Made by a program: the position numbers and the translations under genes. The notes under the pieces were generated by a model. That model ran no database searches and was not told where the DNA came from. It saw nothing but the letters and a program-made list of their open reading frames with translations. A stretch of DNA of 64,000 nucleotides from Bacilli bacterium (lineage in GTDB: Bacteria > Bacillota_I > Bacilli_A > RF39 > UBA660). Position 1 is the first letter of the stretch. Every line of letters starts with the position of its first letter. The stretch lies in assembly GCA_017404385.1 (NCBI GenBank), contig JAFRCK010000023.1:62001-126000 (forward strand), read 5' to 3'. Below are positions 1 through 64,000 of the stretch, piece by piece.

Positions 1-2
1 TT

Positions 3-2174
3 ATGAAAAAATCTACTAGTAAGATACACATAAGTAAATTTGTTTTCATAGGTGGACTTCTTTTATTTTGCGTAATAATAGGAAGATTAATATATTTGAA
101 TTTAGCCGATAGTATAGACGGGGTTAATTTAAAAGAATTTGCTAAGAATAGAAATACTACTAAAGAAACACTGTATGCAACTAGAGGTACTATATTTGAT
201 AAGAATAATGAAATACTAGCAGAAACAGTTGATTCTTATACTGTTATTGCTTTTTTAGATAGTAGTAGAAGTAAGAATTCAAAAACACCTAAACATGTTG
301 TTGATAAGAGAGAAACTGCTAAAGCATTATCTCCTTTAATAAATATGACTGAGGATCAAATATATAATCTATTAAACCAAGATGGATTATACCAAGTAGA
401 ACTAGGACCAGGCGGAAGAGGTTTAACAGAATTACAAAAAGATGCAATTGCTAAATTAAATTTACCTGGTATAGATTTTATAGCATCTAGTAAAAGATAT
501 TATCCAAACCAAGATTTTGCATCGTATATACTTGGTTATGTAACAACAGATGATGAAGGAAATAATGTTGGAGAAATGGGAGTTGAATCTAAGTATAATG
601 ATGAATTAAATGGTGTTAATGGATCAGTAACATATCAAAAAGATGCTAGTGGATATAAATTAGTTAATATACCAGAAATAAGAATTGAAAAAGAAGATGG
701 TTTTGATATATATTTAACGATTGATAATAATGTTCAATTGATGGTTGAAAGAGCACTTAAAAATGCAGTGGAAGCATCTCATCCAGAAAATGCTATATTC
801 GTAGTTGCGGATGCTACCACAGGTAAAGTTATCGCTAGTGCTACTTATCCAAGTTTTGATCCTAATGAAAAAAATATTTCTAATTATTTAAACCCACTTG
901 TTTCAGTTGCTTTTGAACCAGGAAGTACTATGAAGATTTATACATATATGGCAACTATGGAAAAAGGTAATTATGATGGAAATGCTACATATATGTCTGG
1001 TAGTATGACAGTAGATAAATGGACTATTCGAGATTGGAATGGTTGGGGTTGGGGAGAAGTAACCTACGATTATGGTCTTACTATGAGCTCTAATATAGGT
1101 ATAGCAAATATAATGACTCATTATTTAACAGGTGATGAGTTAAGAGCATATTTACAAAAATTAGGATTTGGCCAAAAGACTGGTATAGAATTAGAAGGAG
1201 AAGTACCAGGTACAATGGATTTTAAATATGAAATAGAGGTTATTAATGCAGGATTCGGTCAAGGTTTAATAACAACAACTCCAATACAACATATACAAGC
1301 TTTAACTTCTATCGCAAATAATGGTTATTTATTAAAACCAACTATAGTAGAAAAAATAGTTGATCCTAATACTAATGAAGTAATATATGAATCTAAAAAA
1401 CAAAAGGGTACTAAAGTAGCATCACAAGAAACTGTTAATCATATAAAAGATTTAATGGATCAAGTTGTTAATGCTGGAGATAGAACAGGTACTGATTTCC
1501 ATCTTGATGGATATGATATTATTGGTAAAACAGGAACAGCTGAAATATATGATGAATCTTCTGGTGATTATTTCGCAACTTCATATAAATCATATAGATC
1601 TTTCTCTGGAATATATCCAAAGGATAATCCAAAATATGTATTTTATTCAGCTTTTAAAAATATAGAATCAAGTTCTTATATAGGAGATGCTGTTAAAGCT
1701 GTTATACAAGATTTAGAAGCTTATTATAATTTAACAAATGTTAGAACTAACACGAAGGAAACTTATAAAGTAGAAAATTATTTGAATAAAGATACTAATT
1801 CAGTTAAAGATATATTAAATGCTAATGGTGTTAAATATGAGGTTATTGGTGATGGTCAAAAAGTTATAAATCAATATCCAGAAGAAGGGGCATATGTCAA
1901 TGGTAAAATACTTCTATTAACTAATGGAAACTTTACAGAAACTAATCTAATTGGAATGTCTAGTAAAACTATTAAGAATTATTGTGATATGATTAGTATT
2001 CCATGTAATATAACTGGTAACGGTTATGTAGCTAGCTATAATCTTGAAAGAGGAGAAAACAATACTATTACTAAAATAAATATTAATTTATCTCAAAAAT
2101 ATCTTGATGTAATAGGGGCGAATGCAACTAGTCAACCAGAGCCACCAAAACAAGAAGAAAAAAAGACAGAATAA
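3..2174 (+). CDS. Class B penicillin-binding protein with two PASTA domains (PBP2B/PBP2x type)
   Basis: This is a 723-residue monofunctional D,D-transpeptidase that would cross-link peptidoglycan outside the membrane. A single N-terminal membrane segment (about residues 12-32) is followed by a dimerisation region. The transpeptidase domain has all three active-site motifs: S308-T-M-K311, S362-S-N364 and K509-T-G-T512. Two PASTA modules follow at about residues 585-641 and 645-700, then a short Pro/Glu/Lys-rich tail. Two C-terminal PASTA domains are typical of the septal PBP2B/PBP2x group, so a division role is inferred. Only two bases precede the ATG, so a longer N-terminus or an upstream operon partner (such as ftsL) cannot be excluded. 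A terminator directly follows. Confidence 0.93.
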   Translation: MKKSTSKIHISKFVFIGGLLLFCVIIGRLIYLNLADSIDGVNLKEFAKNRNTTKETLYATRGTIFDKNNEILAETVDSYTVIAFLDSSRSKNSKTPKHVVDKRETAKALSPLINMTEDQIYNLLNQDGLYQVELGPGGRGLTELQKDAIAKLNLPGIDFIASSKRYYPNQDFASYILGYVTTDDEGNNVGEMGVESKYNDELNGVNGSVTYQKDASGYKLVNIPEIRIEKEDGFDIYLTIDNNVQLMVERALKNAVEASHPENAIFVVADATTGKVIASATYPSFDPNEKNISNYLNPLVSVAFEPGSTMKIYTYMATMEKGNYDGNATYMSGSMTVDKWTIRDWNGWGWGEVTYDYGLTMSSNIGIANIMTHYLTGDELRAYLQKLGFGQKTGIELEGEVPGTMDFKYEIEVINAGFGQGLITTTPIQHIQALTSIANNGYLLKPTIVEKIVDPNTNEVIYESKKQKGTKVASQETVNHIKDLMDQVVNAGDRTGTDFHLDGYDIIGKTGTAEIYDESSGDYFATSYKSYRSFSGIYPKDNPKYVFYSAFKNIESSSYIGDAVKAVIQDLEAYYNLTNVRTNTKETYKVENYLNKDTNSVKDILNANGVKYEVIGDGQKVINQYPEEGAYVNGKILLLTNGNFTETNLIGMSSKTIKNYCDMISIPCNITGNGYVASYNLERGENNTITKININLSQKYLDVIGANATSQPEPPKQEEKKTE

Positions 2175-2175
2175 G

Positions 2176-2207
2176 GATATAATTTCACGTAAAATTATAT
2201 CTTTTTT
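2176..2207 (+). terminator. Intrinsic terminator after the PBP gene
   Basis: A 10-bp stem (2176-2185 with 2192-2201, loop CACGTA) is followed by seven T residues. Confidence 0.85.
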
Positions 2208-2218
2208 TCTTTAATTTA

Positions 2219-2247
2219 TTTACAAAAGTATTAATAAGTGTTAAGAT
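2219..2247 (+). promoter_or_regulatory. Promoter for pyruvate kinase
   Basis: TTTACA (2219-2224), a 17-nt spacer and TAAGAT (2242-2247). TGT immediately upstream gives an extended -10 element. Confidence 0.6.
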
Positions 2248-2274
2248 TACTTTGTTTAGAAGGAGAGATTGTGT

Positions 2275-3681
2275 ATGGAATTTATGAAAAAAACAAAAAT
2301 AATAACAAGTTTAGGTCCATCTAGTTATAATGGAGATACATTTGAACAAATGGTTTTAAATGGAGCTAATATCGCAAGAGTTAATTTTTCTCATGCTACT
2401 CCAGAAGAAAAACAAATGGATATTGATACAGTTAAAGAAGTTAGAAAAAGAACTGGTTTAACTATTGGTTTATTATATGATACAAAAGGACCAGAATTTA
2501 GAAATGGTGTTTTTGAAAAAGATGAAATTACTTTAGTAGAAGGAAATACTATTAGAATTGTTAAAGATGATGTTGTAGGTAATGAAGAAAGATTTACAGT
2601 TAATCATCCAGAAGCTATTGATAGTATTGAAGTAGGTAATAGTGTTTTACTTGAAAATGGTCTTATGAGATTAGACGTTATTTCTAAAGAAAAAGATGGA
2701 ATTACTTGTAAGATTATTAATGGTGGTATTTTAGGTAATAAAAAGAGTATGGCTGTACCAGGGGTTAGATTAAATATGCCATTTATATCTGATCAAGATA
2801 GAGAAGATATAATATTTGCATGTGAACATGAAGGTGATTATTTAGCTTTATCATTTGTTTCTTGTGCAGAAGATGTATTAGAAGCTAGAAAAATAATTGA
2901 TGAACATAAATCAAGTATGAAAATAATAGCTAAGATTGAAAGTGTTGCTGGATTTAATAATTTAGCATCAATTTTAGAAGTTGCTGATGGAATAATGGTT
3001 GCAAGAGGAGATTTAGGAAATGAATGTCCACTTGATATGCTTCCAATATATCAAAAAGAAATGATAAGAATGGCAAGAGAAGTTGGTAAACCAGTTGTTG
3101 TTGCTACTGAAATGCTTGAATCAATGAAGAAGAGCATGAGACCAACAAGAGCTGAAGTATCAGACGTTTCTAATGCTGTATTTGATGGAACAGATGCAGT
3201 TATGTTATCTGGTGAAACTACTATGGGTAAATTCCCAGCAGAAACAGTTAAATACATGGCTGAAATATGTGCGACAGCTGAAAAATATTATGATAAAACA
3301 TTTAACTATAATAATGAAGGTCAAATTGGATCAATTGCTAAAGGTGTTGTTGAAACAGCTAAAGCATTAGATGCTAAAGCAATTGTAGTTGCTTCAATTA
3401 CTGGAGAAAGTGCTAAACATATTAGTAATTTAAAACCAAATTGCCCAGTAGTTGCTGTTTGTGTTAGCCAAGAAGTAGCAAATAAATTAACTGTTTGTTA
3501 TGGTATTAAACCAGTTGTTGGTAAGTTTATTGATGATATGGATCAAATGACTAAACAAAATGTTGATTTAGCTAAAAAGGCATTAGGTCTTAAAAAAGGA
3601 GATAAAGTAATTATTACTTCAGGTTTATCTAACAAGAAACAAGGAACTATCACTAATTTCATGAAAGTTGAAGAAATTTAA
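2275..3681 (+). CDS. pyk: Pyruvate kinase
   Basis: Catalyses phosphoenolpyruvate + ADP to pyruvate + ATP, the last step of glycolysis. The 468-residue product matches the family length without the extra C-terminal PEP-utiliser domain of Bacillus PykA. Visible motifs are KKTKIITSLGPSS at the N-terminus, the DTKGPE segment, KIIAKIES (catalytic Lys and Mg-binding Glu), MVARGDLG, and the TEMLESM...RPTRAEVSDVSNAVFDG region ending in MLSGET. The ATG at 2275 is chosen because AAGGAG (2260-2265) lies 9 nt upstream; a TTG at 2269 is too close and an ATG at 2284 too far. The gene has its own promoter and terminator. Confidence 0.97.
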   Translation: MEFMKKTKIITSLGPSSYNGDTFEQMVLNGANIARVNFSHATPEEKQMDIDTVKEVRKRTGLTIGLLYDTKGPEFRNGVFEKDEITLVEGNTIRIVKDDVVGNEERFTVNHPEAIDSIEVGNSVLLENGLMRLDVISKEKDGITCKIINGGILGNKKSMAVPGVRLNMPFISDQDREDIIFACEHEGDYLALSFVSCAEDVLEARKIIDEHKSSMKIIAKIESVAGFNNLASILEVADGIMVARGDLGNECPLDMLPIYQKEMIRMAREVGKPVVVATEMLESMKKSMRPTRAEVSDVSNAVFDGTDAVMLSGETTMGKFPAETVKYMAEICATAEKYYDKTFNYNNEGQIGSIAKGVVETAKALDAKAIVVASITGESAKHISNLKPNCPVVAVCVSQEVANKLTVCYGIKPVVGKFIDDMDQMTKQNVDLAKKALGLKKGDKVIITSGLSNKKQGTITNFMKVEEI

Positions 3682-3705
3682 TCAGAGAGAAATCTCTGAT
3701 TTTTT
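3681..3705 (+). terminator. Intrinsic terminator after pyk
   Basis: ATCAGAGA (3681-3688) pairs with TCTCTGAT (3693-3700) across a GAAA tetraloop, followed by a T run. Confidence 0.88.
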
Positions 3706-3713
3706 GTTAAAAC

Positions 3714-3741
3714 TTGACAAAATTTAAAAAAATGATATATT
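3714..3741 (+). promoter_or_regulatory. Promoter of the 3772/4367 gene pair
   Basis: Consensus -35 TTGACA (3714-3719), a 16-nt spacer and TATATT (3736-3741), just after the pyk terminator. Confidence 0.75.
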
Positions 3742-3771
3742 ATTTAGGCAATAAAGGGAGGTGTTCGTGCT

Positions 3772-4383
3772 ATGAACATGATTTATAGTAGAGATAACAT
3801 CTTTAAGAGACTACAATCTGCAAAGAATTATTATAAGAAAGTATTAGATGAAGATTATTTTTTAATTGATATTATTTATGCTTTTAATAATCTTACAATG
3901 AATGAACAAGATTTTTATTTGAGTTACAAAGTTGATTCGTATAATCCTAGTTTTGAGGAAGAAAAAGCAAAATTAAGAGAAATAAATAACAAGATGAGAG
4001 AAACAATATTAAATGGAGATTATAAAGTAAGTGATAAGATTAGTGTTGTTATAAAAAATCCAAAATTTAAATCTAGTAAAAAGAATAATAATGAAAAATT
4101 GGATAATAAGATTTCTGATGTTAAACAAGGGAAGATTTTATTAAATAATGGAGTTATTAAATTAGAAGATATACTTGATGAAAATTTTGGAAAAGATGAA
4201 AAAGAATTAATATACTTAAAATATAGTGAGGTACCACCACTAAGTAATTCAGCAGTTGCTTTAAGAAAAGGTGTAGATACAGATGAAGTAAATGAAACTA
4301 CAAATAAACTTTATAAGACAGCGTTTGAAACTCATAAAAAATTGGTATTAATAAGGGAGAATTTTAATGAAAGAAAATGTTAA
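3772..4383 (+). CDS. Hypothetical protein (203 aa)
   Basis: I do not recognise this family. The product is charged and probably cytoplasmic, with no signal peptide or membrane segment. The N-terminal half looks helical; a Lys/Asn-rich hinge lies at about residues 100-118, and the C-terminal part is again helical. GGGAGG (3756-3761) precedes the ATG by 10 nt. The gene overlaps the next one by 17 nt, so the two are probably translationally coupled and may act together. The C-terminal segment ELIYLKYSEVPPLSNSAVAL is faintly like a helix-turn-helix sigma region 4, but not enough to call it. Confidence 0.75.
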   Translation: MNMIYSRDNIFKRLQSAKNYYKKVLDEDYFLIDIIYAFNNLTMNEQDFYLSYKVDSYNPSFEEEKAKLREINNKMRETILNGDYKVSDKISVVIKNPKFKSSKKNNNEKLDNKISDVKQGKILLNNGVIKLEDILDENFGKDEKELIYLKYSEVPPLSNSAVALRKGVDTDEVNETTNKLYKTAFETHKKLVLIRENFNERKC

Positions 4384-4780
4384 AAAAGAGTTACTTCGTC
4401 AATTTAAAGATTATATTGATCTAGGGTTTGTAGAAAAAATAATTGACTTATATTATTCAGATATAGAAAAGTCTGATGATAATGAAGAAATGAATAAAGA
4501 ATTATATATAATTACTAAACTTCAATATATAATATATTTAAATATTATTAATAGAATTAAAAATGATGATATAGATTCTGAAATATATTTAAATGATAAA
4601 TTAAAACCTATATACTTAATTTATTTAAGAAGAAATGGTTTAGATAGTGATGAAAGAAAATATTCTAAAGCCATTGATAATGTAATAGAAAAATATGATG
4701 GAAATAGTTCAATTTCATCTTGTTTATATAAATCGTTGACAGAAGTATATTCTGATAATATAAAAAAGAAATTGTTATAA
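4367..4780 (+). CDS. Hypothetical protein (137 aa)
   Basis: Unrecognised small, acidic, predominantly helical protein without membrane segments. The start lies inside the 3' end of the preceding gene, in another frame, and is preceded by AAGGGAG (4353-4359) 7 nt upstream, which supports coupled translation. The stop codon lies in the loop of the following terminator. Function unknown; the overlap suggests a role tied to the gene at 3772. Confidence 0.72.
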   Translation: MKENVKKELLRQFKDYIDLGFVEKIIDLYYSDIEKSDDNEEMNKELYIITKLQYIIYLNIINRIKNDDIDSEIYLNDKLKPIYLIYLRRNGLDSDERKYSKAIDNVIEKYDGNSSISSCLYKSLTEVYSDNIKKKLL

Positions 4781-4797
4781 TATTTAACAATTTTTTT
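4769..4797 (+). terminator. Intrinsic terminator overlapping the end of the 4367 gene
   Basis: AAATTGTTA (4769-4777) pairs with TAACAATTT (4785-4793); the stop codon is in the loop and a T run follows. Confidence 0.8.
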
Positions 4798-4831
4798 GGT
4801 TTTATGATAATATTATAATAGGTGATATGAT

Positions 4832-5491
4832 ATGAAAGGTAGAATTATTGTAATAGAAGGCGCGTGTGATGGAATAGGAAAATCTACACAATATAATTTA
4901 TTAAAAGAAAACTTGAGTAAAAATGGAAAAGTTGTTACCCACCATTTTCCAACATACAATAAAGATCAAGCTAAAGGTGTAGAAGAGTATTTAAGTGGTA
5001 ATTTAGGTGAGATAAATAGTTTATCTCCATATTTTATTAATAACTTATATGCGTATGATAGAGTAATTACATGGGTAAAAGAATTGAAAGAAGAATATGA
5101 AAAAGGCTCAATTATATTATTAGATAGATATACAACTTCTAGTATTATATATCAAGCAGCAGTAATAGATGATATAGAGGAAAGAAAGAAATTTATAGAT
5201 TTTGTTATTGATTATGAATATAATAAACTAGGAATAGGTGAACCGGATACAGTAATATTTTTACATGCGCCATTTGATTTAGTAACTGAACTTAGAAATG
5301 AAAGAAAAGATAATGAAGGTTTAACAAATGATATTCATGAAAGAAATCTTGATTTTATGAAAAAAGTATATGATAATGCTATGTTCGTTGCTGATTATTT
5401 AAAGTGGGATAAAGTTAATTGTGAATCGGATGGAAGGTTTGAATCAATTGATGATATTCATAATAAGATATTGTCAATAATTAATAAATAA
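4832..5491 (+). CDS. tmk: Thymidylate kinase-like protein
   Basis: Probably phosphorylates dTMP to dTDP. The 219 residues are typical of the family. The N-terminus IIVIEGACDGIGKSTQ is a P-loop, but it reads A-C-D-G-I-G-K-S instead of the usual G-G-D-G-x-G-K-S, one residue longer between the Glu-Gly and the GKST. The family motif LLDRYTTSS and a LID-like basic region (about residues 150-165) are present. The start is preceded by GGTGAT. It lies just upstream of a tRNA cluster and has no obvious replication partner beside it. It could instead be a related deoxynucleoside monophosphate kinase. Confidence 0.85.
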   Translation: MKGRIIVIEGACDGIGKSTQYNLLKENLSKNGKVVTHHFPTYNKDQAKGVEEYLSGNLGEINSLSPYFINNLYAYDRVITWVKELKEEYEKGSIILLDRYTTSSIIYQAAVIDDIEERKKFIDFVIDYEYNKLGIGEPDTVIFLHAPFDLVTELRNERKDNEGLTNDIHERNLDFMKKVYDNAMFVADYLKWDKVNCESDGRFESIDDIHNKILSIINK

Positions 5492-5512
5492 TTTAATTTT
5501 TGAAATAAAATG

Positions 5513-5541
5513 TATACAAATTAAAAAAAATGTGTTATTAT
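5513..5541 (+). promoter_or_regulatory. Promoter for tRNA-Lys
   Basis: TATACA (5513-5518), a 17-nt spacer and TATTAT (5536-5541), with TGT just upstream of the -10. The tRNA begins 17 nt after the -10. Confidence 0.65.
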
Positions 5542-5557
5542 TAACTAGTAATTTGAT

Positions 5558-5633
5558 GTCTCCTTAGCTCAGTTGGTAGAGCAACTGACTCTTAATCAGT
5601 GGGTCTGGAGTTCGAGTCTCCAAGGGGACACCA
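5558..5633 (+). tRNA. tRNA-Lys (anticodon CTT)
   Basis: Full cloverleaf: acceptor GTCTCCT pairs with AGGGGAC, the D arm contains AGTTGGTAGA, the anticodon stem ACTGA/TCAGT encloses CTCTTAA (anticodon CTT), and a TTCGAGT T-loop is present. CCA is encoded. Confidence 0.96.
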
Positions 5634-5652
5634 TTTTATAGTTAATTTAATC

Positions 5653-5681
5653 TTGACAGTTATAATAAAATAAGGTAAAAT
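5653..5681 (+). promoter_or_regulatory. Promoter for tRNA-Ile and tRNA-Glu
   Basis: TTGACA (5653-5658), a 17-nt spacer and TAAAAT (5676-5681). It would give an approximately 50-nt leader before tRNA-Ile. Confidence 0.7.
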
Positions 5682-5712
5682 TATAAAGCAATGTGGTTTT
5701 CCAGGTAATGGA

Positions 5713-5723
5713 TGGACCTAGAT
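5713..5723 (+). repeat. Inverted copy of the tRNA-Ile 3' end in its own leader
   Basis: TGGACCTAGAT (5713-5723) is the exact reverse complement of 5800-5810, which covers the 3' acceptor strand and part of the T arm of the adjacent tRNA-Ile. Confidence 0.7.
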
Positions 5724-5736
5724 TGTAACTGTTTGT

Positions 5737-5813
5737 GGACTTATAGCTCAGTCGGTTAGAGCGTCCGTCTGATAAGCGGGAGGTCGATGGTTCGAGTCCA
5801 TCTAGGTCCACCA
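5737..5813 (+). tRNA. tRNA-Ile (anticodon GAT)
   Basis: Acceptor GGACTTA pairs with TAGGTCC, the anticodon loop is CTGATAA (GAT), the T-loop is TTCGAGT, and CCA is encoded. Confidence 0.96.
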
Positions 5814-5822
5814 TTTATTATT

Positions 5823-5899
5823 GGCCTATTGGTGAAGTGGCTTAACACACCGCCCTTTCACGGCGGCATTCATGGGTTCGAATCCCGTATAGGTCACCA
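5823..5899 (+). tRNA. tRNA-Glu (anticodon TTC)
   Basis: Acceptor GGCCTAT pairs with ATAGGTC, the anticodon stem CCGCC/GGCGG encloses CTTTCAC (TTC), and CCA is encoded. It lies 9 nt after tRNA-Ile and is presumably cotranscribed with it. Confidence 0.95.
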
Positions 5900-5908
5900 T
5901 TTGAAAAT

Positions 5909-5935
5909 AACTAACTAGAAATAGTTAGTTTTTTT
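5909..5935 (+). terminator. Terminator of the tRNA cluster
   Basis: AACTAACTA (5909-5917) pairs with TAGTTAGTT (5922-5930) across a GAAA tetraloop, then T residues. Confidence 0.88.
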
Positions 5936-5987
5936 ATTTATTAAATAATCATTATATGTTATTATATTAATACAGAGGTGTATTAAT

Positions 5988-6347
5988 ATGAATAAGTTAT
6001 TAAAAGTATTATTAATTATAGTCTTACTTGTTGTTAGTGTTTATATGACAAGTAATTTATTATCTGTTTCTAAATCTTTAGATCAATGGGGTTTGACATT
6101 TACGTTTTATATAGTTCCTGTTGGAATGATAAATGGCTTATTATATGGATTAATAATTGCTTTATTGGTTGATATTTTAAAAAAGAATGATAAAAGGTTT
6201 CCAATTGTAACTTTAATGGTTTCTACTTTTATTATAGGTTTTTTATTGATTGGTATCGTTTTAGTAAAATATAATAATAATAAAAATAAATATTCATTTG
6301 ATTATAGGTATCAATCAAGTTTTATAGATATAAAAAGGAAGAGTTAA
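5988..6347 (+). CDS. Small three-helix membrane protein (119 aa)
   Basis: Unrecognised hydrophobic protein with about three membrane segments (residues 4-25, 38-60 and 72-94) and a short basic C-terminus. AGAGGTG lies 7 nt before the ATG. Its stop codon overlaps that of the convergent gene within the loop of a shared terminator. Function unknown. Confidence 0.75.
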   Translation: MNKLLKVLLIIVLLVVSVYMTSNLLSVSKSLDQWGLTFTFYIVPVGMINGLLYGLIIALLVDILKKNDKRFPIVTLMVSTFIIGFLLIGIVLVKYNNNKNKYSFDYRYQSSFIDIKRKS

Positions 6348-6359
6348 ATCTCTTCCTTT
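6334..6359. terminator. Bidirectional terminator containing both stop codons
   Basis: A 10-bp stem (6334-6343 with 6350-6359) has the six-base loop TTAAAT, which holds the stop codons of both convergent genes. T-rich tails are present in both directions. Confidence 0.85.
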
Positions 6360-7399
6360 ATTTTTGTTTTATCTATGATTTCAGCTCGTTTACGTTTTAC
6401 ATAATGGAATATCATATAATATACTAATGATACTATTACTAGGAAATAGAAACTAATATTTCTAAATACTAGTGTAGCTCCTTTAGCTATACTTGTTATT
6501 CCTAAAACTTCATTTGTTTCAATTAATAATGCTTCACTAATAATAACTCCACCAGGAACTGGAATAAAGTCAGCTGCGATTGTTAAGAATGCTTGTATTG
6601 TTACAGCATAGAATAGTGATATACCAGTTACACTAAATGATTTATATATAAAGAAGTTTACTAGTAATAAACTTAATCTTTGCATAAATATAATTCCAAA
6701 TGATTTAAATAATACTTTTTTATCACTTTTTATATATCTTGATACTTCTCTATATTCTTCTAGGGAAGCTTCAACTTTCTTTTCACTATTATCATCTTTT
6801 TTCTTAATATGTAATTTCCATAAAATACTATAGCCAAAATTTGCTAATTTAACTATAAATTTTTTAGAGAATATTAATGCCATTAATAACGCTACTAACA
6901 ATGATGTAATTATTACACCTAATAGAGTAAATCCTCTAAAAGAAGGGGTTAAATCTTGTATTTGATTAAAATAGAATATATAGCCAATTAGTACTATTAA
7001 TAATAAAGCAACTTTATATAATATTGTATTTAATATAACAACTATACTACTTACTCTATATGGTATTTTATCTTTATTCATTTCTATCATTTGAACAGGT
7101 TGACCACCAGTTGAACTAGGAGTAATAGCACTAAAGTAAGTTTCGGTAAAAACATATCCAATTGCTTGATACCATGATATTTTATAATTTAGTTTTCTAA
7201 ATATATATTTAAAATATAGAGCTTCAAAAAATACCCATGATACAACACACAACATCGCGACTAATAAATACCATCCATTACATTTACTCATAGTTTCTTG
7301 GAATTCAGTTAATGAATAATCCTTAAATACAAATATATACGCTAATATAAACAAAAGTATAAATACTGATGTAGATATTATTTTCTTTTTTAAATTCAT
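6344..7399 (-). CDS. Flippase-like integral membrane protein (LPG synthase TM region/UPF0104 family)
   Basis: A 351-residue polytopic membrane protein with about eight hydrophobic segments. It resembles the transmembrane half of MprF and the YbhN/AglD group (PF03706). Family hallmarks visible are the FSAITPSSTGGQPVQM segment and a later FIPVPGGVIISEALL segment. Members are linked to moving or anchoring lipid-linked substrates; here there is no aminoacyl-transferase domain, so lysyl-lipid synthesis is not implied. The ATG at 7399 is preferred over one at 7417 because GGTGAG lies just upstream of it. The substrate cannot be told from the sequence. Confidence 0.82.
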   Translation of the reverse strand: MNLKKKIISTSVFILLFILAYIFVFKDYSLTEFQETMSKCNGWYLLVAMLCVVSWVFFEALYFKYIFRKLNYKISWYQAIGYVFTETYFSAITPSSTGGQPVQMIEMNKDKIPYRVSSIVVILNTILYKVALLLIVLIGYIFYFNQIQDLTPSFRGFTLLGVIITSLLVALLMALIFSKKFIVKLANFGYSILWKLHIKKKDDNSEKKVEASLEEYREVSRYIKSDKKVLFKSFGIIFMQRLSLLLVNFFIYKSFSVTGISLFYAVTIQAFLTIAADFIPVPGGVIISEALLIETNEVLGITSIAKGATLVFRNISFYFLVIVSLVYYMIFHYVKRKRAEIIDKTKIKEEI

Positions 7400-7533
7400 A
7401 CTCTCACCACATATCAATTATAACACATTTTTATAAAAACTGGACCATCAAAATTTATAATTTTTATACTATAATTTGCATATTTAAATAAATTGTGATA
7501 TCATACATTTCGTTTGTGAAAGAGGGTTTTTAT

Positions 7534-8532
7534 ATGATAAAACAATTTAATCAATGTAATTCCGCATCAAGAAAAAAAGATTTTGATATTTTATATAATG
7601 TAGTTGAAAATAATCAAAATCTATCAATTGAAGATTTAATTAGAAAGATAGGCATTTCTTTAAAAGAAGATTGTACTTTATATGATATTGAAAAATTCGT
7701 TAGTTTTGTTATAAAGTATCATTATCCTACAAGAGGAACATTTGTAAAAGAAGTTTTAAATAGTAGAAAAAACGGTGATACTAGAATGATAGATGCTCCA
7801 AGTGTTAGAAAAATAGAAAATATGGATGAAATTATGTCTGAAGCATCACCACTTGTTGAACAAGAAAGAACAAGATTAGCATCAGAAATGATGAAATCAT
7901 ATTTAGAAGCTAAAAAAGAAGGAAAAAAAGTTGAAAGAGATTATAATGATTACTATAAAATAAAGAAAGATTTATGTAGATTAGACTTTGACTTAGTAGT
8001 AGATTATTATATAGCAGTTAATAATTTAAAGCCTATTTCAGTAGAAGAATTAGAACAAATAAAATTTACTCTTGAATTCTTTATTGAACACTTATCAAAA
8101 AACTATGAAATGTTTGGAAAATTAGATTATTTAAAGGCAGAAGATATAGAAAGAATAAAAGATTTTTATATTGAAGGAGAAAGAACATTAGCGCCTCTAT
8201 ATAAAAATAATATAGGTAAGTTATATGCTTGGAAATTAGGTAAATTAAGAGAGTCTTTAAATAATTATAAAATGTTATCTGATAATCTAAAAAATATAAC
8301 TGAAAAACATGAACTAGGTAAATTAGAACCAATAACTACTAATAGAAAAAATAATATTAATAGTGAATCTCCATTCCTAGTTGAATATTATGATCAAATT
8401 AATTCTATTGGTAGAGTTTATGATGGACAAATAAGAAAAATTAACACAGTTACTGATGATAAAAGAAAAGAATTAGAAAAAATATTTGTAAAGAAATTAT
8501 TATTAGAAAATAATAATGTTGAAAATAAATAA
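7534..8532 (+). CDS. Hypothetical cytoplasmic protein (332 aa)
   Basis: Unrecognised. The product is highly charged and mostly helical, with no signal peptide or membrane segment. The ATG at 7534 is chosen because GAAAGAGGG sits 8 nt upstream; an in-frame GTG at 7495 has no ribosome-binding site. The final codons contain the -35 box of the pheST T-box transcript. A SASRKKDFDILYN-type N-terminus and the segment RGTFVKEVLNSRKNGDTRMI could be conserved landmarks, but I cannot assign a family. Confidence 0.72.
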   Translation: MIKQFNQCNSASRKKDFDILYNVVENNQNLSIEDLIRKIGISLKEDCTLYDIEKFVSFVIKYHYPTRGTFVKEVLNSRKNGDTRMIDAPSVRKIENMDEIMSEASPLVEQERTRLASEMMKSYLEAKKEGKKVERDYNDYYKIKKDLCRLDFDLVVDYYIAVNNLKPISVEELEQIKFTLEFFIEHLSKNYEMFGKLDYLKAEDIERIKDFYIEGERTLAPLYKNNIGKLYAWKLGKLRESLNNYKMLSDNLKNITEKHELGKLEPITTNRKNNINSESPFLVEYYDQINSIGRVYDGQIRKINTVTDDKRKELEKIFVKKLLLENNNVENK

Positions 8533-8547
8533 TAGCTGTGATATAAT
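8519..8547 (+). promoter_or_regulatory. Promoter of the pheST T-box transcript
   Basis: TTGAAA (8519-8524), a 17-nt spacer and TATAAT (8542-8547). The -35 lies inside the 3' end of the preceding coding region. Confidence 0.8.
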
Positions 8548-8557
8548 TCACTTAACG

Positions 8558-8768
8558 ACAGAAATGAGAAAATAGTAATATAATAAGTGCTTTTAAGAGA
8601 GATAACCATTGGTGAGAGGTTATTAGGTAACATTATATGAATTCACTCTCTAGGTTCTATAATGAAAGTTATAGCGTGTAATTTGCGTTAAAAATATGAG
8701 AGCATAGAATATCTATGAAGTAAGGTGGTACCGCGTTGAATCGTCCTTACATCATAGGTATTTTTTTA
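8558..8768 (+). promoter_or_regulatory. T-box riboswitch (tRNA-Phe) controlling pheST
   Basis: The leader carries the conserved T-box AAGGTGGTACCGCG (8722-8735). Within it UGGU (8726-8729) can pair with the ACCA end of uncharged tRNA. The specifier loop reads GAATTCA, with the Phe codon TTC at 8642-8644. The terminator form pairs TATGAAGTAAGG (8714-8725) with CCTTACATCATA (8745-8756), with one mismatch, followed by a T run. Uncharged tRNA-Phe is expected to stabilise the antiterminator and turn on pheS-pheT. Confidence 0.95.
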
Positions 8769-8785
8769 TTGAAAGGAAGGATAAT

Positions 8786-9832
8786 ATGAAAGAAAAGATT
8801 GAAGCATTAAGAAAAGAAATAGACGCTAAGATTAAAGAAGTAAAAGATATGTCTGCGCTTAATGAATTAAAAAATAATTATTTGAGTAAAAAGGGACCAG
8901 TTTCTGAGTTAACTAGTAAATTAAGAGATTTATCTGTTGAACAAAAGAAAGAATTTGGTAAATTAATTACTGATTTTAGAAATGATATAAGTTCTAAAAT
9001 AGATACTTTAAAAGAAAAATATGAAGCTGAAGAGTTAAAGAAAAAATTAGAAAAAGAAAAAATTGATGTTACTTTACCTTCTACTAGAATAAAAAGAGGC
9101 AGTAAACATCCAAATAGCTTGACTATTGAGGCAGTTGAAGATCTTTTTGTATCCATGGGATATGACGTTGTAGAAGGACCAGAACTTGAAACAGATGAAT
9201 ATTGTTTTGAAAGACTTAATTTACCAAAAGGGCATCCAGCTAGAGATATGCAAGACAGTTTCTACATAAATGATGAATATTTACTAAGAACTCAAACATC
9301 TTCTGTGCAAGCAAGATATATGGAAAGTAAAGTTAATGAACCAATAAGAATAATAGTTCCAGGAAAGACATATAGAAGAGAAGAAGATGCTACCCATGCG
9401 GCACAATTTAGTCAAATAGAAGGTTTAGTTATTGATAAAAAAGAAAACAATGTTTCATTAGCAGATTTAAAAGGAACACTAGAAATATTTGCTAGAAAAA
9501 TGTTAGGTAATAACTTAGATTTAAGATTTAGACCTAGTTACTTCCCATTTACTGAACCATCTTATGAAGTAGATGTAACATGTTTTAAATGTGGTGGTAA
9601 AGGATGTAATTTATGTAAATCTACTGGATGGATAGAAGTATTTGCTGCAGGGATAGTTCATCCAAATGTTTTAAAAGCAAATGGTTATGATCCTGATGTA
9701 TGGGGTGGATTTGCTTTTGGCCCTGGATGGGATAGAATTACTATGTTTAGATATGGTATTCCTGATATTAGATATTTATATCAAAATGATATAAGGTTAT
9801 TAAAACAATTTGATAGAAAGGATGATGAATAA
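8786..9832 (+). CDS. pheS: Phenylalanine-tRNA ligase alpha subunit
   Basis: Catalytic subunit of the alpha2-beta2 enzyme that charges tRNA-Phe. An N-terminal coiled-coil arm (residues 1-85) precedes the class II catalytic core. Visible signatures are GHPARDMQDSFY, the motif 2 region TYRREEDATHAAQFSQIEG, FRPSYFPFTEPS, the CFKCGGKGCNLC cysteine cluster with GW, and motif 3 near the C-terminus. Motif 3 reads GFAFGPGWDR, with a Trp where Bacillus has V or I; this looks tolerated. The start is preceded by AAGGAAGG. It overlaps pheT by one base (TAATG) and is regulated by the upstream T-box. Confidence 0.98.
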   Translation: MKEKIEALRKEIDAKIKEVKDMSALNELKNNYLSKKGPVSELTSKLRDLSVEQKKEFGKLITDFRNDISSKIDTLKEKYEAEELKKKLEKEKIDVTLPSTRIKRGSKHPNSLTIEAVEDLFVSMGYDVVEGPELETDEYCFERLNLPKGHPARDMQDSFYINDEYLLRTQTSSVQARYMESKVNEPIRIIVPGKTYRREEDATHAAQFSQIEGLVIDKKENNVSLADLKGTLEIFARKMLGNNLDLRFRPSYFPFTEPSYEVDVTCFKCGGKGCNLCKSTGWIEVFAAGIVHPNVLKANGYDPDVWGGFAFGPGWDRITMFRYGIPDIRYLYQNDIRLLKQFDRKDDE

Positions 9833-12201
9833 TGATACTATCTAGAAACTTTGTTAAAGACTATATTGATTTAGATGATAAATTAGATATAATAACAATT
9901 GCTGAAGAAATGACTAGAGTAGGTAATGAATACGATTTTGCTGGTAAATTTGTAGAAGCAACTAATTTAGTTATTGGAGAAATAGTTAAATGTGAAGACC
10001 ATCCTGATTCAGATCATTTACATGTATGCAATGTTAATGTAGGAAAAGAAATACTACAAATAGTATGTGGTGCACCAAATGCGAGAGAAGGATTAAAAGT
10101 AATAGTTGCCTTAGCAGGAGCTAAATTACCTGGTGGTGAAATAAAAAAGGGTAGTATAAGAGGAGTAGAATCTAATGGTATGATGTGTTCTATTGCTGAA
10201 CTTGGTTTAGATAATAAATTCTTATCTGATAAAGATAGAGATGGAATAGCAGAATTATCTAAAGATGCACCTGTTGGTGAAGATGCTCTTAAATATTTAG
10301 GATTTGATGATGAAATAGTAGATTTTGAGTTAACTGCTAATAGAGGAGATCTTTTAAGTATAATTGGTATGGCATATGAATTAGGTGCAATATATGATAA
10401 AAAAGTAAAAGATATTGAAATAGAATATGATGAAATAAAAGATAATATTAAAGATGAATTTAATATTGATATAAAAACTGATAATTGTTCTTTATTTTTA
10501 GCTAAGAAAGTGAAGAATGTTGTTATTAAAGATAGTCCTGATTTTATTAAGAATAGATTGATGGCTTCTGGTATAAGACCTATTAATAATGTTGTTGATA
10601 TTTCTAACTATGTTATGCTTGAAACTGGTCAACCACTTCATTTTTATGATGCTGATAAACTAGGAAAAGACTTAGTAGTTAGAATGGCAACTAAAGATGA
10701 AAAACTAACTACTTTAGATAATATTGAAAGAGTATTAGATGAAAATATGATTGTTATAGCAAATAAAAATGAAGCAGTTGGACTTGCTGGTGTTATGGGT
10801 GGTCTTACAACAGAAGTAGAATCTGATACTAAAAATGTAATAATAGAATCTGCTATATTTGATAATGTATTGGTAAGAAAGGCAAGTAAAGTAGTTGTTA
10901 GAAGTGAAGCTAGTAATAGATTTGAAAAGGGTTTAGATCCAAAAAGAACTTATATGGCTATTGAAAGAGCTTGTACCTTACTTCAAAAATATGCATCAGG
11001 TGAAGTGTTAAGTGGAACTTTAGAATATGATAAGACTAATAAAAAAGAAAAAATAATAGAAATTACAGTTGAGAATATTAATAATGTATTAGGTACTGAT
11101 TTAGATTCTAAAACAATAATTAATGTATTTGATAGATTAGGATTTATTTCTAAAGAAAAAGATAATAAGATTACAGTGTCTGTACCAACTAGAAGATTAG
11201 ATATTAATATAAAAGAAGATTTAATTGAGGAAGTTGGTAGAATATATGGGATTAATAATATAGAAGGTAAATTACCTAAATTAAATGTTAAAGAAGGTAG
11301 TTATGATAAGACTAATAGATTAATTAGAAACAAATTAGTTGATTTAGGTTTAAATGAAGTATTAACACCTATATTTATGTCAGATAATATATCTGATATG
11401 TATAAAGAAAAAGATACAGAATCTATATATTTATTAGATCCATTATTCAATGATAGAAATACAATTAGAACATCTTTAATACCATCTTTATTAAGCGTAT
11501 ATGAATATAATAATGCACGTAATTTAAAAGATGTATCTATATTCGAAATAGCTAAATCTTTTTATAAAAAAGAAGAAAAGTATTTTGAAAACAAAAAACT
11601 ATGTATATTAATGACAGGAGACTATTATTATCAATTAGGTAATAATAATAAAGTTGATTTCTATATAATAAAAGGTATAGTAGAAGAACTATTAATATAT
11701 TTAGGATATGCAAATAGATATAGTTTATTAACTGATAATATACCTAGTTATATGCACCCAGGACAAAGTGCAATAATTAATTTAAACGGAAAAGATGTAG
11801 GTATAATTGGTAAAATGCATCCAAATGTAGCAAAAGATGTATTTATATGTGAAATCAATTTAGATAGATTATTAGAAAATAGAGTATCTAAATTAAAATA
11901 TAAAGAAATAAATAAATACCCAAGCATTCAAAAAGATATGGCTTTTGTAATGGATAAAGATATTACAGCTGAAGCAGTAATTAAACTTATTAAAAAATCA
12001 GGTGGTAAGCTAGTAACTGACATAAATGTATTTGATGTTTATGAAGGAGAGAATGTTGCTAAAAATAAAAAGTCTATAGCTTTTAATTTAACTTTTGAAG
12101 ATTCATCTAGAACATTAACAGATGAAGAAGTAATGAAAGTATTTAATAATATAATAAAAGAAGTAGAAACTAAATTAAATATTAAATTAAGAAATATGTA
12201 A
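9832..12201 (+). CDS. pheT: Phenylalanine-tRNA ligase beta subunit
   Basis: The 789-residue partner of PheS, responsible for tRNA recognition and editing of mischarged tyrosine. Domains in order are an EMAP-like tRNA-binding domain (about 40-150, with HPDSDHLHVCNV and GAPNAREG), the B3/4 editing domain (about 205-370), B5 (about 395-470), a catalytic-like core, and a C-terminal FDX-ACB anticodon-binding domain (about 695-788). Full length for the bacterial long form. Translation is coupled to pheS through the TAATG overlap; AAGGATG upstream serves as ribosome-binding site. Confidence 0.98.
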   Translation: MILSRNFVKDYIDLDDKLDIITIAEEMTRVGNEYDFAGKFVEATNLVIGEIVKCEDHPDSDHLHVCNVNVGKEILQIVCGAPNAREGLKVIVALAGAKLPGGEIKKGSIRGVESNGMMCSIAELGLDNKFLSDKDRDGIAELSKDAPVGEDALKYLGFDDEIVDFELTANRGDLLSIIGMAYELGAIYDKKVKDIEIEYDEIKDNIKDEFNIDIKTDNCSLFLAKKVKNVVIKDSPDFIKNRLMASGIRPINNVVDISNYVMLETGQPLHFYDADKLGKDLVVRMATKDEKLTTLDNIERVLDENMIVIANKNEAVGLAGVMGGLTTEVESDTKNVIIESAIFDNVLVRKASKVVVRSEASNRFEKGLDPKRTYMAIERACTLLQKYASGEVLSGTLEYDKTNKKEKIIEITVENINNVLGTDLDSKTIINVFDRLGFISKEKDNKITVSVPTRRLDINIKEDLIEEVGRIYGINNIEGKLPKLNVKEGSYDKTNRLIRNKLVDLGLNEVLTPIFMSDNISDMYKEKDTESIYLLDPLFNDRNTIRTSLIPSLLSVYEYNNARNLKDVSIFEIAKSFYKKEEKYFENKKLCILMTGDYYYQLGNNNKVDFYIIKGIVEELLIYLGYANRYSLLTDNIPSYMHPGQSAIINLNGKDVGIIGKMHPNVAKDVFICEINLDRLLENRVSKLKYKEINKYPSIQKDMAFVMDKDITAEAVIKLIKKSGGKLVTDINVFDVYEGENVAKNKKSIAFNLTFEDSSRTLTDEEVMKVFNNIIKEVETKLNIKLRNM

Positions 12202-12230
12202 AACGGATTATCGAAATAATTCGTTTTTTT
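12201..12230 (+). terminator. Intrinsic terminator after pheT
   Basis: An 11-bp stem (12201-12211 with 12216-12226) with loop CGAA, then a T run. Confidence 0.88.
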
Positions 12231-12286
12231 ATTGATTATTGAGCCTAAAAATGATAAAATTAACATGAATAGGATAGGAGTAATAT

Positions 12287-13213
12287 ATGAAAAAGAAAAA
12301 AAGAGTCATAATAATAATTGTTGTATTTTTTCTTGTAGGCTTATTACTATTTTTAGTACTAAATAAGACAAATCTACTTAAATTAAGATCAAGCATAATA
12401 GATGTAAAACATGGTATATTGAAAACATATGAAATAGGTGATATTGTTATTTTTAATCCTATAAATTATGAAATATGTGAAGATACTTCTACTAGTGAAA
12501 CATGTTATAAATGGCTTGTAATTGCTAGGGGTAATAATGATTATGATTTATATGGTGTTGATAGTAGATTATCATTTAAATGGGACAAACAAAATCCTAT
12601 AGATTCTATTAAAGAAAATACTAAGAATTGGAATAATAATTTAGCTTTAAAGAAGTATAGTGATATTAATATTAATGAAAATAATAAATTAACATATAAG
12701 GGATTAAATTCAAAGATGATAACAAATGAAGAAATTGATGTGTTATCAAATGAATATAAGTCTAAACTTTTTATTGATGAAAAAGATAAACCTTTAAGAT
12801 TTGTAGTTGTCAATAATGATAATTTAAGTTTTGATTATTATTTTTATAATGATATTAATAAGTTAGTAACATCAGAAAAACTATTTGATTTTTCAAATTA
12901 TAGTAATCAACCAAACCAAGATATATTTATTAAACCATTAATTAATCTAGAATTAAGTGAAAAAGTAAAGAATTCACTTATATATGAATTTGATATATAT
13001 TTTATTGTTGATGGTAGTGAATATTACAAAGATGAACGTGTAGAACATTATGGCTCTATTACAAAACCAAGTGATCCCACAAAAGATGGATATACATTTA
13101 AGTATTGGAGTTTAGAAGTAGATGGGGAAGAGTATGATTTAGATACTCCTGTAGAAAATAGTTTAGAATTATTTGCAGTTTTTGAAAAAAATGAAGATAA
13201 TAAAACTCAATAA
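12287..13213 (+). CDS. Membrane-anchored extracellular protein with a C-terminal InlB B-repeat-like domain
   Basis: A 308-residue protein with a basic start and one membrane segment (residues 5-26) and no lipobox, so probably anchored by its N-terminus and exported. The middle part (about 45-225) contains two Cys near CEDTSTSETC and is unrecognised, although its Trp-rich organisation resembles the surface domain of the protein at 17345. The last 75 residues look like a Listeria-Bacteroides (InlB B/Flg_new) repeat: the pattern DPTKDGYTFKYWS and a terminal ELFAVFE strand. A surface or adhesion role is inferred. Confidence 0.78.
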   Translation: MKKKKRVIIIIVVFFLVGLLLFLVLNKTNLLKLRSSIIDVKHGILKTYEIGDIVIFNPINYEICEDTSTSETCYKWLVIARGNNDYDLYGVDSRLSFKWDKQNPIDSIKENTKNWNNNLALKKYSDININENNKLTYKGLNSKMITNEEIDVLSNEYKSKLFIDEKDKPLRFVVVNNDNLSFDYYFYNDINKLVTSEKLFDFSNYSNQPNQDIFIKPLINLELSEKVKNSLIYEFDIYFIVDGSEYYKDERVEHYGSITKPSDPTKDGYTFKYWSLEVDGEEYDLDTPVENSLELFAVFEKNEDNKTQ

Positions 13214-13244
13214 AAAAGGATTGTTTAAAACAATCCTTTTTTTT
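13212..13244. terminator. Bidirectional terminator between convergent genes
   Basis: A long stem (13212-13225 with 13229-13242) with loop TAA; T residues on both strands. The minus-strand gene's stop codon lies in it. Confidence 0.85.
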
Positions 13245-13998
13245 GACTATCTAATATATATCTTTTTTCATAATTCTTTTTAGTTAACATATCATTAATT
13301 AATTCATGATTTTCTTTAGTATTAAATCTATGAGGTATTCCATCTTCTTGTATACTAAGTAATAGTCTTGGCATTATTACTCTTGAATAGAAAGATAAAG
13401 TATATAGATTGAACATATAATTATCTACATTATTAATTTTTTTATTACGTTCAAAATAATTATCTATATATGGATTAGATAAATCAAAATCTAAACCATG
13501 TACATTAAAATTATCTATATCAAGAAATTTTATTTCACCATTATCATCTACTAAAAAATTGTCATCAGAATAAAAATCTCCAATATATATACCATTACGA
13601 TTTAATTCTTCAACTCTTTCTCTTAGTTTTTTTAGAAGTATAAGTTTTTTTCTTTTTGAATCCCATCTACAATCTTCTAAAGTAGGTAAATCAGAATATT
13701 CCATTGTATATCCAACTAAACCTAGATTTTCATCATACAATAAATCAAATGGTTTTGGATCATCCATCATGCATATATCTTTATCTAATAGTTTTAATTT
13801 TTCTTCCTTGTTCTTTTGCATTTTTTCATCAAAATCTATTATTTTAGGAATACCACAATTACATACTTTAATTTTTCTTTTAAAAAATTTTAAAGCAACT
13901 TCATATCCTTTATCATCAGTATACATAAATACATCTGAAGTAAAGCCTTTACCAATTCTTTTACCAACATTTTCATAGTTAATTTCTTTTTTTTCCAT
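13225..13998 (-). CDS. Protein kinase-like fold protein (257 aa)
   Basis: A small kinase-superfamily protein. A glycine-rich loop GKGFTSDVF is followed by VALKFFK, with the expected ATP-binding Lys near residue 37. Later come the catalytic-loop-like GDFYSDDNFLV and a metal-binding DID in FLDIDNF. The HGD of typical phosphotransferases is IGD here, so activity is plausible but not certain. ATG 13998 is chosen because longer in-frame starts would run into the polA promoter region. It is divergent from polA. A second kinase-like gene, at 20201, shares the D-x-DN motif. Substrate unknown. Confidence 0.75.
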   Translation of the reverse strand: MEKKEINYENVGKRIGKGFTSDVFMYTDDKGYEVALKFFKRKIKVCNCGIPKIIDFDEKMQKNKEEKLKLLDKDICMMDDPKPFDLLYDENLGLVGYTMEYSDLPTLEDCRWDSKRKKLILLKKLRERVEELNRNGIYIGDFYSDDNFLVDDNGEIKFLDIDNFNVHGLDFDLSNPYIDNYFERNKKINNVDNYMFNLYTLSFYSRVIMPRLLLSIQEDGIPHRFNTKENHELINDMLTKKNYEKRYILDSQKKGLF

Positions 13999-14080
13999 TT
14001 TTTCACATCCAATAATTATTATTTTATAATTAAATGGAAAAAAGTCAATTATTTTGGTACAATATTTATAGGTGATTAGA

Positions 14081-16660
14081 ATGAAAAAAGTAATATTAGT
14101 AGATGGCAACAATTTATTATTTAGAAGTTATTACGCAACTGCGTATTCAGGAAATTTAATGAAAAATAGTAAAGGATTTCCAACAAACGCATTATTTGGT
14201 TTAACTAATATGTTAAATAAGATAATAAAAGAAGAAAACCCAGAGTATATGCTTGTAGCATTTGATAAAGGTAAAACATTTAGACATGAAAAATATAAAG
14301 ATTATAAAGCTGGAAGAATTAAAACACCAGATGATTTAGTAGTTCAATTTAAACCATCAAGAGAACTAACAAGAGCGCTTGGTATCAAATGCTTTGAAAT
14401 AGATAATTATGAAGCAGATGATATTATTGGTACTTATTCTAAATTAATTGATGAAGATCCTGATTATGAAGGAATAATTGTAAGTAGTGATAAAGATTTA
14501 CTTCAATTAATTAGTCCTAAAGTAAAAGTCAAATTATTAAAAACTAAAGATTACATTATGATGGATGAAGATGAATTTAAAAATACCTATGGACTTGAAC
14601 CAATTAAAATGATAGATTTAAAAGGATTAATGGGTGATTCTTCAGATAATATTCCAGGTGTTAAAGGAATAGGTGAAAAAACGGCGATTAAATTACTTCA
14701 AGAATATGGATCGCTAGAAAACTTATATGATCATATAGATGAATTAAAGGGTGCGACTAAAGATAAATTAGTTCAAGGTAAAGCAGATGCATTTATGTCA
14801 AAAGAAATGGCAACCATTTTTAGAGAAGTACCAGTTGAATATAAATTATCTGAATTAAAATTAGATGAAACAAAAGATGAATTAAAAACTATATATGAAG
14901 ATCTTGAATTCTATAGTTTTCTAAAGAATATAAGAAAAAATACTGTTTTAGAGAAAAATGAATCTAGTGATATAAAAATAGTTTCTAGTTTAAATGAAAT
15001 TAAATTAGATAAAACTATTAGTGTATTTATTGAAACTGATAATACTAATTATCATGATGCGAATGTATTAGGTATTACTATGTATGATGGAAAAAGTGCT
15101 TATTTTTTACCAATAGATTTAGTAGTTAATAATAAAGAATTCTTTAATTTATTTAATATATATACATACGATAATAAAAAGAATATAGTAGTATTAAATA
15201 AATATGGAATCAGTTTTAAAACATGTGAATTTGATACTATGATCGCAGCATATATTTTAAATTATAATGTTAAAGATGATGCAGCATATCTTGCGAGTAA
15301 CTTTAATTATGATGTAATGTTTTATAATGAATTAATGAAAAGTGATAAAAGTCCTGAAATTTTATCTAGTGAAGGACTTAAAAAAGCTAAGTTTATATTT
15401 GAAACTAAATCTAAATTAGAACAAGATATGAAAGATGAAAAGTCTTATGATTTATTTAAGAATATTGAAATGAAATTATCGTTTGTACTAGCGTCTATGG
15501 AAATAGAGGGTATTAGAGTAGATAGAGAAGTACTAAAGAATATGGGAGAAGAAATTAATAAAAAGATGCTTTCTTTAGAAAAGGAAATATATGATTTAGC
15601 TGGTCTTGAATTTAATATTCAGTCTCCAAAACAATTAGGTGAAGTACTATTTGATAAAATGGGTATTCCATATCCTAAAAAGAAGAAAACATCTTATTCA
15701 ACATCTAGAGAAATATTAGATAAGATTAGAGATGATAATCCAATTGTTGATAAAATTATAGATTATAGAACACTTGCGAAGTTATATAGTACATATATTG
15801 TTGGAATAGATTCATCTATTAAAGAAGATTCTAAGTTACATACTATATACACTCAAACATTAACAAGAACAGGTAGACTATCTTCAATAGAACCTAATTT
15901 ACAAAATATACCTATTAGATATGAAGAGGGTAAACTAATAAGAAAAGCATTTGTTCCAGAAGAAGATTCAGTGTTTATATCATCAGATTATTCTCAAATA
16001 GAACTTAGAATATTTGCTCATATGTCTAATGAAGAAAATATGATAAATGCATTTAATAGTAATCTAGATATTCATACTAAGACCGCAATGGATATATTTC
16101 ATGTAAAAAAGGAAGAAGTTACTAAATTAATGAGAAGACAAGCTAAAGCAGTTAATTTTGGTATTTTATATGGAATTAGTAGTTTTGGTCTTGCTGAAGA
16201 CATAGGAACTGATTTTGGTACTGCTAAAAAGTTTATGGATAATTATTTAGATGCTTTTCCTAAAATAAGAGAATATAATCAAAAGGTAATTGAGGATGCA
16301 TATAAAAATGGGTATGTTTTAACTATTATGAATAGAAAAAGAAAAATAGAAGAATTAGATAATACAAACTATATAATTAGACAGCAGGGAGAAAGAATTG
16401 CGCAAAATACACCTATTCAAGGTAGTGCTGCTGATATTCTTAAACTTGCTATGATAAATATATATGATGAATTTAGTAAACAAAATTTAAAAAGTAAAAT
16501 GATATTACAAATACACGATGAGTTAATATTTAATGTATTAAATAATGAAAAAGAAAAAGTTAAAAAGATAATTAAAGATAAAATGGAAAATGTATATAAA
16601 TTAAATGTACCTTTAGTAGTAGATATAGAAGAGGGTACTAATTGGTATGATACTAAATAA
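14081..16660 (+). CDS. polA: DNA polymerase I
   Basis: An 859-residue repair and Okazaki-fragment polymerase. The N-terminal 5'-3' exonuclease (about 1-285) begins with VILVDGNNLLFRSYY and has YEADDIIGT and SDKDLLQL. The central 3'-5' exonuclease-like domain (about 290-455) lacks the DxE metal site: the equivalent reads VFIETD. It is therefore probably inactive, as in other Firmicutes. The polymerase domain has DYSQIELR (motif A), RRQAKAVNFGILYG (O helix) and QIHDELIF (motif C). ATG 14081 is chosen over GTG 14072 because AGGTGA lies 5 nt before it and the N-terminus then matches the family. Confidence 0.97.
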   Translation: MKKVILVDGNNLLFRSYYATAYSGNLMKNSKGFPTNALFGLTNMLNKIIKEENPEYMLVAFDKGKTFRHEKYKDYKAGRIKTPDDLVVQFKPSRELTRALGIKCFEIDNYEADDIIGTYSKLIDEDPDYEGIIVSSDKDLLQLISPKVKVKLLKTKDYIMMDEDEFKNTYGLEPIKMIDLKGLMGDSSDNIPGVKGIGEKTAIKLLQEYGSLENLYDHIDELKGATKDKLVQGKADAFMSKEMATIFREVPVEYKLSELKLDETKDELKTIYEDLEFYSFLKNIRKNTVLEKNESSDIKIVSSLNEIKLDKTISVFIETDNTNYHDANVLGITMYDGKSAYFLPIDLVVNNKEFFNLFNIYTYDNKKNIVVLNKYGISFKTCEFDTMIAAYILNYNVKDDAAYLASNFNYDVMFYNELMKSDKSPEILSSEGLKKAKFIFETKSKLEQDMKDEKSYDLFKNIEMKLSFVLASMEIEGIRVDREVLKNMGEEINKKMLSLEKEIYDLAGLEFNIQSPKQLGEVLFDKMGIPYPKKKKTSYSTSREILDKIRDDNPIVDKIIDYRTLAKLYSTYIVGIDSSIKEDSKLHTIYTQTLTRTGRLSSIEPNLQNIPIRYEEGKLIRKAFVPEEDSVFISSDYSQIELRIFAHMSNEENMINAFNSNLDIHTKTAMDIFHVKKEEVTKLMRRQAKAVNFGILYGISSFGLAEDIGTDFGTAKKFMDNYLDAFPKIREYNQKVIEDAYKNGYVLTIMNRKRKIEELDNTNYIIRQQGERIAQNTPIQGSAADILKLAMINIYDEFSKQNLKSKMILQIHDELIFNVLNNEKEKVKKIIKDKMENVYKLNVPLVVDIEEGTNWYDTK

Positions 16661-16670
16661 TGTAAAAATT

Positions 16671-16742
16671 ATTGTAAATTACATAATTTGTTGTTAATTA
16701 TCCCATAATTTGATGTTATAATTTAATTGTAAACTACATAAA
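16671..16742 (+). repeat. Two copies of a 16-bp promoter-associated element with TGTA-N3-TACA dyads
   Basis: ATTGTAAATTACATAA (16671-16686) and ATTGTAAACTACATAA (16726-16741) differ at one base and are 55 bp apart. Each contains TGTA-N3-TACA and lies just upstream of a predicted promoter. Confidence 0.65.
16694..16722 (+). promoter_or_regulatory. Upstream promoter of the 16828 gene
   Basis: Extended -10 TGT-TATAAT (16714-16722) with a weak -35 TTAATT (16694-16699), spacer 17. Confidence 0.5.
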
Positions 16743-16756
16743 ATAGTATTAAAGTA

Positions 16757-16785
16757 TTGACTTTACACTTTCTTTATGTTATATT
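16757..16785 (+). promoter_or_regulatory. Downstream promoter of the 16828 gene
   Basis: TTGACT (16757-16762), a 17-nt spacer and TATATT (16780-16785) with TGT just before the -10. Confidence 0.75.
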
Positions 16786-16827
16786 GTTTACGCTTAAAGA
16801 AATAAAGTTAAGAAATGGAGGGATAAT

Positions 16828-17253
16828 ATGAGAGATGTTTATATTTTTGAATACTTAAATGAAGCAGAATTCAAAAAGAGAGAGAGATCTGTAAAAAAGT
16901 ATAATATGTTTGCGTTCAAGAAATTAATCTTTGATTTTTATCCTGAAATGAAGGAAGGTAACTTTTTAGGAAATAAAGTAGGAGAAGATAAAGAAATGAA
17001 TACTATATCATATGAATTATCATTACCTACAGATGATTTATTTGTAAAAGTTCATGGAGAAATAGTATTACATTATGATGTTTATACTAATAAAAATATT
17101 ATTTTATTGAAGACTATAACACCTGAAGATTTATTAATAGAAGGTCATAATACAGAACTTGGAGCTTATAAAGGGGTTATGATTAGTAAAGAAAATGCTG
17201 AAAAGGATATGTTTAAAATAAATTTATTAAATATGTTGAATGGAAAAAAATAG
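16828..17253 (+). CDS. Hypothetical protein (141 aa)
   Basis: Unrecognised soluble protein. It looks like a compact alpha/beta fold: a strand VYIFEYL at the start, a basic helix with KKRERSVKKYNMFAFKK, and several beta strands. GGAGGGATA precedes the ATG. It is monocistronic, with two predicted tandem promoters, two copies of a dyad element and a terminator. That is unusually elaborate control for a small gene and suggests condition-dependent expression. Confidence 0.75.
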   Translation: MRDVYIFEYLNEAEFKKRERSVKKYNMFAFKKLIFDFYPEMKEGNFLGNKVGEDKEMNTISYELSLPTDDLFVKVHGEIVLHYDVYTNKNIILLKTITPEDLLIEGHNTELGAYKGVMISKENAEKDMFKINLLNMLNGKK

Positions 17254-17272
17254 GACTTAGTCCTTTTTTTTT
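17252..17272 (+). terminator. Intrinsic terminator after the 16828 gene
   Basis: AGGAC (17252-17256) pairs with GTCCT (17260-17264), loop TTA, then eight T residues. Confidence 0.82.
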
Positions 17273-17344
17273 ATGTAAAGTATTAAAAAATAATACATAG
17301 TATATTTAAAATATGTTATAATTTACATAGAGTGAGGGATGTTT

Positions 17345-18472
17345 ATGACATGGATAAGAGATAATCTTTTAAAGATAGCAATTATACTAGGAGTATTGAT
17401 AATAATAATTATTATTGTTTCATTATTTGCGCCAGGAGGTAAAAAAACAGATGCTGTAGAAGCAAGTGGGTATGAAGAAATAGAAAATAAAATGCAGTCA
17501 GCTGCGATTAATTTTTTGAATGATAATAAGAACTTTTTGCCTTCTTCATCTGATAAAAGTACAACTATTAAACTAGAAACTTTAGAAAAAAACAGATATA
17601 TTGGTTCAGTTTACGCTATTGAAGATTCTAGTGTTAAGTGTAAAGGGGAAGTTGTTATTAATAAAACTAGTGATGATACTAAAGATTATAGGATAGTTCC
17701 ATATATTTCATGTGGGAAATATTATACGACTAGAAAAATTAAAGACTATATACTAGATAATGAAAAAATAGTAACATCTGATGATGGATTATATAAAGAA
17801 GGAGATATTTATAGATTTAAAGGTGAATATCCTAATAATTATATTTTACTTGGTGAAAGAAAATATAGAATTATTTCTATACAACCAGATGGATCCTTAA
17901 AATTGATGAGAATTTTGAAAACAAATTCATATTATATTTGGGATGACAGATATAATTCTGAAGTTAAAAAATCTATAGGTATAAATAATTATGAAAAAAG
18001 TAGAATGAAAGATAATTTATATTTTATATTAAATAATAATGATCCAGAAAAAGGTTCAGTAGAATTAAGTAATGAAGAAAAAACATATTTTTTAAATCAC
18101 GAATTTTGTAATGGAGCTTTAGATGTACACTCAAATGAAATAAGTGTAGCTAATGAATGTAAAACTACAATTACACAAAGAATAGGTTTAGCAAATCCAA
18201 GTGATTATTATTTGGCAAGTGTTGATTCTGCATGTACAAAAATGAAGATGCCTGAATGTACAAATTACAATTACATGAATAAATACGATCGATTAGTTTT
18301 AATGAATTTACCAACAAATTATAGCTACAGATATTTATATTTGGAGAATTCATCACTATTCTCTATTGATGCGAATAGGGGTAATAAATTAACTATTTTT
18401 GTTTATATAGATGGTGATAATGTATATAAATCAGGAAATGGAACAAATGATAATCCATATGTTATAAGGTAA
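17345..18472 (+). CDS. Membrane-anchored extracellular protein (375 aa)
   Basis: One N-terminal membrane segment (about residues 9-30) and an exported body, with no lipobox. Residues about 38-130 resemble the N-terminal exported part of the repeat protein at 21313: a helix with M-x2-AA, a Ser/Thr-Leu-Glu helix, then beta strands with paired cysteines ending in S-C-G-K. The C-terminal half (from about 165) has several Cys and ends in GTNDNPYVIR, a layout seen in surface proteins of gut Firmicutes. ATG 17345 is chosen because GTGAGGG lies 7 nt upstream; an ATG at 17339 is too close. An extended -10, TGT-TATAAT, is at 17314-17322. Confidence 0.75.
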   Translation: MTWIRDNLLKIAIILGVLIIIIIIVSLFAPGGKKTDAVEASGYEEIENKMQSAAINFLNDNKNFLPSSSDKSTTIKLETLEKNRYIGSVYAIEDSSVKCKGEVVINKTSDDTKDYRIVPYISCGKYYTTRKIKDYILDNEKIVTSDDGLYKEGDIYRFKGEYPNNYILLGERKYRIISIQPDGSLKLMRILKTNSYYIWDDRYNSEVKKSIGINNYEKSRMKDNLYFILNNNDPEKGSVELSNEEKTYFLNHEFCNGALDVHSNEISVANECKTTITQRIGLANPSDYYLASVDSACTKMKMPECTNYNYMNKYDRLVLMNLPTNYSYRYLYLENSSLFSIDANRGNKLTIFVYIDGDNVYKSGNGTNDNPYVIR

Positions 18473-18475
18473 TTT

Positions 18476-19237
18476 ATGTTTATAATAAATTTAGTAGATA
18501 AAGATGATAAAAGAATTGAGTTGCTAAAAACTAAGTCTCAAATTGATATAGATAGATTTACAACTTGCTTTGAAGGACCAGAATATCTTTTAAGGGAATT
18601 AGGATTAGATGATACTTATAAAATTGAAGTATTAGAATATTTAAAAAAAGATGCTGAACCTAAAATACTAAATTTTACTGGTTCAAAATATAGAAACGTT
18701 ATTTATAATTATAATAATATGGATTATTTTAAAGGAATATCAAGTTTAGAAAGAAGTATTTATAAAACTTATTTTAATAATGAATTATTATTTCAAGATA
18801 CTAAAAAAGATAAATATAGTGATAAAAAGAAGGCTGAAATATATAAGATATTTGATATATTAAAATCTAATTCTAGTGATTATAGAGAAAAATTATCTAA
18901 TGCAGTTTTTAACTATTTTAAAGATTATTATTCTGCTTTTAAAAACTTTTATAAATACATTATTGAATTTTCAAAGAAAGAAAAGTTGATTTATCCTCCA
19001 GGGACACTAGAATCTATAAATTCACTTATAATTCGTATGCAAGATAAAATATCTGGTAAAGCTAATGAAACAAATATAGATTTAAGTTTAGAAGATAATG
19101 TGGATAGTATTTTAGCAAATCCATTATCAGAAATAGATGATCAAGTAAGTGAATTAGATATGTTTTTAGATGAACATGGCATTTCTGAAGAAGAAAAGAA
19201 AAGAGTGCTAGATAATAAAATAAAAAAAATTAATTAG
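18476..19237 (+). CDS. Hypothetical protein (253 aa)
   Basis: Unrecognised charged, helical cytoplasmic protein. It follows the surface protein gene by 3 nt, with its ribosome-binding site (AAGG) inside the preceding stop region, so the two form an operon. The acidic C-terminal tail (about 200-253) contains a segment SEIDDQVSELDMFLDEHG. No motif supports a function. Confidence 0.72.
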   Translation: MFIINLVDKDDKRIELLKTKSQIDIDRFTTCFEGPEYLLRELGLDDTYKIEVLEYLKKDAEPKILNFTGSKYRNVIYNYNNMDYFKGISSLERSIYKTYFNNELLFQDTKKDKYSDKKKAEIYKIFDILKSNSSDYREKLSNAVFNYFKDYYSAFKNFYKYIIEFSKKEKLIYPPGTLESINSLIIRMQDKISGKANETNIDLSLEDNVDSILANPLSEIDDQVSELDMFLDEHGISEEEKKRVLDNKIKKIN

Positions 19238-19255
19238 GGATATTTCCCTTTTTTT
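19236..19255 (+). terminator. Intrinsic terminator before the xer gene
   Basis: AGGGA (19236-19240) pairs with TCCCT (19245-19249), then T residues. The next gene's ribosome-binding site follows at once, so some read-through is likely. Confidence 0.65.
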
Positions 19256-19267
19256 GGTGGTGAAAGT

Positions 19268-20161
19268 ATGGAAAAAATTATTAAGTTTTTAGATTATTTG
19301 GATAATCAAAAGAATTATTCTGATTATACTATATTAAATTATAAAAAAGATATTGAAGAATACTATGAATTTTTGAAAGAAAAAAAATATTCATTTGATA
19401 ATATGGACTATAAAAAATGTGTTGATTATTTATTATTTTTAGAAAAAAAAGATTTAAAGAAAACTAGTGTTTCTAGAAGACTAAGTTCTCTTAGAACTTT
19501 TTACAAGTTTTTAGTATTAAATAATTATGTAGATTCTAATCCTTTTTTATTAGTTTCTTCACCAAAAAAAGAAAAGAGAATACCCAAATTTATTAATTAT
19601 CAAGGAATAGATGAAATTTTTAATATTCCTAATTTAAATACACCGGATGGGCAACGAGAAAGAGTAATTCTAGAAGTATTATATGGATCAGGTGTACGTG
19701 TATCAGAACTAGTTAGTATTAAAATTAAGGATATAGATTTTAATAATAGAACTATATTAATATTTGGAAAAGGTAGTAAAGAGAGATTAGTTTCTTTTGG
19801 AGAACCAGCTTTAGATGCTATCAAAAACTATTTGGAAGATGGAAGAAAAGTATTATTAGGCGAAATAAATAGTGATTATTTAATAGTAGGTAAAGAAAAA
19901 GAAAACTTAACAACAAGAAGAATAGAACAAATTATTAATGATTTAATAAAAGAAACCAGTATAAAAATGAATATAACACCTCATATGTTTAGACATACTT
20001 TCGCAACTCATCTATTAGATCAAGGCTGTGATCTAATCGCAGTTCAAGAATTGCTAGGGCATGAATCATTATCATCTACTGAAATCTATACTCATGTATC
20101 AAATGAACATTTAAGAGAAGTATATATGAAATGTCATCCTAGAAATTTTGACAAAAAATAA
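19268..20161 (+). CDS. xerD: Tyrosine recombinase of the XerC/XerD type
   Basis: A 297-residue recombinase, the length of the chromosome-dimer resolution enzymes. The N-terminal SAM-like core-binding domain (about 1-95) has KTSVSRRLSSLRTFYKFL. The catalytic domain shows Arg in GSGVRVSEL, Lys in FGKGSKER, the HMFRHTFATHLLDQG box, LGHESLSSTEIYTHV with the second His, and the nucleophilic Tyr. Length, context without phage genes, and intact motifs favour a housekeeping Xer protein over an integrase. XerC and XerD cannot be told apart here. GGTGGTGA precedes the start. Confidence 0.9.
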   Translation: MEKIIKFLDYLDNQKNYSDYTILNYKKDIEEYYEFLKEKKYSFDNMDYKKCVDYLLFLEKKDLKKTSVSRRLSSLRTFYKFLVLNNYVDSNPFLLVSSPKKEKRIPKFINYQGIDEIFNIPNLNTPDGQRERVILEVLYGSGVRVSELVSIKIKDIDFNNRTILIFGKGSKERLVSFGEPALDAIKNYLEDGRKVLLGEINSDYLIVGKEKENLTTRRIEQIINDLIKETSIKMNITPHMFRHTFATHLLDQGCDLIAVQELLGHESLSSTEIYTHVSNEHLREVYMKCHPRNFDKK

Positions 20162-20176
20162 TTGTTACTGTATTAT
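20148..20176 (+). promoter_or_regulatory. Promoter of the 20201/20908 pair
   Basis: TTGACA (20148-20153), a 17-nt spacer and TATTAT (20171-20176). The -35 lies in the last codons of the xer gene. Confidence 0.78.
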
Positions 20177-20200
20177 ATTTGCTTATCAAAGGGGATTATT

Positions 20201-20911
20201 ATGGATATTATAGATATTAGTAGAGAAAAGCTAGACTCGTTTCGTACAATAAAAAAAGATATTGTATGGGTAGATAATAATTATGTATATAAAAAAGATT
20301 TTACTTTTGAAAGAAAAAAGGATTTGTTCGAAATATTAAGAACGTTTGAAGAAACAAAAGACTGTATTTTGCCAGAGAAAAATTTATATCTTAATGGTAA
20401 TCCATTTGGTTATATAACCAAGTATGATAAAGAAAAAGATAAATTAACAAAAAGAATAATAAAAGGAGATTTATTACATAAGGAAAAACTATTAATAATT
20501 AGAGAATTAATTCGTATAATAAAAGAAATACATAGTGTTGGTTTTACCCATGGAGATTTTCATACAGATAACATATTATATTCAAAAAATGGAGTTAAAT
20601 TAATAGATTTTGATAATTCTACTTTAAGTGGTGAATCTACTGAGATTTATCATAATGGTAAGATAAAAGCAGACATGGCTTTATTAAATATAGATATATT
20701 AAATATACTTGGTGATAAAGTAATAACTGTTGAATCTCAGTTAATACCATTTATTAAATGTTTGGATATTAGTGAAGATTATAAATCATATTTAATCGCA
20801 TCTATATCATATAAAGATAGTGTTAAAGAAATATATCCAGATAAGTATTTAGAAGAAATAAACGGAAAGTTAGAAACACAAGTAAGAAAACTAATTAGGA
20901 GTATAAAATGA
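20201..20911 (+). CDS. Protein kinase-like/phosphotransferase-fold protein (236 aa)
   Basis: A member of the kinase-like superfamily (lipopolysaccharide-kinase/RIO-like). The catalytic loop THGDFHTDNILY and the metal-binding LIDFDN are clear. An N-terminal lobe with a Lys-rich beta region is present, but the glycine-rich loop is weak. ATG 20201 follows AAAGGGGA by 6 nt; a TTG at 20162 has no ribosome-binding site. It overlaps the Smr gene by four bases (ATGA). Possibly a small-molecule or protein kinase; substrate unknown. Confidence 0.8.
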   Translation: MDIIDISREKLDSFRTIKKDIVWVDNNYVYKKDFTFERKKDLFEILRTFEETKDCILPEKNLYLNGNPFGYITKYDKEKDKLTKRIIKGDLLHKEKLLIIRELIRIIKEIHSVGFTHGDFHTDNILYSKNGVKLIDFDNSTLSGESTEIYHNGKIKADMALLNIDILNILGDKVITVESQLIPFIKCLDISEDYKSYLIASISYKDSVKEIYPDKYLEEINGKLETQVRKLIRSIK

Positions 20912-21168
20912 TAGATATTTTTACAAATAATTTACCTCATATGGATTTACATGGGGAAGATAGAATAAACTCAATAATAAAAGTAGATGAGTTTATAAAT
21001 GATAATATAAAATTAAGAAATAAAAAAATAGTTATTATTCATGGTATTGGAGAAGGAATTCTTAAAAAAGCAGTACATGATTATTTAAAAAAAGATAAAA
21101 GAGTATTAGATTATAATTTAGGAATAAATAATGGTGAAACTATTGTCTCTCTTAAATTTGACAAATAA
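20908..21168 (+). CDS. Stand-alone Smr-domain protein
   Basis: 86 residues that are essentially one Smr domain, the nuclease-like module at the C-terminus of MutS2. Signatures are MDLHGEDR at the start and IIHGIGEGILKKAVHDYL in the centre. The C-terminal beta strand GETIVSLKF is present. No MutS2 core is attached. Smr proteins act on branched DNA or on RNA and collided ribosomes; which applies cannot be told. Translationally coupled to the kinase-like gene (ATGA). Confidence 0.88.
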   Translation: MIDIFTNNLPHMDLHGEDRINSIIKVDEFINDNIKLRNKKIVIIHGIGEGILKKAVHDYLKKDKRVLDYNLGINNGETIVSLKFDK

Positions 21169-21185
21169 TTATATCTATATATAAT
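21158..21185 (+). promoter_or_regulatory. Upstream promoter of the repeat-protein gene
   Basis: TTGACA (21158-21163), a 16-nt spacer and TATAAT (21180-21185). The -35 lies in the last codons of the smr gene. Confidence 0.72.
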
Positions 21186-21199
21186 AGATGTCAATTCAA

Positions 21200-21312
21200 A
21201 AGGGGGACTTTTCTTATATTTAAAATATAAAAAAATACCCAATTTATTTGACAAAATATGAGGTTTGTGTTAGTATAAAACACGTTTCATTTAAAAAGAA
21301 GGGGGACTTTTT
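21200..21312 (+). repeat. Duplicated leader/ribosome-binding-site segment
   Basis: AGGGGGACTTTT occurs at about 21201-21212 without a start codon. It occurs again at about 21300-21311 directly before the ATG of the next gene. Each copy lies about 45-50 bp after a TTGACA promoter box. Confidence 0.6.
21248..21276 (+). promoter_or_regulatory. Downstream promoter of the repeat-protein gene
   Basis: TTGACA (21248-21253), a 17-nt spacer and TAGTAT (21271-21276); a TATAAA overlaps 3 nt later. Confidence 0.65.
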
Positions 21313-23556
21313 ATGAAAAACTCAACTTTTATAAGGGATTTATTAGTAAAAGTATTATTAATTGTTATTTTTATATTTTTATTAATGTATTTATTCCCAA
21401 TGCCAAATTTATCACCATTTTATAGTTCTATATTTAATGATAATGTACAAACTATGAAAGATGCGGCTGAAGATTACTATACTACTGAAAGAATGCCTAA
21501 AGATGAAGGTAAATCAACTAAGATGACTTTAAAAGAAATGGAGGAAAAGAAGTTAGTTCTTCCATTCGTAGATAAAGATAATAAATCTTGTGATAAGAAT
21601 AAGTCTTATGTTGAAGTTACTAAGTTAAAAGATGAATATGAATTAAAGGTATCTTTAACTTGTGGTAAAGAATCAAATTATATTATCGAAAAGATTGGTT
21701 GTTATAATTTCTGTCCAACTGGTACTTGTACATTAGCGGATATTAAGAATCAAGAACCAGAAGCTAAACCAGTAACAACAAATACTGATAAGGATGGTAA
21801 CGTTACTGTTAATGTTCCAAGTGGAAGATATGTTTATGAATATGAATATGTTAAAAATCATTACAATGAAAATTGGACATTAGGTTCATGGAGAAATACA
21901 AAAGTATCTGAAAATGATAATGTTAAATTGAATGATACTAGAACTCAATATACAGGTCAAAAGAAAGTTACTTCAGGAACAAAATTATATGAACAAATAT
22001 CATACGGATATAAAGATAATTGGACATATGATAATGATTGGACTACAGAAGTTAAAACACAAACAGATAATTTAAAGTTATGGAAAGAAAGAACTTTATA
22101 TACTGGTGATAAAAAAGTAGAAAAGAAAACTACTGAATATGAACATGTTAAATATGGATATAAAGATAACTGGACATATGATAATGATTGGACTACAGAA
22201 GTTAAAACACAAACAGATAAATTAAAATTATGGAAAGAAAGAACTTTATATACAGGTCAAAAGAGAATAGCTAACAATACTACTGAATATAGACATGTTA
22301 AATATAAAACAACTGAAAAGTGGAATGAAACTGGATGGTCTACTAAAAAAAGAACAGAAACAACTGATACTAAGTTAGTTGGAACAAGATATACAGTTTC
22401 TAAGGATATAACTACTACAACTAATACATGTACTGGTTATACTACTGATTCTAATTGGTATACAAGTAAACCAGCTGATACTAGTTCAAGAAAATATGAT
22501 TCAACTCCAGTTAATAGTAAAACTGAAAGTGGAGATTGGAAGTTAATAGATGGATCATATGCATCTAGATATAGTATGTCAACATATGTTGGTAATAGAT
22601 GGTATGAATTCTTATATTCTCAAATGGAAACTTGTACTGTTGCTTGTAATGGTCAATCTAGAATAAGAATGTATTATTATAGAGTTTATGAAAAAGGTGC
22701 AGGTAAAACATTATATCAATATAGATATTGTACACCTAAGTCAAGTTCTACAACTAAAACAGATACACAAGTTGTAACTGATTTAAAGACTTGGCAAGAT
22801 AAAGGTTATAAGTTAATTAAGACTGAATATAACTATAAAGTAAGAACAGTTACTAAAGAAGCAATAGGTGATATATGGACAAACAGTAAAACTAGTCCAA
22901 GTGGATATGAGTATACTGGTGAAACTAGAACAAAGACTACATATACTTATGAACAATTAAATAAATGGGTAACTAATAAAGATTTATTAGGAGAATATAC
23001 ATATAATATTAATACAACTAAACAATATAAATATGCATATAATAACCCAACAAGATATATAGAAGACACTAAATGGACAAATAGTAAAACTAGTCCAAGT
23101 GGATATGTATATACTGGTAATAGTAAGACTACTACTACTGTATCATTTGAACCATTAAATAAGTGGGTTACAAGTACTAGTGAATTAGGAGAATATACTT
23201 ATAACACTAAAACAACAAAACAATATAAGTATAAATATAATAATCCTGAAAAGTATGTTAAAGATACTATCTGGACTACAGAAAATGTAGCAAGACAAGG
23301 ATATGAATTAACTGGTAGAACTAAAGATACTTCTAAGACTACTTACATAGATTTAGGTATCTGGGTAAATAGTAAAAGTGAACTTGGTGAATATACTTAT
23401 AATGTTCAATCAAGAACTCAATATAGATATAGATATAGAGAAGTTACAAATAATAAAGAATATAAATGGGCAACTAAGAATCCAGGTGATGGTTGGGAAC
23501 CAACTGGTAATTCAAGAAAAAAATATATAGCTGATACAGCTAATAGACAAAAATAA
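21313..23556 (+). CDS. Large membrane-anchored extracellular repeat protein (747 aa)
   Basis: One N-terminal membrane segment (about 11-30) without lipobox or LPXTG, so probably anchored by its N-terminus. Residues 38-135 form a Cys-containing module like that of the 17345 protein. The rest is Thr/Tyr/Lys/Trp-rich. One repeat type (period 50 residues) includes YDNDWTTEVKTQT twice in almost identical form. A later type (period about 60 residues) includes SKTSPSGY and ELGEYTYN three times. A central Cys-bearing insert lies at about 370-480. A surface-exposed, adhesive or structural role is inferred. GGGGGAC is the ribosome-binding site; two promoters lie upstream. Confidence 0.8.
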   Translation: MKNSTFIRDLLVKVLLIVIFIFLLMYLFPMPNLSPFYSSIFNDNVQTMKDAAEDYYTTERMPKDEGKSTKMTLKEMEEKKLVLPFVDKDNKSCDKNKSYVEVTKLKDEYELKVSLTCGKESNYIIEKIGCYNFCPTGTCTLADIKNQEPEAKPVTTNTDKDGNVTVNVPSGRYVYEYEYVKNHYNENWTLGSWRNTKVSENDNVKLNDTRTQYTGQKKVTSGTKLYEQISYGYKDNWTYDNDWTTEVKTQTDNLKLWKERTLYTGDKKVEKKTTEYEHVKYGYKDNWTYDNDWTTEVKTQTDKLKLWKERTLYTGQKRIANNTTEYRHVKYKTTEKWNETGWSTKKRTETTDTKLVGTRYTVSKDITTTTNTCTGYTTDSNWYTSKPADTSSRKYDSTPVNSKTESGDWKLIDGSYASRYSMSTYVGNRWYEFLYSQMETCTVACNGQSRIRMYYYRVYEKGAGKTLYQYRYCTPKSSSTTKTDTQVVTDLKTWQDKGYKLIKTEYNYKVRTVTKEAIGDIWTNSKTSPSGYEYTGETRTKTTYTYEQLNKWVTNKDLLGEYTYNINTTKQYKYAYNNPTRYIEDTKWTNSKTSPSGYVYTGNSKTTTTVSFEPLNKWVTSTSELGEYTYNTKTTKQYKYKYNNPEKYVKDTIWTTENVARQGYELTGRTKDTSKTTYIDLGIWVNSKSELGEYTYNVQSRTQYRYRYREVTNNKEYKWATKNPGDGWEPTGNSRKKYIADTANRQK
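22006..22257 (+). repeat. Near-identical 102-bp in-frame tandem repeat pair
   Basis: 22006-22107 and 22156-22257 differ at about four positions, with a 150-bp (50-codon) period, within the repeat-protein gene. Confidence 0.9.
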
Positions 23557-23581
23557 GCGAAAATTATTCGCTTATTTTTTT
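23552..23581 (+). terminator. Intrinsic terminator after the repeat-protein gene
   Basis: AATAAGCGAA (23552-23561) pairs with TTCGCTTATT (23567-23576), followed by T residues. Confidence 0.88.
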
Positions 23582-23615
23582 TCTTGTGTTAAAATGAGTT
23601 AAAGGAGGTATTAAT

Positions 23616-25778
23616 ATGACAATTGATGTTTTAGTTGAAATAAATATAAATAAGAAAGATAAAACTTTCTCTTATAATGTTCCTGAGACTATGATTAATG
23701 AAATATATTTAGGTAAAAGAGTATTAGTACCTTTTGGTAAACAAACTTTAGAAGGCTTTATATTAGGTATACATGATAAACAAGATACTGATTTAAAAGA
23801 TATAATTAAAGTAATAGATAAAGACTCTATTTTAAATAAAGAATTATTGGAACTTGGAAAACGAATTAGTGAAGATAGTGTTACAAACTTAGTGTCTGTT
23901 TATCAATCTATGCTACCTAAAGGTTATAAAGCATCTATTAAAAATACTGTTAAAGAAAAAACAGTTTTATATGTGAAATTAAATAATATAAATAATGTAA
24001 AAGAATATTTAACTAAAACAAAATCTAAGAATCAAATAGAAGTATTAAATAAACTATTAATAAATGATTTACCATTAAGAGATTTAAATACAAGTTCAGT
24101 TAATACTTTGGTAGAAAAAGGATTAGTTACTAAATACAGTAAAGAAGAATATAGACTTAATAATGAAAGTGTGGATAAGGTTGTTACAAAGTTAAATACT
24201 GATCAAGAAAATGCTTATAATAAGATAATTAATAGTGATAAAGATGTAATTTTATTAAATGGAGTAACTGGTAGTGGTAAAACAGAAATATATATGTCTT
24301 TAATAGATAAAGTTCTTAGTGAAGGAAAAGAAGCAATAGTATTAGTGCCTGAAATTAGTTTGACACCTCAAATAATACAAAGATTTAGATCTCATTTTAA
24401 AGAAGAAATAGCTGTTTTACATAGTGCATTATCTGATGGTGAAAGATATGATGAATATAGAAAGATTATCAGAAAAGAAGTTAAAATAGTTATAGGAGCA
24501 AGATCTGCTATTTTCGCACCATTTACTAATATAGGAATAATAATTATAGATGAAGAACATTCTAATACATATAAACAAGATCATAATCCTAGATATAATG
24601 CTATAGAAGTAGCCTTTTTAAGAGGAAAAACATATAATGCTAAAGTAGTACTAGGTTCAGCAACACCAACAATAGAAAGTTATGCAAGAGCTAAAAAGGG
24701 GTATTATGAGCTAGTAGAATTAAAAACAAGAGCAAATAATGCAGTACTTCCATTAGTTAATATAATAGATATGACTAAAGAAATTAGAAAAGGTAATAAG
24801 ATGTTTTCTAAAGAATTATTATTATCTATAGAAGATAGATTAAATAAACAAGAACAAATATTATTATTAATTAATAAAAGAGGTTATTCTAATTATTTGA
24901 TGTGTGAATTTTGTGGAAGTGTAAGAAAATGTCCTAATTGTGATATTACTCTTACTTATCATAAAACAAGTGATATGAATAGATGTCATTATTGTGGTTA
25001 TGCAGAGAATAATACTAAAATATGTTCTGATTGTAAAAAGGATAGTTTAAGACAAATGGGATATGGTACTGAAAAAGTAGAAGAGGAATTGATAAAATTA
25101 TTTCCAAATATAAGAACACTTAGAATGGATATCGATACAACTACTAAAAAAGGATCTCATGAAGAAATAATAAAATCATTTATGAATCATGAAGCAGATG
25201 CTTTAATTGGTACACAAATGATAGCTAAAGGTCTTGATTTTCCATTAGTAACATTAGTAGGAGTAATAAACGCTGATACTATACTTAATTTACCTGATTT
25301 TAGATCGTGTGAAAGAACTTATGATTTACTTTCTCAAGTATCAGGTAGAGCTGGCAGAAGTTCATTACCAGGGAAAGTAATTATACAAACATATAATCCA
25401 GATAATTATTCTATAAAATTATCTAAAACTCATAATTATGAAGAATTCTATAATGAAGAAATAAAAATAAGAAAGAAATTATATTATCCTCCATATTCAT
25501 TTATTGCATTAATAAAGATAGGTGGTAAAGATTTTAAAGAAACTATTAATGAATCAAATAAAATAGGTGATTATTTAAGAAATAAAGTTGAAAAAGAAAT
25601 AGTATTAGGACCATCAGTAGGATCAGTATCTAGAATTAATAATATATACTACTTTGAAATAATTATTAAATATAGGGATAAACAAAAGATTATAGATCTA
25701 TTAAATGAAATAAAATCATTAACTGAAAATAATAGAAAAATAAAAGTAGAATTTGACATAAATCCTAATAGTTTATAA
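23616..25778 (+). CDS. priA: Primosomal replication restart helicase PriA
   Basis: A 720-residue superfamily 2 helicase that reloads the replisome at stalled forks. The N-terminal DNA-binding part (about 1-185) is followed by Walker A GVTGSGKTEIY, the DEEH box in IIIDEEHSNTYKQ, GSATPTIES, and a zinc-binding insert with eight Cys (from CEFCGSVRKCPNCD to CSDC). Motifs V-VI include GTQMIAKGLDFP and QVSGRAGR. Length is normal (Bacillus about 800, others 700-740). AAAGGAGG precedes the ATG. Its last 68 bp recur after the next gene. Confidence 0.96.
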   Translation: MTIDVLVEININKKDKTFSYNVPETMINEIYLGKRVLVPFGKQTLEGFILGIHDKQDTDLKDIIKVIDKDSILNKELLELGKRISEDSVTNLVSVYQSMLPKGYKASIKNTVKEKTVLYVKLNNINNVKEYLTKTKSKNQIEVLNKLLINDLPLRDLNTSSVNTLVEKGLVTKYSKEEYRLNNESVDKVVTKLNTDQENAYNKIINSDKDVILLNGVTGSGKTEIYMSLIDKVLSEGKEAIVLVPEISLTPQIIQRFRSHFKEEIAVLHSALSDGERYDEYRKIIRKEVKIVIGARSAIFAPFTNIGIIIIDEEHSNTYKQDHNPRYNAIEVAFLRGKTYNAKVVLGSATPTIESYARAKKGYYELVELKTRANNAVLPLVNIIDMTKEIRKGNKMFSKELLLSIEDRLNKQEQILLLINKRGYSNYLMCEFCGSVRKCPNCDITLTYHKTSDMNRCHYCGYAENNTKICSDCKKDSLRQMGYGTEKVEEELIKLFPNIRTLRMDIDTTTKKGSHEEIIKSFMNHEADALIGTQMIAKGLDFPLVTLVGVINADTILNLPDFRSCERTYDLLSQVSGRAGRSSLPGKVIIQTYNPDNYSIKLSKTHNYEEFYNEEIKIRKKLYYPPYSFIALIKIGGKDFKETINESNKIGDYLRNKVEKEIVLGPSVGSVSRINNIYYFEIIIKYRDKQKIIDLLNEIKSLTENNRKIKVEFDINPNSL
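25711..25778 (+). repeat. priA 3'-end direct repeat, copy 1
   Basis: The last 68 bp of priA, matched by 26563-26629. They share an exact 22-nt block (about 25741-25762 and 26592-26613) and a conserved C-terminal reading, KVEFDIxPN. Confidence 0.8.
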
Positions 25779-25786
25779 ATTAAGAC

Positions 25787-25815
25787 TTGCTTTAGTAGTA
25801 TTATTTCTATATAAT
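25787..25815 (+). promoter_or_regulatory. Promoter of the 25834 gene
   Basis: TTGCTT (25787-25792), a 17-nt spacer and TATAAT (25810-25815). Confidence 0.7.
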
Positions 25816-25833
25816 TTTAATAGGAGGTATAGT

Positions 25834-26565
25834 ATGAGCGAAACAAAAGATAAATATTATCTTAGAGAAGAGTTTAAAAATGATTATTTAAATGAAGATA
25901 GGATATTTTTTCACTCGGGTTATGATGATCATGATCAAATAGGCAATTTTAATGATATTGAAGAAAATGAATTTATAGGAATTCTTGTTAATCCAAAAAG
26001 TTTTGGTATGATTATCCCAAAAGTTTTAGAGGGAGATCTTTTTATGATGTATGAACCAGAAGATTCTTCAAGGAGTTTTCCAGATTCAATAAATACAGCT
26101 TTGAAAAGTTTGGTTGTTGATGATTCACTAGGGATTCCATTAATTGTAAAAAAAATAAGAGACAATAAAGTTCAAGAAATTTTATCGGGAGAAGAATTTT
26201 TAATTAGAACTACTGGTCCTGATTCTATATATGGTGATATAGATTGGACTGAACTTCCTGAAAAAGAAATATCTTTTCAAAATGAAGTATATAGAACAAT
26301 AAAGGATAATAATGCATATGTTGATTGTATGTGTTCAGAGCATAGATGGGGATATGTTAAAATAGATGATTATTTTAAAAGTCTATATGCGGATACAACA
26401 TTAGAAAAAAAAGAAGACTTAGTAACAGTATTAAAAGCAATAAAGGATGTATCTAAAAAGAAATTTGATGAAGAAGAAAAGAAAGCACTAGATAGATTAC
26501 ATAAAGTTGCTGAGGTTGATAACTTATTATATGATGAAAAAAAATCAGGTAAGAAAAATATGTAA
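25834..26565 (+). CDS. Hypothetical protein (243 aa) between two copies of the priA 3' end
   Basis: Unrecognised, acidic and probably cytoplasmic. Residues about 1-160 look mixed alpha/beta, with several Gly/Asp-rich turns. The C-terminal 70 residues form a charged helix ending in GKKNM. TAGGAGGTAT is a strong ribosome-binding site, and the gene has its own promoter. Its stop codon is the first triplet of a second, degenerate copy of the priA 3' end, so it may have arrived by insertion or duplication behind priA. Function unknown. Confidence 0.72.
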   Translation: MSETKDKYYLREEFKNDYLNEDRIFFHSGYDDHDQIGNFNDIEENEFIGILVNPKSFGMIIPKVLEGDLFMMYEPEDSSRSFPDSINTALKSLVVDDSLGIPLIVKKIRDNKVQEILSGEEFLIRTTGPDSIYGDIDWTELPEKEISFQNEVYRTIKDNNAYVDCMCSEHRWGYVKIDDYFKSLYADTTLEKKEDLVTVLKAIKDVSKKKFDEEEKKALDRLHKVAEVDNLLYDEKKSGKKNM

Positions 26566-26629
26566 AATCATTAATTAAAATAATAAAAAGTTAAAAGTAG
26601 AATTTGACATAAAACCTAATAATTTTTAG
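26563..26629 (+). pseudogene. Remnant copy of the priA 3' end
   Basis: A 67-bp segment similar to 25711-25778, with small indels. It still reads KVEFDIKPNNF-stop in the matching frame but has no start, so it is a fragment. Confidence 0.75.
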
Positions 26630-26636
26630 TAAAAAT

Positions 26637-26655
26637 GCCTTGTAAAAGGCTTTTT
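26637..26655 (+). terminator. Intrinsic terminator before rpsB
   Basis: GCCTT (26637-26641) pairs with AAGGC (26646-26650), loop GTAA, then TTTTT. Confidence 0.75.
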
Positions 26656-26668
26656 CTTATGCTATAAT
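26640..26668 (+). promoter_or_regulatory. Promoter of rpsB-tsf
   Basis: TTGTAA (26640-26645, inside the terminator hairpin), a 17-nt spacer and TATAAT (26663-26668) with an upstream TGC. Confidence 0.7.
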
Positions 26669-26669
26669 A

Positions 26670-26780
26670 TGGGTGCTTTTTATAAAAAAATGCACAAATA
26701 TTGATTTATGAACCGAGTGCTAGTAATAGTGGGGATTAAAGAAGAGATATTTGGAAGTGAAACAAAAGGAGGAATTTTTT
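26670..26780 (+). promoter_or_regulatory. rpsB 5' leader, possible autoregulatory RNA
   Basis: An approximately 105-nt leader separates the promoter from rpsB. It can form small helices (GGGTGC with GCAC near 26671-26695; TGCTA with TAGTG near 26717-26731). Such leaders often bind S2, but I recognise no named family. Confidence 0.35.
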
Positions 26781-27839
26781 ATGTCAGTAGTTTCAATGAG
26801 CTATTTATTAGAAGCAGGTGTTCATTTTGGTCATCAAACAAAAAGATGGAATCCAAAAATGAAAGAGTATATTTATACATCTAGAGAAGATATTTACATT
26901 ATCGATTTACAAAAAACAGTTGTAAAAATCGAAGAAGCATATGCAGCTTTAAAAGAAATCGCAGAAAAGGGTGGAAAGGTATTATTTGTTGGTACTAAGA
27001 AACAAGCCCAAGAAGCAACAGAGGAAGAAGCAAAAAGAACAGATAGTTACTATGTAACTGAAAGATGGTTAGGTGGAACATTAACTAACTTCAGAACAAT
27101 TAGAAAGAGAATTAATAGACTTGATCAAATTGAAAAGATGGAAGAAAATGGTACATTTGACGTATTACCTAAAAAAGAAGTATTAAAGATTAAGAAAGAA
27201 TATGAAAAATTATTAACATACTTTGCTGGTGTTAGAAATATGAAAAAAATACCAGATGCTATGGTAATTGTTGATCCTAAGAAAGAATATAATGCAATTA
27301 GAGAAGCACATAAGTTAGGCATTCCAGTATTTGGTATCGTAGATACTAATTGTGATCCTGATGATTTAGATTATCCAATTCCAGGAAATGATGATGCAGT
27401 TAGAGCTATCAAAGTAGTTTTAGGAGTACTTGCTAATTCTATTGCTGAAGCAACAGGTAAAGAAATGGTAGATTATATTACTGAAGAAGATAAAGAAGTT
27501 GCTGAAAAAGAAGTTAAGGAAACTAAGAAAGAATTAAAATCAGAAGCTGAACCAGTAGTAGAAGAAAAGAAAGCTACTAAAAAAGCAGCTAAAGAAGAAA
27601 AAGTAGAAGAAGTAAAAGAAGAAAAAACAGCAAAGAAAACTACAAAAAAGGTAGAAAAAGAAGTTAAGGAAGAAAAGAAGGAAACTAAAAAGGAAACAAA
27701 AAAAGCAACTAAGAAAGAAGAAAAAGTAGATTTATCTAAATTAACAGTAGCTGAATTAAAAGAAATGGCTAAAGAAAAGGGAATTGAAGGTTACACTAAA
27801 TTAAAGAAAGCTGAATTAGTAGAAGTATTAAATAAATAA
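26781..27839 (+). CDS. rpsB: Ribosomal protein S2 with an unusual Lys/Glu-rich tail and SAP/Rho-N-like domain
   Basis: The first 235 or so residues are a normal S2 ([49 protein letters not shown]). S2 normally ends there. Here about 115 extra residues follow: a linker of alternating Lys, Glu, Ala and Thr (27480-27728), then a compact helical module [18 protein letters not shown] to the end (27729-27836). That module resembles SAP or Rho N-terminal domains. The same tail type is on L20 at 56662. ATG 26781 follows AGGAGG by 7 nt. The tail may contact RNA or DNA near the ribosome; this is inference. Confidence 0.95.
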
Positions 27840-27853
27840 GGAGATTGTTAATT

Positions 27854-28723
27854 ATGGATGCAAGTTTAATTAAAAAATTAAAAGATATGACTAATGCTGG
27901 TTTAATGGATTGTAAAAAAGCATTAGAAGCTAGTAATGAAAATATAGATGAAGCAGTTAAATGGTTGAGAGAAAAAGGAATCAGTAAAGCTGCTAAAAAA
28001 GCTGATAGAATAGCTGCTGAAGGATCATCTAGAGTTTTAGTTGAAGGAAATAATGCAGTTATACTTGAAGTAAACTGTGAAACAGATTTTGTTTCAGCTA
28101 ATGAAAAATTCACTTCATTAATTGATAGAATTGCTAAAGCTATTATCAATAGTGATGCTAAAACAGTTGAGGAAGTTTTAGAATTACCATCTGAAGAAGG
28201 AACAGTTAATGATGATATTATCAATGTTACTGCAACTATGGGAGAAAAGATTAGTTTTAGAAGATTTGTTAAAATGACTAAGGCTGATAATGAAGTATTT
28301 GGTAAATATATTCATATGGGTGGAAAGATTTCTACATTAGTATTAGTAGAAGGAGATAAAGAAGAAGTTGCTAATGATGTTGCAATGCATTTAGCTGCTA
28401 TGAATCCTAAATACATTAGTAGAGATGTAGTTCCAGCATCTGAAATAGAAGAAGAAGCAAAAGTTTTAAAAGAACAAGCTATTAATGAAGGAAAAGCTCC
28501 AGAAATAGCTGAAAAAATGGTTCAAGGTAGAATTAATAAGTTCTATAAAGATATAGTTATAACTGAACAAGAATTTGTTAAGAATCCTGAATTAACAGTT
28601 GGAACTTATTTAAAGAACAATTCTTGTACTTTAAAAGATATGATAAGATTTGAAGTAGGAGAAGGAATCGAAAAGAAAGAAGAAAACTTTGCTGAAGAAG
28701 TTGCTAAACAAATAAACGGATAA
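27854..28723 (+). CDS. tsf: Elongation factor Ts
   Basis: Guanine-nucleotide exchange factor for EF-Tu. The 289 residues contain the signatures MTNAGLMDCKKALEAS, LREKGISKAAKKADRIAAEG and CETDFVSANEKF, followed by two dimerisation subdomains. ATG 27854 follows AAGGAG (27838-27843, overlapping the rpsB stop). It forms the usual rpsB-tsf pair and is ended by a terminator; pyrH, the common third gene, is not here. Confidence 0.97.
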   Translation: MDASLIKKLKDMTNAGLMDCKKALEASNENIDEAVKWLREKGISKAAKKADRIAAEGSSRVLVEGNNAVILEVNCETDFVSANEKFTSLIDRIAKAIINSDAKTVEEVLELPSEEGTVNDDIINVTATMGEKISFRRFVKMTKADNEVFGKYIHMGGKISTLVLVEGDKEEVANDVAMHLAAMNPKYISRDVVPASEIEEEAKVLKEQAINEGKAPEIAEKMVQGRINKFYKDIVITEQEFVKNPELTVGTYLKNNSCTLKDMIRFEVGEGIEKKEENFAEEVAKQING

Positions 28724-28745
28724 GATAGTTCTTATCTGTTTTTTT
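28717..28745 (+). terminator. Intrinsic terminator after tsf
   Basis: CGGATAAGA (28717-28725) pairs with TCTTATCTG (28730-28738, one G-T pair), followed by a T run. Confidence 0.85.
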
Positions 28746-28768
28746 ATAATTAGTATAGAGGTGAAATT

Positions 28769-29242
28769 ATGAATAATAAAATAAAAATACTTATAGGAGT
28801 GCTTTTAGTTGCGATAATAACTATATTAGTAATAGTTTTAATACCAAAAAATAAAGAATATGGTGATATAGAATCATTTACATATAATTTTGGTTCAGGT
28901 GAAGGATCATATTATGAATTTAATATAAATATTGAAGATGATAAATATATATTTACTGGTAAAGGATATAGCTCTTCAGATTTAAATATAAAGAAGGAAT
29001 TAAGTACTTCTGATATGAAAGAATTATCAAATATTATTAAGGATAATAATATAACTAGTTGGGATGGGTTTGATAGAGAAAAAAAAGATATCTTAGATGG
29101 TGATAGTTTTAAACTTATTGTTAAATATAAAAATGGAGAAAAAATAGTAGCTAATGGTTATATGTTATATCCAGATAATTATAGAGAAGCATCTAAAAAA
29201 CTAGAAGAGTTTTTATTCAAAATTAGTGAAATTGAAGAGTAG
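28769..29242 (+). CDS. Membrane-anchored hypothetical protein (157 aa)
   Basis: One N-terminal membrane segment (residues 6-27) and a small exported domain with alternating beta strands. The segment YGDIESFTYNFGSGEGSYYE and the later WDGF...DGDSFKLIVKYKNGEK region give the overall look of a conserved Firmicute exported family that I cannot name. A ribosome-binding site, GAGGTG, precedes the ATG. Monocistronic. Confidence 0.75.
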   Translation: MNNKIKILIGVLLVAIITILVIVLIPKNKEYGDIESFTYNFGSGEGSYYEFNINIEDDKYIFTGKGYSSSDLNIKKELSTSDMKELSNIIKDNNITSWDGFDREKKDILDGDSFKLIVKYKNGEKIVANGYMLYPDNYREASKKLEEFLFKISEIEE

Positions 29243-29267
29243 ATAAGTGCAAACTTATCTATTTTTT
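29241..29267 (+). terminator. Intrinsic terminator after the 28769 gene
   Basis: AGATAAGT (29241-29248) pairs with ACTTATCT (29253-29260) across a GCAA tetraloop, then T residues. Confidence 0.85.
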
Positions 29268-29290
29268 GTTATAATTAAGTAGGTGATTAT

Positions 29291-29932
29291 ATGAAAAAGA
29301 GATTATTGTTATTAATAGGTTTTATCTTTTTATTAACAGGTTGTTTTGATAATCCAGAAGTAGAACCTACATCTGAATCTTTAAAAGATAATATTGAAGT
29401 AAAAAAAGAAAAGTATTTTGATAAAGAATTATTATTCTTAAAGAATAACAATAAGAAAAATGTATCAATAAATATTGAAATAGATTATTTAAATGATGAA
29501 GATACAATAATATATAATGAAGCTAAGAATATATTATCTGTTGGAGAAAAAAATGAAATTGTATTAAAAGTAAATAATGTACCTAGTGAATATAAAGAAT
29601 CTAGAATAAGTTATGATGTTACTATTTCGACTTATATAAAGGATTATACAAAAAATATAGAAATAGAACATAAAAGAGGAAATAAAGTTATAGCTAGTGT
29701 AAAAAATACAAGTGATGTAACGATCAATAATCTTTCGTTAGCAGTTGTTTTTTATAATAATAAAAAAATAGTTGGATATGATGAAGAGATAATTCTTGAT
29801 TTAAAATCAAATGAAAAAGGTACGTTAGAATTCTTTAATCCAATGGATAAAGATCATAATTATGTAAAATATGATGATTATAAAATATATACAAATTATG
29901 CTTATTCATTTGATTATGAGAATAAATCTTGA
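29291..29932 (+). CDS. Putative lipoprotein (213 aa)
   Basis: A signal peptide ending in the lipobox LLTGC (Cys18) predicts an outer-leaflet lipoprotein. The mature part looks like one or two beta-sandwich domains: strands NVSINIEIDYL and later KVIASVKNTSDVTINNLSLAVVF, the latter resembling FxLYD-type extracellular domains. GTAGGTGAT precedes the start. The stop is TGA. Function unknown. Confidence 0.8.
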   Translation: MKKRLLLLIGFIFLLTGCFDNPEVEPTSESLKDNIEVKKEKYFDKELLFLKNNNKKNVSINIEIDYLNDEDTIIYNEAKNILSVGEKNEIVLKVNNVPSEYKESRISYDVTISTYIKDYTKNIEIEHKRGNKVIASVKNTSDVTINNLSLAVVFYNNKKIVGYDEEIILDLKSNEKGTLEFFNPMDKDHNYVKYDDYKIYTNYAYSFDYENKS

Positions 29933-29983
29933 AATAGAAATATTTGTGTAGTAAAATATATTTAGATTGAAAGGATGAAAAAT

Positions 29984-30526
29984 ATGGATGATATTTTATT
30001 AATTGCAGAAGAAGAAATGGAGAAAGCTATAAATACTTATAAAGATAGATTAGCAAATATAAGGGCAGGAAGAGCAAACCCTTCTATGTTAGATAGTGTT
30101 AAAGTTGAATATTATGGAGTTCCAACTCCATTAAATCAATTAGCAAATGTATCTGTTCCTGAAGCTAGAAAATTACAAATAAAACCTTTTGATAAAAGTT
30201 GTTTATCAGATATAGAGAAAGGTATTTATGAAGCTAATTTAGGTTTAACACCAAATAATACTGGAGAAGTTATATTTATAACTATTCCAGAACTTACTGA
30301 AGATAGAAGAAAAGAATTAGTTAAACAAGCAAAAGGAATTTCTGAAGATGCAAGAATTGCGCTTAGAAAAGTAAGACAAGAAGCAAATGATGATATTAAA
30401 AAATTAGAATTGAATGAAGATGAAGAAAAAAGATCATTAAATGAAGTTCAAGATTTAATTAATAAATATAATAAAACAGTAGATGATATTGCTGCTGATA
30501 AAGAAAAAGAATTAATGACTATATAA
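29984..30526 (+). CDS. frr: Ribosome recycling factor
   Basis: With EF-G, splits post-termination ribosomes. The 180 residues match the family; landmarks are ANIRAGRANPSMLD, the VEYYGVPTPLNQLA hinge and ITIPELTEDRRKELVKQAK. ATG 29984 is preferred to 29975 because GAAAGG then lies 9 nt upstream. In most Firmicutes frr follows pyrH; here it follows a lipoprotein gene and a small exported-protein gene instead. Confidence 0.97.
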   Translation: MDDILLIAEEEMEKAINTYKDRLANIRAGRANPSMLDSVKVEYYGVPTPLNQLANVSVPEARKLQIKPFDKSCLSDIEKGIYEANLGLTPNNTGEVIFITIPELTEDRRKELVKQAKGISEDARIALRKVRQEANDDIKKLELNEDEEKRSLNEVQDLINKYNKTVDDIAADKEKELMTI

Positions 30527-30547
30527 GTGCTTTTAGGCACTTTTTTT
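30525..30547 (+). terminator. Intrinsic terminator after frr
   Basis: AAGTGC (30525-30530) pairs with GCACTT (30537-30542), then T residues. Confidence 0.82.
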
Positions 30548-30583
30548 ATTTTTATGCATACATTATTACTAAGGAGTGATAAT

Positions 30584-31114
30584 ATGTCTACATATAAAGA
30601 AATAGTTACTAAAGCTGTAATAGGTAAGGGGAAAAAATATTTTAAAAATAAATATTCATTAGAAGCTAATGCTAAACCATCTACAGTTTTGGGATGCTGG
30701 ATAGTTAATAATAGATTTAATGGAAAATTAGATAATAATGATGCACTAATAAATGGTTCTTTTGATATAAATATTTGGTATTCAACTGATAATAATACTA
30801 AAACTAATGTTTTAAATGAAACCATTAATTATAATGAAATAATTAATATTAAATCAAAAATAGATGCTGATTTAAATGATGCTGAAATCATTGTTAAAGC
30901 TCTAAAACAACCTGAATGTACTAATGTTAATATAGAAGGTAACACTATAAACTTTGAAATAGAAAAAGAAATTGGAATTGAAGTAGTAGGTGATACTAAA
31001 GTTAAAATATTAACTGAAGATGAAGAAGATGAATGGGAGATATTTGATGATAAATTGGATGAAGATATATCAAAAAAAATAGATAAAGAAGTAAAAGAAG
31101 ATTTTATTAATTAA
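30584..31114 (+). CDS. cotE: Spore outer-coat morphogenetic protein CotE homologue
   Basis: The 176-residue product aligns over its whole length with Bacillus CotE. The opening STYKEIVTKAVIGKGKKY parallels the SEYREIITKAVVAKGRK of Bacillus. PSTVLGCWIVNN and GSFDINIWYSTDNNTKT parallel its ILGGWIINH and YYDVNVWYSYADNSKTEV. EVVGDTKVKI and an acidic tail rich in D, E and W complete the match. CotE assembles the outer coat around the forespore. ATG 30584 follows AAGGAG; upstream in-frame codons lie in the frr terminator. It is evidence that the organism sporulates. Confidence 0.9.
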   Translation: MSTYKEIVTKAVIGKGKKYFKNKYSLEANAKPSTVLGCWIVNNRFNGKLDNNDALINGSFDINIWYSTDNNTKTNVLNETINYNEIINIKSKIDADLNDAEIIVKALKQPECTNVNIEGNTINFEIEKEIGIEVVGDTKVKILTEDEEDEWEIFDDKLDEDISKKIDKEVKEDFIN

Positions 31115-31139
31115 AAATAGTCAAATAGACTATTTTTAA
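31111..31139. terminator. Terminator hairpin after cotE
   Basis: A perfect 12-bp stem (31111-31122 with 31128-31139), loop AAATA. The A/T-rich arms would act on either strand. Confidence 0.75.
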
Positions 31140-31168
31140 TTGAAAAAAAAGTCATATTTTGGTATTAT
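31140..31168 (+). promoter_or_regulatory. Promoter of the 31191 lipoprotein gene
   Basis: TTGAAA (31140-31145, abutting the cotE terminator), a 17-nt spacer and TATTAT (31163-31168) with TGG before it. Confidence 0.68.
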
Positions 31169-31190
31169 AATACTTGAGGAGGTAAACAAA

Positions 31191-31604
31191 ATGAAGAAGA
31201 GATTAATGGGAGCAGCACTTTTCTTGTGTGGAGTTTTATGTTTAACTGGTTGTGGCGGAGGTTCTAGTAAATTAACTTGTACTATTTCACAATCAGGAGT
31301 TGATATTACTTTAAATGCTGGATTTGATGGAAATAAGGTTAAAGACATGTCATTAAGATATGATATGGATTTATCTAGTTATTCAGATACACAAATTTCT
31401 TTATTAGAAAAACAAGATTATTGTAAGTCAATTAAAGCATCAATGTCTCAATTTGAATTAAAGAACTGTCAACAAAATATTTCAAATAAAGCTCTTAAAG
31501 TTACTTCAGATATAGATGTATCTAAGATGTCTGATTCAGATTTAACTGGTTCACCTGAAGAAACTAAAAAAGCTCTTGAAAAAATGGGATTCAGTTGTAA
31601 GTAA
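31191..31604 (+). CDS. Small putative lipoprotein (137 aa)
   Basis: A signal peptide with lipobox CLTGC (Cys21) followed by GGGSSK. The mature protein is about 117 residues with four further Cys (in LTCTISQSG, QDYCKS, LKNCQQN and the C-terminal FSCK), which could form two disulfides. GAGGAGGT precedes the ATG by 7 nt; an in-frame TTG at 31140 is part of the promoter. Similar small Cys-bearing lipoproteins are common in gut Firmicutes; function unknown. Confidence 0.8.
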   Translation: MKKRLMGAALFLCGVLCLTGCGGGSSKLTCTISQSGVDITLNAGFDGNKVKDMSLRYDMDLSSYSDTQISLLEKQDYCKSIKASMSQFELKNCQQNISNKALKVTSDIDVSKMSDSDLTGSPEETKKALEKMGFSCK

Positions 31605-31646
31605 TAATAAATGTCAACTAAAAAGGTTGACATTTATTATTTTTTG
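31603..31646 (+). terminator. Strong intrinsic terminator before rpsP
   Basis: A 16-bp stem (31603-31618 with 31626-31641), loop about 7 nt, followed by T residues. Confidence 0.88.
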
Positions 31647-31681
31647 GTGTAATATTATATGTAATTAAAGGAGGGAATTAC

Positions 31682-31954
31682 ATGGCTGTTAAAATTAGAT
31701 TAAAGAGAATGGGTGCTAAAAAGAAACCATTCTATAGAGTTGTTGCTGCTGATTCAAGAAGTCCTAGAGATGGAAAATTTATTGAAAATTTAGGTACTTA
31801 TGATCCAATCGCAGGAAAAATTGATATTAAAGAAGAAGAAGTTATGAAATGGTTAGGAAATGGAGCTATTCCTACTGACACTGCTAGAAATATTTTATCT
31901 CAAGCTGGTGTTATGACAAAATTTGCTGAATCAAAAGCAAAGAAAGGTAACTAA
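31682..31954 (+). CDS. rpsP: Ribosomal protein S16
   Basis: A 90-residue 30S protein. [24 protein letters not shown] is almost the family consensus, followed by [14 protein letters not shown] and a helical end. AAGGAGGG is the ribosome-binding site. Paired with khpA as in Bacillus, but the usual rimM, trmD and rplS do not follow. Confidence 0.98.
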
Positions 31955-31956
31955 TT

Positions 31957-32202
31957 ATGACTTTAGTAGAATTAACTGAAATGATTGTTAAATCATTAGT
32001 AAAAGATGCAGATTCTGTTAGTGTTAAGCAATTTGATACTGAAGAAGATGAGATTTCTATTGAAGTAGTTGTTAATGAAGAAGAAGCTGGTTCATTAATA
32101 GGAAAGAATGGTAAGACTATTAACTCTATTAGAACTATACTTCAAGCTAGTTCATATATGAAAGATAATAAAAAAGTAAAAATAAACATTACATCAATTT
32201 AA
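31957..32202 (+). CDS. khpA: KH-domain RNA-binding protein KhpA
   Basis: 81 residues forming one KH domain. The GxxG RNA-binding loop is in SLIGKNGKTINSIRTIL. KhpA proteins (YlqC) work with KhpB/Jag in RNA binding and cell-shape control. It starts 3 nt after rpsP. A weak hairpin (32184-32190 with 32201-32207) precedes a T run and may terminate the pair. Confidence 0.93.
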   Translation: MTLVELTEMIVKSLVKDADSVSVKQFDTEEDEISIEVVVNEEEAGSLIGKNGKTINSIRTILQASSYMKDNKKVKINITSI

Positions 32203-32267
32203 TGTTTAAATTTGCTTTTTTTTTTGATTTATGATATTATATAGGACTAATTTGAGGGGTGTATTGG

Positions 32268-33119
32268 ATGGATAAGAAAAAACTATGGAAGTTTATTATA
32301 TTTGTACCTTTTGCACTAGCTATAGGTGCATTTACATTATATCTTAGATACTATTTTGAATTAAAGTCTAAAGCTGGTACAAAAGTAACTGATATTATTG
32401 AAGTATCTTTAGTTAGATATAGAAATATTGGTATATTTTGTTTAGCTGTAGGAGTTATACTATTATTTATTAAAACTTTAATTGACTACTTTAAAGTTGA
32501 AGATAATAATGTTACTGAAACTAAAAAGGTTAGTGTACTTGATAGAATTTCTAGTAGAAAAGAAGTTACAGATACTAAGTATACTTTTAGTGAAAATAAA
32601 ATTATTAGTGATTTATTAAAAGGAAAAGTTTTAAAAGGTGTATTTATTAATGAAAATAAAACGATTAAAAATATCCAATTTAAAAATTATGATTCAGATA
32701 AAGCAACAATAGAGTTCTATGATTTAGATCCTGTTAAGGAAGAAAAGACTGTTGTAGCTCCAGTAGTTATGCCAGTTCAAGTAAAAGAAACAATTGCTGA
32801 ACCAGTAAAAAAAGACGTAGTTGTTATTAAAAATGAACCTGAATTTGATTCAAAATTATTTAAAAAATGTAAGAAATGTAATAAGGTTATAGCAAAAGAT
32901 TCAATAATGTGTGTTCATTGTGGAACAGTTATTAAAGAAAAAGAAGTAGTAGAAGAAAAGAAAGAATCTAGATTTAATCCAGTTATTTTCGCCGTTAATA
33001 TGATAGTTATATTATTATGTATTATATTAACATTATTAGTTATAAATAAAATTAATCATAAAGTAGATACTAATAAAGAAAACTTAAATATTTCTTATGT
33101 ATCTAATTTAGAACAATAA
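32268..33119 (+). CDS. Membrane protein with a central zinc ribbon (283 aa)
   Basis: Two N-terminal membrane segments (about 8-28 and 52-70), a long cytoplasmic region, a zinc-ribbon with CxxC pairs (CKKCNKVIAKDSIMCVHCG, about 200-220), and a third membrane segment near 242-265. The ribbon resembles the small zinc-ribbon domains of membrane regulators in Firmicutes. ATG 32268 follows GAGGGG by 8 nt; a GTG at 32259 is too close. Function unknown. Confidence 0.75.
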   Translation: MDKKKLWKFIIFVPFALAIGAFTLYLRYYFELKSKAGTKVTDIIEVSLVRYRNIGIFCLAVGVILLFIKTLIDYFKVEDNNVTETKKVSVLDRISSRKEVTDTKYTFSENKIISDLLKGKVLKGVFINENKTIKNIQFKNYDSDKATIEFYDLDPVKEEKTVVAPVVMPVQVKETIAEPVKKDVVVIKNEPEFDSKLFKKCKKCNKVIAKDSIMCVHCGTVIKEKEVVEEKKESRFNPVIFAVNMIVILLCIILTLLVINKINHKVDTNKENLNISYVSNLEQ

Positions 33120-33120
33120 A

Positions 33121-33148
33121 AAAAGTATTAACGTTTGTTAATACTTTT
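33121..33148. terminator. Bidirectional terminator between 32268 and the gatD-like gene
   Basis: AAAAGTATTAAC (33121-33132) pairs with GTTAATACTTTT (33137-33148), loop GTTT. The minus gene's stop codon lies in the stem. Confidence 0.85.
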
Positions 33149-33784
33149 TATTGTATTTGCATAAGCTTTGTAATCTAAATCATAATTACCATCTTTAAGT
33201 TCAAAATTTTTGTCTTTACTTTTTATTAATTCTGATACTAATAATTTACATAAATCTGGATTTCTAACTAGTAGAGGACCAATTATATATGTTCCGATAA
33301 AATTATCTATTCTAAATACTCCATCATATGTAAGTATTTTCCCAGGATGATTTTCAAATCCAATTATAGGACTATCTACCAAATCTGAATCTATTTTAAT
33401 GTCATTAACAATTCTGTTTTGATGCATAGCCACATAATCATATACACCTAAAGCTTTAATTTTTTTATTAATTATAATATAATTACCAAATATTTCTACA
33501 GAATTACCTGTTGCTAAAATAAATTTTTTATCATTAATAAATTTTTCTATTTCTTTTACATCTTTTTTTAAATCTGATAGGGCAGTAAGAATGTTCTCTT
33601 CAGTACCACTACCTATATATAATAAATCTATGCTTTTAAAATCTTTTTTATCTTCTAAAGATATATTTTTAACTTCAACATCAATACCTTGTTCTTTTAA
33701 ATGATATACAAGTGTCTTTACATTACCAGAGTCACCATATAAGTTTAATAAATCATTATAAAGGTATCCAATTATTATTTTCAT
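33128..33784 (-). CDS. gatD: GatD-like type I glutamine amidotransferase fold protein, catalytic residues missing
   Basis: The 218 residues keep the GatD fold: YLYNDLLNLYGDSGNVKTL at the start, GFENHPGK and GPLLVRNPDL near the end. GatD normally strips ammonia from glutamine for MurT. Here the segment that should hold the nucleophilic Cys reads FILATGNSVEIFG, with Gly93 at the Cys position. The TYLHGPLL segment reads TYIIGPLL, so the catalytic His is Ile168. The usual GGGQD-like strand end is YIGSGTEEN. It therefore cannot be a normal glutaminase. It overlaps the murT-like gene by four bases (ATGA), so the pairing is kept. Confidence 0.85.
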   Translation of the reverse strand: MKIIIGYLYNDLLNLYGDSGNVKTLVYHLKEQGIDVEVKNISLEDKKDFKSIDLLYIGSGTEENILTALSDLKKDVKEIEKFINDKKFILATGNSVEIFGNYIIINKKIKALGVYDYVAMHQNRIVNDIKIDSDLVDSPIIGFENHPGKILTYDGVFRIDNFIGTYIIGPLLVRNPDLCKLLVSELIKSKDKNFELKDGNYDLDYKAYANTIKSINKR

Positions 33785-35106
33785 TTCTTTTCAACCTCCT
33801 TAATTTTATTTTTAAATGGTTCTATGTAATCAAAGTTAAGAATTGCATATACATTTCCTTTTGTTTCTTTTTCGATTACCTCTTTTATATTATCTAATTT
33901 TTCAAGTATTATAATATCCTTTTCATCAATACCTGCATATTTTATTCTTGTTGCGATATCATATGCATCTGGTCCAGTAGATATAACTTTATCAACATTA
34001 GCTTCTTTTAATAATTCAAAATTTATATCATATAACCAAGATAAATCAAAATGTTTATATCTTCTACTAATTTCTTTATGTCCTAAAACAATAGTCTTTT
34101 TTTCTTTATCCATTGCTGCATAAATTAAATTTAAGTTATATGTTGTATTATTTTCAGCTTTACAATTAAGCATAGTATAGTTTTTTTTATTAACTGTAAA
34201 TTCATCAAATATTTTATTATTAATTTTACTTTCTTCTAGAGCATTAATGATTATTTTACTATCTATTTTTAATATATCTGATATAGAGTAGGCAGCAAGA
34301 GTATTATATAAATTAAATAGTATATTATTATTTATATTAATTTTATATTCATCATTAATAGTAATAATATTTTTAGAATAATCTACTTTTGTTATTTCAT
34401 ATTTAATATTATCTCTTTTAAAACTACATTTAGGGCATTCATATGATCCAATGCTTCCATAATGATAATAGTCATAGTGTAATTTAGTCTTGCATTTAGG
34501 ACAATATTCATAATCTTTAATATCTTGCATTAAATCATAACTATATTTTGTTTTACTTATACCATAATAAGTAATATTCCCTTTATGAAATAAAGAAAAC
34601 TTTCTAAGTATAGGATCATCTCCATTAACTACTAAATGTATATCTTTATTAAGTCCCTTTAATATTTCATTGAATACTATATCAAATGTTCCTTGTCTTG
34701 GTGGTTGATCTCTAGTTATATTATTTACAAGTACATATTTTGGCTTAATATATTTAGTTATTATTTTGATAAATCTTTCATCAACTTCTAATACTAACGC
34801 ATCTTTATTTAGTTTTTTACCTTTAACTGATCTAATTATTGCTGTTGTAATACCATTTAATAAATTAGAACCCTCTACATTAGTGCAAACAGTCATATTA
34901 TTCTTTTCTAGTACTTCAGTAATTAACTTAGTCGTTGATCCTTTTCCAGATGAACCAGTAACCATAATAATATTTTCTGGATATTTAATTTTTGTTAAGT
35001 ATTTAGGAAATAGTTTTAAAACAACCGCACCTGGAAGATTACTGCCACTTCTTCTAAATAGTCTTAAAGTTTTATATATTGTTTTTCCAACAAAAGTTCC
35101 TAGCAT
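33781..35106 (-). CDS. murT: MurT-like Mur ligase family protein
   Basis: A 441-residue Mur-ligase relative (DUF1727 type). P-loop VTGSSGKGSTTKLI, the NITRDQPPRQG region, and a four-Cys ribbon (CPKCKTKLH, then ECPKCSF, about 210-238) as in MurT. MurT amidates the D-Glu of lipid II using ammonia from GatD. The C-terminal domain keeps FDLSWLYDINFE and RIKYAGI, but the expected NDN-x-ADG-x-D loop before SW reads GHKEISRRYKHFD, and the KNPAG-type loop reads CKAENN. Activity is doubtful, or the substrate has changed. Start preceded by GGTGAT. Confidence 0.87.
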   Translation of the reverse strand: MLGTFVGKTIYKTLRLFRRSGSNLPGAVVLKLFPKYLTKIKYPENIIMVTGSSGKGSTTKLITEVLEKNNMTVCTNVEGSNLLNGITTAIIRSVKGKKLNKDALVLEVDERFIKIITKYIKPKYVLVNNITRDQPPRQGTFDIVFNEILKGLNKDIHLVVNGDDPILRKFSLFHKGNITYYGISKTKYSYDLMQDIKDYEYCPKCKTKLHYDYYHYGSIGSYECPKCSFKRDNIKYEITKVDYSKNIITINDEYKININNNILFNLYNTLAAYSISDILKIDSKIIINALEESKINNKIFDEFTVNKKNYTMLNCKAENNTTYNLNLIYAAMDKEKKTIVLGHKEISRRYKHFDLSWLYDINFELLKEANVDKVISTGPDAYDIATRIKYAGIDEKDIIILEKLDNIKEVIEKETKGNVYAILNFDYIEPFKNKIKEVEKK

Positions 35107-35154
35107 TTATATCACCAATCTAATTATACTACAATATTAAATTTATTTAAAGTG

Positions 35155-35183
35155 TTGTATTTTTTTGTTCAATATAGTAAAAT
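35155..35183 (+). promoter_or_regulatory. Promoter of yebC
   Basis: TTGTAT (35155-35160), a 17-nt spacer and TAAAAT (35178-35183). Confidence 0.6.
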
Positions 35184-35208
35184 AATACACATAAAAGGGT
35201 GATTAATT

Positions 35209-35919
35209 ATGGGAAGAGCTTATGAAGTAAGAAAAGCTGCGATTCAAAAAAATGGTGCGGCTAAAGCTAAAGTATATTCTAACTTTGCAAAAGAAATATA
35301 TATAGCTGCGAAATCAGGAGGAACTAGTTTAGAGGCTAACGATAAATTAAAACAATTAGTTGAAAAAGCTAAAAGAAATCAAGTTCCAAGTGATATTATT
35401 AATAGAGCAATCGATAAAGTAAATAGTGGTGTCGATGAAAATTATCAATCTTTAAGATATGAAGGTTTTGGACCAGGTGCTAGTACATTAATAGTTGATT
35501 GTTTAACAGATAATGTTAATAGAACTGTAGGTTTTGTAAGACCAGCATTTACTAAATGTAATGGTAAACTAGGTGTAACTAATTCAGTAACTCATTTTTA
35601 TGAAAATTTAGCTATATTTAGTGTTAAAGGAGTTACAGAAGATGAAGTATTTGAAACTGTATTAAATGAAGGCGCAGATGTTAAAGATATTGAAACAGAT
35701 GGTGATGAAGTAGTTATAACAGCGGATGCTAAAGAATATAATAATATAAAGAAAGCACTAACTAATGCTAATTATGAAATAACTTTAGATGAAGTTAGTA
35801 TGGTAGCACTTGATAAGGTTACATTAACAGGTGAAGATTTAGAATTATTTAATAAATTATTAAATATGTTAGATGAAATTGAAGATGTACAAAATGTATA
35901 TCACAATGTAGAATTATAG
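35209..35919 (+). CDS. yebC: YebC/PmpR family protein
   Basis: A 236-residue YebC-family protein. Signatures are an N-terminal R-A-Y-E-V-R-K-A-A helix, SNFAKEIYIAAKSGG, VPSDIINRAIDK and the YEGFGPG loop. YebC proteins were described as DNA-binding regulators. Recent work on the family links some members to relief of ribosome stalling at proline-rich sites; which role applies here is not decided by the sequence. AAGGGTGA precedes the ATG. It is divergent from murT/gatD. Confidence 0.93.
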   Translation: MGRAYEVRKAAIQKNGAAKAKVYSNFAKEIYIAAKSGGTSLEANDKLKQLVEKAKRNQVPSDIINRAIDKVNSGVDENYQSLRYEGFGPGASTLIVDCLTDNVNRTVGFVRPAFTKCNGKLGVTNSVTHFYENLAIFSVKGVTEDEVFETVLNEGADVKDIETDGDEVVITADAKEYNNIKKALTNANYEITLDEVSMVALDKVTLTGEDLELFNKLLNMLDEIEDVQNVYHNVEL

Positions 35920-35940
35920 AAGATTATTAAATCTTCTTTT
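35918..35940 (+). terminator. Intrinsic terminator after yebC
   Basis: AGAAGATT (35918-35925) pairs with AATCTTCT (35930-35937), loop ATTA, then T residues. Confidence 0.85.
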
Positions 35941-35984
35941 TATTTTTTATAAAATATGGTAATATTATTAATAGAGGAATGCTT

Positions 35985-37376
35985 ATGAGAGTTAAGAGAA
36001 GAAGATTAAGGGTAGATAGAATAGTCATTGTTTTAGTTTTATTTATTGGCCTAATTTATCTTATAAAATTTGGTATATATACTATTAAAAATTATAGAAT
36101 ATATAATTCTGCCAAAAATTCTAGTACTATTTATGTTTCTGATGACAAACTTAATATTTGGAATAAGACAATAGATTATTTAAAAGAAAATAAACAGAAA
36201 ATATCTATTAATTATAAAGGTGACTCAGTAACAATAGATACTAAAGATCTAAAAAATGGTATGAATGTAAAATTAGATGGATATAATAAAACTATTGATG
36301 AACCATTATTTAATGAAGTAGATTCTTATTATATTAAAAGCAATGATATATTAAATCTGTCAAGTAGATTAGAAATAAGCCTTCCTAGTTATTTATCTAA
36401 ATATGATATAGTTGATGTTTATAAGGTTAAGAAAAATAAAATAACTCTTCATAGAGCATCAGTTGATGTGGTAGATGGAACTGCTAGTTTTAATGTAGAA
36501 AAAGATACTGATTATTTTATTACATATATAGATGTTAAGAGTATAAAATCATCATCAATAACGTTAGATCAAGGCAAAGAAGAAAAAATTAAAGTACAAT
36601 ATAATCCTAGTAATGCAACTAATTTAGGGCTAACATATAAAGTTGAAAACGAAAAGATAGCTAAAGTTACTGGTGGAAGAGTTAAAGCACTTTCTCCAGG
36701 GGAGACAACTGTTACTATTAAATCAAAAAGTAGTGGTGTTACTAAAGATATTAAAATAACAATTAATAAAGTTGAAGAAGTTGTTAAAGAAGATACTAAG
36801 AAAGTAGAAAATACTGGAAGAAAAACATCTAAGGGATATGATATAGTAGAGAAAGATGGAATTACTTACATAGATAATTTAATGATTGTTAATAAAACAT
36901 ATTCTTTACCATCAACATATAATCCAGGTGGACTTACTGATGAATTTAATAATGCATTTGAAGAGATGAGAGCAGCCGCAGCTTTAGATGGAATAGAATT
37001 GTTTGTTGCATCAGGCTTTAGAGATTATGAATATCAAGTTGATTTATATAATAAATATGTTAATATTGATGGACCAGAACTTGCGGATACTTATTCAGCA
37101 AGACCAGGTCATTCAGAACATCAAACTGGTTTAACAGCTGATATAAATTCAGCAGATGAGTCATTTGAAGGTACAGCAGAAGCTATATGGCTAGATAAAA
37201 ATTGTTACAAGTATGGATTTATTGTTAGATATCCAAAAGGTAAAGATCAGTATACAGGTTATGAATATGAGCCATGGCATTTAAGATATGTAGGAAAAGA
37301 GAAAGCTAAAAAATTATATGAATCTGGTTTATCTATGGAAGAATATTATGGATTTACATCTGAATATATAGATTAA
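35985..37376 (+). CDS. D-alanyl-D-alanine carboxypeptidase, VanY/LdcB type (M15B), with a BIG2 domain
   Basis: A basic start, then one membrane segment (about 9-29). An exported N-terminal region is followed by a bacterial Ig-like domain (about 185-255; DQGKEEKIKVQYNPSNAT, then GGRVKALSPGETTVTI), a Lys/Glu linker, and the peptidase (about 285-463). The zinc site is visible as GHSEHQTGLTADI (SxHxxGxAxD-like) and EPWHLRYVG, with YGFIVRYP between. It would trim pentapeptide side chains in the wall. ATG 35985 follows AGAGGA by 6 nt; ATG 35979 is too close. Confidence 0.92.
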   Translation: MRVKRRRLRVDRIVIVLVLFIGLIYLIKFGIYTIKNYRIYNSAKNSSTIYVSDDKLNIWNKTIDYLKENKQKISINYKGDSVTIDTKDLKNGMNVKLDGYNKTIDEPLFNEVDSYYIKSNDILNLSSRLEISLPSYLSKYDIVDVYKVKKNKITLHRASVDVVDGTASFNVEKDTDYFITYIDVKSIKSSSITLDQGKEEKIKVQYNPSNATNLGLTYKVENEKIAKVTGGRVKALSPGETTVTIKSKSSGVTKDIKITINKVEEVVKEDTKKVENTGRKTSKGYDIVEKDGITYIDNLMIVNKTYSLPSTYNPGGLTDEFNNAFEEMRAAAALDGIELFVASGFRDYEYQVDLYNKYVNIDGPELADTYSARPGHSEHQTGLTADINSADESFEGTAEAIWLDKNCYKYGFIVRYPKGKDQYTGYEYEPWHLRYVGKEKAKKLYESGLSMEEYYGFTSEYID

Positions 37377-37380
37377 AAAA

Positions 37381-37404
37381 ATGCAAAAAATTTGCATTTT
37401 TTTT
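37381..37404 (+). terminator. Intrinsic terminator after the carboxypeptidase gene
   Basis: ATGCAAA (37381-37387) pairs with TTTGCAT (37391-37397), extended by A/T pairs, followed by a T run. Confidence 0.82.
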
Positions 37405-37420
37405 ATATCTGTGGTATGAT
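37392..37420 (+). promoter_or_regulatory. Promoter of the 37456 gene
   Basis: TTGCAT (37392-37397, inside the preceding terminator), a 17-nt spacer and TATGAT (37415-37420) with TGG before it. Confidence 0.7.
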
Positions 37421-37455
37421 ACTCAGGCGTCAATTTGAAAGGGGTATATTAAAAT

Positions 37456-37821
37456 ATGACAGAAAAAAAGGCAATATTTACAAATGAAGAATTACAAGAA
37501 GCTTTTATTAATATAAGTGATTTATTTAGTAATAGAATTTCTGTAGAAACAATAGAAAGAATATATGACGTTATATCTTCTTATCCATGTTTCGAAAGAG
37601 AAAATGGAATTCTATGTTTAGGAATAGCTTGTGATATTAGAGAAGAACAATTTTCAAAAATTGGTCATATGCTTTATGAAGGATCTATATCACCATCTGA
37701 TGTTCCTTCACTTATTAAAACAAGAGATTTTTCAGAAGAAAAAGTAATTGAAATAGCTTTAAAAGATGTTTATGGTTATGATATTAAACAATCAAAAGTA
37801 AATAAAATGAATAAGCAATAA
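37456..37821 (+). CDS. Hypothetical protein (121 aa)
   Basis: Unrecognised, small, acidic and helical, without export signal. GAAAGGGG precedes the ATG. It sits between two nested promoter-terminator units and is monocistronic. The centre (SSYPCFERENGILCLGIACD) has three Cys that might bind metal, though no standard spacing is seen. Confidence 0.7.
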   Translation: MTEKKAIFTNEELQEAFINISDLFSNRISVETIERIYDVISSYPCFERENGILCLGIACDIREEQFSKIGHMLYEGSISPSDVPSLIKTRDFSEEKVIEIALKDVYGYDIKQSKVNKMNKQ

Positions 37822-37849
37822 AAAAATAAGTCTATTGACTTATTTTTTT
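37821..37849 (+). terminator. Intrinsic terminator after the 37456 gene
   Basis: AAAAAATAAGTC (37821-37832) pairs with GACTTATTTTTT (37837-37848), loop TATT. Confidence 0.88.
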
Positions 37850-37863
37850 GGTGATGTTATATT
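37835..37863 (+). promoter_or_regulatory. Promoter of the attenuated ABC-F transcript
   Basis: TTGACT (37835-37840, inside the preceding terminator), a 17-nt spacer and TATATT (37858-37863) with TGT before it. Confidence 0.75.
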
Positions 37864-37885
37864 ATATTTGAAGGAGGAATGACTT

Positions 37886-37942
37886 ATGTTTAGTTATTTT
37901 GACAGAAATATCATGTATATAAATATAAGTCATATCTGCTAA
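37886..37942 (+). CDS. 18-residue leader peptide of the ABC-F attenuator
   Basis: The ORF MFSYFDRNIMYINISHIC lies behind the very strong ribosome-binding site AAGGAGG (37871-37877), 8 nt before the ATG. No longer gene starts here, and its 3' end takes part in the RNA structures that follow. This is the layout of ribosome-stalling leader peptides before antibiotic-resistance genes. Function is inferred from the layout. Confidence 0.8.
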   Translation: MFSYFDRNIMYINISHIC

Positions 37943-38041
37943 TGCTAATTTAAATTTTTAAAATAGTATGCAGGTATGACATTTTCGTAGTGCCTGCATC
38001 CTTTATTTGACATGGGATGCTTATTCTCATGTTTTTATTTT
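37929..38041 (+). promoter_or_regulatory. Ribosome-mediated transcription attenuator upstream of the ABC-F gene
   Basis: Four successive mutually exclusive pairings can be drawn. Leader codons 37929-37939 pair with 37970-37980 (11 bp, one G-U). 37968-37980 pair with 37987-37999 (core ATGCAGG/CCTGCAT). 37996-38001 (GCATCC) pair with 38015-38020 (GGATGC). Finally 38010-38017 pair with 38025-38032 to form a terminator followed by TTTTTATTTT. A ribosome stalled early in the leader would leave the first pairing free, which favours the antiterminator and ABC-F expression. Confidence 0.82.
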
Positions 38042-38057
38042 GTAGAGGAGTGATACT

Positions 38058-39611
38058 ATGTTAGAAATTAATTTTAATAATGTAAGAATAAACTATGGAT
38101 TTGAAAATGTTTTAAATAGTATTAGTTGTGATATCTATACTAATGATAAAATTGCTTTAGTAGGTGATAATGGCTCTGGGAAAAGTACTATTTTAAAACT
38201 TATTTCAGGTGATGAAAAATCAAATGATGGAACTATATCAATTAGAAATAATTCAAAAATAGGATATTTAAAACAAGAACTAGAAAAAGAAAATATAATT
38301 GTTAAAGATTATTTATATAAAAGTTTTAAAGAAATAAATATATTAAAAGGAGAATTATCTAAATTAGAAAAAAGGATGCAGGAACAAGCAAACGAAAAAA
38401 CTATTCAAAGATATTGTGATTTGCAAGAAAAATATACCTCTTTAGGAGGATATGAATTAGATGAAAAGATAAATAAAATAGTTAATTATTTTGAAGTAGA
38501 GGATTTACTTCAAAAAAATATTAATGCACTATCCGGAGGAGAAAACAAGATAATAATGCTTATATCTATTCTCCTTGATAATCCGACTATTTTATTACTT
38601 GATGAGCCCACTAATCATTTAGATCTAGATATGATTCAAAAACTAGAAGATTATTTAAAAAAAATAGATGTAACAATAGTATTTGTGTCACATGACAGAT
38701 ATTTCATAAATAAAATATCGTCTAAAGTAATATTAATTGAAAATACTCATATATATGAGTTTATTGGTAATTATGATAACTTTATATCTCAAAATGAGCA
38801 AAGAATAATAAAACAAGAAGAAGCATATAAAAACGAACAAAAGAAAATACATAAGATGGAAGAACAAATTAAACAATTAAAGTTTTGGGGTAATTTTGGT
38901 TCTGGTAATGAAATATTTTCTAAAAGAGCTTTTTCTATAGAAAAAAGATTAAATAAAATGGAAAAACTAGAAAGACCAAAAGAAAAGACTAAAATTCCAG
39001 TTAAATTTAATATGGAAGATAGATCAGGCAAGGATGTAATTGTTTTAAAAGATTATTCAATTGATAATTTAATACTATCTAGTAATTTAGAAATATATTT
39101 TAAAGAAAAAGTGTGTTTAATGGGACCAAATGGAACAGGGAAAAGTACTATATTAAAAGATATTATTAATAATAATAGATTTGGATCTAATGTAGTATTT
39201 GGATATATTCCTCAAAATATTATTTTTGAAGATGAAGAAATGACTATAATAGAATTACTTAGAAAAAAGAGTAATGATGAAGAACACATTTTAAGAAGTA
39301 AATTAACTAAATTTAAATTTTATAAAGATAATATTAATAAAAAATTAAAACTTCTTTCTGGAGGGGAAAGAATAAGATTAAAACTATTCTTATTACTTCA
39401 AAATAATATTAATCTTATTATCATGGATGAACCTACTAACCATATAGATATCGAAACAAAAGAAATACTTGAAGATGCTTTAATTAATTTTTCTGGGACG
39501 GTTTTATTCGTATCACATGATAGATATTTTATTAATAAAGTTGCTGATAAAATTATAAGTATTGAAAATAAAAAATTAGTTACTTATATAGGTAATTATG
39601 ATAAAATATAA
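38058..39611 (+). CDS. ABC-F ATPase, probable ribosome-protection (antibiotic resistance) type
   Basis: A 517-residue cytosolic protein with two ABC domains and no membrane segment. Walker A motifs are GDNGSGKST and GPNGTGKST; signatures are LSGGENKI and LSGGERIRL; Walker B segments are LLLDEPTNHLD and IIMDEPTNHID. The inter-domain linker (about 235-320) is long and basic, ending in FSKRAFSIEKRLNKME. ABC-F proteins bind the ribosomal E site, and resistance members displace antibiotics from the peptidyl-transferase centre. The leader peptide and attenuator upstream support an antibiotic-induced role; a housekeeping ABC-F is the alternative. The next gene is an acetyltransferase. Confidence 0.9.
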   Translation: MLEINFNNVRINYGFENVLNSISCDIYTNDKIALVGDNGSGKSTILKLISGDEKSNDGTISIRNNSKIGYLKQELEKENIIVKDYLYKSFKEINILKGELSKLEKRMQEQANEKTIQRYCDLQEKYTSLGGYELDEKINKIVNYFEVEDLLQKNINALSGGENKIIMLISILLDNPTILLLDEPTNHLDLDMIQKLEDYLKKIDVTIVFVSHDRYFINKISSKVILIENTHIYEFIGNYDNFISQNEQRIIKQEEAYKNEQKKIHKMEEQIKQLKFWGNFGSGNEIFSKRAFSIEKRLNKMEKLERPKEKTKIPVKFNMEDRSGKDVIVLKDYSIDNLILSSNLEIYFKEKVCLMGPNGTGKSTILKDIINNNRFGSNVVFGYIPQNIIFEDEEMTIIELLRKKSNDEEHILRSKLTKFKFYKDNINKKLKLLSGGERIRLKLFLLLQNNINLIIMDEPTNHIDIETKEILEDALINFSGTVLFVSHDRYFINKVADKIISIENKKLVTYIGNYDKI

Positions 39612-39623
39612 TTGGTGATATAA

Positions 39624-40109
39624 ATGATAGTTGATTATGAAGATAAATATCTTGAGAATGTTAAAGATTTACTTCTTGAACTTGAAGAATATATTGTATC
39701 AATTGATGAAGATCATTTAGATAGAGTTCATCCTGATTATAGAGAAAGGATGGCTATAGTAGATTTAGAAGAAGTTAAAAATAATAATGGTAAATGTTAT
39801 TTAGCTTTAGATAATGATAAAGTAATAGGTCTTATTATGGGAATTGTTATTAAGTTTGATGAATATGACTATTTAGATTATAAATGTCCTAAAGAGGGAG
39901 AAATAACTGAGCTAATAGTATCTAAGAATGCTAGATCTAAAGGAGTAGGAAATCTACTTATGAAAAAGATGGAAGAGTATTTTAAATCTATAGGATGTAA
40001 ATATATTTTAGTAGATGTATTTGCGTATAATGAAAATGCTATTAAGTTTTATGATAAAGAAGGATATCATAATAGAATGCATAGAGCAATCAAGAAACTA
40101 GGTGATTAG
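39624..40109 (+). CDS. GNAT family N-acetyltransferase
   Basis: 161 residues with the acetyl-CoA-binding motif A in ELIVSKNARSKGVGNLLMKKME and a C-terminal VFAYNENAIKFYDKEGY typical of GNAT motif B. Substrate unknown. It follows the ABC-F gene by 12 nt with GGTGAT as ribosome-binding site, so it shares the attenuated transcript. An aminoglycoside or other drug substrate is possible but not shown. Confidence 0.88.
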   Translation: MIVDYEDKYLENVKDLLLELEEYIVSIDEDHLDRVHPDYRERMAIVDLEEVKNNNGKCYLALDNDKVIGLIMGIVIKFDEYDYLDYKCPKEGEITELIVSKNARSKGVGNLLMKKMEEYFKSIGCKYILVDVFAYNENAIKFYDKEGYHNRMHRAIKKLGD

Positions 40110-40110
40110 A

Positions 40111-40656
40111 ATGATTAAAAGAAAAAGATTAAATGATGTTTATATGAGAGAGGTTACTAAAAGTAAAATAAAAACAGTTTTTAATAAAGAATTAAATTCA
40201 TATATTACATATAAACATAGTATAGAAACTTCTAGTTCAGTTGGAATATACGTTAATGGTGAAAGAAAAATAATATTTGATAAAGGGTATTCAATAATTG
40301 AGTATTCACCATTAGATGAAGAATATAATGTAAGAGTATATATAGATGATAAAGGTAATATATTACAATACTATTTTGATGTAATAGAAGGTATAGAATA
40401 TACAGATGGAGAAGTTTATTATAACGATTTATATTTGGATATTTTATATCATGTTCCTTATTTTGCAGGTGTTTATTATATAGAACTTGCGGATGAAGGG
40501 GAATTTATTGATGCACACAATAAAGGTGAAATATCAGATGATTTATTTAATCACTGTTATGAAGTCGCTGAAAATATAATGAAAAGTATAAAAGAAAAAA
40601 CAAATAAGTTTATTAATAGAGGAACAAAAGACTATTTAGAAATGAAGGAGGAATAA
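40111..40656 (+). CDS. DUF402 family protein
   Basis: 181 residues with the DUF402 core: VYIDDKGNILQYYFDVIEG, then the DLYLDILYH strand pair and ELADEGEFIDAHNKGEIS helix. Characterised members are nucleotide phosphatases or RNA-binding proteins. ATG 40111 follows AGGTGAT; the reading frame overlaps nothing of the GNAT gene beyond its stop. Part of the same operon. Confidence 0.82.
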   Translation: MIKRKRLNDVYMREVTKSKIKTVFNKELNSYITYKHSIETSSSVGIYVNGERKIIFDKGYSIIEYSPLDEEYNVRVYIDDKGNILQYYFDVIEGIEYTDGEVYYNDLYLDILYHVPYFAGVYYIELADEGEFIDAHNKGEISDDLFNHCYEVAENIMKSIKEKTNKFINRGTKDYLEMKEE

Positions 40657-40658
40657 AT

Positions 40659-40904
40659 ATGGATTTTGAAAAGGAAATTAATGAAATTAAAGCAAGAAAT
40701 AAAAGAGTTGAAACAGACAAAGCATGGGAAACAAGCTGGACTAGAAGAATATGTATTATGATATTAACTTATATAGTAGTTGTTATATATTCTTATGTTA
40801 TTAAAGAATTTGATAATATATATTTAAGTTCATTAGTACCCGTATTAGGTTTCACTCTATCAACTTTATCAATAAGAATAATTAGAAATATTTGGAAGAA
40901 ATAG
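40659..40904 (+). CDS. Conserved small membrane protein (81 aa)
   Basis: A charged helix containing ARNKRVETDKAWETSWTRR is followed by two membrane segments (about 31-48 and 54-72). This is a widespread, uncharacterised Firmicute family recognisable by the KAWETSWTRR motif. AAGGAGG lies upstream, and the start is 2 nt after the DUF402 stop. Confidence 0.82.
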   Translation: MDFEKEINEIKARNKRVETDKAWETSWTRRICIMILTYIVVVIYSYVIKEFDNIYLSSLVPVLGFTLSTLSIRIIRNIWKK

Positions 40905-40923
40905 TATCGCTTGGAGGTATAAA

Positions 40924-41517
40924 ATGAAAGAAATAGAAGTATTAGTAGATTTTGATGATAGTAAAGAAAATGCATTAGATGTATTATCAAAGTTTGAATT
41001 TATAAAAGAAGTAGATTTATATGATACATACTATGAAGATCCATTAAGAGATAATTTAAAACCAGAAAGTAATTTAAGAATTAATGAATTATTTAGAGTT
41101 AGAAGAATAGGTGATAAATGTCTAATAACTTATAAAAAAAATAATTTTGAAGGAAAAAGATGGGTTTATTCTGATGAATATGAAACTATGGCAGATGATT
41201 ATAAAACAATTGAAAGAATTGTTAGTATGCTTGGATTAGAAGAACAAATAGTTGTTAATAATCAAAGAAGATATTATAAATATAATGATTATGAAATAAC
41301 TCTAGATTGCGTAGAAGATTATGGTTGTTTCATAGAAGTTGAAAAAATGAGTGATGAAGAAGTTGATGTTAATAAGATAAAAGATGAAATAAGAGATTTT
41401 ATTAATACACTTGGACTAACTAATGTAAGAGAATTAAATGTTGGAAAAAATCAATTAATGCTTGCGAAGAAACTTGGTAGAACTGATATAAATTTATATG
41501 TTAAGGATGTTAAATAG
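40924..41517 (+). CDS. CYTH domain protein (CyaB/thiamine triphosphatase-like)
   Basis: 197 residues with a CYTH triphosphate-tunnel fold. The N-terminal EIEVLVDF matches the ExExK-like opening. LFRVRRIGDKCLITYKK supplies the basic strand, and TLDCVEDYGCFIEVEK the acidic strand. CYTH enzymes hydrolyse or cyclise organic triphosphates. The class cannot be fixed; the opening Lys of ExExK is not evident. GGAGGT precedes the ATG. Confidence 0.85.
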   Translation: MKEIEVLVDFDDSKENALDVLSKFEFIKEVDLYDTYYEDPLRDNLKPESNLRINELFRVRRIGDKCLITYKKNNFEGKRWVYSDEYETMADDYKTIERIVSMLGLEEQIVVNNQRRYYKYNDYEITLDCVEDYGCFIEVEKMSDEEVDVNKIKDEIRDFINTLGLTNVRELNVGKNQLMLAKKLGRTDINLYVKDVK

Positions 41518-41622
41518 TGTTAATATTAAGTGAATTTTTAATTGTTAATCTTTTTGTTAAATTATTTGATTAAAATTATATTCAAAATAATAATTAAACA
41601 TGTTCTTTACTAAGATGTGTTG

Positions 41623-41649
41623 AAAAATAGGAGCAAAATCCTATTTTTT
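41623..41649 (+). terminator. Intrinsic terminator before the XRE gene
   Basis: AAAAATAGGA (41623-41632) pairs with TCCTATTTTT (41639-41648), loop GCAAAA. Confidence 0.85.
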
Positions 41650-41660
41650 ATTATAATTTA

Positions 41661-41757
41661 TGTTAAAATGTTAATAGAGGTTGACAATTTTCCAAGTCAA
41701 CTAGGTTGAACGCAACCACTATTTTTTATAGAATTGTAGTTGAAAGAGGTGATAATT
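41661..41757 (+). promoter_or_regulatory. Promoter and inverted-repeat leader of the XRE/DUF4097 operon
   Basis: Extended -10 TGT-TAAAAT (41661-41669). It is followed by GTTGAC-N10-GTCAAC (41680-41701) and GGTTG-AACG-CAACC (41704-41717). These could be operator dyads or RNA hairpins. Confidence 0.5.
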
Positions 41758-42390
41758 ATGACAATCAATGAAAGATTGTATAATTTAAGAAAAGAAAAAG
41801 GTTTATCTCAAGAACAATTAGCAAATGAACTAAATGTTTCAAGACAAACTGTGTCAAAATGGGAGACAGGAGAATCCACTCCAGATTTTGATAAAATAAT
41901 TCCATTATGTGAATTTTATGGAATAACATCAGATGAATTATTATCAGGTAAAAAGGATATTGTAGAGGCAAAGAAAGAACAAGTGCATAATAATTTTGCT
42001 AGAAACATTGCTATTTCTGTAGGACTATATATATGTTCTTTAATAGCAATTATATTATTTGCAGCTGCATTTAATCAACCAATTATTGGAGTATGTTTAT
42101 TCTTCTTTATAATAGCAATAGCAACTACAATTATTGTTTATTCTTCGATTACTTATTCTAAAAAGAAAAAAGAAACAGCTGTAAAAGAAGGAAAAAATAC
42201 TAAAGATGAATCTATTAAATTAGTAACAGATATTATTGGAATAGTAGGATTAGTTGCTTATTTCATTATAAGTTTTGCTACTGGTGCTTGGTATATAACT
42301 TGGGTCATTTTCTTAATCATAGGGCTATGTGATACCATAGCTAAGTTAGTTTATAGTATGAAGAACAAGGTGGAGGATAAAAATGAATAA
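41758..42390 (+). CDS. XRE-family HTH regulator with C-terminal membrane segments
   Basis: 210 residues. Residues 1-65 form an XRE helix-turn-helix (INERLYNLRKEKGLSQEQLA, then NVSRQTVSKWETGESTPDFD). After a linker come about four membrane segments (85-105, 110-132, 158-176, 180-200). Membrane-bound XRE regulators often sense the envelope. ATG 41758 follows AAGAGGTGA. It overlaps the next gene by 8 nt, so the pair is coupled; an inverted repeat upstream may be its own operator. Confidence 0.88.
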   Translation: MTINERLYNLRKEKGLSQEQLANELNVSRQTVSKWETGESTPDFDKIIPLCEFYGITSDELLSGKKDIVEAKKEQVHNNFARNIAISVGLYICSLIAIILFAAAFNQPIIGVCLFFFIIAIATTIIVYSSITYSKKKKETAVKEGKNTKDESIKLVTDIIGIVGLVAYFIISFATGAWYITWVIFLIIGLCDTIAKLVYSMKNKVEDKNE

Positions 42391-43201
42391 TGCTTTAAAA
42401 ATAATATTAATAATTTTTCTTTCTTTATTAGTTTTAGGATTAAGTATTTTCTTATTTTTGTTTATAAAGAATGGATATAGTTTTGACTTTTTAACTGCTG
42501 AAGCAAAATTGGTAGAATCTAAAGAATTTGATAGTGTAAATAATCTTTATATAGAATCTAATACAGCTGATATATATTTAAAGAAAAGTGAAACTGGTAA
42601 AGTAAAAGTTGAATTATTCTCAAATGATGTTAAAGAAAAGAAAATAGAAAATACATCTAATTCATTAAATGTTAAATTAAAAGATGGGTGCTGGTTATTT
42701 TGTTTCTTTAATAGAGATAAAATTGTTGTATATTTACCTGAAAACTATGATAAGAATATAACAATTGATTCAAGTACTAGTGATGTGTTTTTTGAAGAAA
42801 ACTATGATAATTCTGATATTAATATTAAACTATCTACAGGTGATATAAATACTAAAAGAATAAATAATGCCAAAGTATCACTATCTACAGGAGATGTTAA
42901 TATTGAATCTGTAAATAGTATTGAATCTTCATCATCAACAGGAGATGTTAATATAAATAAAGTAAATAGTTATATGGATATAGAAACTTCCACAGGTGAT
43001 ATTTATATTAAAGAAGCTAATATAAATAAGAATTCAAATTTAAAAGCATCAACAGGTGATGTTGAAGTTAAAAAATTAAATAATGTATATATAGATGCTG
43101 ATACATCAACAGGAGATGTTAATGTTAAGAATAATAATAGAAAAAGTGATGTAGAATTAAAAGTAAGAACATCAACAGGTGATATAGATATTAATTATTA
43201 A
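42383..43201 (+). CDS. DUF4097-type exported beta-repeat protein
   Basis: 272 residues: an N-terminal membrane segment (about 6-29), a folded region with two Cys-Trp-rich turns (DGCWLFCFFN), then a beta-helical stretch. The motif STGD followed by I, V or Y recurs seven times at spacings of about 16-22 residues, the hallmark of DUF4097/LiaX-like proteins that report on envelope stress. Translationally coupled to the XRE regulator, so a sensor-regulator unit is inferred. Confidence 0.85.
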   Translation: MNNALKIILIIFLSLLVLGLSIFLFLFIKNGYSFDFLTAEAKLVESKEFDSVNNLYIESNTADIYLKKSETGKVKVELFSNDVKEKKIENTSNSLNVKLKDGCWLFCFFNRDKIVVYLPENYDKNITIDSSTSDVFFEENYDNSDINIKLSTGDINTKRINNAKVSLSTGDVNIESVNSIESSSSTGDVNINKVNSYMDIETSTGDIYIKEANINKNSNLKASTGDVEVKKLNNVYIDADTSTGDVNVKNNNRKSDVELKVRTSTGDIDINY

Positions 43202-43230
43202 GGGGTTACATTTGTAATCTCTTTTTTTTA
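43201..43230 (+). terminator. Intrinsic terminator after the DUF4097 gene
   Basis: AGGGGTTAC (43201-43209) pairs with GTAATCTCT (43214-43222, two G-T pairs), then a T run. Confidence 0.8.
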
Positions 43231-43256
43231 TTATCATATAATTTAATGGTGATACT

Positions 43257-45164
43257 ATGTTTTTTAAAGATATACATTTTAGAATAAAGTTATTCTTTAT
43301 AATAGTAGTATTTTGTTTTTTTATAATAATAGCTAGAATATTTTATTTACAGGTTTTTAAATATGATATTTTAAAGAAATTAGCTGATAATTTGTGGAGT
43401 AGAGAATTACCTATAGAAGGATCAAGAGGTATTATTTATGATAGAAATATGGATATATTAGCAAATAATCTAACAACAACTTCATTAGTTTTAATTCCAA
43501 ATCAAATAAAAGATAAAGAATTAGCTACTAAAGAATTATCTAAAATATTAAATGTAAAAGAAGATGAAATGAAGAAACATGTTTATAAAAAAACTTCTAT
43601 TGAAAGAGTTCATCCTGAAGGTAGAAAACTATCAAATGAAGTGGCTGATAAGATATCTAGTTTAAATATTGATGGTGTATATCTTGTTAAAGAAGCTAAA
43701 AGAACATATCCATATAATGAGAATCTATCACATGTTCTTGGATATGTTGGAATTGATAATCAGGGTTTATCTGGCATCGAATTAAAATATGATAAATATT
43801 TAACTGGTAAAAGTGGTTCTATAAAGTATTTTAGTGACGCTAAGGGTAATAAATTAGATATGAGTGAAATATATCAGCAACCTACTGATGGTATGAATAT
43901 AATGCTTACTATTAATAATGACATACAAAAGTCTATTGAAAGAGAATTAGATAACGCTGTTAGTAAGTATAATCCAGAACACGCAATTGCTATAGCTATG
44001 GACCCTAATTCTGGTGAAATATTAGGAATGAGTTCTAGACCTAATTTTGATCCAAATAATTATAAAAATTATAGCACTGAAGAAATAAATAGAAATTTAC
44101 CTATATGGATGAATTATGAACCAGGGAGTACTTTTAAGATAATAACTCTAGCTGCTTCATTACAGGAAAAGACTATAGATTTATATAAAGATACTTTTTA
44201 TGATGGAGGTTCTATAAGAGTAGAAGGTGCAAAAATAAAGTGTTGGAAAGATGGGGGACATGGTGCTGAAACATTTCTTCAAGTAGTAGAAAACTCTTGT
44301 AATCCAGGTTTCGTTGTTATGGGACAAAAACTTGGAAAAGAAAGGTTGTTTAAATACATAAATAATTTTGGTTTTGGTAAGACTACAGGTATAGATTTAA
44401 ATGGAGAAGCAACAGGTATATTATTTTCACTTGATAAAGTTGGACCAGTAGAACTAGCGACAACTGCATTTGGGCAAGGAGTATCAGTTACACCAATACA
44501 ACAAATAACAGCTGTTTCAGCCGCTATTAATGGAGGTAAATTATATAAACCATATATAGTAAAAAGTATATTAGAACCAGAAACTAATTCTACAATTAAG
44601 AATTATGGCCCAGTTTTAGTCAGAAAAGTTATAGATAATGAAACAAGTAAAGAAGTTAGAAATGCTTTAGAAAGTGTTGTTACAAATGGTACAGGTAGAA
44701 ATGCATTTATTGATGGATATAGAGTAGGAGGAAAAACAGGAACTGCACAAAAAGTAGATAATGGTGTGTATATGTCTGGTAATTATATTGTTTCATTTAT
44801 TGGCTTTTTACCAGCAAATAATCCAAAAGTAGTTGTATATGTTGCTATAGATAATCCAAAAGGTGTTATTCAATATGGTGGTACTGTTGCTGCTCCTATA
44901 GCTAGAAATATATTAATGGATACTATAGATGCATTAAATATACCTAAACCAGATGGAGCTAGTGAAAAAAATTATCAACCATGGGATGTTAGATATATAA
45001 CAGTCCCAGATTTAGTCGGTAAAAACTATAATGATATTAGGTTCAGTTTAGAAGGTTTAACAATTGAATATAGTGGTTCTGGTAAAAAGATAATTTATCA
45101 ATCACCAAGTGCTAATACAAGGGTAGTAGAGGGTAGTAAGATAAGGTTATTATTAGGGGAATAA
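43257..45164 (+). CDS. spoVD: Sporulation-type class B PBP (SpoVD)
   Basis: 635 residues. A membrane segment (about 10-31), dimerisation domain, and transpeptidase with S291-T-F-K294, S347-C-N349 and K493-T-G-T496. One C-terminal PASTA module (about 577-635). The stretch around IKCWKDGGHGAETFLQVVEN and NNFGFGKTTGIDLNGEATG matches Bacillus SpoVD closely, where the enzyme builds spore cortex with SpoVE. Position at the head of a dcw-like cluster, as in Bacillus, supports this. GGTGATA precedes the start. It is followed by a convergent NlpC/P60 gene, which breaks the usual order. Confidence 0.9.
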   Translation: MFFKDIHFRIKLFFIIVVFCFFIIIARIFYLQVFKYDILKKLADNLWSRELPIEGSRGIIYDRNMDILANNLTTTSLVLIPNQIKDKELATKELSKILNVKEDEMKKHVYKKTSIERVHPEGRKLSNEVADKISSLNIDGVYLVKEAKRTYPYNENLSHVLGYVGIDNQGLSGIELKYDKYLTGKSGSIKYFSDAKGNKLDMSEIYQQPTDGMNIMLTINNDIQKSIERELDNAVSKYNPEHAIAIAMDPNSGEILGMSSRPNFDPNNYKNYSTEEINRNLPIWMNYEPGSTFKIITLAASLQEKTIDLYKDTFYDGGSIRVEGAKIKCWKDGGHGAETFLQVVENSCNPGFVVMGQKLGKERLFKYINNFGFGKTTGIDLNGEATGILFSLDKVGPVELATTAFGQGVSVTPIQQITAVSAAINGGKLYKPYIVKSILEPETNSTIKNYGPVLVRKVIDNETSKEVRNALESVVTNGTGRNAFIDGYRVGGKTGTAQKVDNGVYMSGNYIVSFIGFLPANNPKVVVYVAIDNPKGVIQYGGTVAAPIARNILMDTIDALNIPKPDGASEKNYQPWDVRYITVPDLVGKNYNDIRFSLEGLTIEYSGSGKKIIYQSPSANTRVVEGSKIRLLLGE

Positions 45165-45166
45165 AA

Positions 45167-45184
45167 AAGTTGCTTACGCAACTT
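45167..45184. terminator. Bidirectional terminator between spoVD and the NlpC/P60 gene
   Basis: AAGTTGC (45167-45173) pairs with GCAACTT (45178-45184), loop TTAC, flanked by A and T runs that serve both strands. Confidence 0.83.
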
Positions 45185-46598
45185 ATTTTATCCAATAGTT
45201 TGTTAAATTTCCATCTTCACCATAAAATTCATTCATGTCTACTTGCCAGTAAAAATATCTTAATAAATCTTTAGTACTATATTTTCTTATTACTGCACCA
45301 ACATATCCAGTACCCCACCATAGTTCCTCAGAAACATAAATATCATCACCATTTATTCCAGCAACCATAGCTATATGACCACCATTTATTGGCTCTATAT
45401 CTGGTACACCATCACCGCTCAATAAATCTCCAGGTTTAAGTGTATTTTTAACAACATCTTCTGTTAAATGTATTTTTTCACCTAGATCGGTCATATCTTC
45501 TACTCCAGGGGAAACTCCAGCACCTAAATCTCCAGGGGAGTAACCAGCTTGTTTAATAATCCAAGTAATAAATCCACTACAATCTAATCCATTTCTTATT
45601 TCCTTTTCAGCAGGTACTGAATGTATATAGCATCCCCAAACCCCAGGTCCATGCATAGAATTTGTTAATACGCTATATCTTGATTTATTTAAATATAGAC
45701 CTTCATGATAATATCTTCCTTCACCATCTACCCCAGGGTAGCGTCCGTTTTCAGAAAAATAGTTTATTATATAAGGAAATTCTAATCCTATGAATCTAGC
45801 AGCCGCTACTGCGCCAGCTCTTGTCTTATAACCTGCTTCAGTAACTCTAAATTTTAAAATTTCATCTAATTCATCATTTTCTTCTTTTGAATATATATCA
45901 CAAGTCAAATAATCTTTATCAAAATTAAAATCAGGAGCAACAGGTATTATTAAATTACTAACTTTAACATTAATTTTTTCTTCTTTATCTTTAAATTTTA
46001 CATGAATAGTTGTTTCACCAGCACTTATTCCTGTCACAGTACCATCTTCAGATACAGTAGCTATATCATTATTATCAGATATAAATTCAACTTGAGTTTC
46101 CATTTTCCCTTTAATAACTAGTCCATAATCAATTTTATCTTGGGCATTAACAGCTAAAATCATCTTTTCTTTATTAACTTTAAACTCTTCTATATAACTA
46201 TAATCAACTTTTAAATCTTTCTCAATAATATTGTCATTTATATCTTTTAAATAAATTTTGTCTAATATATAAGTATCAACAAATTCACATATATTTTTAT
46301 TACTATTAATCCAATCTACTTTATCAAGAGAGCAAGAACCCTTTTGATTTAGTTTGACTATAATATTATTTGAATTTTCTTTCTTCTTAATTTCTACTAT
46401 ATTTATTTCTTCTTTATTTTTAGTAAAATCTTTATCTGTAAAAATTAAAATTAATAACATAAATATTATTGAAAGTAAGAATAAAAGAGTGAATGAATAT
46501 AAGATCCTTTTAATTCTTAATTTTCTTTTATTTGCTTTTATATGAGCTTTCTTAGTTGCTGCAGTATTTGTTTTTTTCTTTACTTCATTCTTTGGCAT
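45183..46598 (-). CDS. Membrane-anchored NlpC/P60 hydrolase with a BIG2 domain
   Basis: 471 residues on the minus strand. A Lys-rich N-terminus, one membrane segment (about 30-52), a low-complexity exported region, a bacterial Ig-like domain (about 145-215; SDNNDIATVSEDGTVTGISAGE) and a C-terminal NlpC/P60 peptidase. The catalytic Cys is in GLDCSGFITW and the His in GGHIAMVAGI. It would cleave peptide cross-links in the wall. Start preceded by GAAGGTGAT. Its insertion, in opposite orientation, separates spoVD from mraY. Confidence 0.9.
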   Translation of the reverse strand: MPKNEVKKKTNTAATKKAHIKANKRKLRIKRILYSFTLLFLLSIIFMLLILIFTDKDFTKNKEEINIVEIKKKENSNNIIVKLNQKGSCSLDKVDWINSNKNICEFVDTYILDKIYLKDINDNIIEKDLKVDYSYIEEFKVNKEKMILAVNAQDKIDYGLVIKGKMETQVEFISDNNDIATVSEDGTVTGISAGETTIHVKFKDKEEKINVKVSNLIIPVAPDFNFDKDYLTCDIYSKEENDELDEILKFRVTEAGYKTRAGAVAAARFIGLEFPYIINYFSENGRYPGVDGEGRYYHEGLYLNKSRYSVLTNSMHGPGVWGCYIHSVPAEKEIRNGLDCSGFITWIIKQAGYSPGDLGAGVSPGVEDMTDLGEKIHLTEDVVKNTLKPGDLLSGDGVPDIEPINGGHIAMVAGINGDDIYVSEELWWGTGYVGAVIRKYSTKDLLRYFYWQVDMNEFYGEDGNLTNYWIK

Positions 46599-46711
46599 AT
46601 AATCACCTTCGCATCTATACTAATTTCATTATAACATATTATAAAAAAAGAATATTAAAAAATTTAATTTTGAATATATTTTAATATAAAAAAGGTAAAA
46701 AGGTGATACAT

Positions 46712-46801
46712 ATGTTAAAATTTGTAAATTTTTGTAATTTTTTATATGTAAACAAAAATAGGTATGATATAATTGTTAGTAGCGTGAAGGATGTGACATT
46801 A
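46712..46801 (+). other. In-frame upstream extension of mraY with its own ribosome-binding site
   Basis: ATG 46712 follows GGTGATACAT and reads on without a stop into mraY, adding 30 residues (LKFVNFCNFLYV...). A -10-like TATAAT (46768-46773) lies within it, so shorter transcripts would begin after this ATG. Confidence 0.4.
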
Positions 46802-47794
46802 ATGTATGTATTAGCAAAATCAGCTTTAGCTATAATGATAGGGTTTATAGTTGCTACTGTTTTTGGTGTATTCTTCGTTCCTTTTATGAAAAAAATGAAA
46901 GCTAAACAAGTTACAAGTAAGTATGTGGAGGCTCATAAAAGTAAAAGTGGAACACCAACTATGGGAGGATTAATTTTCTATATTTCTACAATAATTACAA
47001 TAGTAGCTCTAGTTCTAACTAAAAAAATGGTGATATCAAATAATTTACTTATACTATTATTTGTATTCTTTGGATATGGAGTTATCGGTATTATAGATGA
47101 TATAATGAAAATCAAATATAAATCTAATGAAAAAGGATTAACAAGATTACAAAAATTGGTTGGTCAAATAATTATTGCCATTATATTTTTCTATTTATAT
47201 ATTAAGGATGGTTCATCACCAACTATTGAAATAGCAGCATTAAATATTAAATTTGATCTAGGATTTGCATATGGCTTCTTTATCTTATTTATGTTAGTAG
47301 GTACAAGTAATGCGGTTAATTTAACTGATGGCTTAGATGGATTAGCAGGAGGATTATCTTTAATTGCATTCTTAGTTTATGGTATGATTGCTTGGAATTC
47401 ACCATACTTAACAGGAAGCACTGATATAGCATTATTCTGCTTTATTTTAGTTGGTGGATTACTTGGATTCTTAGTATTTAATGCACACCCAGCAAAAATA
47501 TTTATGGGTGATACAGGTTCATTGGCATTAGGGGGAGCGTTAGCTACAGTTGCTATATTAACACATAGAGAATTATCATTAGTTGTTATTGGTGGAGTAT
47601 TTGTAATTGAAACATTGTCTGTTATTTTGCAAGTTCTATCAGTTAAATTAAGAGGAAAAAGATTATTTCCAATGACACCAATACATCATACATTTGAAAA
47701 AATAGGTTGGTCAGAAACTGATATAGTTAGATTATTCTATGTAGTTGGCTTTATATTAGGTGCTGGTGCCATAGTATATGGAGTGTGGGTATAA
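46802..47794 (+). CDS. mraY: Phospho-N-acetylmuramoyl-pentapeptide transferase MraY
   Basis: Transfers phospho-MurNAc-pentapeptide to undecaprenyl phosphate, making lipid I. 330 residues with about ten membrane segments. Conserved sites are SGTPTMGG, IDDIMKI, TNAVNLTDGLDGLAGG, NAHPAKIFMGDTGSLALGG, and PIHHTFEK. ATG 46802 makes the first membrane helix start at once, as in other MraY proteins. AAGG lies 11 nt upstream. A longer form from ATG 46712 is possible. murE, which often precedes mraY, is absent. Confidence 0.95.
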   Translation: MYVLAKSALAIMIGFIVATVFGVFFVPFMKKMKAKQVTSKYVEAHKSKSGTPTMGGLIFYISTIITIVALVLTKKMVISNNLLILLFVFFGYGVIGIIDDIMKIKYKSNEKGLTRLQKLVGQIIIAIIFFYLYIKDGSSPTIEIAALNIKFDLGFAYGFFILFMLVGTSNAVNLTDGLDGLAGGLSLIAFLVYGMIAWNSPYLTGSTDIALFCFILVGGLLGFLVFNAHPAKIFMGDTGSLALGGALATVAILTHRELSLVVIGGVFVIETLSVILQVLSVKLRGKRLFPMTPIHHTFEKIGWSETDIVRLFYVVGFILGAGAIVYGVWV

Positions 47795-47819
47795 AGTAAA
47801 TAGAAATATTTACTTTTTT
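47793..47819 (+). terminator. Intrinsic terminator after mraY
   Basis: AAAGTAAATA (47793-47802) pairs with TATTTACTTT (47807-47816) across a GAAA tetraloop. Confidence 0.88.
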
Positions 47820-47851
47820 GTTTTTTATGATATAATTTTTGTAAGGTAGGG

Positions 47852-48949
47852 ATGAGAGTGAAAAAAAAGTTAAAAATAGGAAGCTTATTTAAAGTATTAT
47901 TATTTTTAATACTTGTAGGATTAATAGTATTTTTAGTTTACAAAATAGTAACAGGTGATAATACTAAAAAAAATGCTTCAAAAGAAGATAATAAAAAGAC
48001 TGAAGAAAAAAAGGATTTTAAAACAAAGGCACCAGAGATTAAACTGTTAGGTAGAGAAGATTATATAATTGTTAAAAATGGTGTATATGAAGAATATGGA
48101 GCAACAGCTACTGATGATGTTGATGGAGATATATCAAAGAATATTAAAATTGACTCAAAAGTAAAAATTGATACCCCAGGGGAATATAAGGTAACATATA
48201 CTATTGAAGACTCAGAAGGACAAAAAGCATCTGTTGATCGAAAAGTAACTATTATTAATGTTACTGATCCAGATACTGATGGTATACCTGTTTTAATGTA
48301 TCATTATTTTTATGATGATGAAAATGGTGAAACTGGAGAAGATGCTAACTACTTGGCCATTTCTATGTTTAAAAAACAATTAGATTACTTTAAAGAAAAT
48401 AATTATTACTTTCCATCAATGAAAGAATTAAGTTTATATTTAGATGGTAAAATTGAATTACCTTCAAAAAGTGTAATTATTACTATGGATGATGGAGCTG
48501 AATCAAACTATAGATTAGCTTATCCTTTAGCTGTTCAATATAAAATACCAATGGTTATGTTCGTTGTAACAAGTTGGACAGATATTTCACAACCATTACA
48601 ACAAGAAATGAAAAACACAGGTTATATAATATTTCAATCACATACTCACGATATGCACCAAGGAGGATGTTCTGGAATGAAACATGGTGCTTTAATACAA
48701 TGTATTAATTATGAACAAGGAGTTGCTGATATGAGCAAATCTAAAGAATTATTAGGTAGTGGAGATTCTATGGCATATCCATGTGGTGATTATAATGATC
48801 AAGCTTTAAATATATTAAAAGAAGCAGGTTTTGAATTAGCGTTTACTGTAGATTTTGGAAAAGCTAAAAGAGGAGATAATAAACTTGCACTACCAAGAGT
48901 AAGAGTTAGTGATGGAAATAGTTTAGATTATTTCATAGGTTGCTTATAA
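47852..48949 (+). CDS. Membrane-anchored polysaccharide deacetylase with an Ig-like domain
   Basis: 365 residues. One membrane segment (about 12-31), a Lys/Glu linker, a DUF5011-type Ig-like domain (about 65-140, ending in EYKVTYTIEDSEGQKA) and a NodB deacetylase (about 150-365). NodB landmarks are MYHYF, ITMDDGAESN with the paired Asp, the zinc-binding SHTHDMH, and YPCGDYN. It would deacetylate a wall or capsular polysaccharide. The start is either ATG 47852 or GTG 47858; AAGG lies 5 nt before the ATG. Extended -10 TGA-TATAAT at 47828-47836. It occupies the place of murD in the Bacillus order. Confidence 0.92.
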   Translation: MRVKKKLKIGSLFKVLLFLILVGLIVFLVYKIVTGDNTKKNASKEDNKKTEEKKDFKTKAPEIKLLGREDYIIVKNGVYEEYGATATDDVDGDISKNIKIDSKVKIDTPGEYKVTYTIEDSEGQKASVDRKVTIINVTDPDTDGIPVLMYHYFYDDENGETGEDANYLAISMFKKQLDYFKENNYYFPSMKELSLYLDGKIELPSKSVIITMDDGAESNYRLAYPLAVQYKIPMVMFVVTSWTDISQPLQQEMKNTGYIIFQSHTHDMHQGGCSGMKHGALIQCINYEQGVADMSKSKELLGSGDSMAYPCGDYNDQALNILKEAGFELAFTVDFGKAKRGDNKLALPRVRVSDGNSLDYFIGCL

Positions 48950-48973
48950 GGAAATATTATATTTCCTTTTTTT
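48948..48973 (+). terminator. Intrinsic terminator after the deacetylase gene
   Basis: AAGGAAAT (48948-48955) pairs with ATTTCCTT (48961-48968), loop ATTAT. Confidence 0.87.
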
Positions 48974-48998
48974 GTGCATATAATTTAATGGTGATAAT

Positions 48999-50081
48999 AT
49001 GAGTAGAATAGATTATAAATTATTGATTTCAATTATATTAATATCTCTATTTGGAATTCTTATGATTTATTCTTCTTCTAATATTTGGGCTGAATATAAA
49101 TATTCTGATTCTCTAAGATTTTTAAAACAACAATCTATTTTTTTTGTTATTGGGTTAGTGCTAATGCTATATATTTCTAAAATTGATTATAGTTTTTATT
49201 TTAAACACTCTAATAAAATATTTTTTATATCATTAGCTTTATTAATTCTTGTACTTATACCTGGAGTTGGTCAAATTAGAAATGGTTCTAGAAGTTGGTT
49301 TGGTATAGGAGGTTTCGGTATTCAACCAAGTGAATTTATGAAACTATCTTTAATAATTTTTGTTAGTAAATATCTTTGTAAAAATGAAAAAGAAATTAAA
49401 AGTATTAAAAAAGGGGTTTTACCAGTATTAGGTTTATCAATAATATCTTTCTTTTTAATTATGTTAGAACCTGATTTAGGTACAGGTGTAATTCTACTTA
49501 TAAGTATAATCGGTTTATTATTTATTTCGGGTGTACCTATTTCTTTTTTTGTAAAGATAGGTATTATGGGTTTAATAGGTTTGAGTGGCTTAATTATTGC
49601 AGCCCCATATAGAATTCAAAGAATAACATCCTTTCTAAATCCATGGTCTGACCCATTAGGAACTGGATTTCAATCTATTCAATCTATGTACGCGATAGGA
49701 CCAGGGGGATTATTTGGTATGGGTTTATTTAATAGTATTCAAAAACATTTTTATTTACCTGAACCTCAAACAGATTTTATTTTTTCTATTATTTCAGAAG
49801 AATTTGGAATAGTTGGCATAATAATTGTTTCATCACTTTTTATTTTTATTATATACAGATGTATAAATATATCATTAAATGCTAATCATTTGTTTTCAAA
49901 ATATTTATCTTTTGGTATAACTTTTCAATTGACATTTCAAATACTTCTAAATTTAGGAGTAGTAAGTGGGCTATTACCGGTTACTGGTGTTACATTGCCT
50001 TTTTTAAGCTATGGGGGATCAAGCTTAATAATAACAATGATTTCAATGGGAATAATATTAAATGTTTCAAGAAATAAATAA
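48999..50081 (+). CDS. spoVE: SEDS glycosyltransferase, SpoVE/FtsW type
   Basis: 360 residues, ten membrane segments. SEDS proteins polymerise lipid II into glycan strands with a partner class B PBP. Signatures are GSRSWFGIGGFGIQPSEFMKL, the EPDLGTG box, and the segment LPEPQTDFIFSIISEEFG followed by a C-terminal GVTLPFLSYGGSS. Position just before murG and downstream of spoVD matches Bacillus spoVE. FtsW function for vegetative division is the alternative. GGTGATAAT is the ribosome-binding site. Confidence 0.92.
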   Translation: MSRIDYKLLISIILISLFGILMIYSSSNIWAEYKYSDSLRFLKQQSIFFVIGLVLMLYISKIDYSFYFKHSNKIFFISLALLILVLIPGVGQIRNGSRSWFGIGGFGIQPSEFMKLSLIIFVSKYLCKNEKEIKSIKKGVLPVLGLSIISFFLIMLEPDLGTGVILLISIIGLLFISGVPISFFVKIGIMGLIGLSGLIIAAPYRIQRITSFLNPWSDPLGTGFQSIQSMYAIGPGGLFGMGLFNSIQKHFYLPEPQTDFIFSIISEEFGIVGIIIVSSLFIFIIYRCINISLNANHLFSKYLSFGITFQLTFQILLNLGVVSGLLPVTGVTLPFLSYGGSSLIITMISMGIILNVSRNK

Positions 50082-50136
50082 TATAGGTATATATAAATAA
50101 AACTGTAAAGAAATACAAAAATGTAATAATTAAAAA

Positions 50137-50165
50137 TTGTTTTCTTTAATAAGTTATGCTATATT
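50137..50165 (+). promoter_or_regulatory. Promoter of the 50189 gene
   Basis: TTGTTT (50137-50142), a 17-nt spacer and TATATT (50160-50165) with TGC before it. Confidence 0.6.
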
Positions 50166-50188
50166 ATTTTATAGAAAGGGTGTAAAGT

Positions 50189-50569
50189 ATGGCACAAACT
50201 AAGAAAACAAAAAATGAATTAAAAGAAACTGAATTGAAAACATATACTGGTTTCTCATTTATGACTGAGGTAATTTTGGTTTATTTAATTCCAATATTAG
50301 GCTTTATATTTTCTTTTATGGATATAAAAAAGTATTCTGAAAGAGTTAAATTTTTATATAATCAATCAGGAGCTATTTTTCTTATTGAAATTGTATTAAT
50401 TGGTTTAGAGTTTATTCCAATAGTTAGATGGTTTTTTTATATGATTCATTTAGTTCTATTTGTAATAGTAATAATAACTATTATCAAGGCTAAAGATGGT
50501 GAAGATTATAAAATCCCTGGTATTTATGATTTAGCTAATTTAATTTGGGGAAAAAAGGAAGAAAAATAG
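50189..50569 (+). CDS. Small membrane protein, possibly DUF4870-like
   Basis: 126 residues with three membrane segments (about 25-45, 60-80, 82-100). The arrangement (a segment IPILGFIFSFMDIKKYSE, then KFLYNQSGAIFLIEIVLI, ending near GEDYKIPGIYD) resembles the DUF4870/Tic20-like family of small membrane proteins, but the match is loose. GAAAGGGTG is the ribosome-binding site. It lies between spoVE and murG, an unusual neighbour in this cluster. Confidence 0.65.
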   Translation: MAQTKKTKNELKETELKTYTGFSFMTEVILVYLIPILGFIFSFMDIKKYSERVKFLYNQSGAIFLIEIVLIGLEFIPIVRWFFYMIHLVLFVIVIITIIKAKDGEDYKIPGIYDLANLIWGKKEEK

Positions 50570-50582
50570 TTCTTCTTTTTTT
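50557..50582 (+). terminator. Intrinsic terminator after the 50189 gene
   Basis: GGAAGAA (50557-50563) pairs with TTCTTCT (50570-50576); the stop codon lies in the loop, then a T run. Confidence 0.8.
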
Positions 50583-50613
50583 CTCTATATGATATAATTA
50601 AGTAGGTGAGATT

Positions 50614-51729
50614 ATGAAAGTTATTATAGCGGCTGCCGGTACTGGTGGACATATTAATCCTGGTATCGCAATAGCAAATAAAATAAAAAAAGAAAATAAG
50701 AATTCAGACATTAGATTTATCGCAACTGGTAAGAAATTAGAAGAAGATTTGATTTCTAATGCTGGATATAAATCTTACGCTATAGATGCATATGGTTTTT
50801 CTAAATCATTAAAACTAAGTAATATTAAAAAAACTTTTAAAACTTTAAAGGGATTTGGTCAAGCAAAAAAAATATTAAAGGATTTTAAACCAGATATTGT
50901 AATAGGTACTGGTGGATACATATGTGGGGCTGTAATTTCATCTGCTAAAAAGTTAGGTATTCCAACGTTATTACATGAAAGTAATGCTTATCCAGGGTTA
51001 GCAATTAGAATGTTATCTAAAAAGGCAGATACTATTTTAGTTGGGATAGAAGAAGCTAAGGATTGTTTACCAAAGGCTAAAAGAGTTATTTATACTGGAA
51101 CTCCGACAAAAGTTGAACCAATTGAAATGACAAAAACTAAAAAAAATAAACTTTTAAAAGAATTATGTCTTAATGATAAATTACCAATTGTTTTGATTTT
51201 TGGTGGTAGTCAAGGTGCTAAGAAGATTAATGATTGTGTTACCGAACTATTAATCAATAAAATGAATCCAAATTATCAAATAATTTGGGCTACAGGTCAA
51301 GGTCAATATGATGAAATAAAAAAGACTTTAAGGGATAATAATATTAATATTGATAAAGTAGATAATACTGTTATATTACCATATATTTATAATATGTCAG
51401 AAGTAATGAGTATTTCTGATTTAGTTGTTGCTAGAAGTGGTGCTATGACATTGACTGAATTAGCTTTATTAAGTAAACCAGCAGTATTTATTCCTTTACC
51501 AAGTTCTAAAGCAAATAGACAAGAAGATAATGCAAGAGTATTTGAAAAAAGAGGGGCAGCTAGTATAATACTTAATAATGAAGTAAATAAAGATAATTTA
51601 AATGAAGAAATACAAAAAATAATTAGTAGTAAATCAAAGTTAAGAGAAATGTCTTTAGCTTCAAAAAAGATGGCAGTTTATAATGTAGAAGATAAGATTT
51701 ATGATGAAATTAAAAGATTGGTGGGTTAA
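50614..51729 (+). CDS. murG: UDP-GlcNAc:lipid I transferase MurG
   Basis: Adds GlcNAc to lipid I to make lipid II at the inner membrane face. 371 residues, GT-B fold. Landmarks are the N-terminal AAAGTGGHINPGIAIAN, GTGGYICGAV, HESNAYPGLA, FGGSQGAKKIND and the C-terminal acceptor/donor region VARSGAMTLTELALLSKP. AAGTAGGTGAG precedes the ATG. murB follows without gap. Confidence 0.96.
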   Translation: MKVIIAAAGTGGHINPGIAIANKIKKENKNSDIRFIATGKKLEEDLISNAGYKSYAIDAYGFSKSLKLSNIKKTFKTLKGFGQAKKILKDFKPDIVIGTGGYICGAVISSAKKLGIPTLLHESNAYPGLAIRMLSKKADTILVGIEEAKDCLPKAKRVIYTGTPTKVEPIEMTKTKKNKLLKELCLNDKLPIVLIFGGSQGAKKINDCVTELLINKMNPNYQIIWATGQGQYDEIKKTLRDNNINIDKVDNTVILPYIYNMSEVMSISDLVVARSGAMTLTELALLSKPAVFIPLPSSKANRQEDNARVFEKRGAASIILNNEVNKDNLNEEIQKIISSKSKLREMSLASKKMAVYNVEDKIYDEIKRLVG

Positions 51730-51730
51730 T

Positions 51731-52630
51731 ATGAAACTAAAGAGTGTACTTCAAGAAATGAACATAGGTGATATTAAAGAAAATGAAGAAATGTCTAAAC
51801 ATACAACTTATAAAGTTGGTGGTGAATGTTCTTTATTTGTTACACCTAGTTCAATTGATAATTTGATTTGTTTATTAAAAAAATTAAAAGAATTAAATAT
51901 TAAATATAAAATATTAGGTAATGGTTCTAATGTTATTTTTTCATCAAATAAATATGATGGTGTTATTATTAATTTGTGTAAAATAAACAAAGTAGAAATT
52001 TATGGAGAAAAGGTTTATGTAGAAGCAGGGTATTCATTAATAAAACTTACTAATTTGTGCGCTAATAATGGATTATCTGGCATAGAGTTTGCTTCTGGTA
52101 TCCCTGGTGCAGTAGGTGGAGCAATTTATATGAATGCAGGTGCATATAAAAGTGATATGAGTGAAATAATAGAAGATGTTACTATTTTGGATGAAAATTT
52201 AAATATAAAGACATTAAAAAAAGATGAATTAGATTTTAGTTATAGACATAGTATTTTTATGGAAAAAAATTATATTATTCTTTCTACTGTTATTAATTTG
52301 AACAAAGGTAAAAAAGAAGATATAGTTGAATTAATGAATAATAGAAGGCAAAGAAGAATTGAATCTCAACCACTTGAATATCCATCAGCTGGTTCAGTAT
52401 TTAGAAATCCTAGTGAAACTATATTTTCTGGTAAATTAATAGAAGATTTAGGTTTAAAAGGATACTCAATAGGTGGAGCAAAGGTATCTGAGAAACATGC
52501 TAATTTTATAGTTAATTATAATAATGCAACAGCTGAAGATATAATGTCGCTTATTAGTTTTATAAAAGAAAAGGTTAAAGAAAAATACAATATTGAGTTA
52601 AAAGTAGAACAAGAATTTGTTAATTTTTAA
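51731..52630 (+). CDS. murB: UDP-N-acetylenolpyruvoylglucosamine reductase MurB
   Basis: FAD enzyme making UDP-MurNAc. 299 residues. KHTTYKVGG and LGNGSNVIFS bind FAD, GIPGAVGGAIYMNAGAY is the core, and GSVFRNP supplies the catalytic Ser. VSEKHANFIVN and the final Glu in KVEQEFV complete the active site. ATG 51731 lies 1 nt after the murG stop with GGTGGG upstream. Normal length. Confidence 0.96.
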   Translation: MKLKSVLQEMNIGDIKENEEMSKHTTYKVGGECSLFVTPSSIDNLICLLKKLKELNIKYKILGNGSNVIFSSNKYDGVIINLCKINKVEIYGEKVYVEAGYSLIKLTNLCANNGLSGIEFASGIPGAVGGAIYMNAGAYKSDMSEIIEDVTILDENLNIKTLKKDELDFSYRHSIFMEKNYIILSTVINLNKGKKEDIVELMNNRRQRRIESQPLEYPSAGSVFRNPSETIFSGKLIEDLGLKGYSIGGAKVSEKHANFIVNYNNATAEDIMSLISFIKEKVKEKYNIELKVEQEFVNF

Positions 52631-52642
52631 TAAGAGGTTTTT

Positions 52643-53320
52643 ATGACAAAAAAGAAAAAAAGGAAAAAATTAAAGGTTAAAAGTGTTATTATCATTATAT
52701 TGTTGCTTTGCGTACTTGCAGGAATATTTTATTTATTAACTTTAATTAATGTTAGAACGTTTTATATAAAAAATAATAAATATTTATCAGATGATCAGGT
52801 ATTAAATGAATTAAAATTAGATAACAATTCTTCATTTTTATTAACAAGCAATATTTTTAAAAAGAATGAAGTTAAAAATAGTAGTTTAATAAAATCTGTT
52901 GATATTAAAAGAAATTTAAATTTAGAAGTTACAATTGACGTTGTTGAATATCAAATGCTTTATTATGATGCTTTAAATAAAAAAGTAGTACTTGAAAATG
53001 GTAAAATGGTTGATTATACAAATGATGATTTACCAGTTCTAATTAATAAAATAGAAGATAAAAAAGTGCTTGAAACATTTAATAAAAAAATGAGTAAGAT
53101 CGATTTAAACGTTCTTAATATGATTAATGAGATAACGTATTCACCAAATGGAATTGATAAAGAAAGATTTTTGTTCTCTATGAATGATGGAAATTATGTT
53201 TATTTGACTTGTACAAAATTAACAAAAATAAATGATTATAAAAAAATAATAAATTCAGTTGAGAATAAGAATGGAATACTATATTTAGATTATGGTAATT
53301 ATTTCGTACCGAAAGAATAA
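52643..53320 (+). CDS. divIB: Cell division protein DivIB/FtsQ
   Basis: 225 residues. A very basic cytoplasmic tail, one membrane segment (about 14-36), then a POTRA domain (about 38-105; VRTFYIKNNKYLSDDQVLNE) and the beta domain. It stabilises the septal PBP/SEDS complex. Low sequence conservation is usual for the family; placement between murB and ftsA makes the call firm. AAGAGG precedes the ATG. Confidence 0.9.
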   Translation: MTKKKKRKKLKVKSVIIIILLLCVLAGIFYLLTLINVRTFYIKNNKYLSDDQVLNELKLDNNSSFLLTSNIFKKNEVKNSSLIKSVDIKRNLNLEVTIDVVEYQMLYYDALNKKVVLENGKMVDYTNDDLPVLINKIEDKKVLETFNKKMSKIDLNVLNMINEITYSPNGIDKERFLFSMNDGNYVYLTCTKLTKINDYKKIINSVENKNGILYLDYGNYFVPKE

Positions 53321-53345
53321 GAAAACAAAAAATGTTTTCTTTTTT
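53320..53345 (+). terminator. Intrinsic terminator after divIB
   Basis: AGAAAACA (53320-53327) pairs with TGTTTTCT (53333-53340), then T residues. Confidence 0.83.
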
Positions 53346-53411
53346 ATAAAAATATATTCAATTTTATAGTTTTTATGATATAATAAATTATACAATATAG
53401 GAGGAGTACAT

Positions 53412-54662
53412 ATGAGGAAAATATATTCATCAGTTGATATAGGTTCTAGTTTTATTAAAATTGTTGTTTTAGAAGATTTAGATGATAAATTAAATGTACT
53501 AGCTTCTATTTGTCATCCATCTGATGGTGTTAAAAATGGACTCGTTGTTGATGATGTTAAATTAGTTAATTCACTTAAAGTAGCATTTGCTCAAGTTAAT
53601 AAATCATTAGGAATTACTATAGATAAAGTAATAGCAAGTGTACCTATTAATAATGCAAAATATACATTAAATTCAGGTTATACAACAATAACATCGGTTG
53701 ATAAAGTAATATCATCTCAAGACATATTAAACGCTCTTCAATCATCTGTTTATAATAAAATAGATGAAAATATGGAATTAGTAACTACTATGCCAATTAA
53801 GTATATTATAGATGATAAGGCTGAAGTAAAAAATCCACGAGGTATAGTTGCTGATAAACTTAGTGTTTATTCCATGACAGTAACTGCTCCAAAAAAGAAC
53901 ATGTATAAATATATTGGATGCTTAAGTGAAGCTGGAGTTGAAGTAGTAGATATACTTTTTAATTCAATTGGAGACTATTACGCTTTTAAAGAAAAAGAAT
54001 TTGATAATAGTGTTGTAGCAGTTGTTAATATAGGTAATGATAAAACAGAATTAACTACATTTAATAATGGAATTATAACTAATTCTACATTAATACAAGA
54101 TGGTTCTTCTTTAATTGAGGATGATATATCATATGTTTATAATATTAGTAAAGATAAAGCAAAAAAAATTAAAGAAATGTTCTTAGTACTAGATAAATCA
54201 TACGCTAGTAATACAGAATTATATGAAACGAAGGATAATTCTAATATGAAAATTAAAATTAATCAGTATGAAGTTAGTGAAATAGCTGAGAATAAATTAA
54301 AAGAAATATTAGAAAAATCTAAAAAAGAGTTAAATTACTTAACAAAAAAAGAAATTCGTTATATAATTATTACAGGAGGAATATGTAATATCCCAGGTGC
54401 TGAATCAGTATGCTTTGATGTATTTACTGAACAAACTAAAATTAAACCTATTAATGTTATAGGTATTAGAAATATGTCTTATTCATCAGCTTATGGCATG
54501 GTTAAGTATTTTATTAATAAACTTAATCTAAGAGGAAGAGAATATACGATGCTTTCTGATGATAAACAATATAGATTGATTGAAAATAGAAAGAATGAAG
54601 ATACAAGTAGTTTTAAAATAGGTAAATTATTTGGACGATTTTTTGATAATAAGGAGGAATAA
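53412..54662 (+). CDS. ftsA: Cell division protein FtsA
   Basis: 416-residue actin-like protein that tethers FtsZ to the membrane. The opening [19 protein letters not shown] is the phosphate-1 loop; the 1C domain follows. [18 protein letters not shown] is phosphate-2, and [12 protein letters not shown] the adenosine loop. The tail [10 protein letters not shown] is the amphipathic membrane helix. Extended -10 TGA-TATAAT at 53376-53384. AGGAGGAG precedes the ATG. ftsZ follows after 2 nt. Confidence 0.95.
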
Positions 54663-54664
54663 TT

Positions 54665-55726
54665 ATGGCATTAGAAATTGATCAATTAGCAAAAATTAAA
54701 GTAATAGGTGTTGGTGGCGGTGGAAATAACGCAGTAAACAGAATGATTGAATCAGGCGTTAAAGGCGTTGAATTCATAGTTGCTAATACTGATAGACAAG
54801 TTCTAAATAGTTCAAAAGCCGATGTTAAAATTCAATTAGGACAAACTGGTTTAGGAGCAGGGGCTGACCCAGAAGTAGGTAGAAGAGCTGCAGAAGATTC
54901 TAAAGAAGAAATAACTAATGTTTTAAAAGGATCTGATATGGTATTTGTCACTTGTGGTATGGGTGGAGGGACTGGTACAGGTGCTGCACCAGTAATCGCA
55001 GAAATAGCTCAGGAATTAGGTGCTCTTACCGTAGGTATTGTAACAAAACCATTTTCATGGGAAGGTAAACCAAGAAGTAGACATGCTGAAGAAGGATTAG
55101 AAAGATTAAAAGAACATGTTGATACATTAATAATTATTCCAAATGATAGATTAAGAGAGATTATAGATAAAACTACACCAATGACTGAAGCATTTAAAGA
55201 AGTTGACAATGTTTTAAGATTAGGTGTTCAATCAATATCAGATTTAATCGCTGTAACTGGATTAGTAAACCTAGATTTTGCCGATGTAAAAACAGTTATG
55301 TCTAATAAAGGTGCTGCATTAATTGGTATAGGTGTTGCTACTGGTGAAAATAGAGCTATTGAAGCTGCTAAGCAATCAGTAAGTAGTCCATTACTTGAAA
55401 CTGATATTAGAGGTGCTACAGATGCTATTATTAATATAACTGGTGGTACTAACTTAAGTTTATTTGAAGTAGAAGATGCAGTTGAAGTTATCAGAGAATC
55501 AGCAGGTACTGATATTAATACAATATTTGGAGCTGTTATAAATGAATCACTTGGAGATGACATAATAGTAACAGTTATAGCTACTGGATTTGATGAGAAT
55601 AAAGAAATGCTTGAAAATACTATGATTGAACAGGTTATTGATATGAAACCTGAAACACCAAATGATACTTCAGATGACGATTTATATGATATTCCAGATT
55701 TCTTAAAAAATAGAATAAATTTATAG
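54665..55726 (+). CDS. ftsZ: Cell division protein FtsZ
   Basis: 353-residue tubulin homologue that forms the division ring. [13 protein letters not shown], the GTP-binding [10 protein letters not shown], and the T7 loop near [11 protein letters not shown] are intact. The C-terminal linker is short and acidic, and the FtsA-binding tail reads [15 protein letters not shown] precedes the start. Ends with a terminator. Confidence 0.99.
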
Positions 55727-55753
55727 AAAAAGTCTTTACTTTTTCTTTTTTTT
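55725..55753 (+). terminator. Intrinsic terminator after ftsZ
   Basis: AGAAAAAGT (55725-55733) pairs with ACTTTTTCT (55738-55746), loop CTTT, then T residues. Confidence 0.85.
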
Positions 55754-55762
55754 GAGTATAAT

Positions 55763-55893
55763 TATATTTGTTTGAAAAGGAAAGAAGATTTTGTATCTCA
55801 CCTGATTACATATAGTAATAGGTAAAAAGCCACTATTTTACAATACAAATATGGGTTTTTAGGTGAATACAAATATCTTGTATTCACTTTTTT
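55763..55893 (+). promoter_or_regulatory. L20-type autoregulatory leader of infC-rpmI-rplT
   Basis: TATAAT at 55757-55762 gives an approximately 130-nt leader. It ends in a strong terminator, GTGAATACAA (55863-55872) with TTGTATTCAC (55878-55887), and six T residues just before the infC ribosome-binding site. Position and layout match the Firmicute L20 leader, in which L20 binding favours termination. Confidence 0.75.
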
Positions 55894-55909
55894 AATGGAG
55901 GTGCTGAAA

Positions 55910-56443
55910 ATAGCTAAAGAAAAAGAAATGCTTATTAATGAGCAAATAAGAGCAAAAGATGTTCTTGTTATTGGGCCAAATGGCGAACAATTAGGTGTAA
56001 AAAGTATTGAAGATGCTTTAACTTTATCAAGTGCAGCTGGATTTGACTTAGTTCAAATGGGTGGTAAACCTGAACAACCTGTATGCAAATTGATGGATTA
56101 TAACAAATATAAATATGAAAGAAATAAGAAGGCTAAAGAAGCATCAAAAAAACAAAGAAGCAATAATGCTGAATTAAAAGAATTTAGACTTTCAGTTAAT
56201 ATTGATGTACATGATTTTAATACTAAAGCTAATCAAGTAATAAAATATCTTGAAAAAGGTCATAAAATTAAAGTTACAGTTAGATTTAGAGGTAGAGAAA
56301 TGGCACACACTGAATTAGGTGAAGAAGTTCTAAATAGATTTTATGAAACAATTAAAGAATATGGTGAAATCGAAAAGAAACCTACAATGGAAGCTAGAAG
56401 TATGTTTATGATGGTTTCACCTATAAAGAAGGAAGGAAAGTAA
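55910..56443 (+). CDS. infC: Translation initiation factor IF-3 (AUA start codon)
   Basis: IF-3 keeps subunits apart and checks the start codon. 177 residues: LINEQIRAKDVLVIGPNGEQLG, PVCKLMDYNKYKYE, a Lys-rich linker, and the C-terminal domain with RFRGREMAHTELG. The ribosome-binding site GGAGGTG (55897-55903) fits a start at ATA 55910-55912. An ATG at 55895 overlaps that site and cannot be used. Rare AUU/AUA-type starts on infC are known and let IF-3 limit its own synthesis. First gene of the infC-rpmI-rplT operon. Confidence 0.92.
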   Translation: MAKEKEMLINEQIRAKDVLVIGPNGEQLGVKSIEDALTLSSAAGFDLVQMGGKPEQPVCKLMDYNKYKYERNKKAKEASKKQRSNNAELKEFRLSVNIDVHDFNTKANQVIKYLEKGHKIKVTVRFRGREMAHTELGEEVLNRFYETIKEYGEIEKKPTMEARSMFMMVSPIKKEGK

Positions 56444-56444
56444 T

Positions 56445-56651
56445 ATGGCAAAGAATAAAATAAAAACACATAAAGCATCTGCTAAAAAGTTTTTTAAGAG
56501 AAATAGTGGTTCTGTTAAATATAAAAGACCAGGTGCTAACCATAATACTGTAGGTTACAGTACAAAAAGAATGAGAAAATTAAGAAAGGCTCATGGATTA
56601 TCAAATGCTGATACAAGTAGATTAAAGAGAATCCTTGACACTTTAAGATAG
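56445..56651 (+). CDS. rpmI: Ribosomal protein L35
   Basis: 68-residue basic 50S protein. KIKTHKASAKKFFKRNSGSVKYK and GANHNTVGYSTKRMRKLRKAH are family features. AAGGAAGG within the end of infC precedes it. Confidence 0.97.
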   Translation: MAKNKIKTHKASAKKFFKRNSGSVKYKRPGANHNTVGYSTKRMRKLRKAHGLSNADTSRLKRILDTLR

Positions 56652-56661
56652 GAGGTAAATC

Positions 56662-57228
56662 ATGGCAAGAGTTAAAACTGCAGCAGTTACTAAACAAAGA
56701 CATAAAAAGATTTTAAAAAGAGCTAAAGGATACTTTGGAAGTAAACATAGATTATATAAAACTGCAAAAGAACAATTAATGCATTCAGGACAATATGCAT
56801 TTAGAGATAGAAGACAAAAGAAAAGAGATTTCAGAAAATTATGGATTACAAGAATTAATGCTGAATGTAGAGTAAATGATATTAGTTATTCTAAATTTAT
56901 TAATGGTTTAAATAAAGCTGGTGTTATTATCAATAGAAAAATGTTAAGTGAAATGGCTATTAATGATAAGAAAGAATTTGCTAACTTAGTTAAATTAGCA
57001 AAAGATGCTTTAGATGGTAAACTACCAAAAGCTGAAAAAACTGAAGTCAAGAAAGAAACTAAGACAGTTGAAAAGAAAGAAACTGTTAAAAAGGAAACTA
57101 CTAAGAAAGAAGTTAAAGAAGATTTAAGCTCAAAAACCGTGGCTGAATTAAAAGAAATGGCTAAGAAAAAGAAAATTGAAGGTTATACTTCAATGAAAAA
57201 AGCTGAATTATTAGAAGCTTTAAAATAA
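56662..57228 (+). CDS. rplT: Ribosomal protein L20 with a Lys/Glu-rich tail and SAP/Rho-N-like domain
   Basis: Residues 1-118 are a normal L20 ([20 protein letters not shown], then [17 protein letters not shown] and [13 protein letters not shown]). L20 usually ends there. Here 70 more residues follow: a Lys/Glu/Thr linker (57016-57120) and the helical module [20 protein letters not shown] to the end (57121-57225), nearly the same as the tail of S2. L20 folds into 23S rRNA early and represses its operon, so the tail could affect assembly or control. Ribosome-binding site TAGGAGG. Confidence 0.95.
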
Positions 57229-57255
57229 CTTATAGGAAACTATAAGTTTTTTTAT
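57227..57255 (+). terminator. Intrinsic terminator after rplT
   Basis: AACTTATAG (57227-57235) pairs with CTATAAGTT (57240-57248) across a GAAA tetraloop, then T residues. Confidence 0.88.
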
Positions 57256-57314
57256 ATTTTTAGGGGATTTTCTTGTTTAGACGGAGAATATAATATATGA
57301 AAGGAGGTTATAAT

Positions 57315-58109
57315 TTGAACGAAATAGCATTATTAAAAGAGAAATTTGATGATATATCAAAAAAAGGATGGATTGAAGCAGTATGTGGAGGAACTGGTGC
57401 GATAGGGTTAACATTTGAAAATGAATTAAATAAAAATTTTGATTCAACTTATTTTCCGGATTTTTATGGTATAGAAATCAAATGTACATCAAGATTTAGT
57501 AGATTTCCATATTCTTTATTTAGCGTTGCATTTGATGGCCCTACATTTCCAGAAATTAATAGGATTGTAGAATTATATGGATATAAAGATTATAAATACC
57601 ATGATAAAAAAGTATTAAAGGTTGACTTGTCAACAAAAGAATTAAATAAATGTGGTAAATATTTTTTTAGTTTTATTCTTGAAGATGATAAACTTTTCAT
57701 GGGTGTATTTAATAATTGTGGTGAATTAATAGAAAAAAAGTCTTTTGTTTATGTTGACACACTGTTAAATCATTTATCTACAAAACTAAGTAATTTAGTT
57801 ATAATACATGCTAGCAAAAAGAAAAATAATGATAAATATTTTTTCCGTTATTATAAGCTTGAATCATTTAAATTAAGAGACAAAGTATTATTTATTGATT
57901 TGCTTAAAAATGGTATAATATTTGCCACTTTAGAATCAAGAGTAGGAAAAAGTGGAACTAATGCAGGTAAGTATAAGAATAAGAATTTAGTATTTAAAAT
58001 AAAAAAGGAAGATTTAAATGAATTATTTGATAAAGAAACTGAGATAAATAAAGATTATAATATAGATAGAGTATCAAAAAAGACAATACCTTTTTATATT
58101 ATGCCATAA
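57315..58109 (+). CDS. MvaI/BcnI-like restriction endonuclease (orphan)
   Basis: 264 residues. KKGWIEAVCGGTGAIGLTFEN matches the opening of the MvaI/BcnI family (GWIxxxRxGxTGIGYTLE). The PD-(D/E)XK site is PDFYGIEIK (D49, E54, K56), with E35 upstream. INRIVELYGYKD and further strands also fit. MvaI and BcnI cleave short CC(N)GG-type sites as monomers. TTG 57315 is the start, 7 nt after AAGGAGG; the in-frame ATG 57297 lies before that site. No methyltransferase gene lies next to it. Specificity unknown. Confidence 0.85.
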   Translation: MNEIALLKEKFDDISKKGWIEAVCGGTGAIGLTFENELNKNFDSTYFPDFYGIEIKCTSRFSRFPYSLFSVAFDGPTFPEINRIVELYGYKDYKYHDKKVLKVDLSTKELNKCGKYFFSFILEDDKLFMGVFNNCGELIEKKSFVYVDTLLNHLSTKLSNLVIIHASKKKNNDKYFFRYYKLESFKLRDKVLFIDLLKNGIIFATLESRVGKSGTNAGKYKNKNLVFKIKKEDLNELFDKETEINKDYNIDRVSKKTIPFYIMP

Positions 58110-58130
58110 AAAATTGATTAATTAATAAAC

Positions 58131-58173
58131 AGGTTTGAGTAGGCCGGAGCTCAACCTAACTGAGTTTTTTTTT
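58131..58173 (+). terminator. Terminator with an alternative upstream hairpin
   Basis: AGCTCA (58148-58153) pairs with TGAGTT (58161-58166), followed by T residues. The same CTCA can instead pair with 58131-58139 in a longer hairpin (AGGTT-GAG with CTC-AACCT). Confidence 0.6.
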
Positions 58174-58193
58174 ATAAAAAAGTACAAAATATA

Positions 58194-58222
58194 TTGAAAA
58201 ATATTTATTGTTATGATATTAT
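58194..58222 (+). promoter_or_regulatory. Promoter of the CAT/Leu tRNA pair
   Basis: TTGAAA (58194-58199), a 17-nt spacer and TATTAT (58217-58222) with TGA before it; the first tRNA starts 10 nt later. Confidence 0.75.
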
Positions 58223-58231
58223 TACATACGT

Positions 58232-58308
58232 GGACCCTTAGCTCAGTTGGTTAGAGCATCCGGCTCATAACCGGGCGGTCATAGGTTCGAGTCCTATAGG
58301 GTCCACCA
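58232..58308 (+). tRNA. tRNA with anticodon CAT (Met elongator or lysidine Ile2)
   Basis: Acceptor GGACCCT pairs with AGGGTCC; G1-C72 pairing excludes the initiator tRNA. Loop CTCATAA gives CAT. C4-G69 and C5-G68 in the acceptor are features of tRNA-Ile2 substrates of TilS, so Ile2 is somewhat favoured. CCA encoded. Confidence 0.92.
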
Positions 58309-58324
58309 CTTTTTTTATATTTAT

Positions 58325-58409
58325 GCAGGTGTGGCGAAATTGGCAGACGCGCTAGACTTAGGATCTAGTTCCTTACGGAGTGGGGGTTCAAGTCCCTTCA
58401 CCTGCACCA
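58325..58409 (+). tRNA. tRNA-Leu (anticodon TAG)
   Basis: Acceptor GCAGGTG pairs with CACCTGC; anticodon stem CTAGA/TCTAG encloses CTTAGGA (TAG); a long variable arm as expected for Leu; CCA encoded. Confidence 0.95.
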
Positions 58410-58420
58410 CTATAAAGATA

Positions 58421-58443
58421 AGGCACATAGCGTGTCTTTTTTT
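58421..58443 (+). terminator. Terminator of the tRNA pair
   Basis: AGGCAC (58421-58426) pairs with GTGTCT (58432-58437), then T residues. Confidence 0.75.
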
Positions 58444-58444
58444 T

Positions 58445-58460
58445 GACCGCCCGTTATGAG
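58445..58460 (+). repeat. Inverted fragment of the CAT tRNA
   Basis: GACCGCCCGTTATGAG is the reverse complement of 58264-58280 (anticodon loop, 3' anticodon stem and variable loop of the CAT tRNA) except for one missing base. The rest of the gap to 58537 shows nothing further that I recognise. Confidence 0.7.
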
Positions 58461-58537
58461 ATCAAAATCTATACTATAAATTTTGGTATGTTTTTAATAT
58501 TTAATTCTTTTTAACATATACTAATAATGGTGATTAA

Positions 58538-58996
58538 ATGAAAATTGATTATAAAAAATTATTTTTTTATATAGTTATTACTATTTTAATTGGAGGTATT
58601 CCTAGTATATTTGTTATTACTAATAACGTATATGATAAATTGAATAAACCTCCTTTATCTCCTCCAGGGGTAATATTTCCTATTGTTTGGACAATTTTAT
58701 TTATATTAATGGGGATATCTATTTATAGAGCAAATTATAACAAAGATAATAGTTTTAATCCTAATATCATATATTTTACTCAGTTAATAGTAAATGCTTT
58801 ATGGACACCAATTTTCTTTGGTTTAAATGCATATTTATTTGCCTTTATTTGGATTATATTATTAATAATTTTAGTAATATATATGGTATATAAATTTTAC
58901 TATATTGATCACTTAAGTGCTTACTTAAATATTCCTTATATAATATGGTTGTTGTTTGCATCTTATTTAAATCTTTTTATTTACATATTAAATTAA
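58538..58996 (+). CDS. tspO: TspO/MBR family membrane protein
   Basis: 152 residues, five membrane helices. Landmarks are the LNKPPLSPPGVIFPIVWT loop with Pro-rich segment, QLIVNALWTPIFFGLNAY, and a C-terminal AYLNIPYIIWLLFASYLN. TspO proteins bind porphyrins and respond to stress; in bacteria the role varies. GGTGATTAA precedes the ATG. Confidence 0.92.
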   Translation: MKIDYKKLFFYIVITILIGGIPSIFVITNNVYDKLNKPPLSPPGVIFPIVWTILFILMGISIYRANYNKDNSFNPNIIYFTQLIVNALWTPIFFGLNAYLFAFIWIILLIILVIYMVYKFYYIDHLSAYLNIPYIIWLLFASYLNLFIYILN

Positions 58997-59020
58997 AAAA
59001 TACCTAATTTAGGTATTTTT
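58995..59020. terminator. Bidirectional terminator between tspO and the 59004 gene
   Basis: AAATACCTA-type arm (58995-59006) pairs with TAGGTATTTTT (59010-59020). The minus gene's stop codon lies in the stem. Confidence 0.82.
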
Positions 59021-59255
59021 TATAATTGTTAAATAAAGAAATAAGTTTTATATAGTTTTGTTCTGTTATATTATCTTTTATTTCTTTGAAAGTTAATATA
59101 TCTTCATTTATTATTTCTATATAATTTGATTTGATTTTACTAAAGAGATAATCAAATTCTTTTTCATTTAAGTAAATATCATTTTCTTCTAAAAAATCGT
59201 TTGCTTGATTTTTAGTTATATTATTAATATATATTTCTATTAGTTTTATATTCAT
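59004..59255 (-). CDS. Small hypothetical protein (83 aa), possibly DUF2624-like
   Basis: 83 residues, acidic, helical. The pattern of a helix around NNITKNQANDFLEEN, an inner segment YLFSKIKSNYIEI, and an end with ITEQNYIKLISLFNNY is loosely like the DUF2624/YqfT family of Bacilli, but I am not sure. GGTGATAAT upstream supports translation from 59255. Convergent with tspO and divergent from the PBP gene. Confidence 0.65.
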   Translation of the reverse strand: MNIKLIEIYINNITKNQANDFLEENDIYLNEKEFDYLFSKIKSNYIEIINEDILTFKEIKDNITEQNYIKLISLFNNYKKYLN

Positions 59256-59321
59256 ATTATCACCATTAAATTATATGTATTTTTATTATCTAATATTACC
59301 AAAATAATATTGGAGGATACT

Positions 59322-61349
59322 ATGAAAAAATATAAAAAAAACATTAGAAATAGCAATAATAGAATCGTTGTATTAATTATTTTAATAGTTATAGTATTTG
59401 GTATAATTATTTATGAATTATCATTACTACAATTATTTGATAAAAATAAATATCAAAAAATCTTATCTGATATTACTATTTCTACTATAGAAAGTACTTC
59501 TGTGCCAAGAGGTAGAATTTATGATAGAAATTATAATTTGTTAGTGGATAATGTTGGTGTTAAAACAATTTATTATAAAAGAAAGAAAGGTACTTCTAAT
59601 AATGATTTAATTAGCATTATTAAATTAATAAAAGATCATTTAGAATTAGATATCTCTTTATTAAGTGATAGAAATATAAAAGATTATTTTATCATTACAA
59701 ATAAAGATATAGTTGATAATAAAATTAGTAAAGAAGAATATGATAAATATAAAGAAAGAAAACTAACTGCGGATGACTTATTAAACCTAAAACTTGAGCG
59801 AATTACAAAAAATGAGATGGATAGTGTTGATAAAAAAGAGGCATGGCTTTATTATTTAATGACAAAAGGATACTATTATGATGAAAATATAATAAAAACA
59901 TATGCTTCAGAAGAAGAATATGCTTATGTAGCATCTAATATAGATAAATTAAATGGAATTAATGTCAAATTGGAATGGGAAAGAAAATACTTATACGGAG
60001 ATACTTTTAGAACCATTTTAGGTAATATATCTAATACTAGTTCTGGAATACCAAAAGAATTGAAAGAATACTATTTAAGTAAAGGATATTCACTAAATGA
60101 TAAAGTTGGTGTTAGTTATATTGAGTATCAATATGAAGATTTATTAAAGGGAGAAAAGAATTTATATAAATTAAATGATGATAATAGTTATAGTCTTATA
60201 AAAGAAGGTAAAAGAGGTAATGACATAGTCCTTACCATTGATATAAAAATGCAACAAGAAATAGAAAAAATACTTGATGAAGAAGTAATGAACGCAAAAT
60301 TAAATAATTTAAATACTAGTTTATATGATGGTTCTGATGTTATTGTAGTTGAACCATCTACTGGAGAAATACTTGCGTTTGCTTCTAAGTTTTTAATTGA
60401 AAAAAATGGGAATTTAAGTTTATATGATAATTCACCATCCTTATTAACTAATCCGGTAACACCTGGTAGTATGGTCAAGGGAGCATCCATTTCTACGGGA
60501 TTTAAAAATGGGGCTATTGATATTGGAACTACGTTCATGGATGAATGTGTCAAAATACAAAATACACCTGATAAATGTTCTTGGATCAGTGGGATAGGTA
60601 TAGTTAATGATGTAGAAGCACTTGCAATTTCATCTAATGTTTATCAATATAAAACTGCTATGAAAGTAGCTAATGCATCATATTGTTATAATTGTCCATT
60701 AACAATAGATGAATCTGCTTTTGATAAATATAGGAGTATGTTTAATGAATATGGATTAGGTGTTAAAACAAATATAGATTTACCAGTTGAATCTAATGGA
60801 GTAATAGGCACTAAAAAAGATTCAGGTTTATTACTTGATTTATCAATCGGACAATATGATTCTTATACTCCAATTCAGTTAGCTAGTTACATTAGTACTA
60901 TTGCTATGAGTGGAAATAGGTATCAATTACATTTTTTAAAAGAAATTAGAAATTCGTCTAAAACTGATGAGATAGGAGAATTAAAAGAAAAAATAGAACC
61001 AAAACTTGTTCATAAAGTAGATTTGGATAGTAAATTTATGGATAGAATACGAGAAGGATTTAATAGAGTTATGGATTCTACAGGTTATGATTATATGGGA
61101 GATGTTCCATATCCATCAGGTAAAACAGGATCAGCTGAAACGTTTAAAGATACAGATGAAGATGGTGATATTGATTCTGCTACTATGTCAAAGGGATTTG
61201 TAGGTTATGCACCCAAAGACAATCCTATGTTTTCAATGGTAATTTTGTCTCCAAACGTTAAAACAGGTCATGATAATGGCTATACAAGCCCTGTTAACTA
61301 TAAAATAAGTAAGAGAGTAGCTAATAAAGTATTTGAATTTTTACAATAA
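59322..61349 (+). CDS. Class B PBP, elongation type (PBP2A/PbpH-like)
   Basis: 675 residues. Membrane segment (about 14-35), long N-terminal dimerisation region with a large linker (about 80-230), transpeptidase with S383-M-V-K386, S437-S-N439 and K601-T-G-S604. There is no PASTA domain, as in the Bacillus side-wall PBPs PbpA/PbpH, so cell elongation is the inferred role. Four Cys at about 409-466 (DECVKI, DKCSW, SYCYNC) are unusual and may form disulfides. ATG 59322 follows GGAGG by 5 nt. Confidence 0.9.
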   Translation: MKKYKKNIRNSNNRIVVLIILIVIVFGIIIYELSLLQLFDKNKYQKILSDITISTIESTSVPRGRIYDRNYNLLVDNVGVKTIYYKRKKGTSNNDLISIIKLIKDHLELDISLLSDRNIKDYFIITNKDIVDNKISKEEYDKYKERKLTADDLLNLKLERITKNEMDSVDKKEAWLYYLMTKGYYYDENIIKTYASEEEYAYVASNIDKLNGINVKLEWERKYLYGDTFRTILGNISNTSSGIPKELKEYYLSKGYSLNDKVGVSYIEYQYEDLLKGEKNLYKLNDDNSYSLIKEGKRGNDIVLTIDIKMQQEIEKILDEEVMNAKLNNLNTSLYDGSDVIVVEPSTGEILAFASKFLIEKNGNLSLYDNSPSLLTNPVTPGSMVKGASISTGFKNGAIDIGTTFMDECVKIQNTPDKCSWISGIGIVNDVEALAISSNVYQYKTAMKVANASYCYNCPLTIDESAFDKYRSMFNEYGLGVKTNIDLPVESNGVIGTKKDSGLLLDLSIGQYDSYTPIQLASYISTIAMSGNRYQLHFLKEIRNSSKTDEIGELKEKIEPKLVHKVDLDSKFMDRIREGFNRVMDSTGYDYMGDVPYPSGKTGSAETFKDTDEDGDIDSATMSKGFVGYAPKDNPMFSMVILSPNVKTGHDNGYTSPVNYKISKRVANKVFEFLQ

Positions 61350-61360
61350 TATGTTATAAT
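61333..61360 (+). promoter_or_regulatory. Promoter of rpmG
   Basis: TTGAAT (61333-61338), a 16-nt spacer and TATAAT (61355-61360) with TGT before it; it overlaps the end of the PBP gene. Confidence 0.65.
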
Positions 61361-61393
61361 TAAACAAGTAATTGAAAAAAGAGGAGGCAAATT

Positions 61394-61585
61394 ATGGCAG
61401 GTTCAAAGAAAAAAGAAGCTAGAGAATTCGTTGCTTTAGAATGTACAGCTTGTAAAGAAGAAAATAAAGTTTCTAGAGAAAATTATTTCGTAGAAAAGAA
61501 TAAAACAAATACACCTGATCGTTTAGAATTAAATAAATATTGTCCAGTTTGTAAAAAACATACTGTTCATAAAGAAAAGAAATAA
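61394..61585 (+). CDS. rpmG: Ribosomal protein L33, zinc-binding form
   Basis: 63 residues. [19 protein letters not shown] and [18 protein letters not shown] give the two CxxC pairs of zinc-type L33. The N-terminus is about ten residues longer than in many L33 proteins ([11 protein letters not shown]). GAGGAGGC is the ribosome-binding site. Confidence 0.95.
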
Positions 61586-61618
61586 GGATAATTACTTATT
61601 TTTTTTGAAGGAGTTATT

Positions 61619-62521
61619 ATGAAAAAAGTGGTTGTTGTTGGTTGTGGAAATGTAGGATTGGCTTATGTTAATAACCTAGTTGCTACAAATGGTCTAGTTA
61701 ATGAAATAGTGTTGATTGATATTAATAGAGATAAAATACTAGGTGAAGCAATGGATTTAAATCATGCTGGTGTAGTATTTAATTCTAATATCAATGTAAA
61801 AGCTGGTTCATATAAAGATTGTTTTAATGCAGATATTGTTGTTATTGCTGCTGGATTAAATCAAGAAAAAGGTGAAACAAGATTAGACTTAATAAAAAGA
61901 AATAAGAATATAATTGAATCAATAGTGGATGAGGTTATGTCTAATGGATTTGGTGGGATATTTTTAGTGGCTACTAATCCAGTTGATATAATGTCTTATT
62001 ATGTTAAAATGAAATCTGGTCTTCCAGCTGGTAAAGTAATTGGAACTGGTACATTATTAGATATTGAAAGATTAAAGTTCTTATTAAGTCAAAAAATAAA
62101 AATTAACACAGAAAATATTCATGCATATGTTTTAGGAGAACATGGTGATAGTTCATTTGTAGTTTGGTCTAAATCAACTGTTGGAATGGTACCAATTCTA
62201 AATACCGTTTCAAAAGATGACTTAGATGCCATTGAAACAGAAGTAAAACAGTTAGCATATAAAATAATCAATTATAAAGATTATACTAATTATGGTGTTG
62301 CTATGTGTTTATTAAAGATAACAAAGGCTATATTAAAAGATGAAAATCTTGTTTTAAATGTTTCTTCGTTTGTAGATGATATTTATATAGGAATGCCATC
62401 TGTTGTAGGAATTGGTGGAGTAAAAGGTACTATGAAGATTAATTTTACAGAAGAAGAAAAAGAAAAGTATGAAAATTCTAAAAGGGTTATTAAAGAAGCT
62501 ATAGAATCTATGGAGGTGTAA
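61619..62521 (+). CDS. ldh: L-lactate dehydrogenase
   Basis: Reduces pyruvate to lactate with NADH. 300 residues. N-terminal VVVVGCGNVGLAYV Rossmann loop. Gln in AAGLNQEKGETRLDL favours lactate over malate. GTGTLLDIERL carries Asp and Arg, and GEHGDSSFVVW the catalytic His. A Thr/Asn-rich TNYGVAMCLLKIT segment lies near the substrate site. AAGGAG precedes the start. With pyruvate kinase at 2275 it points to lactic fermentation. efp follows after 8 nt. Confidence 0.94.
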   Translation: MKKVVVVGCGNVGLAYVNNLVATNGLVNEIVLIDINRDKILGEAMDLNHAGVVFNSNINVKAGSYKDCFNADIVVIAAGLNQEKGETRLDLIKRNKNIIESIVDEVMSNGFGGIFLVATNPVDIMSYYVKMKSGLPAGKVIGTGTLLDIERLKFLLSQKIKINTENIHAYVLGEHGDSSFVVWSKSTVGMVPILNTVSKDDLDAIETEVKQLAYKIINYKDYTNYGVAMCLLKITKAILKDENLVLNVSSFVDDIYIGMPSVVGIGGVKGTMKINFTEEEKEKYENSKRVIKEAIESMEV

Positions 62522-62529
62522 AGATTATG

Positions 62530-63087
62530 ATGATAGATATTAATGATATAAAAAATGGTATGACTGTTATTATAGAAGGTCAATTATATCAAATAGTAGA
62601 TTTTTTACATGTTAAACCAGGTAAAGGATCTGCATTCATGAAAATGAAATTAAAAAATTTACGTGCAGGAACTACATTAGAAAAGACTATGAATACAAAT
62701 ATTAAAATTGAAAAGGCAAATGTTACTAAAATGCCTATGTCTTATTTATATTCAACTGGTGATTCTTATGTATTTATGAATATGCAAACTTATGATCAAG
62801 TTGAATTAAGTGGTAAACAAATTCCGGAAGAAAGTAAATTTTTAAAAGAAAATTTAGATGTTGAATTAACTTATTTTGGTGATGAATTATTAGGATTAAA
62901 TTTACCAGAAAAAATAGATTATATTGTTACTAATACAATGGATGCTGTTAAAGGTAATACAACTAATAATGCACAAAAAGATGCTGAATTAGAAAATGGT
63001 TTAGTTGTTAAAGTACCTTTATTCATTAATAATGGTGACGAAATAGTTGTTTCGACTAAAGATGGAAAGTATGTATCAAGAAAGTAA
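62530..63087 (+). CDS. efp: Elongation factor P
   Basis: 185 residues (186 if ATG 62527 is used; GGAGGTG is 8 or 11 nt away). Three beta-barrel domains. The loop DFLHVKPGKGSAFMKMKLKNL carries the Lys that is often modified, and the C-terminal domain has GLVVKVPLFINNGDEIVVST. It rescues ribosomes stalled at polyproline. In Bacillus efp lies directly upstream of the spoIIIA operon, as it does here for spoIIIAH. Confidence 0.97.
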   Translation: MIDINDIKNGMTVIIEGQLYQIVDFLHVKPGKGSAFMKMKLKNLRAGTTLEKTMNTNIKIEKANVTKMPMSYLYSTGDSYVFMNMQTYDQVELSGKQIPEESKFLKENLDVELTYFGDELLGLNLPEKIDYIVTNTMDAVKGNTTNNAQKDAELENGLVVKVPLFINNGDEIVVSTKDGKYVSRK

Positions 63088-63104
63088 TATACTTTCTTTT
63101 TTTG
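63078..63104 (+). terminator. Intrinsic terminator after efp
   Basis: AAGAAAGT (63078-63085) pairs with ACTTTCTT (63091-63098), loop AATAT. Confidence 0.85.
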
Positions 63105-63153
63105 TCATAAATATTTTTAAAAATCAATATAATATACTAAACTGGAGGTAATT

Positions 63154-63651
63154 ATGATAAAAAAACAAAGTATTTGGGCTTTAACATTATTTAGTTTAAT
63201 ATTAGTATTAAGTGTATATTATATTACTTTGCCTGAAGAGATAGAAACTAGTACTAAGAAAGAAGTAAAAGAGACAATTGAAGAAGTACAAGATAATGAG
63301 ATTATTACTACTTTAAAGATGGAAAACGAGGAAGAAAAAAATAAGAAAACAAAAGAATATCAAGATATACTAAGTAAAGAAGATGCTACTAAAGAAGAAA
63401 AAAATAATGCATATGAAGGTTTAAAACTTTTAAATATTATTAAAGGAAAAGAAGAGGAAATAGCTCTAAAAATAAAAGATAAATTTAATTTAGATAATTT
63501 TGTAAAAATAGATGATGATAAGGTAATGATAACTCTTATAAAAAAAGATCATAATTCTTCATTAGCTTCGGAAATTATGACCTTTGTACAATCATTCTTT
63601 GATAAAAAAATGTATATAACTATTAAATTTGAAACTGAAAAAGAACAATAA
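63154..63651 (+). CDS. spoIIIAH: Stage III sporulation protein AH
   Basis: 165 residues. The start IKKQSIWALTLFSLILVLSV matches Bacillus SpoIIIAH (LKKQTVWLLTMLSLVVVLSV). A Glu/Lys linker (shorter than in Bacillus) and the ring-building YscJ/FliF-like domain follow (about 85-160; ILSKEDATKEEKNNAYE, then VKIDDDKVMITLIKKDHN). SpoIIIAH sits in the mother-cell membrane and docks with SpoIIQ to form the channel to the forespore. None of spoIIIAA-AG is next to it. TGGAGGT is the ribosome-binding site, with TATAAT at 63128-63133. Confidence 0.92.
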   Translation: MIKKQSIWALTLFSLILVLSVYYITLPEEIETSTKKEVKETIEEVQDNEIITTLKMENEEEKNKKTKEYQDILSKEDATKEEKNNAYEGLKLLNIIKGKEEEIALKIKDKFNLDNFVKIDDDKVMITLIKKDHNSSLASEIMTFVQSFFDKKMYITIKFETEKEQ

Positions 63652-63668
63652 CATTTTTGTTCTTTTTT
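63641..63668 (+). terminator. Intrinsic terminator after spoIIIAH
   Basis: AAGAACAA (63641-63648) pairs with TTGTTCTT (63657-63664), then T residues. Confidence 0.83.
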
Positions 63669-63721
63669 CATATAATATTATGAGTAATTGATATACCTCT
63701 ATAGAAAGTGAGGGAAATAAG

Positions 63722-63928
63722 TTGTCAAAAGGAATATTAACAAAAAGAGAAAGGGAAGTATTTGAATTATTGATAATTAATTATACAACTAAGGAAATAG
63801 CAAATAAATTAAACATTAGTGAGAAAACAGTTAGAAATCATATTTCTAATGTTATGCAAAAACTTGATGTAAAAGGTAGAAGTAGTGCTGTAGTTGAATT
63901 ACTTAAATTAAATGAGATTTCTTTATAG
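63722..63928 (+). CDS. gerE: Sporulation regulator GerE (LuxR-type HTH)
   Basis: 68 residues, a single LuxR-type helix-turn-helix. LTKREREVFELLIINYTTKE and ISEKTVRNHISNVMQKLDVK are almost identical to Bacillus GerE, and SSAVVELLKLNEISL parallels its end. GerE is a late mother-cell regulator of coat genes. TTG start, 5 nt after GTGAGGGA; Bacillus gerE also begins with TTG. The next gene begins 51 nt downstream. Confidence 0.93.
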   Translation: MSKGILTKREREVFELLIINYTTKEIANKLNISEKTVRNHISNVMQKLDVKGRSSAVVELLKLNEISL

Positions 63929-63941
63929 AATTCTCATTTTT
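63911..63941 (+). terminator. Terminator overlapping the end of gerE
   Basis: AATGAGA (63911-63917) pairs with TCTCATT (63932-63938), with an inner TTCT/AGAA stem, then T residues. Confidence 0.78.
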
Positions 63942-63978
63942 TTAATTACTTTTTCATAGAATTTTAGTAGGTGATAAT

Positions 63979-64000
63979 ATGATAAAAAGATTATCTTTAA
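63979..64000 (+). CDS. Start of an unidentified gene, cut by the window end
   Basis: ATG 63979 follows GTAGGTGATAAT, the ribosome-binding pattern used by many genes here. Only MIKRLSL can be read, so no function can be given. Confidence 0.55.

Follow-up and report, generated by a model that had tools for sequence, protein, structure and literature searches.

Among described ABC-F genes, the pleuromutilin, lincosamide and streptogramin A class has leaders of 3 to 4 codons (PMC10201436), and the upstream ORFs of vmlR, cplR and lsaA are of this kind (MIN, MRI, MAGN) (PMC9226507, PMC10201436); leaders this short fit drugs that require little sequence context. In vmlR, a TTNTTT pause acts, and induction by translation defects is broad (PMC9226507). 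The msrD gene has the leader MsrDL (MYLIFM), at whose stop codon the ribosome stalls and itself unwinds the terminator, and negative feedback by the ABC-F protein is known for MsrD (PMC10314930). In Bacilli, the 53-codon leader bmrB precedes the ABC transporter genes bmrCD (PMC4191407). In the enteric his attenuator, stems AB, CD and EF compete with stems BC and DE (PMC10989985), and the role argued for its extra hairpin is the suppression of basal read-through (PMC1183508). His-leader attenuators have also been published in Firmicutes, including Erysipelotrichales (PMC9413887).

In the current study, we analyzed a leader region within a 64,000-nucleotide stretch of DNA (the window) that is part of a 1.3-Mb metagenome-assembled genome of a Bacilli bacterium. 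The region contains a real, conserved and undescribed variant of ribosome-mediated transcription attenuation, placed before an ABC-F gene, and its leader RNA appears to keep that gene from being read unless a ribosome jams on a very short conserved peptide. We found no such system described for uncultured gut or rumen bacteria in the literature searched. A first-pass annotation, made from the DNA letters, had proposed a leader-peptide transcription attenuator of the ABC-F gene, a proposal that comparison and folding support. It had also called an 18-codon ORF with a near-perfect Shine-Dalgarno sequence, and both are present where it placed them. The features of the locus are as follows.

37835-37863, + strand: putative sigma-A promoter, TTGACT-17-TATATT (sequence scan)
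37871-37877, + strand: Shine-Dalgarno sequence AAGGAGG of the leader ORF (sequence; also found in relatives)
37879-37891, + strand: segment 0, the spacer between Shine-Dalgarno sequence and start, plus the start codon; pairs with 37921-37933 (covariation in 35 leaders)
37886-37942, + strand: leader ORF of 18 codons and a stop codon, MFSYFDRNIMYINISHIC (sequence; conserved in relatives)
37904-37918, + strand: proposed arrest motif R7-N-I-M-Y11, with the Tyr codon at 37916-37918 (conserved spacing, synonymous codons)
37921-37939, + strand: segment 1, of which 37921-37933 pairs with segment 0 and 37929-37939 with segment 2 (pairing check, comparison)
37970-37980, + strand: segment 2, partner of segment 1 (ON) or segment 3 (OFF) (pairing check, comparison)
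37982-37992, + strand: T-rich stretch plus TG, a candidate RNA polymerase pause (spacing and conservation; function putative)
37987-38002, + strand: segment 3, of which 37987-37999 pairs with segment 2 and 37996-38002 with segment 4 (pairing check, comparison)
38014-38020, + strand: segment 4, GGGATGC, antiterminator partner of 37996-38002, overlapping the 5' arm of the terminator (pairing check, comparison)
38009-38042, + strand: intrinsic terminator, stem 38009-38017/38025-38033 plus T run (pairing check, terminator scan)
38058-39611, + strand: ABC-F ATPase of 517 amino acids, the regulated gene (NF000355, Pfam, predicted fold)
39624-40109, + strand: GNAT acetyltransferase, 12 nt downstream of the ABC-F gene (Pfam PF00583)

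The segments form a six-segment alternating chain (0:1, 1:2, 2:3, 3:4 and the terminator), a topology of the his type, whose mutually exclusive, evolutionarily supported helices end in an intrinsic terminator. Each pairing listed in the first-pass annotation could be reproduced: 37929-37939/37970-37980 with 11 of 11 pairs, 37968-37980/37987-37999 with 12 of 13, 37996-38001/38015-38020 with all six, and the terminator 38010-38017/38025-38032 with all eight, followed by a T run. That each pairing excludes the next was likewise borne out, since comparison and folding give the same order of helices. The scheme of four helices was nevertheless incomplete, as there are five; helix 0:1 (37879-37891/37921-37933) had been overlooked. 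The leader folds 4.55 standard deviations better than 200 dinucleotide shuffles, none of which was as good, and a terminator scan returned one site in the region versus 0.0 ± 0.1 in shuffles. The foot of helix 1:2 lies 11 to 12 nt before a conserved T/G boundary that follows the T-rich stretch (eight leaders measured; 11 nt in the window). A T run and GTG are conserved at this candidate pause site, which, by analogy, resembles a hairpin-assisted pause site.

The locus shares with the enteric his attenuator the six-segment alternating chain, with three hairpins in the OFF state and two in the ON state, as well as an extra hairpin between the pause hairpin and the terminator, and in both the position of the ribosome on the leader would decide the outcome. 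Unlike enteric his, the leader has no run of His codons (its one His, codon 16, comes after the proposed stall site), the gene regulated is an ABC-F gene, and the sequences are unrelated; the Rfam His leader, RF00514, did not match the ABC-F leader at its gathering threshold or at E values up to 10. As in vmlR, cplR and lsaA, stalling on an upstream ORF would open transcription of an ABC-F gene, and there are a terminator, an anti-antiterminator and a candidate pause that recalls the TTNTTT type seen in vmlR. However, the upstream ORF is not one of 3 to 4 codons; instead, a conserved chain of 9 to 12 residues precedes the proposed stall, and there is one more pair of alternative helices. As a lead, this chain points to a context-specific inhibitor (such as a macrolide, phenicol or oxazolidinone) or to a drug-free arrest peptide. 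With msrD, the locus has in common a leader peptide, an intrinsic terminator, an ABC-F gene and transcriptional control, but the stall, which we infer to lie about 90 nt upstream of the terminator, would act through a relay of helices. Like bmrB, it would represent antibiotic-responsive (here putatively so), ribosome-mediated transcription attenuation in Bacilli through alternative stem-loops, although leader length, regulated genes and layout differ. The Firmicutes His attenuators, by their description (PMC9413887), also combine a leader peptide, an antiterminator and a terminator in related Bacilli, but they sense starvation through His codons and regulate his genes.

The element was found at 37 loci (the window and 36 others) within a single family of uncultured Bacilli from gut and rumen. 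At all 37 of the ABC-F loci analyzed it stands before the same ABC-F clade, and the whole leader was seen in 35. Of the 11 closest ABC-F genes whose upstream DNA could be read, eight carry it; the other three (L016, L017 and L019), homologues from the same family with 43 to 46% identity, lack a leader attenuator in the 320 nt before the gene. When 84,980 species genomes were scanned with a DNA pattern, 20 loci were recovered, all preceding the same clade, in hosts that are all uncultured, filed as Bacilli or Firmicutes and mostly from herbivore gut or rumen. R1, a covariance model trained on ABC-F leaders alone (those of the pattern-scan loci), found matches in 25 of the 386 family genomes, 24 of them before ABC-F. 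A second model, R2, added further members inside the family and none that was convincing elsewhere in the class; two weak matches outside the family in this class-wide search (L110 and L111) came without a leader and were dismissed as chance. A plasmid search and a viral scan turned up no copy of the leader, which thus shows no sign of mobility, and Rfam has no family that matches it.

The leader ORFs predicted at the 35 loci are about 11 to 19 codons long, and they combine a short ORF with a Shine-Dalgarno site and selection at the coding level, as a translated leader peptide would. In the closest relative, from the same genus (L009/L048), an identical leader peptide with the same arms precedes an ABC-F protein that is 82% identical. 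Promoter-like sites are common in AT-rich DNA. TTGACT-17-TATATT is the sole such site in 37750-38100, where shuffles average 3.5, and hence it is weak when taken alone; relatives have TTGAC- boxes at the corresponding position.

Examination of relatives, which the first-pass annotation had named as one way to check its model, showed that the pairings and the leader ORF are conserved and that compensatory changes occur. In the MAFFT alignment, helix 1:2 has three pairs that changed on both sides (1 of 500 shuffles was as high), and over the 37 loci four successive positions of this helix read CG/GC/AT, AT/GC, TA/CG and AT/GC, each having changed two to three times along the ABC-F protein tree. 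The terminator and helix 3:4 change jointly with their overlap kept, for example from GCATCC/GGATGT to ATCTGTA/TACAGAT (L011, L076, L078 and L081). The two sides of helix 0:1 were located independently of each other, and pairing within loci reached 19.9, versus 14.5 when partners were permuted (standard deviation, 0.53; 0 of 20,000 permutations as high; P < 5e-5; 35 leaders), or 18.8 versus 13.2 with representatives only. A control stretch of the leader gave no signal in the same test. All five helices match their own partners above chance in this test, which is partly circular for 1:2, 2:3 and the terminator (their arms were chosen by pairing) and not for 0:1 and 3:4.

We think it probable that a six-segment ribosome-mediated transcription attenuator, triggered by a stall in the following way, governs the ABC-F gene. 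If the leader carries no ribosome, 0:1 would form, followed by 2:3 and the terminator, and the gene would be OFF. A ribosome that finishes the leader would cover segment 1, again leading to 2:3 and the terminator (OFF). A ribosome stalled with Tyr11 in its P site, on the other hand, would part segment 0 from segment 1 and leave the latter free; 1:2 would then form, segment 3 would be released, and 3:4 would take half of the terminator (ON). The trigger is probably a ribosome-targeting drug acting jointly with the nascent peptide, and the ABC-F product would rescue or protect ribosomes and may in this manner shut its own switch. The direction of the switch, with a stall before arm 1 giving antitermination and completion of the leader giving termination, had been anticipated by the first-pass annotation and is supported by comparison and folding.

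Expected base pairs were calculated after taking out the RNA that the ribosome covers, for a polymerase about to enter the 3' arm of the terminator. The stalled state gave 14.2 pairs for 1:2, 0.5 for 2:3 and 7.7 for 3:4, and a ribosome at the stop codon gave 1.8, 10.2 and 4.4, respectively. In such ribosome-masked folding, 34 of 35 leaders switch from 1:2 to 2:3 (L044 fails), and a strict in silico test of the 1:2/2:3 switch was passed by 24 of 35 real leaders versus 0 of 700 dinucleotide shuffles. When the RNA is not translated, 0:1 forms in all 35 leaders once arm 1 is out, and with arm 3 out, 0:1 (11.2 pairs) and 2:3 (8.3 pairs) are dominant. The four-helix analysis had suggested a fail-safe ON state in the absence of leader translation, a notion that was dropped once 0:1 was found. 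Once the whole terminator has been transcribed, the equilibrium favors 3:4 over it in only 13 of the 35 stalled leaders, the window not being among them; because 3:4 loses in most leaders, antitermination would have to be kinetic. Taken as predictions, these foldings are consistent with stall-dependent read-through.

The family consensus of the proposed arrest motif is [RHKQ]-x-I-M/G-Y/F, and its residues are encoded by synonymous codons (AGA, CGC or CGT for Arg; ATC, ATT or ATA for Ile; TAT or TAC for Tyr). For the NYxxR group, pN/pS is 0.30 in the stretch that ends with the aromatic codon and 1.05 over the next three codons; for all leaders the values before and after are 0.63 and 1.31. In every one of the 35 leaders, the aromatic codon is 11 to 14 nt upstream of arm 1, although the end of the leader varies between 0 and +20 nt when counted from arm 1. 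Whereas the ribosome on msrD stalls at the leader stop, the conserved codon here, and the one at which we infer the stall, is the aromatic one; this and the variable leader end speak against a stall of the msrD type. The first-pass annotation had taken arm 1 to consist of the leader's last codons, which is true in the window but not in general, since in 20 of 35 cases the leader ends where arm 1 begins. In most of the His-codon leaders of the same bacterial family (discussed below), the last His codon is 11 nt before arm 1, although arm 1 was wrongly chosen in some of them (e.g., L104 and L106). With that codon in the A site, the P-site codon is 14 nt away, and the spacing of the aromatic codon in the ABC-F leaders (11 to 14 nt) agrees with this. 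Because peptide selection ends at the aromatic codon and the spacing of that codon to arm 1 is fixed, the likely trigger is a ribosome stalled with Tyr11 in the P site, where it would barely leave arm 1 uncovered, and [RHKQ]-x-I-M/G-Y/F is a new candidate arrest motif. One leader, at L049:7199-7337 (MLNYYAKTRLYNKA), has lost the I-M of the motif and kept the tyrosine and all RNA arms. The context of chloramphenicol- and linezolid-type stalls, which we take to be Ala, Ser or Thr, was looked for at the proposed stall site and is absent, as is the macrolide +X+ motif (PMC10314930).

The regulated protein has two Pfam ABC_tran domains and an ABC_tran_Xtn domain. It scores 386.9 bits against NF000355.4 (ribosomal-protection-like; cut-off, 380; relatives, 422 to 441), the only model whose cut-off it passes. 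It is far below every cut-off for the named resistance families Vga, Msr, Lsa, Sal, OptrA and CplR and is no closer to these than to EttA, Uup or YbiT. The predicted structure (mean pLDDT, 83; pTM, 0.54) matches the fold of EttA, YheS, VmlR2 and PoxtA, and this model confirms the ABC-F fold only. Its short linker tip (residues 279 to 283) is suggestive but no evidence on drug class, and in a sequence alignment of a relative the linker is without the roughly 30-residue insertion of VmlR2. Judged from its sequence, the product may be a ribosome-rescue or protection protein with a putative role in resistance. The GNAT gene is possibly cotranscribed with it. The earlier suggestion that the switch is shared with this acetyltransferase did not hold across the family; the two genes adjoin only in the window and its nearest relative (L009/L048), and with linkage so limited we rejected GNAT as a conserved partner. 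Upstream of the switch, 37456-37821 encodes a 121-amino-acid protein with no Pfam or NCBIfam match that is found at the same place in the nearest relative (46% identity). Elsewhere in the window, 8552-8751 is a T-box leader (Rfam RF00230, 112 bits).

What jams the ribosome may be read in other ways. The leader could be an intrinsic arrest peptide, or one that is simply hard to translate, which senses the loss of stall rescue by the ABC-F protein, so that the switch would serve housekeeping autoregulation rather than the sensing of an antibiotic. This would suit a protein that scores equally against the EttA, Uup and YbiT models and the resistance ABC-Fs, and a leader with no plasmid or viral copy and hence no sign of a mobile resistance gene; the feedback exerted by MsrD (PMC10314930) offers a precedent. 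We nonetheless regard this reading as unlikely, given that the protein passes NF000355 and no housekeeping equivalog cut-off and that the distribution of leader and gene is patchy. The leader could also sense slow translation in general; any inhibitor would then suffice if it halted ribosomes between the start codon and codon 12, and the peptide would matter little. Such behavior is predicted by the topology (any stall after 0:1 opens and before segment 1 is covered would give ON) and recalls the broad induction of vmlR (PMC9226507). However, the peptide is under selection before the aromatic codon and not after it, and that codon is fixed relative to arm 1, both of which make such a sensor quite unlikely.

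The layout is also that of the His-codon leaders of the same bacteria, which raises the question of whether starvation for Tyr, Ile or Met might stall the ribosome at I-M-Y. We find an amino acid attenuator of this sort highly improbable: the stall site has a single Ile, Met and Tyr and no codon run, the variants I-G-Y, K-G-F and R-L-Y exist, the conserved upstream residues (basic at -4) would be needless for a starvation sensor, and the regulated gene is not biosynthetic.

The stall-triggered ABC-F attenuator that we favor does have closely similar counterparts that carry His codons. R1 also gave a match upstream of hisG (E = 0.005) in a genome of the same genus; the genus yielded three hisG genes, each of which follows a His-rich leader (...HHNSLHLLIRH or close variants) with the same arms. 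Other His leaders stand before hisS, an M20 peptidase gene and a histidine-racemase-like gene. The last of these is in the window's own genome, where a His-codon leader of the same layout, MDKKVILSIRVYKHHNNVHLLIRH, lies at L112:1501-1620 (G000:C35:52579-52698), before a gene that resembles the histidine racemase CntK/HisR below the cut-off. R3, a covariance model of the His leaders, found 47 loci in 40 of the 386 family genomes. The His-attenuator loci (L082, L087, L088, L101-L109 and L113-L132) precede genes for HisS, HisG, the M20 peptidase, a 259-amino-acid protein and an 81- to 85-amino-acid protein with no assigned function. R1 matches the His leaders at 17.6 to 31.5 bits, and R3 weakly matches many ABC-F leaders (best E = 6e-4), in both cases with modest significance. 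Helix 0:1 is present in the His leaders, as is the block TTTGTNGTGCYTG; segments 0 to 3 are common to both sets, and the shared blocks are segment 0 and segment 3. A common origin of the two sets is plausible, although not proven. We put forward more tentatively, as something we would not quite bet on, that there was one ancestral attenuator whose relay was converted, in one direction or the other, between an amino acid sensor and a sensor of an antibiotic or arrest peptide through its control codons, with [RHKQ]-x-I-M/G-Y/F as a new context-specific arrest motif.

For uncultured gut and rumen bacteria, the present work extends the inducible ABC-F genes by a leader family with comparatively good support. 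Its sequence-specific leader of 9 to 12 residues predicts context-specific arrest, unlike the leaders of vmlR, cplR and lsaA. The chain of five helices, together with its closely similar His-codon cousins, suggests that attenuators responding to amino acids and to drugs can interconvert through a change of leader peptide.
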